Shown in pieces: positions 1-34,874 of a DNA stretch of 34,874 nt. A model generated the notes under the pieces. It searched no databases. It had not been told where the DNA came from and saw only the letters and a program-made list of their open reading frames with translations. The first letter of the stretch is position 1, and each line of letters opens with the position of its first letter. The DNA lies in contig SKRC01000216.1 in the NCBI GenBank assembly GCA_007118695.1, positions 1 to 34,874 on the forward strand, read 5' to 3'. Position numbers and translations under genes: made by a program. Origin of the DNA: Balneolaceae bacterium. GTDB taxonomy: Bacteria; Bacteroidota; Rhodothermia; Balneolales; Balneolaceae.

Positions 1-63
1 TAAAAGAAACCATTTGCACACGGCTATCTGATTTGCATTTACAGAACAAGATAACTAAACCCC

Positions 64-1308
64 ATGCAAGTCCAATCTACCCCATTAGATGACCTGAAAA
101 GTACTGCCGCTGCGATCCTCGAAAGAGTGCCATCGTCGGCCCGAGGTTTGGAATATCACCTGAAAATCGGAGAACTCGTCGAGTCTCTCGAGGAAGAAAT
201 TCGAAATAATCTGCAACAGATCCTCGATAATTTCCTCTTATCCATGTACAAGAACGAAGCATCGGATATTGATCTTGGCGGTTCCGGGTGTAAAGGAAAG
301 GTCTGGTATCGCATTCACGGCCGAAAATCTCCGGTAAAAATGGAGACATCGCTGACCGTAAAAGAGACCGATGTTTTGCTTCACAATGCGATTACCCCAA
401 GCCAGCGCGACATTTTGCTCAAAGATAAAAACCTCGATTTTTCCTATACAATCGAAACCAAGGACAATACCTTCCTGAGGTTCAGGGCAGATATGTACTT
501 CGACCTCGATCATCTTGCGCTCAACATGCGTAAGATCGATGCAGAGATCCGCCCGTTCAAGAATCTCAATGTGCATCCCGAAATAGCAAAGGCACTCAGC
601 CTGAAGTATTACAAGTACGGGATGACCCTGATTACCGGTATCACCGGTTCGGGTAAGTCTTCGACGCTCGATACAATCATCGACGCCAATAACCGTACGG
701 TCGATGCACATATCGTGATTGTCGCCTCGCCGGTGGAATTGATCCACGAGCCCATACGCTCGGTGGTCCGCCACAGGGAAGTGGGCAGGGATGTTCCCGG
801 ATTTAAGGAGGGAGCCGTGCAGGCCCTGCGACAGGATCCCGATATCATTGTAATTGGTGAGATGAGAGACCCGGATACCATTATGACGGCCTTGGAGATC
901 ACCGATTCCGGCCACAAGACGTTCGGTACCCTGCACACCTCGTCTGCCATGGAGAGCATTGAACGGATTGTCGGTGAGGTCCCGGCGGAGGAGCAGAACA
1001 GGGTAAAGGCCCGGCTGGCTGATGTATTGACGTGTGTGATGAGCCAAAAACTGGTTCCCAGCCTGGACGGAAAAAGAGTGCTTGCAAAGGAAGTGCTGCT
1101 GGTGACCCCGCCGGTCAGGGCTGCCATCCGGAACGACAACGTTAATGAAATCTACCAAATGATGGCCGAGGGCAGCGAACTCGGCATGATGACCATGGAA
1201 CAGGACCTGAAGCGGCTGTTTCATACCGGAAGAATATCCAGGGAAGAAGCCCTGAATAATGCAAACAACAAGAAGAGATTCTTGCAACTAATCGATGAAG
1301 CAGAATAG
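64..1308 (+). CDS. PilT-type twitching/secretion motor ATPase
   Basis: Hexameric AAA-like motor of the type II/IV secretion ATPase family, predicted to work in the cytoplasm at the base of a type IV pilus-like machine. Visible motifs are Walker A GITGSGKSS (residues 192-200), Walker B IIVIGEMRD (261-269, Glu266) and the His box GHKTFGTLHTSSA (283-295). The stretch after it (EEQNRVKARLADVL) is typical of PilT, and no Cys4 zinc motif of PilB/GspE is present, so a retraction-type PilT is favoured over an extension ATPase. At 414 aa it is longer than usual PilT (about 350 aa); the extra is an N-terminal helical stretch of about 60 residues. The Asp box, usually IEDPIE, reads VASPVE (220-225), keeping only the final Glu. 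The ATG at 64 follows an AT-rich leader without a clear ribosome-binding site. The pilM/N-like gene starts 6 bases after the stop, so they are probably co-transcribed. Family confident; PilT subfamily likely. Confidence 0.9.
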   Translation: MQVQSTPLDDLKSTAAAILERVPSSARGLEYHLKIGELVESLEEEIRNNLQQILDNFLLSMYKNEASDIDLGGSGCKGKVWYRIHGRKSPVKMETSLTVKETDVLLHNAITPSQRDILLKDKNLDFSYTIETKDNTFLRFRADMYFDLDHLALNMRKIDAEIRPFKNLNVHPEIAKALSLKYYKYGMTLITGITGSGKSSTLDTIIDANNRTVDAHIVIVASPVELIHEPIRSVVRHREVGRDVPGFKEGAVQALRQDPDIIVIGEMRDPDTIMTALEITDSGHKTFGTLHTSSAMESIERIVGEVPAEEQNRVKARLADVLTCVMSQKLVPSLDGKRVLAKEVLLVTPPVRAAIRNDNVNEIYQMMAEGSELGMMTMEQDLKRLFHTGRISREEALNNANNKKRFLQLIDEAE

Positions 1309-1314
1309 CACTGT

Positions 1315-3057
1315 ATGTTCGGATCAAAAGAATATATCGGGATAGCCTTAGACAACAATTACGTTGACCTCGTTAGAGCCAGGGTGAACGGGAAAAAGAT
1401 CAAACTGCTGGATTTTATCAGAAATGATCTGGTTGTTCCTTTGGATGACGGCAGCAGGCCGGGAGCTAAAAATTATGCTGGAGGCCAGGATACTACCGAA
1501 GCGGATGATATCTTCGGAATCGATGATGAAACGGAAGATGCCGGTGACACGGATTTAGAGGATCTGGATTTTGACAATCTGGATGATCTCGACGATCTCG
1601 ATGACCTGGAAGATTTTGATGATTTTGACCAGGCAGAAGAAGGAATAGAGGAACTGGACCTGGTGGATGAAGCCGATCAGCCCGACTCCAATGAGATGCT
1701 CTTGTTTAACTACCTGAGCTCAATCGGGAAAAGAAAACACAATATCGGCCTGAATATCAGGGCCGGTGATACAGTCTTTCAGTTTGCCAGGGAAACCAAC
1801 TATTCCAAAATCAAAGGCAAAGAGTTGAAAGAACTGGTTGAAAACAAACTGCATTCTGTTTACGGTGAAATACCGAGCACCGATCAATACAGCTATTTTG
1901 TCAGGCCGGACGGATCGCTTGCCATCACATCCATCGACAGAGAGCCGGCCTCGCTGACCCTGGTCAACAAAGTCAATGATCTCTTTAAGACAAGCAGCCT
2001 GTTTATCAGGGATATCATGCCCGATGAAGTGGCTCTGACGGGCCTCTACCGGCAAAACTATCCGGTTGAGGATGACAAAAAAATTACGGCCCTTGTAAAA
2101 TTCGGTTCCAAAAGATGCCGGATCATTTTTTTCAGAGGCCATGTTGTGGAGCAGGTCTCCCCGGTCATCCATGAAGGGACCAGTGACAAAGGCTTTTTAA
2201 GCACCGTTTTCAGTAAAATTCTGTTCCAGCTCGATACCGGCGAAGTGCCGGGCCTCGACCGGATAATCCTGTGTGATAATACCATTGGAATGGAAGCGGT
2301 TGAATTTTTCCAGAAAAATTTCCCCGACCTGGAAGTGAGGGAATTTCAGCTCAACCAGGATATTTATGAAATTAATGAGCCCGATCTGCCAAAGATCAAG
2401 GAATTCACTACGGCCATAGCTATTGCTATCGGAGCATCCGGTTTGGCGAAGGATGTCTATCCGGAGCTGTCGATTGTTCCGCGGTATGTGCATGAACGCC
2501 AAAAAATCTTCCAGCTTCAGTGGCATGGAATGATTCTGCTTATTGCTATCGGCCTGAGCCCGATCCTGTTGAATCATTACTATCAGCAGTATGCCGAAGA
2601 GATTAACCAACTGGAATTGGAAACAAACCGGATTAGCAACATGATCACGGACATTGAGCCGATCGTACAGGAAACCGAAATGCTCGAAGAGATGCTGGCC
2701 ATGTACCAGGGTCAGCTTGTATTGATGGATGAGCTGAGTGAGGATAATATACGATGGACGGTCTCATTTGATAAATTTAATCAGGCGGTTCAGGATATCG
2801 GAGGGCTTTGGATCACCACGTTCAGGCAGGCATCGGATGGCCTGGAGGTCCAGGGTGTGTCCCTGAATGAAAACCGGATTCCGGCTCTTGCCCGGCAGTT
2901 TGGCCATGTTACCCTGATGAATGTCACCAGGGAAGAGGTCAGGGAACGGGATATCTTTACTTTTACAATGAGGATCAACAGGGTTGTAGCCGATGAGTCC
3001 CTCTATACCCCGGAAGAGTCCAGGGAAATCATGGAGTTTCTGGAATCCTTTAATTAA
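1315..3057 (+). CDS. Fused PilM-PilN-like (GspL-like) inner-membrane assembly protein
   Basis: Predicted inner-membrane platform protein joining the cytoplasmic motor to the periplasmic alignment complex. The N-terminus (YIGIALDNNYVDLVRA, 7-22) resembles the first strand and phosphate loop of the actin-like PilM fold. A very acidic insert, rich in LDD/FDD units, covers about residues 59-125. An alpha/beta-rich cytoplasmic part continues to about 395, then one transmembrane helix (about 405-421), a heptad-like coiled coil (about 425-470) and a periplasmic domain to 580 like PilN. One polypeptide therefore carries what most type IV pilus systems split into PilM and PilN; GspL of type II secretion has the same plan. 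It lies between a PilT-type gene and a PilO-like gene, with 6-base gaps on both sides, which supports the assignment more than sequence similarity alone does. Function is inferred from architecture and context. Confidence 0.72.
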   Translation: MFGSKEYIGIALDNNYVDLVRARVNGKKIKLLDFIRNDLVVPLDDGSRPGAKNYAGGQDTTEADDIFGIDDETEDAGDTDLEDLDFDNLDDLDDLDDLEDFDDFDQAEEGIEELDLVDEADQPDSNEMLLFNYLSSIGKRKHNIGLNIRAGDTVFQFARETNYSKIKGKELKELVENKLHSVYGEIPSTDQYSYFVRPDGSLAITSIDREPASLTLVNKVNDLFKTSSLFIRDIMPDEVALTGLYRQNYPVEDDKKITALVKFGSKRCRIIFFRGHVVEQVSPVIHEGTSDKGFLSTVFSKILFQLDTGEVPGLDRIILCDNTIGMEAVEFFQKNFPDLEVREFQLNQDIYEINEPDLPKIKEFTTAIAIAIGASGLAKDVYPELSIVPRYVHERQKIFQLQWHGMILLIAIGLSPILLNHYYQQYAEEINQLELETNRISNMITDIEPIVQETEMLEEMLAMYQGQLVLMDELSEDNIRWTVSFDKFNQAVQDIGGLWITTFRQASDGLEVQGVSLNENRIPALARQFGHVTLMNVTREEVRERDIFTFTMRINRVVADESLYTPEESREIMEFLESFN

Positions 3058-3063
3058 AAAATT

Positions 3064-3921
3064 ATGACGTACGCATTACGAAATACATTACTATTGCTGC
3101 TTTTCTTCGTCATCATTGCCGGAGGAGGGGCCAGCTACATTTACTTTGTTCAGAAAAGTGCCATCGAGGAACTGGAGGAGTCTCTTGCAGAAAAGGAGGC
3201 TGAGTATGAGCAGTTGAGTGCCATTGCCGAAACGTATCCTGTCATGTTGGATGGCGTAGAAAGGGCTGAGAGTTTTATTGAAAACTACAACAAAACACTG
3301 TTTCCAACCAACGACCCCGATCAGATCTATAAATTTTTAGCGGAGCTCAACATGGTGTGGCCAAGGGTGGAATTTAACTATGTTTTCAACGATTCAACAA
3401 ACATGGATCAATACGGGATCGTCACTTCCTCCTTGTCCGGAATGGGGTCCTACAGGGCGATTTACAATTTTGTCAACCGGATAGAAAACAGCCGGCCGGT
3501 TCAAAAGGTCAATAATTTACAGGTTTCACCGATAAATCAAATAGGTGAATACGGCAATGCCAATTTTACTTTCCAGGTACACAGCTATTACGACCGGACC
3601 AACCAGTTCGAAACAACGGAAGAAGATCTGTTGGCTTCAATCCGGGACCCGGAAATGTTTCACAACCCATTTTTCCCATTAATACGAGATATCGAACCCA
3701 ACGAGGATAATCTAACGGATGTAGAAAACAGCCGGCTGATCGGTGTGAGCAGTTCGCGCATTTTTCTGAGAAATCAGGAAGGCCAGCTGGTAAATCTTAC
3801 CCCGAACGCCGAGGTATATCTTGGCAGACTGCAGGCGATAGATGTTCAGCGTGGATCAGCAATGTTCAGATTAAACAAAGGCGGAATTATTGAAGAAGTT
3901 ACCCTGGAGGTCAGACGATGA
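3064..3921 (+). CDS. PilO-like alignment subcomplex protein
   Basis: Bitopic inner-membrane protein: a short cytoplasmic tail, one transmembrane helix (about residues 8-28) and a coiled coil rich in Glu and Leu (about 30-60). A periplasmic domain follows, in which residues about 90-180 resemble the ferredoxin-like PilO fold (LAELNMVWPRVEF, then SLSGMGSYRAIYNFVNRIE). The C-terminal 100 residues (NSRLIGVSSSRIFLRNQEG and onward) look like a small beta domain reminiscent of PilP, so this protein may combine PilO and PilP roles; that is inference. Length is 285 aa, against about 200 for a usual PilO, which fits an added domain. Its stop overlaps the secretin start in an ATGA arrangement at 3918-3921, indicating translational coupling. 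It would link the PilM/N-like protein to the outer-membrane secretin. Confidence 0.7.
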   Translation: MTYALRNTLLLLLFFVIIAGGGASYIYFVQKSAIEELEESLAEKEAEYEQLSAIAETYPVMLDGVERAESFIENYNKTLFPTNDPDQIYKFLAELNMVWPRVEFNYVFNDSTNMDQYGIVTSSLSGMGSYRAIYNFVNRIENSRPVQKVNNLQVSPINQIGEYGNANFTFQVHSYYDRTNQFETTEEDLLASIRDPEMFHNPFFPLIRDIEPNEDNLTDVENSRLIGVSSSRIFLRNQEGQLVNLTPNAEVYLGRLQAIDVQRGSAMFRLNKGGIIEEVTLEVRR

Positions 3922-5816
3922 CACTAACTAAAAAAACTATGTCTACTAGGAAATTACGTTTTTCACTGGCAATACTTGGCATTTGCATGATTGCCGGCAC
4001 AGCATATGGTCAGGATTCCATGCCGAGGGAGTATACCAATCCGGATGAGGTGATCTCATTCGATCGCCAGACTCCCTATCAGGATGCTGTGGAAGTGCTC
4101 GGTATGTTCGCTCAGGACTTTGAGAACCGTTTTCTCATCGACCGGACCGGTTATACCGGCAATATTGGCCTTAACCTGCCTCCGATGCACTGGAAAGATG
4201 CATTGAATTATATTTTGAGGGTGCAGAACATGACTTTGCACCAGGAACCGGATCTCTATGAAATATTGACCCGGGACCAGGTAGCCGAAAGGCGGGCGCC
4301 GAGTGATGTAGCAGACCCGGCAGATCCGGCAGCACCAGCCATGGAGCGTATTGCCAATACGAGGACCCGGGAAGTGAGAATCAATGCCACGTTTTTTGAA
4401 GGCAGCCGCAGGGCCCTTCGGGAAGTAGGTGTCGACTGGTCAACTCTGACGAGTGGAATTCCACAGAATCTGAGAGACTTCGTAACAGAACAGGGTAATG
4501 AACAGATTCCCGATCAGTTCGACAGCCGCTTTGTTTCGGTCAATGCGGCCGGTGCACAGAGCGTTTCGCAGAATGTGTTTAACTCGCTCATTAATTTTGG
4601 CGATATCGGGGCCGGCATCGAGGTACAGGCTCTGTTCAGTGCCTTTGAAGCCGACAACCTTGGTGAAGTGCTGGCAACGCCATCGGTAAAGGTGATGGAT
4701 GGCCAGGAGGGCAGGATCCAGGTGGGTGAGGATTTCTCAATCAAACAACGTGATTTTGCCGGAAACGTGACCGATCAGTTTTTCAGCACCGGTACCATAT
4801 TGACGGTTACACCGCAAATCATCGACTACCAGGATACCACGTTTGTTTACCTGGAACTTGAAGTGGAGCGGTCCTCGGCCCAGCCCGATCCGGTAAGTAC
4901 GGTCATCAGTAAGGAAGAGGCCAGCACGCATTCGCTGCTGCTGCCCGGCGAAAGCACAGTGATAGCCGGGTTGTACCGCACCGACCGGAGCGAAGTAAGA
5001 AGGGGGATACCCATCTTAAAAGATCTGCCGCCATGGTTTTTCGGGCTCAGGTATCTGTTTGGATTTAATTCCACCGATATTTCCCAATCCGAACTCATTG
5101 TACTGGTTCAGGCTGAACTGGAGGAGTCCATCCCGCAGCGAATGGCCAGGGATCTCAGATCGAAGCGCGATCTGCTGGAATCTCAGCAAAACCGTCACCG
5201 CGAGGAGATGGATTATATTTCAGGTGAAGCTTTCCAATCCTCATTTTTCGAAGAGCCGGCTGCGGAACGTGATCTTGATCCCACTGAACCTGAGCCGGAA
5301 GTGGAAGAGGATCCGCAGCCTGCTGCAGAGCCGGAGCCCCGAACACAGCCTGACCCGGAACCGGAACCTGCTCAGGAAGAAATTGAAGAAGCTGATGAAG
5401 TGGAAGCAGATGAGCCTGTTGAAGAGGAGCTTTCCGAGGAAGAAGAGCGTGAAATGAGACTGCGAGCAGCTGAATTTGAGCGGCAGGACCTGGCCAGGTA
5501 TGCCGGTGAATTCAGGGCAGTCGAAATGGAGAATATGGATGAAAATTATTCGAATCTCTTGTTTTATACAATCGGCGGTTCTTTCCGTGAGAGGGGCAAT
5601 GCGGAACGGCTCTACAGAAACTTCCAGCAGGAAGGCTACGAAGCTCATATCCTACACCAGCCGATAACAGGATTTTACTTTGTAGCTTATGCCGGTTTTG
5701 AGAACCTGGAAGAAGCCATCATATATACCCGGAACATCCAAAGCGATGTTCAGCGCGAAGCCTGGTTGTCTACGATTATGACGGAAGAGCGCCTGGAATG
5801 GAATAATCCAGAATAA
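3918..5816 (+). CDS. Secretin (PilQ/GspD-like) with C-terminal SPOR domain
   Basis: Outer-membrane channel of a type IV pilus-like or type II secretion-like machine. A signal peptide is clearest from the second Met (residue 8), with cleavage after TAYG near residue 31. A short STN-like N-domain covers about 42-126. The secretin domain runs from REVRINATFFEG (about 151) through LATPSVKVMDGQEGRIQVGE (about 250-270) to SELIVLVQAEL (about 390-400). An acidic, Pro/Glu-rich linker (about 445-520) then leads to a SPOR domain (about 545-622; FYTIGGSFRERGNAERLYR and GFYFVAYAGFENLEEAI). SPOR domains bind glycan strands lacking stem peptides, so this secretin probably anchors itself to peptidoglycan from its C-terminus. 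PilQ usually does so through N-terminal AMIN domains, which I do not see here. The start overlaps the previous stop. A hairpin terminator follows the gene. Confidence 0.85.
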   Translation: MTLTKKTMSTRKLRFSLAILGICMIAGTAYGQDSMPREYTNPDEVISFDRQTPYQDAVEVLGMFAQDFENRFLIDRTGYTGNIGLNLPPMHWKDALNYILRVQNMTLHQEPDLYEILTRDQVAERRAPSDVADPADPAAPAMERIANTRTREVRINATFFEGSRRALREVGVDWSTLTSGIPQNLRDFVTEQGNEQIPDQFDSRFVSVNAAGAQSVSQNVFNSLINFGDIGAGIEVQALFSAFEADNLGEVLATPSVKVMDGQEGRIQVGEDFSIKQRDFAGNVTDQFFSTGTILTVTPQIIDYQDTTFVYLELEVERSSAQPDPVSTVISKEEASTHSLLLPGESTVIAGLYRTDRSEVRRGIPILKDLPPWFFGLRYLFGFNSTDISQSELIVLVQAELEESIPQRMARDLRSKRDLLESQQNRHREEMDYISGEAFQSSFFEEPAAERDLDPTEPEPEVEEDPQPAAEPEPRTQPDPEPEPAQEEIEEADEVEADEPVEEELSEEEEREMRLRAAEFERQDLARYAGEFRAVEMENMDENYSNLLFYTIGGSFRERGNAERLYRNFQQEGYEAHILHQPITGFYFVAYAGFENLEEAIIYTRNIQSDVQREAWLSTIMTEERLEWNNPE

Positions 5817-5837
5817 CAACCGGATCGTTATCCGGGG

Positions 5838-5872
5838 AAAAGAGGTGTCATAAAAAAATGATGCCTCTTTTT
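5838..5872 (+). terminator. Hairpin terminator after the secretin gene
   Basis: A 14-pair stem (AAAAGAGGTGTCAT pairing with ATGATGCCTCTTTT, two G-U pairs) encloses an all-A loop and runs into a T tract. It starts 22 bases after the secretin stop. Because the left arm begins with A residues, it may also stop transcription coming from the convergent hydrolase gene. Confidence 0.75.
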
Positions 5873-5892
5873 CGTTTTGGGAACAGGGTATT

Positions 5893-5934
5893 GTCAGTTA
5901 ACAGTTTAACAGTTAACAGTAATCTGTCAGTTCT
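5893..5934. repeat. Low-complexity CAGTTAACAGT repeat
   Basis: Degenerate tandem copies of CAGTTAACAGT lie between the terminator and the convergent hydrolase gene. The same GTTA-based style recurs at 10503-10541 and, on the other strand, at 13286-13347. Just downstream, about 5950-5963, is a single TTAACCACCAAGA motif of another common dispersed intergenic repeat. No gene is supported in 5817-6037. Confidence 0.6.
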
Positions 5935-6037
5935 TTCAAAAAAGAAATTGTTGTTAACCACCAAGATAAACCGGGCATTTATGATGTATCTTTTTTCCAG
6001 GTGGGTAATACTAATGGCCTCGCCCCCGGCCTCCGGG

Positions 6038-6844
6038 TCAGGAAACACCTACCTGCTGTTTTTCGGAATGCCGGAGCAAAAACCGGATGGATATCTCATT
6101 GAATTCATCCGGTTTTTCTATGTTACAGACATGCCCGCAATCATCGATAACAATCAATTCGCTGTTCTCATGTTCTTTTACCAGCTTTTGTACGGGAGGG
6201 AGAAACATATGGTCTTCACTGCCCATGATGTACAACGTCGGGTTTGAGCTCTCCGATTCACGGAAATAGCGGAGAAGCGGATTCACTTCATACGTCAATT
6301 TATACCACCGGAGAAACTCTTTTGAGGCCATCTTCTTCGCTTCCCTGATAAACATATGCCGGGACTCTTCGTGGTTGGCCCTGGGCAGTATTACCCAGGC
6401 AAAGAGCTTGTAAAGCCAGATAAACGGGATCATTCGTTTGAAGGTATGTCCTGCCCAGACCAGAAAGCGTGAGCGAACATTCATCCGCATGATGGCCCCG
6501 CACAGGACCGAAGTGATCACACGGTCCGGCACCATATCTTCTATGGTACGGATGATGATGGAACCCAGCGAGACCCCGATAAAATGAGCCTGCTGGATGT
6601 TCAGGTGATCGAGAACCTGAATGACATCAGAACTGACCAGTTTAAAGGTATATTTTTCCTTGTAATGCTCCTGCAGGGCGTGTTTGGAGTTTCCGTGGCC
6701 TCTCAGATCCATGAACAGCACATTGAAATGTTCTTTGTAGGCTTTAATCTGACGGTACCATATAGTGGAAGAGCCACCGGCGCCGTGGACAAATACCACC
6801 CAGTCTTTATCCTCACCCAATATGTAAGTTTTATGGTATAGCAT
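6038..6844 (-). CDS. Alpha/beta hydrolase
   Basis: Cytoplasmic alpha/beta-hydrolase-fold enzyme of 268 aa with an intact catalytic triad. The oxyanion-loop region is VFVHGAGGSS (17-26), followed by MDLRGHGNS (45-53). The nucleophile elbow is IGVSLGS with Ser92, the acid is Asp211 in MGSEDHMF, and the base is His238 in DDCGHVCNIEKP. No signal peptide is seen. The family covers esterases, lipases, peroxidases and C-C hydrolases, so the substrate cannot be named. The gene stands alone, convergent to the pilus-like operon and divergent from the aminolipid operon across a long intergenic space. It offers a useful contrast with the nearby hydrolase-DedA fusion at 8905-10515, whose hydrolase domain has lost the equivalent Ser and His. 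Confidence 0.9.
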   Translation of the reverse strand: MLYHKTYILGEDKDWVVFVHGAGGSSTIWYRQIKAYKEHFNVLFMDLRGHGNSKHALQEHYKEKYTFKLVSSDVIQVLDHLNIQQAHFIGVSLGSIIIRTIEDMVPDRVITSVLCGAIMRMNVRSRFLVWAGHTFKRMIPFIWLYKLFAWVILPRANHEESRHMFIREAKKMASKEFLRWYKLTYEVNPLLRYFRESESSNPTLYIMGSEDHMFLPPVQKLVKEHENSELIVIDDCGHVCNIEKPDEFNEISIRFLLRHSEKQQVGVS

Positions 6845-7312
6845 TCAAAGTTTTACAATCTGTTTGTATACATTTGTCAGCTGTCGATGTTCGAAAACCC
6901 GCATTTTACAGAGGAAAATACCGGCCCCGTCCGTTCAGGATGCGGGACAAACAGCAGAACCGGATGAACCAATATTCCAAATGCCCCGAAAAGCAAAAAG
7001 GTCTGTTAATCATTTTAAACCCTCAAAATCCCGGAATAATTTCTTATCACAGCCTTACGTCGAAACCCATTTCATCATGCGGGATTCAAGGTACCAATCG
7101 TACCTGAAAAGTACAGGTTAAACTTAACGTACCGGTAATGATTTTCTGATACCCGGTCATATGAATGGATTATTATCCATTTAATCAAATGATATGTACA
7201 TTAAAACAGCTTTTTGAATGGATCTCTGAAGAATTTTGGCGGTTTCGATTTTTTCCAGATTCGGGCAGGGACTTTCTTCTGATGGTTTTAAAAGGCTCAA
7301 AATCAGACAATA
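6845..7312. other. Intergenic space between divergent genes
   Basis: 468 bases between the minus-strand hydrolase and the plus-strand acyltransferase, presumably holding both promoters. Short reading frames here have no gene-like composition or recognisable product. The only local structures I see are the palindrome TGTATACA near 6864-6871 and a small inverted repeat ACCTG-N7-CAGGT near 7100-7118. No convincing promoter of the Bacteroidota type (TTTG then TAnnTTTG at correct spacing) was found. Confidence 0.5.
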
Positions 7313-8101
7313 TTGTATAAACTTAAAGAAAAGGTCTCCGAAGCTATATTACTTGAAGAAAGCATCATAGAGAATTTTAAATACACCGTTCGATTTGCCA
7401 AAACCGAGGTAGATGTGGAATCGGCAATGCGGCTTCGGTTTGATGTATTTAACCTGGAACTGGGTGAAGGCCTGGCATCGTCCTATGAGTCGGGTATGGA
7501 TACCGATAAATACGACCGGCAATGCCATCACCTGATTGTGATTGAAAATGAGACTGGCAAGACCATCGGTACTTACAGGATGCAGTCGTCGATTGAAGCC
7601 AGAAACGTGGATGGTTTTTATACCGGTGAAGAGTTTGAAATCGAAAAATTCCCTGATGAAATCCTCAACAATACCGTTGAATTGGGCAGAGCATGTATCC
7701 ATAAGGATCACAGGAACGGCCGTGTACTGTTCCTGTTGTGGCGCGGCCTGGCAAAATACCTGCAATACCGGGGCATGCGATTCCTGTTCGGCTGCTGCTC
7801 GCTAACCAGTCAGGATCCGCTGGAAGGGTTAAAAGTGGAGAAATATTTGCGTGAGAACAACTTTTATCATCCGGACTACTTTATCGGGACAAAACAGGGA
7901 TATCGATGTGAGGTGGACCATGTGCCGGAGATTGATATCAGTGAGCTGAAACTGCCACATTTATTCAGGCTGTATCTCGATTTGGGCACCAAAGTCTGCA
8001 GCGGCCCGGCCCTGGACCGGACCTTTCAAACGATTGATTACCTGATCTTGTTGGATATTGAGAACGTATCAGACCAAACAAAAACACTCTTTTTCAGGTA
8101 A
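7313..8101 (+). CDS. OlsB/GlsB-type N-acyltransferase (amino-acid lipid synthesis)
   Basis: GNAT-fold N-acyltransferase of the OlsB family (Acetyltransf_5), 262 aa. It is expected to transfer a 3-hydroxyacyl chain from acyl carrier protein to the amino group of an amino acid, giving a lyso-amino-acid lipid. Seen directly: an early VRFAKTEVDVESAMRLRFDVF segment, IGTYRMQ, and ELGRACIHKDHRNG, the acyl-donor-binding region typical of the family. OlsB enzymes use ornithine. The related GlsB of Bacteroides uses glycine, and in Bacteroidota the glycine enzyme is the closer precedent, so the amino acid is unresolved. The start is TTG at 7313: an in-frame stop lies at 7289-7291 and no ATG precedes the conserved domain. 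The PlsC-like gene begins 17 bases downstream and would supply the second acylation. Confidence 0.82.
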   Translation: MYKLKEKVSEAILLEESIIENFKYTVRFAKTEVDVESAMRLRFDVFNLELGEGLASSYESGMDTDKYDRQCHHLIVIENETGKTIGTYRMQSSIEARNVDGFYTGEEFEIEKFPDEILNNTVELGRACIHKDHRNGRVLFLLWRGLAKYLQYRGMRFLFGCCSLTSQDPLEGLKVEKYLRENNFYHPDYFIGTKQGYRCEVDHVPEIDISELKLPHLFRLYLDLGTKVCSGPALDRTFQTIDYLILLDIENVSDQTKTLFFR

Positions 8102-8118
8102 AGTTCTTACCTTGCCGC

Positions 8119-8904
8119 ATGAGACATGTACGGGCAATAGTCAGACTATTTCAGATTTCCATTGCAACGGTAACCATTTACCTCATTTATGTTACCTGCC
8201 TGTTATTTGTGAAACTATCCGGCAGGCGAAGCGAGCCGCTGCGAAACAGATTTATGGCTTTTTGGGCCGGTACATTAGCCTGGATTCTGAACATGAAAGT
8301 GACGGTGAAAGGGAACCCTCCCCGGGCTCCGTTTTTCCTGGTTTCCAATCATCTGAGCTACCTGGATGTCGTGCCTCTCTACAAATCAATGACATGTACA
8401 TTTGTTGCAAAGAAAGATGTAGAGTCCTGGCCGGTGGTGGGGTTTATGGCGAAAACGATGGGCATTATCTTTATTGACAGGGAAAAGAAGATCGATGTGG
8501 GGAGAGTGAATCAGATTATCTCAAAATCGTTGAACAAAGACCAGGGTATTGTACTGTTTCCGGAGGGAACGACATCGCCCGGTGCCGAAGTTTTGCCTTT
8601 TCGGGCCTCACTGCTTGAACATCCGGCAGCGAGTGACCTGGATGTCCATTATGCGTCGATCACATACGAGACATCAAACCAGGATTTACCAGCCTCCGAG
8701 AGCGTCTGCTGGTGGGGGGAGATTTCATTCCCGTCGCATGTGTACCTTTTGGCAGGAAACAAGCAGATTAATTGTACCATTACATTCGGGCAGGAGACGG
8801 TGAGGCATTCCGATCGCAAGGAACTGGCTGATATCCTTTATAAAAAAGTAAAAGATCAGTTTATACCGGTACCAGATCAACCCAAAGAGCCCCTGCATTC
8901 ATAA
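8119..8904 (+). CDS. PlsC/OlsA-type 1-acylglycerol-3-phosphate-like O-acyltransferase
   Basis: Membrane-bound acyltransferase of the PlsC (LPLAT) family, 261 aa. An N-terminal hydrophobic helix (about residues 12-32) is followed by the catalytic motif NHLSYLD (77-83, His78 and Asp83), by IFIDREKK (about 117-124), and by the substrate-binding motif FPEGTTS (147-153). In a pair with an OlsB/GlsB-type enzyme, the expected role is O-acylation of the 3-hydroxy group of the lyso-lipid (OlsA/GlsA activity). Ordinary phosphatidic acid synthesis is the alternative, and some OlsA enzymes do both. The gene lies 17 bases after the N-acyltransferase and abuts the next gene without a gap (stop 8904, ATG 8905), so the three genes are very likely one operon. 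Family certain; specific substrate inferred from context. Confidence 0.85.
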   Translation: MRHVRAIVRLFQISIATVTIYLIYVTCLLFVKLSGRRSEPLRNRFMAFWAGTLAWILNMKVTVKGNPPRAPFFLVSNHLSYLDVVPLYKSMTCTFVAKKDVESWPVVGFMAKTMGIIFIDREKKIDVGRVNQIISKSLNKDQGIVLFPEGTTSPGAEVLPFRASLLEHPAASDLDVHYASITYETSNQDLPASESVCWWGEISFPSHVYLLAGNKQINCTITFGQETVRHSDRKELADILYKKVKDQFIPVPDQPKEPLHS

Positions 8905-10515
8905 ATGCTGCTTAGCAAGATAACCAGATACTATTCCAAAACCTGGGTTTGGGTCCTCACGGGCTATCTATTGGCTTTGCTGCTTTCCTGGAGTGTGATG
9001 CTTTTTTTTGAGACCCCGGTTCAGCTGCATAAAAACCAGGCCATTGAAGAGGTCGAAACGGAGATGGGTGAGCGCATCATCTCTTATTACCAACGAAGCC
9101 CGGAATCCAGCCCGTATAAGGAGCCCCTGGTTTTGCTGCACGATAATCTATACGATGCCGAGGCCCTGATGCCGCTGGCTGAACGGCTCACAAAGAACGG
9201 CTTTGACGTGATCATCCCTGAATACAGCGGGTATGGGTTTACCGATTATCCGGGCGGATTCAACCTGCAGGATAAAAAAGCGTCTGTAATGAAATTGCTT
9301 GAACACAAAGGAATCGATCGGTTTCATCTGATCGGCCATGGCCTTGGAGGTGCGGTGGCATTCTCGATGGTCGAGGAAGCTGGCGATCGGACCCGTTCCG
9401 TTACCATGCTTTCGGCATCGGGAATTCAGGAGTTCAATTTACTGGGTAATCGTGCCTTGAATCGTGCCCTGTATTTTTTCCAGTTTCCGTTTTATCAGTT
9501 TTTCAACTACCTGACGCCCCATTTCGGTTGGCTCTATGAAGCTCCATTCAGTTATTCGACCCTGAAGTCGAATTATGAGAAGGATTTGAGGCCGGTGCAG
9601 GAGTGGATGGGGCAGTATGATAAGCCGGTTCTGATACTCCATGGCGCTGATGACCGGTATGTGAATGTGATTACGGCTGAGGAGCATAACCGGTTAATTC
9701 CACACTCGGAGCTGGTTGTGTTGGAAGGCAATCAAATGCTTTTTCAGGAAAAATCAGCGGAAATCGCTTTCCGGGTCCATTCCTTTATTCAAGATGTGGA
9801 AAATAATATAGCCGTTACCCGGGTTGATGCCTCCCGGGAGCGTATAGAAAAATCGAAGAAGCCATTGGAGCCCGGGCAGATTTCCGCTTTAACGGGATTA
9901 TCGCTGGTACTTCTTTTGTTGTTAATCGTCGTTTCGACATTTATCAATGAAGATCTGACCTGCATCGGGACCGGCCTGTTGGTGGCCAAAGGGATCCTGA
10001 CGTACATTCCGGCTGCTGCGGCCTGCTTTATTGGCATATTGTTGACGGATATCACGGTTTACTGGCTGGGAAGGTCGGTCGGCAGCCCCATGCTGCGCTG
10101 GGTGCCATTCCGCTGGCTTATCGACGAAGAGGATGTCCGCAATACCGAAAGTATGTTTAAAGAAAGCGGCCTTCCCATCATCTTCATCAGCCGATTTATT
10201 CCCGGCACCCGGCTGCCCACCTATTTCAGTGCCGGTATGGTAAGGGCAAGATTTTCACTGATCATTTTCTACTTCATGATGGCTATTCTGATATGGGCGC
10301 CGTTTCTGGTCGGTTTGTCCTATTTAATCGGCCAGCAGATCATCGAATACTTTTATGTTTACCAGGATTATGCAATCTGGATATTTCTCGCGCTGCTGCT
10401 CATGATCTTCACCGGCCTCAAAGTATTGATTCCGATGGCGACCAAAAGGGGGCGCAGGAATATGAGGGTTAAAGTTGAAAAGCTGAAAAGGCGGTTTTGG
10501 TTCAGTTACCAGTGA
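8905..10515 (+). CDS. Catalytically degenerate alpha/beta hydrolase fused to DedA membrane domain
   Basis: A 536 aa fusion. An N-terminal transmembrane helix (about 14-35) leads to an alpha/beta-hydrolase domain (about 50-300) and then a DedA/VTT membrane domain (about 330-520) with several helices and the DedA motif SRFIPGTRLPTYFSAGM. DedA proteins act in membrane homeostasis, and several family members move phospholipids across the bilayer. The hydrolase part keeps the fold markers and the acid (Asp250 in HGADDRYV), but the nucleophile elbow reads GHGLGG, with Gly146 replacing Ser. The residue where the catalytic His is expected is Gln277 (EGNQMLF). It should therefore be inactive as a classical hydrolase and may bind lipid or a partner. 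It is the third gene of the aminolipid operon, abutting plsC. Its last codons (FSYQ) lie inside a CAGTTACCAGT repeat. Confidence 0.82.
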   Translation: MLLSKITRYYSKTWVWVLTGYLLALLLSWSVMLFFETPVQLHKNQAIEEVETEMGERIISYYQRSPESSPYKEPLVLLHDNLYDAEALMPLAERLTKNGFDVIIPEYSGYGFTDYPGGFNLQDKKASVMKLLEHKGIDRFHLIGHGLGGAVAFSMVEEAGDRTRSVTMLSASGIQEFNLLGNRALNRALYFFQFPFYQFFNYLTPHFGWLYEAPFSYSTLKSNYEKDLRPVQEWMGQYDKPVLILHGADDRYVNVITAEEHNRLIPHSELVVLEGNQMLFQEKSAEIAFRVHSFIQDVENNIAVTRVDASRERIEKSKKPLEPGQISALTGLSLVLLLLLIVVSTFINEDLTCIGTGLLVAKGILTYIPAAAACFIGILLTDITVYWLGRSVGSPMLRWVPFRWLIDEEDVRNTESMFKESGLPIIFISRFIPGTRLPTYFSAGMVRARFSLIIFYFMMAILIWAPFLVGLSYLIGQQIIEYFYVYQDYAIWIFLALLLMIFTGLKVLIPMATKRGRRNMRVKVEKLKRRFWFSYQ

Positions 10516-10541
10516 TCAGTTACCAGTTACCAGTTACCAGT
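10503..10541. repeat. CAGTTACCAGT tandem repeat overlapping the DedA gene end
   Basis: Tandem degenerate units of CAGTTAC(CAGT) begin within the last four codons of the DedA fusion gene and continue into the short gap before the convergent tadA. The stop codon at 10513-10515 is part of the repeat, so the repeat has supplied the end of the reading frame. Confidence 0.7.
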
Positions 10542-10569
10542 GGCAGGGGACTGGGGACAAGGGGTAGTT

Positions 10570-11046
10570 TTATCGTTTTGAGGAGAAGAAATCTTTCAGG
10601 AGCTGGCTGCAATCTTGCTCCAGGATGCCCTGGATGAGTTCGGTTTTGTGATTGAGTTTATTGTTCTGGACCAGGTTAAAAATAGTTCCACAAGCTCCCG
10701 ATTTTTCATCCGCAGCCCCGAAAACCACCCTTTTCAACCTGGATAGAACGATGGCGCCCGCGCACATGGGACAGGGTTCGAGGGTCACATAAATCGAACA
10801 ATCCGGCAAAAATTTCTCTTCAATTGTCGAACAGGCAGCCGAAATGGCAATCATTTCGGCATGTGCAGTCGGATCTTTTAATTTCTCGGTTTGGTTATAA
10901 CCCTTGCCAATGATGCGATTTCCCCTTACTACAACGGCTCCAACCGGGATTTCCCCTTCACGGGCGGCAATTTCTGCCAGCTTTAAAGATTCAAACATGA
11001 ATTTTGAATGAAAATTTAACTGAGGATGCTCTTTTCCATCAAACAT
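10570..11046 (-). CDS. tadA: tRNA-specific adenosine deaminase TadA
   Basis: Zinc-dependent deaminase that converts adenosine-34 to inosine in tRNA-Arg(ACG), allowing wobble decoding. The cytidine-deaminase-fold signature is complete: HAE (62-64, zinc His and proton-shuttling Glu) and PCPMC (91-95, zinc Cys pair). TadA-type flanks are also present: GEIPVGAVVV (31-40), DPTAHAEM, and KRVVFGAADEKSGACGT. Total length of 158 aa is normal for the family. Translation could begin at the ATG at 11046 or at the internal Met17 (ATG at 10998); the first is kept because the total length fits, but no ribosome-binding site decides it. The gene stands alone, convergent to the aminolipid operon and divergent from the lipoprotein gene. 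Guanine deaminase is a less likely alternative. Confidence 0.9.
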   Translation of the reverse strand: MFDGKEHPQLNFHSKFMFESLKLAEIAAREGEIPVGAVVVRGNRIIGKGYNQTEKLKDPTAHAEMIAISAACSTIEEKFLPDCSIYVTLEPCPMCAGAIVLSRLKRVVFGAADEKSGACGTIFNLVQNNKLNHKTELIQGILEQDCSQLLKDFFSSKR

Positions 11047-11410
11047 TAAATAAAAAATGTTATGTTTAGGGCTGATTATTTACAAACTAAATATTCGACT
11101 AATTATCCCTTTTTGCTTAATATCCAACAGGCAAACAATTCTTACTAAATTTGGAATAACATTTTAGTTAGGGGCAAAAATCTAATGTATCTTGAATTCT
11201 GAAAAATTCGGAAACCTGTCGGGGATAAAATTCTGCCATACTTTGAAATTGATGAATCATTCAATATAAAACATCTGTCATTATCATTGTGTAGTATTAT
11301 TATCTTGTTTTCGGATGCAAAAGTTATTTTTCATTAAAACGATTTTAAAAGAACGTATTTTACAGTTATTCTAAACACTTGAACAACAATCACTCACAAC
11401 CATAAATACC
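11047..11410. other. AT-rich divergent intergenic region
   Basis: 364 bases between tadA (minus) and the lipoprotein gene (plus), markedly richer in A and T than its surroundings, as expected for promoters. A sigma-70-like pair pointing right can be read as TTGAAA (11243-11248) and TATAAA (11265-11270), 16 bases apart. The single TAAATTTG at 11146-11153 matches the Bacteroidota -7 consensus but lacks a properly spaced -33 TTTG. Neither is decisive. No small gene was found. Confidence 0.4.
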
Positions 11411-11860
11411 ATGGCAAACTATAAACTATCGACACTTATCATAAGTGTTGCGCTAATGATGAGCGTTGCGGCCTGTGGCCCGTCGCTTGTTATCTCGGAT
11501 GTTGATTATGCTCAGCCGATTGAGAGTGTTGTCTCTCCGGATGCGGATAATATCATCAAAGATGAGCGATATGCTATTTCATTCAGCGTTGCACCAATTC
11601 TCGAAGAAGAAAACGTGGGTTCGGCTGATGAATTTCGCCTGATCAGAAACAACAGGGGATTCTACTTTATTACAGCAGCCGGATTTACCAATGTATATGT
11701 TTTCGAGCCCGCTGACGGGGAACTGAATTTAAAAAGAAAAATCGAAATCACTGGTGATGGTCTTGGCCAACCTGCTCTGAATCAGCGAGGCGATCATATC
11801 GAAGTCATTGATCGCGCGACCGGAGAGACTTATCAAGTGAATGAAGAAGGTAGGAGATAG
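11411..11860 (+). CDS. Predicted lipoprotein of unknown function
   Basis: I do not recognise this 149 aa protein. It has a type II signal peptide (hydrophobic stretch about 6-20) with a lipobox-like VAAC, placing the lipidated Cys at residue 22, so it is probably anchored to a membrane in the periplasm. The mature part is mixed alpha/beta with a pattern of short strands (GFYFITAAGFTNVYVFEP, then KRKIEITGDG) that could form a single beta-sandwich or propeller-like blade. The ATG at 11411 opens directly into the signal peptide. The following coiled-coil gene starts 10 bases after the stop, and its ribosome-binding site overlaps the stop codon, so the two are probably translated from one transcript and may act together. 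Confidence 0.75.
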   Translation: MANYKLSTLIISVALMMSVAACGPSLVISDVDYAQPIESVVSPDADNIIKDERYAISFSVAPILEEENVGSADEFRLIRNNRGFYFITAAGFTNVYVFEPADGELNLKRKIEITGDGLGQPALNQRGDHIEVIDRATGETYQVNEEGRR

Positions 11861-11864
11861 GAGG
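11859..11864 (+). promoter_or_regulatory. Ribosome-binding site AGGAGG deciding the start at 11871
   Basis: A perfect AGGAGG lies 6 bases before the ATG at 11871 and overlaps the stop codon (TAG, 11858-11860) of the lipoprotein gene. It argues for translation from 11871 rather than from the in-frame ATG at 11841, which lies inside the preceding gene. Confidence 0.8.
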
Positions 11865-11870
11865 CAAACC

Positions 11871-13109
11871 ATGGAAAATATTATGAATAAAACCCTTTCT
11901 ACATTTATTGCAATGCTGCTGATTGCAGTTTCAACCACAACAGTTGAAGCCCAGCAATCGGATTACGAAATACAGCAAGAATTCAGGGCTGAATACAGCC
12001 AGATCGTTGAATGGATTGACAATGCGGTTTCTTCCGACGATTTGGAAGAGATTTCAAATCAGATCGATGAACTGGAAGCCAATTACAGCGAACATGCCGA
12101 TATCATTAGTGCAGCAATCAATCCGGATACTTACGAATCCAGGATCAATGATCTGAGAGCCCGCTTCGGAGCTGCCCAGGAAAACATTGCCACCATTGAG
12201 GAGCTTAATGAGCGGATTGCAGAGCTGAATGCTGACTTGGATGAATTCAGAGACCGACTCGCCGGGATGGATGAACGCTCGGAAGCGCTGCAACGCGAGA
12301 TCCGCGATTCGCAGGCTAATGAGAGACGGTTGTCGAATCTTGTTCGTCAGTATCGTGAGAACATACAGGAACGGGACAGGTTTGTCGGACGGTTCCTGGA
12401 AGATCTGCTGAACCGCTATGAAAGCGTTGATGCCGCTACTGCTGATGAAATTGCAGATCAGGCCGAACGGCTGGATGACAACCCTGTCGATCTGGTGAGA
12501 ACCATTCTTGGTGAGTACGTGAATTATGCCAATCAGCAAACGGACCTCACGGCACCGGAATACATGAGTATGAAAGCTCAGCATGTGTATTTCACCCAGC
12601 TCTGGGATCAAATCGGTGAGCGCCTGACGGAAGTGTTTGATGCGGACGAACCCGTTCAATCCTATCAGGAAGTCAGAGACTTGCTTGCCAACTGGAATTC
12701 AGCCATTGATAACAGGATCTGGGGAGCCATCTCTAGTGCATTTGCCGATAACAATATAGATCTTGACAATTTTACCAGTGCTAATGCTTTTTACAATGCG
12801 CTTCAGTCGTATGTTAGCAGTTCAATTGAGGCCAGCCGTGAACAAAACAGGGAAGAAGACCTGGAAAGATTCCAGAGTTTTTCGGATTACTGGAACAACA
12901 CGGTAAAAGCCAACTGGGGTGAAACCATGATTGCAGGTGAAGTACTCAGTTATTCGCAGCTTGCAAGTATCGACGGACAACTCGGCGAATGGAATGTAGC
13001 CGCTGTGCCAACTTCCAATCTGATGTTGATCCTGTTCCTGATCAGTATCGCTGTGATCATCGGACTTATCGTGGCACTTGTTCGAAAGAAACCTTCCGCG
13101 GGGAAATAA
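11871..13109 (+). CDS. Exported coiled-coil protein with C-terminal membrane anchor, unknown function
   Basis: Unrecognised 412 aa protein. From the ATG at 11871 (or Met5) it has a signal peptide (KTLSTFIAMLLIAVSTTTVEAQ) cleaved near residue 28. A long helical region rich in Glu, Asp, Arg and Gln with heptad character follows (about residues 75-160; for example IEELNERIAELNADLDEFR). A second helical region carries aromatic residues (about 190-370). Near the C-terminus is one transmembrane helix (about 383-403, LMLILFLISIAVIIGLIVALV) with a short basic tail RKKPSAGK. The predicted topology is a periplasmic coiled-coil rod held in the inner membrane by its C-terminus. It sits directly behind a lipoprotein gene and ends at a strong terminator, so the pair forms an isolated two-gene transcription unit. 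Nothing in the sequence names a function; a structural envelope role is only a guess. Confidence 0.8.
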   Translation: MENIMNKTLSTFIAMLLIAVSTTTVEAQQSDYEIQQEFRAEYSQIVEWIDNAVSSDDLEEISNQIDELEANYSEHADIISAAINPDTYESRINDLRARFGAAQENIATIEELNERIAELNADLDEFRDRLAGMDERSEALQREIRDSQANERRLSNLVRQYRENIQERDRFVGRFLEDLLNRYESVDAATADEIADQAERLDDNPVDLVRTILGEYVNYANQQTDLTAPEYMSMKAQHVYFTQLWDQIGERLTEVFDADEPVQSYQEVRDLLANWNSAIDNRIWGAISSAFADNNIDLDNFTSANAFYNALQSYVSSSIEASREQNREEDLERFQSFSDYWNNTVKANWGETMIAGEVLSYSQLASIDGQLGEWNVAAVPTSNLMLILFLISIAVIIGLIVALVRKKPSAGK

Positions 13110-13121
13110 TCTACCGCGCAA

Positions 13122-13162
13122 CAAAAAAAAGCCGTGTTTCTTTGAAGCATGGCTTTTTTTTT
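13122..13162 (+). terminator. Bidirectional hairpin terminator
   Basis: An A tract plus GCCGTG pairs with CATGGC plus a T tract around a short loop, 13 bases after the coiled-coil gene stop. With A residues on the left and T residues on the right it can act on both strands, so it may also end the convergent moxR/VWA operon. Confidence 0.8.
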
Positions 13163-13270
13163 GTGCGCCCGGCAGGGCGCATTCATCCGGAGTGACAAGC
13201 CCTTTAATTTTTCGTATCCCCCACCCAAACATCTCTTTTCCAGGAGTTGATGGCGGCATAGCATGACCAC

Positions 13271-13347
13271 ATGCAAGGTACAAGGTGCAAGGTGCAAATA
13301 ACCGATAACCAGCAACCGACAACTGATAACCAATAACCAATAACCCA
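13271..13347. repeat. Low-complexity AAGGTGC and GATAACC repeats
   Basis: Tandem AAGGT(A/G)CA units are followed by degenerate heptads ATAACCA/GATAACC/CAACCGA up to just before the VWA gene stop. Read from the other strand these are GGTTATTGGTTATC repeats. They produce the Tyr/Leu/Val-rich spurious reading frames of the region and encode nothing credible. Confidence 0.7.
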
Positions 13348-13353
13348 CATTCC

Positions 13354-15453
13354 TTACGGCAGCGAGTATTTTCGCCGCAGCAGCCATTCACCAGTCAGCA
13401 AGAGCATGACGAGGATAAACCAGATGACATGTTCATGAAGAAACCTGAAGGCTGTACGGCGCTCTTCGATCTGTTGGAGCAGATTGCGGTTATCCAGCTC
13501 CCCGAGAATTGCAGCCGGGCTGAATTCCTGCAGGAACTCACCTCCGGATACTTCGGCAAGCCGGCGGAGCATTTCATCATCCCTTCGGGTATCAACATAT
13601 TCAAGCGTAGAGGCGGTTACTGTAAAATCACCTTCCGCCGTATCGATTACCCGCCCGCCTTTTCGTGCCTCGGCGGAATAAGTATAGTTTCCGGCCGCTA
13701 TAGCTCCTGTCGTAAGGTGGTAGTTGCCATTGCTGCGATGGCGCATGGTATAAGATCTTTCATCGTTGTTTGCGTCTGAAACCGTTACTTCAATGACTGC
13801 GTCCGTTTCCGGTTCCCCGGTTTCATTGGACAATTCAGCCCTGAAATTGATCTCCTCACCTTCCTGGTAGACCAGTTTTCCCGGTTGAATACGCAGATTT
13901 TCACTATCCGGGCTGGTGGCCGCCCATGATGTTATGTTGGCTATCAAACCGGTTGCATAATTTCTGGTCTGTTCGTCCCTTGCCTGGGTATACCGGAACC
14001 AGCCGTGTGTATTTACAACTGCCCTTCGAAGGTTCCCGGCTTCTTCGGTGATCAATACCGGAATGCCGGTCTCTGCTCCTTCGTAGGATGCTCTGATGAG
14101 TACCGATGCAGTTGCAGGCAATTCATAGCTGGCCTGAAGGCTGGAAAGCACAGGCTGCCGGTTGAACTCAATCGGGTCGAGTTCCAATATGGGATGATTC
14201 CTGTTTTCTTCACCGGCCGCCAAATGAATCCCCAAAACCGAACCGGGATTTGCAACAGAAACCGGGATGACAAAAGCGCTCAGATCATCGGCATTAACCC
14301 CAGGCAAATAAAATTGAACAGCCGGAAATTGATCGATAAGCCCGTCAGGCAAACCGGCCTGATCCGGGATCGCCCCGTGAATTACCAACAGTTCAAGATC
14401 ATCCGGAATTTCGTCCAGATCACCTTCCAGGAACCGGTCGCCAATCCAGGTGAACGGGTGGAGTTCAATATTTCTGTCGGCCTCAAGGATCGTTCGCACT
14501 GATTTAACGTCCGGATGAATCTCAAATGCCAGGTGGTAAATATTGGTCTTCTCATCGACCACATTGACAGAAAATGGATAGAGATTGTTTTCAGCCGTTA
14601 TTTCTCCTTCAAGTTCAGGAATATAGGCTTCATAATGATGAAGGCCGGCTTCTTCAAATTGCAGGGTAAAGGTGGTCCGGTGCGTGGACGATGACCTGTC
14701 AAACTGAATTTCCCCGGACTCGATGATCTCTCCATCGCGGCGTAGCTGCAGTGTTGCCGCTTCATCCGGAAACCCTTCCTGTGTCACCGTAATTTCAACA
14801 GGCTGCTCGGTGTCAACATAGCCGGTTTCGTTGGTTAATACTTCTGATATGGCGACGTCCCTGGTCTCGGAGGTATCACCCACCGGTACAGTAAAGACAG
14901 GCATATGCAGTTCACGAGCTGTAAAAATTGGATCCCGGCCTCTTGTGATGATGCCATCGCTGAATAGCATTGCCGCTACCGTTTCTTCGGAACGGTCCCG
15001 GATATGCCGCATCACTTCGTCGATATTGGTGAGCGTACCCTGCAACTGCAGGTCGCTGTATTCTGTCGATTCAATCTGGCCGTCAAACCGGTAATATTGA
15101 ATATCGAGCTCATCTATCTCGTCAAACCCAAACGCATCGATAATCGATTTGTAACTGTCCCAGCCCCGGTATTCACCTCTTTCGATACCCATACTTTGAC
15201 TGTCGTCGAGATAAACCGCCAGAATGGGTTTATGCTGTTCGATTTCATCGATTTGCAGAAAAGGGTTTAACAACAGCAACAGCAGAATGACCAATGCCGA
15301 TCCCCTCAGCAATGTCAGGCTCCAGCGCCGCGTGGGCGAGAGGCTTGTCAAATAGGAATAGCTCCACCAGGCAAAAAACAGAACCGCTGCAATCAGCAGT
15401 ACCAGGAGGGGTGCTGAGAAAACCGGATTCAAACCCTGAAACTGGATATCCAT
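13354..15453 (-). CDS. VWA-like membrane protein of the MoxR locus
   Basis: A 699 aa integral membrane protein. Two N-terminal transmembrane helices (about 12-31 and 48-65) are followed by a von Willebrand A-like domain starting at PILAVYLDDSQSMGI, with a DxSxS MIDAS-type motif at 83-87 and the later strands AAMLFSDGIITRG and MPVFTVPVGD. A region with beta-sandwich segments follows (about 205-300 and 540-630), plus a stretch like a class I amidotransferase-fold domain (LLVIHGAIPDQAG and onward). One transmembrane helix closes the protein (about 673-692). MIDAS motifs bind a divalent metal for protein-protein contacts. MoxR ATPases with VWA partners act as chaperone-like or metal-insertion systems in the envelope. 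The gene lies 19 bases downstream of moxR and is last in its operon. Architecture is clear; the client is unknown. Confidence 0.78.
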   Translation of the reverse strand: MDIQFQGLNPVFSAPLLVLLIAAVLFFAWWSYSYLTSLSPTRRWSLTLLRGSALVILLLLLLNPFLQIDEIEQHKPILAVYLDDSQSMGIERGEYRGWDSYKSIIDAFGFDEIDELDIQYYRFDGQIESTEYSDLQLQGTLTNIDEVMRHIRDRSEETVAAMLFSDGIITRGRDPIFTARELHMPVFTVPVGDTSETRDVAISEVLTNETGYVDTEQPVEITVTQEGFPDEAATLQLRRDGEIIESGEIQFDRSSSTHRTTFTLQFEEAGLHHYEAYIPELEGEITAENNLYPFSVNVVDEKTNIYHLAFEIHPDVKSVRTILEADRNIELHPFTWIGDRFLEGDLDEIPDDLELLVIHGAIPDQAGLPDGLIDQFPAVQFYLPGVNADDLSAFVIPVSVANPGSVLGIHLAAGEENRNHPILELDPIEFNRQPVLSSLQASYELPATASVLIRASYEGAETGIPVLITEEAGNLRRAVVNTHGWFRYTQARDEQTRNYATGLIANITSWAATSPDSENLRIQPGKLVYQEGEEINFRAELSNETGEPETDAVIEVTVSDANNDERSYTMRHRSNGNYHLTTGAIAAGNYTYSAEARKGGRVIDTAEGDFTVTASTLEYVDTRRDDEMLRRLAEVSGGEFLQEFSPAAILGELDNRNLLQQIEERRTAFRFLHEHVIWFILVMLLLTGEWLLRRKYSLP

Positions 15454-15472
15454 AACTTAGAATCCCCGGAAA

Positions 15473-16489
15473 CTAAAGTTTCTCAAGCAATTTTCGGATG
15501 ATATCAGCTGTGGTAAGCCCTTCAGCCTCGGCGGCGTAATTGGTTACAATGCGATGCCGAAGAACCGGGATGGCCAGTTCCCGGATGTCTTCAAGTGTAA
15601 CATTTGCACGTCCTCTGGATAAAGCCCTGGCTTTTCCGCCAAGGATGAGAAATTGAGAGGCCCTGGGTCCGGCTCCCCAGCTGAGATACTTATCGACCAG
15701 CTCATCGGCCATTTCGGTTTTGGGCCTGGTAAAATTAACAAGCTTCACCGCTGCCTCAAGAACATTGTCGGGCACCGGTACCTGCCTGACCAGCTGTTGC
15801 AGCTCCAAAATCTGTTCTTTTTCCAGTACCGGCTGAATATCTTCATCCCGAATCGAAGTTGTTTGACTGACAATTGTTTTTTCCTCTTCAAATGAGGGGT
15901 AATCCAGCCAAAGGTTAAACATGAAACGGTCGAGCTGCGCTTCCGGCAGGGGATAGGTGCCTTCTTGTTCGATCGGGTTCTGGGTTGCCAGCACGAAAAA
16001 TGGCCGGTCCAGCTGGTAGGTCGTCCCTGCAGCCGTGATGTTGTACTCCTGCATGCCTTCCAGCAGTGCGGCCTGGGTTTTAGGCGGTGTACGATTGATC
16101 TCATCGGCCAGAACGATATTGGCAAAGATAGGGCCTTTAATAAACTTGAACGATTTTCTGCCGGTATCAATACTATCCTCGATGATTTCCGTACCGGTAA
16201 TATCACCGGGCATAAGATCCGGGGTAAACTGAATTCTGCTGAACGACAGGTTCAGGCTTCTTGCAAGCGTGCGGATCAGAAGTGTTTTGGCCAAACCAGG
16301 CACGCCAACCAGAACACAATGCCCCTGGGAGAAAAGAGATATCAATAACTGATCGACAATATCCGTCTGACCAATTACAGCTTTGGAGACCTCTTCTTTT
16401 ATTCCATTAAATGAGTTTTCAAAATATTCAACAGCTTCCTGGGGTTTATTGGGTATCGACTGGAGTTTCAGGTTCAAATTCGAGGTCAT
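15473..16489 (-). CDS. MoxR-family AAA+ ATPase
   Basis: Cytoplasmic AAA+ ATPase of the MoxR family, 338 aa from the chosen start. Visible motifs: Walker A GVPGLAKT (62-69), Walker B IVLADE (125-130) followed by [18 protein letters not shown], sensor 1 in [24 protein letters not shown], and a C-terminal lid with [20 protein letters not shown]. MoxR proteins help VWA-domain partners fold or activate envelope or metal enzymes. I chose the ATG at 16489. The frame extends to a TTG at 16531, but that would lengthen the overlap with the upstream surA-like gene and adds no family sequence. Even so the start lies 44 bases inside the end of that gene, suggesting translational coupling. The VWA partner follows 19 bases after the stop. 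No DUF58 gene, the usual companion, is present. Confidence 0.92.
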
Positions 16490-17894
16490 GATAATCAGGT
16501 TGTGGCTCCCGGTATCGTTCCGGAACGTCAATTTTGTATTCTATATAGACTTCATCCCGCAAACGCTCGAGGGTTTTTGCGAGTTTTTCCATTTGTTTTT
16601 GTTGTAAAGCAATATTTTTGATACGCTCGTAATCCTGGTCAAGATTTGCTATGTGTTCCGGAACATGCCTGTCGAGTCTGACTATCCGAAATGCCCGATT
16701 CTTATCATCTCTGTCGGGATTGAAAGACCGCGGTTCAGAGATATCGCCCTCTTCCTCCAGAAGCAGTGCTAACCGGTAAAGGCCTGAGTCAAGATTGTTT
16801 AGCGCCAGAAGGCGTTCTCCGGTCTGACGGTTCAAAATGCGTCCACCCATATTGCGTGTAAACTCATCATCGGAATGCTTGCGGGCCATCTCACTGAAAC
16901 TCTTGTTGTGGTTGAGAACACTGTCGCGGATGGCTTCAAGCTCATTTCTTGCCGATTCTTCGTCAAGGCCTTCATCATCAATGGTGATGAGAATATTATT
17001 GGTTTCAATTTCATCGCCAACACGTCTGTTCAGGCGGATGATGTGGAAGCCGAAGGAGGTGCGCACCACCCCGGAAACCTCACCGGGTTCAAGAGCTGCC
17101 GCTGCTGCAGAATATTCTGAAACAAGGTCACTCATAGGCATCATGGGCAGCAAGCCGCCATTTCTTGCAGCCGGCCCCGTGCTGTGCCGCCTGGCCATTT
17201 CTTCAAAGGATTCACCATGAGTTACAATAGAGTCGCGAATTTGGCTGGCTTTCTCCCTTGCGGCTTCCTGGGCATCCTGGAGGGGTGGCGGAATTTTGAC
17301 GATCTGTGAGAGGGCTACCTGTTCGGGTATCATGGGCAGCGAATCCCGTGGAATGCTTTCAAAAAACTCAATTACTTCAGGCCTTGTTATGGAGACATCT
17401 CGAACGATTGTTTCTCTCACCTGCTGTGCGACTATTTGTTCCCTGAACTGTTCCCGGTGTTCAGCCCTGATTTCAACTATACTTTGCCCCATTGCCTGCT
17501 CGAGTGCCTGCTCGCTGCCGGCCTGCTGAACCAATTGCCGGAGTCGTTGATCCATCTGCCTGTCAACCATTTCGTCGGATACATTGATGGAGTCCATTTT
17601 GGCTTTTTCGAGCAGCAAATAATTGTCAATAATCGATTCGAGCACCTCATACCAAAGACTTGTATCGAATTGGATTCGTTGGTTGCTCATCTGCATTTGC
17701 TGCATGTATTCGGCAATCTCCCTGTCCACATCACTCTTCAGAATGATTCTGTCATTGACGACTGCAATGATGCGATCGCTTACCAATTCACTTGATTGTT
17801 TGAACTCTTCAGAACCCTCTTCACCAGTTGACGCAAAAAGAAGTGAAGATGTTAAAAACAAAGATAGAAGTACTGTAAGTGTAAATTTCTGCAT
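16446..17894 (-). CDS. SurA-like periplasmic chaperone/peptidyl-prolyl isomerase
   Basis: Periplasmic folding factor for outer-membrane proteins. From the Met at 17894 the protein has 482 aa and begins with a signal peptide ([21 protein letters not shown]). A SurA-type N-terminal chaperone domain follows ([22 protein letters not shown]), then a good parvulin domain (about 190-285: [46 protein letters not shown]). A second, more divergent parvulin domain comes next ([33 protein letters not shown]), and then a C-terminal helix. A start at 17930 is possible but gives an oddly long N-region and overlaps the upstream stop; the inner Met is preferred. The gene sits between a PpiC-like lipoprotein and moxR. 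SurA identity is by domain plan; other PpiC/SurA paralogues could exist elsewhere in the genome. Confidence 0.85.
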
Positions 17895-17904
17895 TCGTGA
17901 AAAC

Positions 17905-18813
17905 TTAATTATTTGCTTGTTGCAAGACATTAATAATTAAAGATTCGTCAAAATCTTCAACGTTCATTTTATCGATTTCATTATTCGCCTCGGCCTGAAG
18001 ATACAGATTTCTCTTGTAGGAGTTAATGACCCTTTGCGATCTTTCCAGGTAGAGCCATTGAGTAATCTGATCTATCAGCCAATCCAGGTCAGGATGGTCG
18101 CCCTCGGGACGTTCCTCCATGAGCTGAACAAAGTGAAAGTTGCCTCCATACTGTTGAATCGGCGATATTTCAGTAATACCGATCTGATTGAGAAAACGGT
18201 TCATTCGGGATACATCTGAGGCTGCCATGGAAATCGGGACAAACCGTTCCGATTCACGTATCTGAAGCTCCGGGTTGATACTGTACCTGTTTGCAACATC
18301 CGGCCATGAGTTACCTCTCATGATATCGCGTTTTGCGTTATCAGCTTCCACCCTGGTTCTTGTTGTCATATGTCTGAAACGAACATATCTTTCATCAAGT
18401 ATAAATCGATCTTTATTGGCCTGGTAATAATTTTGTGCATCTTCGACCGAGACATCCAGCTCATCTTTGTGTTGACTGATGATGGCATCGCGCAAGGCAC
18501 TTTGAAGCAGTTGTGATTTGAGTCGTTCCACCCTTTGTTGAAAATCCCGGTTGTTGTCCAATCCAATCCTTCGGGCTTCTTTTTCCAGTACTTTCTGTTC
18601 CACCCATGTCGATTGGTACTGTTTGATAGCTTCCACGGAGTCCTGTCTCAGAATATCTCTCGGAATACTTTCCACGGCCGCTTGCATGGTCAGTCTTTCA
18701 TCGCTGACGCGTGCCAGCACCGGATCGTCGGAATCGTATTGAAACTGCTCACAACTCCAAATCATTGGGATTATGATAAAAATAAATAACAATCTGTATG
18801 GGATTTTTTCCAT
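17905..18813 (-). CDS. PpiC/SurA-like lipoprotein
   Basis: A 302 aa lipoprotein. The signal peptide (YRLLFIFIIIPMIWSC) ends in a lipobox-like IWSC, so the mature protein begins at the Cys and is membrane-anchored in the periplasm. The rest follows the SurA/PpiC plan: an N-terminal chaperone-like domain (ARVSDERLTMQAAVESIP, then VEQKVLEKEARRIGL) and a weak parvulin-like region (RYVRFRHMTTRTRVEADNA and SWPDVANRYSINPE). The parvulin part looks degenerate, so chaperone activity without isomerase activity is possible. The start is fixed by a perfect AGGAGG (18821-18826) 7 bases upstream of the ATG at 18813; the open frame reaches further upstream but has no signal-peptide sense. The surA-like gene begins 10 bases after this stop, so the two are probably co-expressed. 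Confidence 0.8.
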   Translation of the reverse strand: MEKIPYRLLFIFIIIPMIWSCEQFQYDSDDPVLARVSDERLTMQAAVESIPRDILRQDSVEAIKQYQSTWVEQKVLEKEARRIGLDNNRDFQQRVERLKSQLLQSALRDAIISQHKDELDVSVEDAQNYYQANKDRFILDERYVRFRHMTTRTRVEADNAKRDIMRGNSWPDVANRYSINPELQIRESERFVPISMAASDVSRMNRFLNQIGITEISPIQQYGGNFHFVQLMEERPEGDHPDLDWLIDQITQWLYLERSQRVINSYKRNLYLQAEANNEIDKMNVEDFDESLIINVLQQANN

Positions 18814-18820
18814 CAGGATA

Positions 18821-18826
18821 CCTCCT
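18821..18826 (-). promoter_or_regulatory. Ribosome-binding site deciding the start at 18813
   Basis: AGGAGG on the minus strand, 7 bases before the ATG at 18813. It is one of only two perfect Shine-Dalgarno sequences I noticed in the window, and it places the start directly at the lipoprotein signal peptide. Confidence 0.8.
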
Positions 18827-19208
18827 ATAAATTGGATTGGATAGTCAGGGTAATCAGTGTAGTGTAAATGACCAGTTTTTCCATTATTTGTTTCTGAAAA
18901 AATCACTTGCAGGCGGATAATATGGTAAGGTACTGAGAATTCCTGTGGATTCTAACCTGCATTTTCCAGTTTCTGCACGGATGCTGTTTATGTAAAAGCG
19001 GTTAAAAACTGTTGGTACATGAATCCCAAAACTGTCATTGGAACAATGAATTCGGCCCCGGTATGTGTGTACGGGACTAGCAAAGCGGGCCGGTACCGCC
19101 GACAGGGCCGAGGTTCAAACAGGACCGGGGTTCAGACAGGGCCGAAACCATGTCATGGCCAGGGCCCCGATTTGTCGGATCAAAAAAGGCCTGACGGCTT
19201 CATGCGGG
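18827..19208. other. Intergenic region with an imperfect 17-base tandem repeat
   Basis: About 380 bases between the nupC-like stop and the PpiC lipoprotein start, both on the minus strand. It contains about 2.5 copies of a 17-base unit (acagggccgaggttcaa) at 19102-19151, in a G/C-rich patch unlike the flanks. Just after the nupC-like stop, 19180-19203, a weak GCC-GTCA-GGC hairpin followed by T residues on the minus strand could be a terminator. The GGTTCAAAC here is not part of a tRNA. No gene is supported. Confidence 0.5.
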
Positions 19209-20537
19209 TTAAAATAACATGCCGGCGATTGTAGCCGTCATCAGATTGGCGAGTGTGCCTGCAAAAACGGCCATGATTCCGAATCGTGCAAGATCGGATT
19301 TTCGCCCTGGGGCAATCCCGCCAATCCCTCCAATTTGAATGGCTATGGAAGAGAAGTTGGCAAACCCGCAAAGTGCAAAGGTCGCCATGGTTATCGTTTT
19401 TGCTCCCAGCAGATCCTGCCCGACCAGATCCGCCATTTGCATATAGGCGACAAATTCGTTGAGTACGATTTTTGTCCCGAGAAGCGAACCCATGTTTGTT
19501 GCATCCTCCCAGGGTATACCGATAATAAAGGCTATCGGCGCAAAGAGCCAGCCGAGCAGGGTTTCGATTTTCAGGTCTTCAGCCAACACCCCATTCAAAC
19601 CTGTGAGCTCTCCAAAATGAAACAAAAAGTAATTTCCCATAGCCAATAGAGCGATAAAAGCCAATAACATAGCGCCTACATTTAAGGCGAGTTTTAATCC
19701 GACGCCAGCGCCATTTGCCGCTGCATCTATACCGTTGGCATCCTGTTGTTCTACTTCCATCTTTACGCTGCCCATGGTCAGCGGCTTGCCAAGTTCCGGG
19801 TAGAGAATTTTTGCTATCACCAGGGCTGCCGGAGCAGCCATGAGACTGGCGCCCAGCAGTTGTTCGGCAAACATCAGCCGGCCGACATCCAGGTCCACAC
19901 CGTGGGACATGGCGTAGGAGTGGCCAAGCATCTGTACATAGGCAGCCATCACACCGCCGGCAATCGTAGCCATACCACCGGTCATGACCGCAAGCAGTTC
20001 CGATTGGGTCATTCTCTCAACATAGGGTTTGATCACAAGGGGAGCTTCTGTTTGACCCACAAAAATATTCGATATAACCGACAGGGATTCAGCACCCGAA
20101 GTGCCCAGCATCTTTTGCATTCCCCGGGCCATATATTTTACAATCCATTGCAATATACCATAGTGATAAAGGATTGCGGTGAGTGAGGCAAAGAATACGA
20201 TGGTTGGTAAAACCTGGAAGGCAAAAAAGTTGCCCATGCTGTCTTCCATTCCGGGGCTGCGGGCAAGGTCGCCAAAAATAAACTCGGCTCCTTCGGTAGT
20301 GAAGTCCAGGACAATGACAAAAAAGGAGGAGACCCAGCTGAAGAAGTCCTTCGGCCACCCGAGCGGAGCAAAATAGTACTCCATATCTCTTCCTTTGAGA
20401 ATGAAAACGGCCAGAATGAATTGAATGCCCAAACCGGTACCAACCAGTTTCCAGTCAATGGCTTTTTTGTTCTTGCTAAAGGCAGCGGCCAGCAATATGA
20501 TGGCCGTCATTCCGATGATACCACGTAAAATTTCCAT
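19209..20537 (-). CDS. Concentrative nucleoside transporter (CNT/NupC family)
   Basis: Inner-membrane nucleoside importer driven by a sodium or proton gradient, 442 aa with many hydrophobic helices. The CNT signatures are clear: GQTEAPLVIKPY (the GxxEAP motif, with the Glu that contacts the nucleoside ribose and cation site), MTGGMATIAGGVMAAYV, and the C-terminal FANFSSIAIQIGGIGGIAP. Length and helix number suit the family. Substrates (pyrimidine versus purine nucleosides) cannot be read with confidence. It starts 5 bases after the end of the thymidine kinase remnant on the same strand, so this was probably a nucleoside salvage operon in which import was coupled to phosphorylation. A weak terminator candidate follows the stop. 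Confidence 0.92.
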   Translation of the reverse strand: MEILRGIIGMTAIILLAAAFSKNKKAIDWKLVGTGLGIQFILAVFILKGRDMEYYFAPLGWPKDFFSWVSSFFVIVLDFTTEGAEFIFGDLARSPGMEDSMGNFFAFQVLPTIVFFASLTAILYHYGILQWIVKYMARGMQKMLGTSGAESLSVISNIFVGQTEAPLVIKPYVERMTQSELLAVMTGGMATIAGGVMAAYVQMLGHSYAMSHGVDLDVGRLMFAEQLLGASLMAAPAALVIAKILYPELGKPLTMGSVKMEVEQQDANGIDAAANGAGVGLKLALNVGAMLLAFIALLAMGNYFLFHFGELTGLNGVLAEDLKIETLLGWLFAPIAFIIGIPWEDATNMGSLLGTKIVLNEFVAYMQMADLVGQDLLGAKTITMATFALCGFANFSSIAIQIGGIGGIAPGRKSDLARFGIMAVFAGTLANLMTATIAGMLF

Positions 20538-20542
20538 AGGCG

Positions 20543-20908
20543 TCAGTTTTTGGGATTGTCCTCTTCAGACTGGCCCCCGGAGCCGGAAGGTGAATGGTTA
20601 CGGGGATCAGCAGGGGGTTGATTCACGGAATCGTCAGAAGGGCTGCCCCCGGAATGAGCGGGAGAGTTGCCTCTGGAATGAGCGGGAGAGTTGCCCCCGG
20701 AATGAGCGGGAGCTATTTTTTCTCCACGCCGCCGGTCGACAGGCGGCCGGAAACAGTGCCTGGCCCCGGGTTCATAGGCATCTGTTTCTCCTGCAAGCAC
20801 CCGTGAATCATTCTCAACGATTCGTTGGGAAAAGTTGGCGATCATGCCGCCGCAAATTACTTCAATCCAACCGGTTTGACTGGGTACAAATCCGGGTTCA
20901 TTCAACAT
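20543..20908 (-). pseudogene. tdk: Thymidine kinase remnant with central in-frame deletion
   Basis: The 121-codon frame begins MLNEPGFVPSQTGWIEVICG, matching the N-terminus of bacterial type II thymidine kinase up to the GxM of the phosphate loop. It then jumps directly to ANFSQRIVENDSRVLAGE and TDAYEPGARHCFRPP, which match the C-terminal end of the same enzyme. About 130-140 residues that should lie between are absent: the rest of the Walker A loop (FSGKTEEL), the Walker B region and the catalytic Glu. In the last zinc motif (usually YEPxCRxCF) one Cys is replaced by Ala. A repetitive tail rich in Ser, Pro and Gly follows, with three 24-base units. It cannot bind ATP or thymidine as a kinase. 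The nucleoside transporter gene follows after 5 bases. The assignment comes from my knowledge of the family; an assembly collapse is not excluded. Confidence 0.7.
20642..20713. repeat. Three tandem 24-base units inside the tdk remnant
   Basis: Three consecutive 24-base units (20642-20665, 20666-20689, 20690-20713) differ at only a few positions. On the minus strand they encode octapeptides of the form NSPAHSGG. Being a multiple of three, the expansion keeps the frame open. Confidence 0.85.
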
Positions 20909-21067
20909 AGGATGAGAGAGCTTTTTGTATTCCTGAAAGTTAGAGGATGGAATATATCCCTGAAGCAGTTAAAACAAAAAGTTTACTTGAACATGATCCG
21001 GGGTGCGGCAATTCGAATAGAAGTGGAAGATTGTTTACATTTATTACCAATTACAAAATCACCATTG

Positions 21068-21772
21068 ATGAAAATACTCTATATTTTTCCGCATCCGGAT
21101 GATGAGTCTTTTGGCCCTGCACCGGCTATTTCTGCACAATTGAGAGACGGCCATGAGATTTGTCTGCTCACGCTTACCAAAGGGGAGGCTACCAAACAGC
21201 GCTTCAAGCTTGGCGTGGATAAAAAACAGATGGGAGAGATCCGGTTCCGCGAGATGCAATGTGTTGAGAAGGTGTTAGGGTTGACGGGAATGACGGTATT
21301 GGATTTGCCGGATAATAAGCTTAAAGAATTGGACCCCAGGGATATAGAGAAGGAAATTGAAAATCATATTAATAAGATTCAGCCGGATATCCTGGTCACA
21401 TATGCCGTGCACGGGGTCAGCGGGTTTCACGATCACCTGGTAACCCATGCCGTGGTAAAGCGTCTTTATTGCCAGATGAAGGAACAGTCCGGTTCCGGAT
21501 TGAAACGACTGGCCCTTTTTACCCGTATGGGAGAGGTAAATATTGACGGAAAATTCCGGCTGGAAGTATCGACTGAGGATGAGATAGACTGTATTGTCAA
21601 CTGCAATGAATCGGATATGGAAAAGTTTCATGAATCTCTGAATTGTTATGAAACCTATCAGGAAATCATCGAAAAAAGTGGCGTAAAGAAAGTGGTTGAC
21701 GAACGTGTGCCTTTTGAATTTTTCCAGGAAGATTTCAAACCCCACGTAGCCGATATAACCCATGGCCTTTAA
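21068..21772 (+). CDS. PIG-L/LmbE-family deacetylase
   Basis: Zinc-dependent N-deacetylase fold, 234 aa. The start MKILYIFPHPDDES places the signature HPDDE at residues 9-13 (His9 and Asp12 as metal ligands), and the second metal motif is GFHDHLVTH (119-127, His123 among the likely ligands). The frame stays open upstream for 81 codons, but the family begins exactly at this ATG and the upstream part is not protein-like, so 21068 is chosen. Known members remove acetyl from N-acetylglucosamine-linked substrates (mycothiol, bacillithiol, GPI precursors) or other amides. Bacillithiol-type BshB is one possibility in this phylum, but no bshA or bshC lies nearby, so the substrate is open. The LuxC-like gene follows on the same strand within about 60-100 bases. 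Confidence 0.85.
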   Translation: MKILYIFPHPDDESFGPAPAISAQLRDGHEICLLTLTKGEATKQRFKLGVDKKQMGEIRFREMQCVEKVLGLTGMTVLDLPDNKLKELDPRDIEKEIENHINKIQPDILVTYAVHGVSGFHDHLVTHAVVKRLYCQMKEQSGSGLKRLALFTRMGEVNIDGKFRLEVSTEDEIDCIVNCNESDMEKFHESLNCYETYQEIIEKSGVKKVVDERVPFEFFQEDFKPHVADITHGL

Positions 21773-21874
21773 TCCGTTTTGCCCGATAGCCTTACAGGTT
21801 TGCTCCTGTCCTTTTATTCGAATTTCTCAATGATCTTTAAACCCGATCATGAATATACACATGAACAGCTAAAT

Positions 21875-22948
21875 ATGAACAACAACAAGCATATTGAGCG
21901 CTTGCAGAAGGCTGTTGATGACTGGTTGAGCCCCGGAAATTTTCAACTCAAACAAGCCATTGACCGGACTGTACATGATGGTTTTTTCAGTTTCCCCGAT
22001 ATCAAACACCGGATTCTGTCCCTTAAAAGATCACTGAAGAAAGACTCGTTAAACCGTTGGGTGGAAAAGAATAAACTGATGCCCGGCTCACTTGGATCTC
22101 ACAGGGTACTCTGTCTTCATGCGGGTAACCTTCCGTTGATGGGGGTTCAGGATGTGATTGCTTCGGCACTGGCTGGTATTGAATACAGAGGCAAGATTTC
22201 ACGGAAAGACCCATACCTGCTGCCAACACTGCTGGGCAAGCTAAAGGCCCATAATGTTCTGGCTAAGTCGCTTTGGAGCACTAACATCAGGGATCTGAGT
22301 GACAGCAGGGCGGATGCCGTCATGTTTTCGGGGTCATCCCGCTCGGTGAAACCGGTGAGAAAAACGATCCAAAAACACAGGCTGGCAAAAGACAATGCCG
22401 AATACCTGATCCGGACAGCTCATTATTCAGTTGCCGTGATCGATCAGACCGATCCGGCAACGATGGAAAACCTGGTAGAGGCCGTGTTCAGATATGGCGG
22501 TAAAGGCTGCCGGTCGGTGGCCGTAGTGTTTGCTCCATTCAGCCTGGATTCTATCAAGTGCGAGCTGACAGATTATATTGAGGCTTTCTGGCTAAAAAAC
22601 CCTCAGCACCAGAAACCAAGGCCATCTCTTTATCATAGATTCGCCTACAACAAGGCTGTGGGGCACCCTCAATCCTGGCTGGATAATTTTTTGATCGAGC
22701 AGACGGAGATGCCGCCAGAACATGATTTTGTGCTGCATTGGGTTGCCGGTGAGATGGAGAAAGTGCCGCGGTTTATCGAAAAACATGGCGCCGGGCTGCA
22801 ATCGGTCTATATATCCCGAAAGGGGATGCAAATTCAGGGACTGAAACATCAGCCGGTGTTGCTCGGGCAGGCTCAGTCGCCGCCCATTGACTGGAAACCG
22901 GATGGGATTGATACCCTTGCCTGGCTGGTGGATAAAATACATGCCTGA
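21875..22948 (+). CDS. LuxC-like acyl-CoA reductase
   Basis: Member of the LuxC/acyl-CoA reductase family (aldehyde dehydrogenase-like fold), which reduces activated fatty acids to aldehydes with NADPH. Seen: HAGNLPLMGVQDVIASALAG (the region at the start of the cofactor fold), DAVMFSGSSRSVKPVRK, and GGKGCRSVAVVFAP, whose Cys (about residue 212) is at the position of the catalytic thiol. The protein is about 357 aa from the ATG at 21875. The frame also offers an ATG at 21830 and a TTG at 21779; the internal start is preferred because family sequence begins soon after it, but no ribosome-binding site decides. The PIG-L deacetylase gene precedes it on the same strand. There is no luxAB or luxE, so bioluminescence is not suggested; a role in lipid or aldehyde metabolism is inference. 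Confidence 0.8.
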   Translation: MNNNKHIERLQKAVDDWLSPGNFQLKQAIDRTVHDGFFSFPDIKHRILSLKRSLKKDSLNRWVEKNKLMPGSLGSHRVLCLHAGNLPLMGVQDVIASALAGIEYRGKISRKDPYLLPTLLGKLKAHNVLAKSLWSTNIRDLSDSRADAVMFSGSSRSVKPVRKTIQKHRLAKDNAEYLIRTAHYSVAVIDQTDPATMENLVEAVFRYGGKGCRSVAVVFAPFSLDSIKCELTDYIEAFWLKNPQHQKPRPSLYHRFAYNKAVGHPQSWLDNFLIEQTEMPPEHDFVLHWVAGEMEKVPRFIEKHGAGLQSVYISRKGMQIQGLKHQPVLLGQAQSPPIDWKPDGIDTLAWLVDKIHA

Positions 22949-22976
22949 TGCAACTTATAAATACAACAGCTAACCC

Positions 22977-23266
22977 GCATTTCGCTAACGCGTACAAAAC
23001 ATGAGCTCACAAGATAATTGTTTGAAAAGTTATAAATCATTGATCTGCATAATATTCCACCTATTTTTGAACTTTAGCATAAATAACACTCTGTCAGACG
23101 CTGCGAAGTTTGTCCGTCTGCTGTGTTGTCCCGAAAATGGCTTGCTCAACGTACTCGGGTACGTTTCCGCCACCATTTTCGGGACGCCTTGCATACAATC
23201 AAATATCGCTTCGCGTACAAAACATGAGCTTGGTGAGCTCATGTTTTGTACGCGTTAGCGAAATGC
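22977..23266. repeat. Structured intergenic element with nested inverted repeats
   Basis: Perfect 34-base terminal inverted repeats (22977-23010 and 23233-23266) bound a 290-base element. Inside are a 13-base inverted repeat (23128-23140 with 23173-23185) enclosing a 7-pair hairpin (AACGTAC TCGG GTACGTT, 23148-23165), and a 6-base pair CAGACG/CGTCTG (23095-23120). The right end also forms a perfect 19-base-pair hairpin on its own (23212-23230 with 23236-23254, loop TGGTG). No transposase is encoded, so this resembles a MITE or a mobile intergenic repeat. Confidence 0.8.
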
Positions 23267-23622
23267 GAGCTATAGGCTGTGAATTGAATATGAAAGTGGA
23301 CAAGTCTCGTGTCAGCCAGGCGTTGTTGTAGATAAGTCAAAAGGTTTTGCTTCTGGTTATTGATAGGTGTATTGCCAAAGCTGTGTGCATATTATTCAAA
23401 GCAGTCAGGAGTAAAAAATCAAGATTTGTCCCCGTATAATTATGGTTGACTTGTCACCGGGAATTCCAGGCGGGATTCATCCCTGTGGGAAATATTCCTC
23501 AAACAGGGTCCGTTTCCGGGAAAAAAATTCTTTATCTTTCAGACTTATGACAAATCAGGTCTGTTGATCCTGGTTATTTCCGGTAATTTTTTATTGAAAT
23601 CTTAAGAGTGTCAACAGGGTAT
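23267..23622. other. Upstream region of leuS
   Basis: About 355 bases between the inverted-repeat element and leuS, presumably holding its promoter. TTTATCTTTC near 23531-23540 is a weak match to the Bacteroidota -7 element. I see no T-box-like antiterminator and no small gene. Confidence 0.4.
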
Positions 23623-26208
23623 ATGTACGAATACGATCCGTTAGAAATTGAAACAAAATGGCAGGAATTCTGGCTCAGGAACAAAACTTTTCAAACACCT
23701 GAGGATACCGAAGCCCCAAAATATTATGTACTGGATATGTTTCCGTATCCAAGCGGATCCGGGCTTCATGTCGGCCATCCGGAAGGCTATACGGCCACCG
23801 ATATCATTGCACGCTATAAGCGAATGAAAGGTTTTAATGTGCTGCATCCGATCGGCTGGGATGCGTTTGGTCTGCCGGCTGAACAGTATGCGATTCGAAC
23901 CGGAACGCATCCGAGGGAAACAACGGAGAAAAATATCGTACGATTCCGGGAACAGCTTCAAATGCTCGGTTTTTCTTATGATTGGGACCGGGAAGTCAAT
24001 ACCACCGACCCGGACTATTACAAATGGACCCAATGGATTTTTTTGAAGCTATACGAAAAAGGACTTGCCTACCAGGATGAAGTGGCTGTCAACTGGTGCC
24101 CGGAGCTCGGCACCGTACTGGCCAATGAAGAAGTTATTGACGGAAAAAGCGAAGTGGGCGGATTTCCGGTCGTACGAAAACCGATGCGCCAATGGATGCT
24201 CCGCATTACAGAGTATGCCGAACAGCTGCTGGACGATCTGGAAAATCTCGAATGGCCTGAGTCGACCAAAGAGATGCAACGAAACTGGATTGGCCGGTCG
24301 ATCGGGGCTGATATCGATTTTCAGGTGGCCGACCATGATGAAAAAATAAATGTCTTCACCACCCGCCCGGATACGATTTTTGGTGCAACCTACATGGTTT
24401 TGGCACCGGAACATCACCTGGTGGAACAACTCACCACCGAAGAGCAGCGGGAAACGGTGGCGGAGTACAAAGAGAAAGCAGCTCTGAAATCGGACCTTGA
24501 ACGGCAGGAGCTGTCGAAGGATAAGACCGGAGTTTTTACCGGTGCCTATGCCATCAATCCGGCAAACAACAAGGAAATTCCGATTTGGGTCGCCGATTAT
24601 GTATTGGTTCATTATGGAACCGGGGCCATTATGGCTGTTCCCGGCGAAGATGAACGGGACTGGGAGTTTGCAGAAAAATACGATCTGCCGATAATCCGTA
24701 CCGTTGAGCCGCCGGAAGATTTTGAAGGCAAAGCCTATACGGGCCTGGGACAGACCATCAACAGTGATTTTCTTAATGGCCTCGAAACAGAAGAGGCGAA
24801 GCTGAAAATCATCAACTGGCTGGAAAAGAACGGAGTGGGCAAGAAAAGCATCAACTATAAGCTTCGCGACTGGCTCTTCTCCCGGCAGCGTTACTGGGGA
24901 GAACCGTTTCCGGTCATCCATGTCGATGGTGAACCCAAACCGGTCCTCGAAAGTGAACTCCCCGTGGAACTGCCGGAAATCGATGATTTTCAGCCAACCG
25001 AATCCGGAGAACCGCCCCTGGCCCGTGCCAAAGACTGGGTTGTGACCAAAGACCCTGAAACCGGCAAAACAGCCTTGCGTGAAACCAATACCATGCCGCA
25101 GTGGGCCGGTTCCTGCTGGTATTACCTGCGCTACATCAGTCCGCAATTCGATGAAGGGCCGGTGGAAAAATCTGGCGAGGAATATTGGATGCCGGTTGAT
25201 CTTTATGTGGGAGGGTCGGAGCATTCGGTGCTGCACCTGCTGTATGCCCGATTCTGGCACAAGGTATTGTACGACTGCGGAGTCGTATCAACCAAAGAGC
25301 CGTTTAAAAAACTTGTCCACCAGGGGATGATTCTCGGGGAAATGGAGTACACGGCGTACAGAAAAAACGGACAGTATCTGCGGCCATCGGATGCCGGGGG
25401 CATGGATGATGTGGAAAAGGTTAAACTTACCGAAAAGGATATCGAAAAAAGACAGGAAAAATTTGTATTGAAAGGCACGGACATAGAAGTGGACGCGAAG
25501 GCATATAAAATGTCGAAGTCCCGGGGTAATGTAATCAATCCCGACCAGGTGGTTGATCAGTTTGGTGCCGATTCACTGCGTTTGTATGAAATGTTTATGG
25601 GGCCGCTGGAGCAGGTCAAACCCTGGAGTACGAAAGGGGTGGAGGGGGTTTATCGGTTTTTGAACAGGGTCTGGCGCCTGATAATTGATGAAGAGAGCGG
25701 TGAAATTCAAAAAAATGTGGAGGAAACCGAGCCTGACAAAGAGCAGCTTAAAGTGCTGCATGAAGCGATACGAAAGGTAACCGAAGATATCGAGAATATG
25801 CGGTTTAACACGGCTATTTCGGCGCTGATGATTTTTGTGAACGAGGCGAATCAGTGGGAGAAACTGCCTGTTTCGGTTTTAAATACGTTTGTTTTGCTGT
25901 TGTCGCCATTTGCCCCGCATCTGGCCGAAGAGATGTGGAGCAGGCTTGGAAACTCGGAGTCGCTTGTTTACGAGCCCTGGCCTGAATTCAACGAAGAGTA
26001 CCTGAAGGAGGAAACCGTAATGTATCCGGTGCAAATCAACGGAAAGGTAAGAGGGGAGGTCCATGTTCCTTCCGACAAAGCCAAAGCAAAGGATTATGTG
26101 TTGGCACAAGCCAGGAAAGAGAAAAATGTTCAGCGATACCTGGACGGGACAACCGTTGTCAAGGAAATATTTGTACCCGGCCGTATAATCAACATTGTGG
26201 TGAAGTAA
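23623..26208 (+). CDS. leuS: Leucyl-tRNA synthetase
   Basis: Class I aminoacyl-tRNA synthetase that charges tRNA-Leu, in the cytoplasm. The start chosen is the ATG at 23623 ([14 protein letters not shown]), which matches the family N-terminus; the frame extends five codons to a GTG at 23608. Seen: the HIGH-type motif HVGH (49-52) in [17 protein letters not shown], the CP1 editing domain (about 225-415, with [19 protein letters not shown]), and [17 protein letters not shown]. The leucine-specific and signature motif KMSKS is at 629-633 in [16 protein letters not shown], followed by the anticodon-binding helical domain and a C-terminal domain ending in [19 protein letters not shown]. Length of 861 aa is normal for bacterial LeuRS. 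It stands alone, convergent to gltA. Identification is secure. Confidence 0.97.
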
Positions 26209-26506
26209 TTGCGGGGTCACCAAGACTCGAAGAGACAAGGTTTTACCCGGTAAAATTTGATGAGAATCACAATAAAGTGTCAACTTTATCAATCAGGAAA
26301 AGCGAAGGTAGTCTTTTAACCACAACGCTTCACGGAGCTGTGCACACTTGAAGGTAGTCCTGTGGAGTTTAGCCAAATCCCATAATTCTCTCTGCGTCTC
26401 CGTACTTCCGCGGTGAATACTCAGAGGGATTCCCAAATACCTTTTGCAACTGCTGCATCTCTGAGCTTCCACGGCAAAAAACTATCGACCTGACACCGAA
26501 TACCCT
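26209..26506. other. Convergent intergenic space with degenerate short repeats
   Basis: 298 bases between the stops of leuS and the citrate synthase gene. It holds CACCAAGACTCGAAGAGA (about 26218-26235), a TTAACCACAACGCTTCACGG stretch (about 26316-26335) and CTCTCTGCGTCTCCGTAC (about 26387-26404), all degenerate forms of short dispersed intergenic repeats common in many bacterial genomes. I see no gene and no clean terminator. Confidence 0.5.
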
Positions 26507-27676
26507 TTATCTCTTATCGATGGGAACCCAGTCCAGGTTCTTTTCGCCTGTATAAAGGGCGCGCGGGCGAATCAGGCGGTTGTTGGCTGCCTGCTCGAGA
26601 TAATGGGCGGTCCACCCAGAAACCCGGCTCATGGTAAAGATGCAGGTATACAGATCGGGTTTGATACCGATCGAATAGTACACCGTTGCTGAAAAGAAGT
26701 CGACATTCGGGTCAATGTTTTTTTCACTCTTCATGGTCTCAAGGATGGCTTCCGACCACTCATAGAGTGTTTCATGGCCGGTCTCTTCCGAAAGGGCTTT
26801 CGACTTTTGACGCAGGTGATACGCTCTCGGGTCAAATGTCTTGTAAACCCGATGCCCGAAACCCATGATTTTTTCCCGGTTGGCCAGTTTCTTTTTTGTG
26901 AATGCGACCGGGTCTGCCTGTTCTCCCTGTTTGTCCATATTCAGCAGCATATTCATCACAGCCGTATTGGCTCCTCCGTGCAGCGGCCCTTTGAGTGCAC
27001 CGATTGCCCCCGTCACCGCGGAATAGATATCCGACTCGGTGGAACAGATAGTCCGGCAGGTAAACGTAGAGGCATTCATGCCGTGTTCAGCGTGAAGGAT
27101 CAGACACAAATCCATTGTATTCTCAGCCTGGGTTCCCGGCTTTTCCCCGTTGAGCATGTAGAGAAAATTAAAAGCTGTGCTTCCTTCTTTCAGGGGTGCT
27201 ACTATTTCCTTCCCATTTCTTACCCGGTCAAAAGCAGCGACAATCGTCGGCATCTGGGCTGTCATTGCAATGGCCTGGTTCTGATAATCCTGGTTGGAGT
27301 CGCCTGTTTCTTCCGGTGCAAAATCGGCAAGCATGGAGGTGGCGCTTCTCAGGACTGCCATGGGTTCGGCGTCCTTGTTGGTGTTTTTGATATAATCAAG
27401 AACAGGGTCAGGAACTTTACGTTCCTCTATTAATTTCTTTTTAAGTGCATCCAATTCCTGTTTATTGGGAAGCCTGTCGTTCCATAACAGGAAGCATACC
27501 TCTTCGAAAGTTGCATTTTCAGCCAGTGTATCGATGTTGTAACCAGCATAGATCAGCTCTCCCTTCTGCCCATCGATGGAACTCTTTGTGGTAGAAAACG
27601 CTATAATTCCCTCCAGTCCCCGGTTGATGTGTGGATATTCATTGGTATCGATGTCTTGCAATTTCAGCTTGGCCAT
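26507..27676 (-). CDS. gltA: Citrate synthase
   Basis: Condenses oxaloacetate and acetyl-CoA to citrate, first step of the TCA cycle. The 389 aa protein starts at the ATG at 27676 (MAKLKLQDIDTNEYPHINRG); a TTG four codons upstream is less likely. Catalytic residues are in place: His233 (GPLHGGANTAV), His275 (MGFGHRVYK) and Asp326 (PNVDFFSATVYY). HAEHGMNASTFTCR (196-208) is also typical. The length and the absence of the extra N-terminal domain of Gram-negative type II enzymes mark the short, dimeric type I-like form, closer to Bacillus and archaeal citrate synthases. 2-Methylcitrate synthase has the same motifs and cannot be fully excluded, but no prp genes are nearby. It stands alone, with about 410 bases of upstream space. 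Confidence 0.93.
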   Translation of the reverse strand: MAKLKLQDIDTNEYPHINRGLEGIIAFSTTKSSIDGQKGELIYAGYNIDTLAENATFEEVCFLLWNDRLPNKQELDALKKKLIEERKVPDPVLDYIKNTNKDAEPMAVLRSATSMLADFAPEETGDSNQDYQNQAIAMTAQMPTIVAAFDRVRNGKEIVAPLKEGSTAFNFLYMLNGEKPGTQAENTMDLCLILHAEHGMNASTFTCRTICSTESDIYSAVTGAIGALKGPLHGGANTAVMNMLLNMDKQGEQADPVAFTKKKLANREKIMGFGHRVYKTFDPRAYHLRQKSKALSEETGHETLYEWSEAILETMKSEKNIDPNVDFFSATVYYSIGIKPDLYTCIFTMSRVSGWTAHYLEQAANNRLIRPRALYTGEKNLDWVPIDKR

Positions 27677-28087
27677 TCTGGTAGTCAATATTTTGGTTAA
27701 TAAGGTTCAGTCAGGTCCTCAGACCCGGCAAAGGTCACTTTGCAACGGTTGTTTTCAGTGCTGCTTTAAAAAAACCGTGATACAGAAGATAAACGGTTAA
27801 ATTAATACAGCTCTTGTGGAGATCTGCCAGACTTTGAAACCGTTTTTATCAGAACGCATAAGTTAATAAAAGACCTTTGATTTATGAAGGAAAATTGAAA
27901 TAAGCTCAATCCGAATTAATTGCCGGGAAATCAGTGCTGTCTATCAGCTTGTGTCTTAAAATTCCGGTAAAAGAATTCGGCTGATTTCAAGCACGATCCT
28001 GTTACATCATATAGCTCATTATCAATCAGGAAACTGCCGGTAAAATATATGAATACTTGCGGGGAATAAAATTGAACAAGAATATAA
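27677..28087. other. Intergenic space upstream of gltA
   Basis: 411 bases between mazG (stop at 28088, minus) and the citrate synthase start, which must hold the gltA promoter. It is AT-rich with no reading frame of protein-like composition, no clear terminator for the mazG operon, and no promoter motif I could place with confidence. Confidence 0.4.
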
Positions 28088-28855
28088 TTAATAGCCTTTC
28101 ATTTTTGCTTCATCCCAAAGTTCATCCATCTCTTCCAGAGAGGAGGAGGCGAGGTCCTTGTTGCCGGCTTTTAAATGTTCTTCAATATAGCGGAACCGGT
28201 TTTCGAATTTCCGGTTGGCCTGCCGCAGGGAGTCTTCGGCATTGAGTTGCAGCAGACGCCCTACATTGACCAGGGAAAACAGAAGGTCGCCAAACTCATC
28301 TTTTCGGTTTTCCTGGTCCTGTTGGCCAACGGCTTCCCGCCATTCGTCGATCTCTTCGTTCAGTTTTTCCCATGCCAGCTCCCATTCGGACCAGTCAAAA
28401 CCCACATTACCGGCTTTTTCCTGCATTCGCTGGGCGCGAATCAAAGCCGGCAGACGCTCGGGGAGCCCGTCCAGGGTTGAGGATTTGCCTTCCTTTAACT
28501 TGATATTCTCCCAGTTCACGGCCACCTGATGATCGCTGTCGGCAGCCGCTCCTTCAAAGACATGGGGGTGACGGCGGATTAATTTTTCTGATATGCCCCG
28601 GATCACATCATCGATTGAAAACTTTTTTTTCTCTTCAGCCATTCTGCTGTGAAACAGAACATGAAGCAGCAGGTCGCCCAGCTCTTTTTTTAATTCATCA
28701 TAATTTTTCTGGTCTATCGCTTCAACGACTTCATACGCCTCTTCGATAAGATTGTCTTTTATCGATTCGTGGGTCTGTTTCCGGTCCCACGGACACTCTT
28801 TGCGGAGTATGGAAACGAGTTTGACCAGTTCATCAAATTCTTTGCTTGGTTTCAT
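28088..28855 (-). CDS. mazG: MazG nucleoside triphosphate pyrophosphohydrolase
   Basis: All-alpha NTP pyrophosphohydrolase that hydrolyses (d)NTPs, including aberrant ones, to monophosphates and pyrophosphate; 255 aa, the size of full-length two-domain MazG. The first domain has CPWDRKQTHESIKDNLIEEA with EEAYEVVEAID (38-48) and ELGDLLLHVLFH (58-69), the EExxE-12-28-ExxD metal site, and ends at RRHPHVF. The second domain has EEIDEWREAV and DEFGDLLFSLVNVGRLL, with acidic residues retained as well, so both may bind metal. It begins 2 bases after the stop of the exported AsnB-like gene and is the last gene of a four-gene run that begins with maf, another house-cleaning pyrophosphatase. Identification is secure. 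Confidence 0.95.
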   Translation of the reverse strand: MKPSKEFDELVKLVSILRKECPWDRKQTHESIKDNLIEEAYEVVEAIDQKNYDELKKELGDLLLHVLFHSRMAEEKKKFSIDDVIRGISEKLIRRHPHVFEGAAADSDHQVAVNWENIKLKEGKSSTLDGLPERLPALIRAQRMQEKAGNVGFDWSEWELAWEKLNEEIDEWREAVGQQDQENRKDEFGDLLFSLVNVGRLLQLNAEDSLRQANRKFENRFRYIEEHLKAGNKDLASSSLEEMDELWDEAKMKGY

Positions 28856-28857
28856 GT

Positions 28858-30126
28858 TCAGGTCTCAAGTTTCTGCTCCTGGGCAGCAGGGAACAGGATG
28901 TTGTTAAGTATCAGGCGGTATCCCGGGCTGTTGGTGTGCAGGCTCAGATCGGTTGGGGGATCATTCACACGGTGCTTGTAATCTTCCGGATCATGGCCGG
29001 CGTAAAAGGTAAAGGTTCCGGCTCCATAATTACCATGCAGATACTTGACCTGATCGCGGCCCGGCGATTCACCCAGAATAACCACATGACTTTTAATTTT
29101 ATCTTTCTTGAATGCAGTCGTCTGTCCGTAGAAACCTTTGATACTGCTCACATGATTTTGCGTCAGCATGGTCGGGACCGGATCCCATTTGGCTGAAAAG
29201 TCAAAAAGAGTAAAATAATCCAGGCTTTCACTGATCTGGTTCAGGTTAACTTCAATATCTATGTTACCGTGCTGGTAGATATAAGGGTCTGTATTGACCG
29301 TGAAATTTTCAAAAGCAAAGGTATTGGAGAAATCCAGTTTCTCATTTGCATTCCGGTCGACCGGGTCTCCATCAAATTGCTCGGGTACGATATCCACATC
29401 CGCAGCGGCAAGAGCAATATCAAGGGTATTGGTTCCTGAACACATGGCAAAAAGAAATCCGCCATTTCCCACATAACTCTGAATTTCCTGGGCGACGGCC
29501 AGTTTCAGGTCACTGACTTTATCAAAATTGAGTTCTGCCGCCAGTTCCTCCATTTTTCGCACCTCTTCTATATACCAGGGCTGATTTCTGTAGGAAGCCC
29601 AGAACTTGCCAAACTGTCCGGTAAAATCCTCATGATGCAGATGAAGCCAGTCGTAATTTTCCAGTTCTCCGTTCAGTACTTCCCTGTCGTAGATGATGTC
29701 GTACGATACCTCTGCATAGTCGAGGGCCAGGGTTACCGCATCATCCCATGGCTGGGCCTGCGGAGGGCTATAAACGGCAATGGTAGGGGCCTTTTCCAGG
29801 TTAACTGCGGCCATATTTACATCGGGTTGTTCAACCTCACGGATTATCCGTTCCGCTTCCGCCTCACTGATGACCTCAACCCTGACATCTCTGATGCGGC
29901 TTTTCCTGACAATCTCATTGTTATTGGGGGCCAAAAAACTCCCGCCCCTGTAGTTCAGAAGCCACATGCCGGTCTCACCGTCTTCAATGTGATTGAAAAT
30001 AATCCCATAGGCTTTCAGATGGTTGGTCTGAGAGGCGTCCATGGGGATCAGAACCCGTTCCTGGGCAGTAAGCAGCAACGGCATGGCAAATAAAAACAGG
30101 ACAATTGAAATGATTTTTTTCATCAT
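28858..30126 (-). CDS. Exported protein of the Bacteroidota 'AsnB-like' family, function unknown
   Basis: A 422 aa protein with a signal peptide (KIISIVLFLFAMPLLLTAQ), hence periplasmic or exported. The sequence beginning RVLIPMDASQTNHLKAYGIIFNHIE, WLLNYRGGSFL and then VEVISEAEAERI is typical of a conserved Bacteroidota family often labelled asparagine synthetase B. I see neither the N-terminal Cys glutaminase domain nor the ATP-binding SGGxDS domain of true AsnB, so that label is not supported. The middle (IAVYSPPQAQPWDDAVTLALDYAEV, DWLHLHHEDFTGQ, GNGGFLFAMCSGTNTLDIALAA) suggests an amidotransferase-like or ThuA-like alpha/beta fold, without a clear catalytic triad. It follows the TPR gene by 4 bases and precedes mazG by 2. 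Family recognised from memory; function unknown. Confidence 0.75.
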   Translation of the reverse strand: MMKKIISIVLFLFAMPLLLTAQERVLIPMDASQTNHLKAYGIIFNHIEDGETGMWLLNYRGGSFLAPNNNEIVRKSRIRDVRVEVISEAEAERIIREVEQPDVNMAAVNLEKAPTIAVYSPPQAQPWDDAVTLALDYAEVSYDIIYDREVLNGELENYDWLHLHHEDFTGQFGKFWASYRNQPWYIEEVRKMEELAAELNFDKVSDLKLAVAQEIQSYVGNGGFLFAMCSGTNTLDIALAAADVDIVPEQFDGDPVDRNANEKLDFSNTFAFENFTVNTDPYIYQHGNIDIEVNLNQISESLDYFTLFDFSAKWDPVPTMLTQNHVSSIKGFYGQTTAFKKDKIKSHVVILGESPGRDQVKYLHGNYGAGTFTFYAGHDPEDYKHRVNDPPTDLSLHTNSPGYRLILNNILFPAAQEQKLET

Positions 30127-30130
30127 GATA

Positions 30131-32074
30131 CTATGAGCTTAGACGAGTGAAATATTGAAGTACTTCTCTGGCGTAGGGCGCATAAAAGCCCTGTGGAAAT
30201 TCGAGGATCAACTTTTCATAAAGCTCTTCCACATCCTCCATAGTGGCCGGCCAATTGGTACGGTCCGTCAATTCCGAGTCGGAAAAGGGGAGGTTTTCAT
30301 CCTCTTCATTTCGAAGCAATTCGCCCGTTATTCCGCCCAACTGGTCCGGTCCGCCGGCGTCCACAATAATCCGGGCCATGGTTGCCTGTTCCCAGAGCAG
30401 CCTTTCCCTCAGTGGAGAGCTATTGCCGCTGTCATTGACCGACTTGATCATTGTATAGAGAATCGGGACATGGCGGACGTCACTGTGTGATGAAATTTCT
30501 ACCAGGCCATTGTCAATGAACGGGTTGCCGGCATCATCAAGAATATCCATGAATTTGGATAAGGCCCGGGTTGTCTCTCCGCTGTAGAGCGATTCAATAA
30601 CAGCTGCATACTCTTTGAGGGCAGCACCGGTGGTGTCGGCGCGCTTGCCCTGCTGAATCCACATACGCAGTTTCAATGCATCATTGGCATAATAGGATAC
30701 GTTTCGCCGTTCCAGTGAGCGCAACTGAATAAGGGCAAAATCAAAATCACCCGAAAAGAAGTCGGTAAGACTTAAAAAATAGCGTGCTTTTTCTGCCAGT
30801 TCTGAGTCTTCGGCGTTCCTGTTTGCCCTGGTTAAGGCTTGACGCGCCTCCGTATAATTCTGATTAAACAGGGCCAGGCGGCCACGTAAATAGTGCAGCT
30901 TGGCATGGTTTCTGTCGGCGATTTCTTCCTCGATCTTATCAATCCAGTGCAGGGCCTGGTCTTTGTCATAAAAAACATCCAGGGATAGTTCGGCGAGACG
31001 CACCATGACTCTGTCTCTCTGCTCGTAATGGCGAGCGTCTTCAAGCAAATCGGAGCCGAGCTGATAGGATTGTTGGAAAAGTTTATTACGCAACTGAAGA
31101 TCTTCGAGGTTATGGTCGCTCAAATAATCGGCCCAGGCATGATAGACTTCGGCTTCCCGGTCTTTTGCCCGGTTTTTCACTCTCAGATTTGATGAATCCG
31201 TGTAGTATTGGAAAGCTTCGGCTGCCAATTCAAATTCACTATTGGAAAGCAGTTTTTCGGCAAGCGAGTAGAGTGAATAATTGAGAACTTCCGTACGCGA
31301 CTCGTATTGCCGGGCGGCAACCAGTGCCCGGCGAAACTGTTCGGTTTCGATCAGCAGCCAGGTATAGAGCTGATGCATCTGATTATAGGCCGGATGGTTT
31401 GTATCCATCTCAACAATGTGGTCTTCGATTTCCAGGGCAGCGGTTTCATAGAGCTGGGAATCGTTCATTCGCAATAACCGTTGCTGAACAAAGTTCATCT
31501 GATTCGGATTATTCCGAATGAGTTTAAAATACTCGCTCATCGCCTTTGCGAAATTTCCGGCCTGCATATGGGCATTGGCCACTTCATTGATAAACAATGT
31601 GTTGTCGCCGAACTCATCCCTTGCCTTCAGGTAGAAGTCGGCCGCCCTTGCATATTCCCTTCGATTGATCAGGGTATTGCCGACCTGGTAGTACAATTGC
31701 ATGTTCCTGTAATTGTCCTGGATTACCTGTTCCCAGATCTCGAACGCACTCTCCTTATCTCCTTTGGAATGCAGGATTTCGCCATTGCGAATAAGAAGCT
31801 GATTGGAACTGTAGCCGCTGTCAATGCGTCTTTCTATCAGCCCGGAGGCTTCTTCATACTCCTTCAGGTTAACCAGGCAGTCTATCAGGCGGTCGAAAAA
31901 GATATTAGCCTCAGGGTTTTCCTCATGCAGCCGCTGGAGGATCGGCAGTGCATCTTCAAAGTTTTGTTGCTGCATCATTCTGTTGGCAAGCTGAAAATCG
32001 GAATTTTGGGCCTGCAGAAGCTCGGCACTGAAAAATCCGGCAATGAGCGCAGCAATGAGAGTTAATTTTTTCAT
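30131..32074 (-). CDS. Exported TPR-repeat protein
   Basis: A 647 aa protein with a signal peptide (KKLTLIAALIAGFFSAELLQAQ, cleaved near residue 23), followed by an almost wholly helical chain of tetratricopeptide-type repeats. Good repeats include FQLANRMMQQQNFEDALPILQRLHEENPE, RLIDCLVNLKEYEEA and YYQVGNTLINRREYARAADFY (split here by segment). Further repeats continue to about residue 470. The C-terminal end (LPFSDSELTDRTNWPATMEDVEEL, then LILEFPQGFYAPYAREVL) resembles the terminal repeat of tol-pal-type or outer-membrane assembly TPR proteins. Its role is likely as a periplasmic scaffold, but partners are unknown. Translation is coupled to maf, whose TGA overlaps this ATG (ATGA at 32071-32074). 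Confidence 0.8.
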   Translation of the reverse strand: MKKLTLIAALIAGFFSAELLQAQNSDFQLANRMMQQQNFEDALPILQRLHEENPEANIFFDRLIDCLVNLKEYEEASGLIERRIDSGYSSNQLLIRNGEILHSKGDKESAFEIWEQVIQDNYRNMQLYYQVGNTLINRREYARAADFYLKARDEFGDNTLFINEVANAHMQAGNFAKAMSEYFKLIRNNPNQMNFVQQRLLRMNDSQLYETAALEIEDHIVEMDTNHPAYNQMHQLYTWLLIETEQFRRALVAARQYESRTEVLNYSLYSLAEKLLSNSEFELAAEAFQYYTDSSNLRVKNRAKDREAEVYHAWADYLSDHNLEDLQLRNKLFQQSYQLGSDLLEDARHYEQRDRVMVRLAELSLDVFYDKDQALHWIDKIEEEIADRNHAKLHYLRGRLALFNQNYTEARQALTRANRNAEDSELAEKARYFLSLTDFFSGDFDFALIQLRSLERRNVSYYANDALKLRMWIQQGKRADTTGAALKEYAAVIESLYSGETTRALSKFMDILDDAGNPFIDNGLVEISSHSDVRHVPILYTMIKSVNDSGNSSPLRERLLWEQATMARIIVDAGGPDQLGGITGELLRNEEDENLPFSDSELTDRTNWPATMEDVEELYEKLILEFPQGFYAPYAREVLQYFTRLSS

Positions 32075-32685
32075 GACGTCTGCATATGGGCTTGATTCAC
32101 GATTTCAGGTGCTATTTGCTTCATATTTTGATAGAATTTGTGGAGCGGGAACCCGACGACATTATAATAATCGCCCTCTATACCGGAAATAAAAAGAGAG
32201 CCCCGGTCATCCTGAATTCCATATGCTCCGGCTTTGTCCATGGGACTTCCGGAGCGTACATATTGGTCAATTTCACGCTCTGTTAACGTGGTAAATGTTA
32301 CTTTGGTTCGTTCATGAAAACAAAGTTCTTTTGTAATTTTCGCATCCCCGCCGGTTCTTATCAGGGCTACCCCGGTAAAAACGTCGTGGGTATTACCACT
32401 CAGATTCCTTAACATCTGCCTGGCTTCGGATTCATCAGCCGGCTGGCCCAGTATTGATCCGTTTAAAACAACAAGGGTATCGGCTGCAATCACAAGTGAA
32501 TGTGCTCTTTCCGAGGCAACAGAAAGTGCTTTTTGATGTGCAAGGGTTTCGACAATTTCGGCCGGATCCCTGTCTGAATCGAAATTTTCTTCGATATTGC
32601 TGGGGATTACCTCAAAGGAAAGACCCAGTTGTGATAGCAGTTTTTTCCTGCGGGGGCTGTTGGATGCCAGTATGAGATGAACCAC
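32071..32685 (-). CDS. maf: Maf-family nucleotide pyrophosphatase
   Basis: House-cleaning enzyme that hydrolyses non-canonical or modified nucleoside triphosphates, often dTTP/UTP or methylated forms; 204 aa, normal size. Seen: LILASNSPRRKKLLSQLG (4-21), the Maf signature with SxSPRR, then SLVIAADTLVVLNGSILGQPA with the conserved ADT, the TGVAL segment after NTHDVF, and DKAGAYGIQDDRGSLFI with the DKAGAYGIQ motif. The YhdE subfamily (dTTP/UTP) is favoured by DKAGAYGIQ. It is the first gene of a tightly packed minus-strand run (maf, TPR protein, AsnB-like protein, mazG). The gene is divergent from the DUF3098 gene across 112 bases that should hold both promoters. Confidence 0.95.
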   Translation of the reverse strand: MVHLILASNSPRRKKLLSQLGLSFEVIPSNIEENFDSDRDPAEIVETLAHQKALSVASERAHSLVIAADTLVVLNGSILGQPADESEARQMLRNLSGNTHDVFTGVALIRTGGDAKITKELCFHERTKVTFTTLTEREIDQYVRSGSPMDKAGAYGIQDDRGSLFISGIEGDYYNVVGFPLHKFYQNMKQIAPEIVNQAHMQTS

Positions 32686-32797
32686 AATATTTCTGATAGA
32701 TTTTTTGTTACATGTTGCACCATTTTTGCAGTTCTTGCAGAAATGCTAACTTAACGCACGAAATTGAGATAGTAAATCATTACTTCAAATATACGAT

Positions 32798-33058
32798 ATG
32801 GCGGCAAGAAGAAAACAACGAGGACGTGGAAAAAAGGAACAAAAACCGATGCTATTCTCCACACTCAATTACAAATACATGGGGCTGGGTGTGTTGCTGA
32901 TCGTTGTCGGTTTTACGGCAATGTACCTGGAAAATGAAGTGCACGGCTTTATATCCCTCTATATTTCACCCATTGTCATTCTGGGTGGGTATCTGACCGT
33001 CCTGATAGCCATTTTAAAGCGTGACAAGGAACCGCCCGAACCACAACCTTCAGCATAG
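32798..33058 (+). CDS. DUF3098 small membrane protein
   Basis: An 86 aa protein with a basic N-terminus (ARRKQRGRGKKEQK), two transmembrane helices (about 28-44 and 55-73), and a short charged tail rich in Pro and Glu. The NYKYMGLGVLLIVVGFTAM and SPIVILGGYLTVLIAI pattern is that of DUF3098, a Bacteroidota-restricted family usually next to ftsX or uppP. Those partners are not visible here; instead it lies directly before a DUF92 gene whose frame begins within or just after its end. Function is unknown. The ATG at 32798 follows an AT-rich leader without a clear ribosome-binding site. Confidence 0.8.
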   Translation: MAARRKQRGRGKKEQKPMLFSTLNYKYMGLGVLLIVVGFTAMYLENEVHGFISLYISPIVILGGYLTVLIAILKRDKEPPEPQPSA

Positions 33059-33062
33059 ACAT

Positions 33063-33899
33063 GTGGACCGACTGGCTAACTATACCTATATTTTTATACT
33101 GATCTTTTTATTTATCCTTGAAGGGCGCTCGGATGATCATATACGCATTCTGATTGCACTTTTTCTTTCCTTTATCATTTCCATGTATGCATTTCTTGTC
33201 AACTGGATCACATTGGACGGCGCATTTGCTGCCACCGTATTTGGTACAGTTGCCCTGGGCCTGGGAGGGTGGATACTGGCCGGCCTGGTGCTGGTATTCT
33301 TTGTAAGCAGCAGCCTGATTACCCGGCACAAGGATCAGTCCGGAAATAAAACCTCGATGGGAATATTTACCGAATGGACCAAAGAGCGCAGAAATGGGTT
33401 GCAAATCTGGGCTAACGGATTTTGGATAGCACTTTTTGCTGTCATCTGGTTTCTGTTTCGCGATGAAACACTTTTGGTGATGGCCTCAGCCGCATTGGCG
33501 GCCGCCACCGCCGATACCTGGGCTACTGAACTCGGCAGCCGGAAGAAGGGCCATACCATTCTGATAACAAATTTCAGAAAAGTGGACCCCGGAACGGATG
33601 GCGCAATCAGCCTGAAAGGAACACTTGCCGGATTCTGGGGAGCTCTGCTTATTGCGTTTGCCTTTTTTATTTTCAACCGCGATACCAATATGGAAATCAT
33701 TTCCATTGTGGCATTTAGTGGTTTTTTAGGTTGTATAGCAGATTCATATCTTGGGGCGATTTATCAACATAACAACCCCGATTCAAACCACTGGTTTAAC
33801 AGGTATTTTCATTCTCATGATAGTGGAAACAATGCTGTTAACTGGGCTGCAACGGGATTAGGTGCACTGTTTGCATTATTCTTAATTCAACTGACCTGA
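33063..33899 (+). CDS. DUF92/TMEM19 family membrane protein (VTE6-like)
   Basis: Integral membrane protein of about 278 aa with some seven to eight hydrophobic helices. Family-typical segments are DGAFAATVFGTVALGLGGW, AAATADTWATELGS (about 155-168), VDPGTDGAISLKGTLAG (about 181-197) and GFLGCIADSYLGAIYQ. The family includes plant VTE6, which phosphorylates phytyl phosphate with CTP, so a prenyl- or polyprenyl-phosphate kinase role is conceivable but not shown. The start is uncertain: an in-frame GTG at 33063 lies 5 bases after the DUF3098 stop, while the frame opens at a GTG at 33021 inside that gene. The ATG at 33061 is in another frame. A symporter gene follows after one base. Confidence 0.82.
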   Translation: MDRLANYTYIFILIFLFILEGRSDDHIRILIALFLSFIISMYAFLVNWITLDGAFAATVFGTVALGLGGWILAGLVLVFFVSSSLITRHKDQSGNKTSMGIFTEWTKERRNGLQIWANGFWIALFAVIWFLFRDETLLVMASAALAAATADTWATELGSRKKGHTILITNFRKVDPGTDGAISLKGTLAGFWGALLIAFAFFIFNRDTNMEIISIVAFSGFLGCIADSYLGAIYQHNNPDSNHWFNRYFHSHDSGNNAVNWAATGLGALFALFLIQLT

Positions 33900-33900
33900 T

Positions 33901-34874
33901 ATGAAATGGTATAAAACCCTGCATTGGCAAATCATCATCGGTCTTATTCTCGGCCTGATCTGGGGACTTATATCAAGCGCAACGGGTACGGCCGATTTTA
34001 CGGCCAACTACATAAGGCCGTTTGGGACGATCTTTGTAGATCTGCTCAAATTGATAGCCATCCCATTGATCGTTGCCTCCCTCATTGTCGGAATTACGAG
34101 CCTGAACGACACGGCCAAACTCTCGAGAATGGGAGGAAAGACGATCGCCATTTATATGGTGACCACCACCTTTGCCATTACCATCGGGCTGACCACGGTT
34201 AATATCATGCAGCCCGGCAAGGCATTGCCCGAGGAGACCAGGATCTCGCTAATGGAAAGTTATGGTGAAGATGTGGAAGACAGGGATGAGGCTGCCCGGG
34301 AAGTGCTGGAGCGCAGCCCGCTTCAATTCCTGGTGGATATTGTCCCTGAAAACTTCCTGGATGCGGCGTCCGATAATGCGAACATGCTGCAGGTCGTTTT
34401 TGTGGCGGTGCTGCTGGGGATTGGGTTGATCAACATACCGGTCCAGAAGGGGGAGGTACTGATTAACTTTTTTAGTGCCTTAAATGATGTGATTATCAAA
34501 ATTGTCGATTTTATCATGAAAACAGCCCCTTACGGCGTTTTTGCTCTTATGGCTGCTGTAATCGTGGACCTGGCCGGCGATGATCTCTCGCAGGCCCTGA
34601 ACCTGCTCACCGCCCTGGGCTGGTACTGCCTGGCGGTTTTTATCGGCCTGATGCTGCATGTATTTATCATCTATTCCAGTCTGTTTAAACTATTCAGCAA
34701 GATGAAACTGTTCGATTTCTTCCGGGCGATTCAGCCTGCAATTGTGCTGGGTTTCAGTACCAGTTCGAGTGTGGCGACTCTTCCTGTTACCATGGAAAGG
34801 GTCGAGAAAAACCTGGGGGTCAATGAAGAGGTCTCCAGTTTTGTGCTGCCGGTCGGTGCCACGATCAATATGGA
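33901..34874 (+). CDS. Dicarboxylate/amino acid:cation symporter (DAACS), 3' part cut by window
   Basis: Sodium- or proton-coupled importer of C4-dicarboxylates, glutamate or aspartate (GltP/DctA/GltPh family). The visible 324 codons start MKWYKTLHWQIIIGLILG and run through several helices: GTIFVDLLKLIAIPLIVASLI (TM2/3 region), MLQVVFVAVLLGIGL (TM4/5), IVDFIMKTAPYGVFALMAAVI (TM6), and the HP1 loop VLGFSTSSSVATLPVTMERVEKN with its Ser-rich motif. The frame continues at VLPVGATINM at the window edge, so TM7 with NMDGT, HP2 and TM8 lie beyond it. The start is one base after the DUF92 stop. Between TM3 and TM4 is an acidic insert (YGEDVEDRDEAAREVLE), common in bacterial members. Substrate not determinable. 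Confidence 0.92.
   Translation, partial: MKWYKTLHWQIIIGLILGLIWGLISSATGTADFTANYIRPFGTIFVDLLKLIAIPLIVASLIVGITSLNDTAKLSRMGGKTIAIYMVTTTFAITIGLTTVNIMQPGKALPEETRISLMESYGEDVEDRDEAAREVLERSPLQFLVDIVPENFLDAASDNANMLQVVFVAVLLGIGLINIPVQKGEVLINFFSALNDVIIKIVDFIMKTAPYGVFALMAAVIVDLAGDDLSQALNLLTALGWYCLAVFIGLMLHVFIIYSSLFKLFSKMKLFDFFRAIQPAIVLGFSTSSSVATLPVTMERVEKNLGVNEEVSSFVLPVGATINM

Follow-up and report, generated by a model that had tools for sequence, protein, structure and literature searches.

A Balneolales mobile repeat with a conserved-fold hairpin and terminal arms probably perfected by template switching

What kind of element occupies the gap between two genes of a Balneolaceae bacterium, and why are its ends perfect mirror images of one another? 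The window (i.e., the whole stretch of 34,874 nucleotides that was analyzed) carries such an element between two + strand genes, one encoding a LuxC-family acyl-CoA reductase (Pfam E 2.8e-6) and the other leuS. The original prediction, which named these neighbors correctly, proposed a MITE or structured mobile repeat or else a transcribed structured RNA, and took the perfect symmetry to imply recent formation, mobility, or active maintenance. Our analysis yields an explanation that we consider probable as a whole: the element would be a Balneolales MITE moved in trans, it carries a hairpin whose fold is conserved, and its arms would have been perfected by template switching.

The inverted repeats lie where they were first placed. 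Specifically, terminal arms of 34 nt (22977-23010 and 23233-23266) are fully complementary, and the perfect match extends to 35 nt (22976-23010/23233-23267) or, at 95%, to 40 nt (22971-23010/23233-23272). The internal 13-nt inverted repeat, which is the middle stem of Table 1, encloses the 7-pair hairpin AACGTAC-TCGG-GTACGTT (23148-23165), and the right end alone forms a 19-pair hairpin (23212-23230/23236-23254) with the loop TGGTG. In 1000 Markov-resampled copies of the region that kept its dinucleotide make-up, the longest arm within 320 nt was 14 nt, versus the 35 nt observed. Thus, chance is excluded as the source of the arm symmetry. The folding energy of the region lies 11-12 sd below that of dinucleotide shuffles, and a search of the window for other inverted repeats at that spacing found none longer than 13 nt. 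The only ORF in the 296-bp element encodes 85 aa (23001-23258) and has no Pfam match, so the claim that the element has no coding capacity stands. The element begins CCCGCATTT, ends GAG, and is flanked by CTAA and CTAT; with these flanking 4-mers, it is slightly wider than the interval 22977-23266 that was first proposed.

Table 1. Features of the element and of its immediate flanks (window coordinates).
Feature	Position	Strand	Basis or remark
Whole element, CCCGCATTTC...GCGAAATGCGAG, 296 bp	22974..23269	+	Boundaries from alignment with own-genome copies and G031 copies
Left flanking 4-mer CTAA, putative target-site duplication, YTAR type	22970..22973		4-bp direct repeats in the G031 sister family
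Right flanking 4-mer CTAT, putative target-site duplication, 3/4 identical to left	23270..23273		
Left family terminal inverted repeat, CCCGCATTTC	22974..22983	+	Resumes past the insert as TCACAAG (23007-23013)
Right family terminal inverted repeat, GAAATGCGAG	23260..23269	-	CTTGGTGA precedes, ahead of the insert
23-nt module GCTAACGCGTACAAAACATGAGC inserted in left terminal repeat	22984..23006	+	Not in L002/L003; in L019 with other interior
23-nt module, perfect mirror copy, at matching point of right terminal repeat	23237..23259	-	Not in L002/L003
A+T-rich left interior, outside core hairpin	23014..23104	+	
Core hairpin: outer stem, loop A, middle stem, loop B, inner stem	23105..23207	+	Covariation in 26 Balneolales sequences; cross-phylum occurrence
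Loop A, 5' side, TGTGTT here versus family TGCGTT	23122..23127	+	
Loop A, 3' side, GCCTTGC	23186..23192	+	
Middle stem, 5' arm, GTCCCGAAAATGG	23128..23140	+	
Middle stem, 3' arm, CCATTTTCGGGAC	23173..23185	+	
Innermost core GC-(TC)-AACGTAC-TCGG-GTACGTT-(TCC)-GC, asymmetric internal loop TC/TCC	23144..23170	+	
Right-end 19-pair hairpin: older module copy (23208-23230) plus mirrored insert	23212..23254	+	

The element belongs to a repeat family, with well over 100 relatives across the source genome and related ones. The source genome, a draft of 313 contigs, holds 57 local matches to a 371-bp query, down to short end pieces, and the best relatives are L002 (97% over 231 bp) and L003 (93% over 202 bp). 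Several copies sit at contig ends, as is usual for repeats in a draft assembly. The family ends read TA-R-CCCGCATTTCTCAC ... GTGAGAAATGCGGG-Y-TA, with an A+T-rich left part and the hairpin on the right. The end pattern AAATGCGGGYTA (CCCGCATTT-type, one mismatch allowed) has 170 matches in this genome versus 38 for the backward control, a roughly fourfold excess, and short palindromic modules (e.g., CCCCGACCGCCGTCGGGG, ACTCCGTGGGGAAAAGATG, and GCTTCGCGTACAAAAAATGAGC) sit in one arm or another of many copies.

A concrete link to DNA mobility is established via a complete (closed) genome of the same order, G031, which carries a sister family. Ends of the type CCCGCATTATTCAC have 217 matches there versus 0 for the control. 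Sampled full copies in G031 range from 226 to 254 bp and are mostly of one or the other of these lengths, and relatives of the window element span 74-282 bp. The outer 4-mers of the G031 copies are direct repeats, namely TTAA/TTAA, TTAG/TTAG, CTAG/CTAG, CTAA/CTAA, and GTAG/GTAG. Identical flanking 4-mers occur in 16 of the 21 sampled copies, versus 4.9 expected when left and right are re-dealt (0 of 20,000 shuffles was as high), and in 17 of 31 pairs, versus 4.7 expected, across 1.2 Mb of G031 that overlap the 21-copy sample. At one locus an empty site is seen as well: G031 reads CTCGA-ATAA[226 bp]TTAA-GCCGGAAACACA, an insertion located after a stop codon (L196), and CTCGATTAGGCCGGAAACACA runs uninterrupted in G025, a genome of the same genus. 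Thus, the sister family inserts at YTAR, duplicates 4 bp, and moves as DNA. For the family, the proposed identity of MITE or structured mobile repeat holds on four counts: many copies, shared short terminal inverted repeats (TIRs), 4-bp duplication of YTAR (16 of 21 copies in the sister family), and one empty site. At the window copy, the target duplication is imperfect (CTAA/CTAT, three of four positions identical), and the empty-site comparison, positive at the G031 locus, found no match for the window locus in the congener G001.

Two short G031 elements lack the core hairpin. One, of 132 bp (G031:C1:1424000), retains an intact CTAA/CTAA target duplication, which suggests either that transposition needs no more than the ends or that the hairpin disappeared later; the other, of 74 bp (G031 3834438), lies between TTAA and TTAT.

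We propose that the window element is a nonautonomous DNA transposon (MITE) whose family would have spread through Balneolales, with short TIRs of the CCCGCATTTCTCAC type and with insertion at YTAR and 4-bp duplication as shown for the sister family in the complete relative genome. A YTAR target with a 4-bp duplication fits DDE transposases of the IS5 or IS701 type. The most likely route is mobilization in trans by an enzyme of this class that shares the target choice of IS5 or IS701. In a search that covered some transposase families, a transposase-bearing copy was found neither in the listed parts of G031 (about 1.7 Mb) nor in the 1.2 Mb of G031 that were read, and the DDE_Tnp_1 and DDE_5 loci examined have no matching TIR pair. 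One candidate for an autonomous element, 2279 bp of G031 with CTAA/CTAA flanks, was rejected: it consists of a degenerate end, two genes (named by eye as MscS-like and short-chain dehydrogenase), and a normal 226-bp copy. An IS630/mariner origin, prompted by the TA ends, was also rejected, since the source genome has no DDE_3 gene and the duplication is 4 bp, not 2. As a separate observation, two IS701-like (DDE_5) elements of G031 (L251 and L252) each adjoin one lone family end and look like insertions into family copies.

The core hairpin has its own evolutionary signature. In an alignment of 26 distinct Balneolales hairpin sequences (A2), 95.4% of pairs are standard, and two-sided changes occur at 10 of the 25 hairpin pairs. 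The covariation score is 0.270, versus 0.096 for shuffled alignments (0 of 500 as high), a control inflated by sequence kinship, and versus at most 0.107 for slid structures, a control free of that weakness. It is the unpaired parts that are conserved, namely loop A (TGCGTT/GCCTTGC) and loop B (TC/TCC). The stems vary by compensatory substitutions while the two asymmetric internal loops stay constant. We infer that some factor recognizes the core fold or that the fold serves as a structure in 3'-UTRs or intergenic regions. On the opposite strand, loop B reads GGA/GA and could form tandem G-A pairs.

One could argue from these patterns that the core is a functional RNA under selection, acting as an mRNA 3'-end stabilizer or as an RNase III or antisense site, and that the mobile shell is only its vehicle. 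We hold this to be a real possibility, short of probable. The compensatory changes with constant loops would suit it, as would copies located directly past stop codons in several genomes and an Uliginosibacterium copy with a terminator-like hairpin immediately after it. Comparable roles have been reported for ERIC and Correia elements (PMC10969869), and by analogy with them the present element may act as a 3'-UTR structure. However, template switching alone can yield compensatory changes (PMC8794818). Because switching can create or repair perfect hairpins, such changes alone do not prove RNA selection; they are compatible with an RNA role but also with a DNA-level one. Also against an RNA core, no Rfam family matches the element above its gathering score, the locus has no terminator-like site, its promoter-like sites are no commoner than in shuffles, and the 132-bp copy lacks the hairpin between intact CTAA/CTAA duplications. 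Known RNA families were rejected on the Rfam output itself, in which the four sub-threshold hits are animal or viral miRNAs that score on any hairpin. An integron attC site was rejected by eye: GCTCAAC fits one half-site (RYYYAAC), and the partner half, GTTRRRY, is absent.

Template switching is also our preferred source of the perfect arms. Only the window copy shows the perfect symmetry over 34-35 bp. The terminal repeats of L002 and L003 are short and imperfect and lack the insert at both ends, and the window copy carries the 23-nt GCTAACGCGTACAAAACATGAGC twice, as exact mirror images located at corresponding points of the two arms. L019 has the 23-nt insert in its left arm, with a different interior. 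Given an exact mirror insert at the same position, we infer homogenization by template switching and not a recent jump. The original reading of perfect symmetry as recent formation or mobility therefore survives in part: the family is mobile, but near relatives at 97% and 93% have no arm insert. The perfect arms would have arisen after or apart from transposition, when, on this proposal, a template switch within a quasi-palindrome during replication copied the 23-nt module of one arm, mirrored, into the other. Quasi-palindromes are perfected by template switching in E. coli (PMC7202029), and template switching can create perfect hairpins and produce compensatory changes (PMC8794818). Such "correction" of a quasi-palindrome fits the mirrored module better than recent transposition does, and the evidence points to it.

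Alternatively, the 35-bp arms could stem from an inverted end swap, i.e., recombination or conversion between oppositely oriented repeats instead of switching within a hairpin, which we judge rather unlikely. Mosaic and chimeric copies are common (e.g., L018), and in one G031 copy (L187) the inner hairpin is oriented oppositely to the outer part, both of which would suit an end swap. Yet mirroring is confined to a short tract of about 34 nt, stops within the TIR at either side, and leaves the remainder of both arms unchanged, as expected of a short nascent-strand switch.

How general is arm homogenization by template switching? Among 25 arm pairs of the source genome, an arm is more similar to its partner in the same copy than to the arms of other copies (p = 0.0004 over 10 nt, p = 0.003 over 13 nt); these pairs were curated by hand, a possible source of bias, in place of automatic pairing. 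With automatic end pairing in the same genome, which is dominated by spurious pairs, arm matching is not significant (p 0.10-0.20). For 12 copies in a Clostridia genome, the mean arm duplex energy is -11.3 kcal/mol versus -7.0 kcal/mol for swapped arms (p < 5e-5). The recent G031 copies L190 and L193 have unmatched arms, and this, together with the null result of automatic pairing, indicates that homogenization is occasional. If read correctly, the window copy offers a clear natural example of a long perfect palindrome made by copying one arm into the other, and perfect symmetry need not signal recent transposition. In two copies of that Clostridia genome, a draft (G045; L220 and L222), the outer hairpin arm reaches into the 3' coding end of the gene upstream, a stretch that the opposite arm mirrors. 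Both this mirroring and the inverted inner hairpin of L187 fit template switching at quasi-palindromes as well.

The inner core of the hairpin extends well beyond Balneolales. A scan of 84,980 species genomes with the pattern GCTCAACGTACN{2,6}GTACGTTTCC returned at least 80 matching stretches, where a rough calculation gives fewer than 1 by chance. Most of the matches listed are from Balneolales; the others listed come from Zoogloea, Uliginosibacterium, other Burkholderiales, Moraxellaceae, Myxococcales, Desulfocucumis, and several Clostridia or Bacillota. The core lies in dispersed repeats of Bacillota and Pseudomonadota and is present also in Myxococcota; the pattern was not found in IMG/VR viral contigs. 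Stems around the core differ in sequence, yet they are paired in most cross-phylum matches. A sequence-free descriptor of the inner core (2 pairs, TC, 7 pairs, loop, 7 pairs, TCC, 2 pairs), run on a set of collected loci, gave only variants of the core motif, with paired changes in the inner stem (AACGTAC, AGGGTAC, AGCGTAC) and in the GC step (CC/GG).

An inner-core model, R1, was built from pattern-selected sequences, and its reach is biased to that inner stem. R1 finds 22 copies in the source genome, 48 in G031, 13 in Desulfocucumis, 17 in a Clostridia draft genome, and 1-9 in the others tested. At E <= 1e-4 and with stricter filters, in wider samples, it matches 10 of 395 genomes of the source phylum and 9 of 398 genomes of the Zoogloea phylum. 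Several of the latter genomes are 6-7 Mb in size with up to 14 copies, and the elements of those that were read combine the same inner core with ends of the CTAG type. The cores of different phyla likely share common descent. More tentatively, the core (GC-[UC]-7 bp-loop-7 bp-[UCC]-GC in covarying stems) may mark one undescribed cross-phylum superfamily of structured mobile repeats, with different TIRs in each lineage and a fold read by a common host or transposition factor. MITEs in bacteria are usually taken as lineage-bound remnants of one insertion sequence. Homology of the cores would mean that the fold is read by something conserved, whose identity could then be tested.

That the repeats instead move as single-stranded DNA, with the hairpin recognized by a HUH/Y1-type transposase in a REP/RAYT-like manner and the inverted repeats forming the hairpin foot, is very improbable: conservation of the fold rather than of stem sequence, recurrence of the core in genomes with different termini, and Y1_Tnp genes in 9 of 14 genomes tested would agree with it, but the sister family shows a 4-bp target duplication and an empty site, which IS200/IS605-type Y1 transposases are not known to produce, the source genome has only a 49-codon Y1 fragment and the congener none, and the pattern scan placed no hairpin copy beside the Y1 genes read.

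Read as a MITE moved in trans, the element works by layout like ERIC, RUP, and Correia-type MITEs, and general MITE features are present. The TIRs of Correia/NEMIS and RUP are probably different from those of the present family. A further difference is that no partner IS was found here. Correia/NEMIS and RUP are likewise small noncoding repeats with TIRs, their transcripts form hairpins, and their mobility is attributed to an IS transposase acting in trans (PMC3733652, PMC10969869). ERIC, or IRU (RU-1), a 127-bp enterobacterial MITE, shares the intergenic multi-copy state, TA ends, imperfect TIRs, a long interrupted hairpin, and the lack of a protein (PMC2759123); TA at both ends within the inverted repeats also occurs here, in the YTAR flanks. 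In contrast, the TIR sequence is unlike that of ERIC, and the published ERIC duplication is TA versus 4 bp of YTAR here. A resemblance in loop motif (TGCGTT ... GCCTTCC) was noted by eye only. Membership in ERIC, which seemed likely from the architecture, was rejected after R1, run with filters off on two E. coli ERIC copies, gave a best E of 1.7, which is noise. REP/REPIN-RAYT systems resemble the family as dispersed extragenic palindromes with conserved mismatches (PMC3116915, PMC3733652) and were rejected on the 4-bp duplication in G031, the TIRs at YTAR, and the lack of hairpin copies beside the Y1 genes read. The R0-R200 families of P. fluorescens likewise occur as many intergenic copies that contain inverted repeats and hairpins (PMC2718517), and the R1-positive Pseudomonadota repeats, with up to 14 copies, resemble them by description only. 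Literature searches, which left most subscription journals outside their scope, found no description of the family, and searches on the core motif letters and on MITEs in Balneola returned nothing relevant.

Several smaller observations concern the copies themselves. In the source genome, L028, L033, L131, L135, and L140 contain chains of the small palindromes CGCGTAGCG, CACGGAGTG, and CCCGACGGCGGTCGGG expanded within family copies, with spacers of about 13 nt such as CTCATTTTTTGTA and TACATCTTTTCCC. L018 (G000:C125, about 20130-20345) is chimeric, the 3' half of one subfamily being spliced into the hairpin of another beside the inner stem. Within the window, 6895-7085 holds AAAACCCGCATTTTACAG, which resembles a family end but is degenerate; its possible partner, ATCATGCGGGATT, lies about 180 bp further on. 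Finally, a second stretch with inverted ends, TAACCTGCATTTTCC...TTCATGCGGGTTA at 18953-19215, occupies most of an intergenic gap and is possibly a degenerate or different member of the family.
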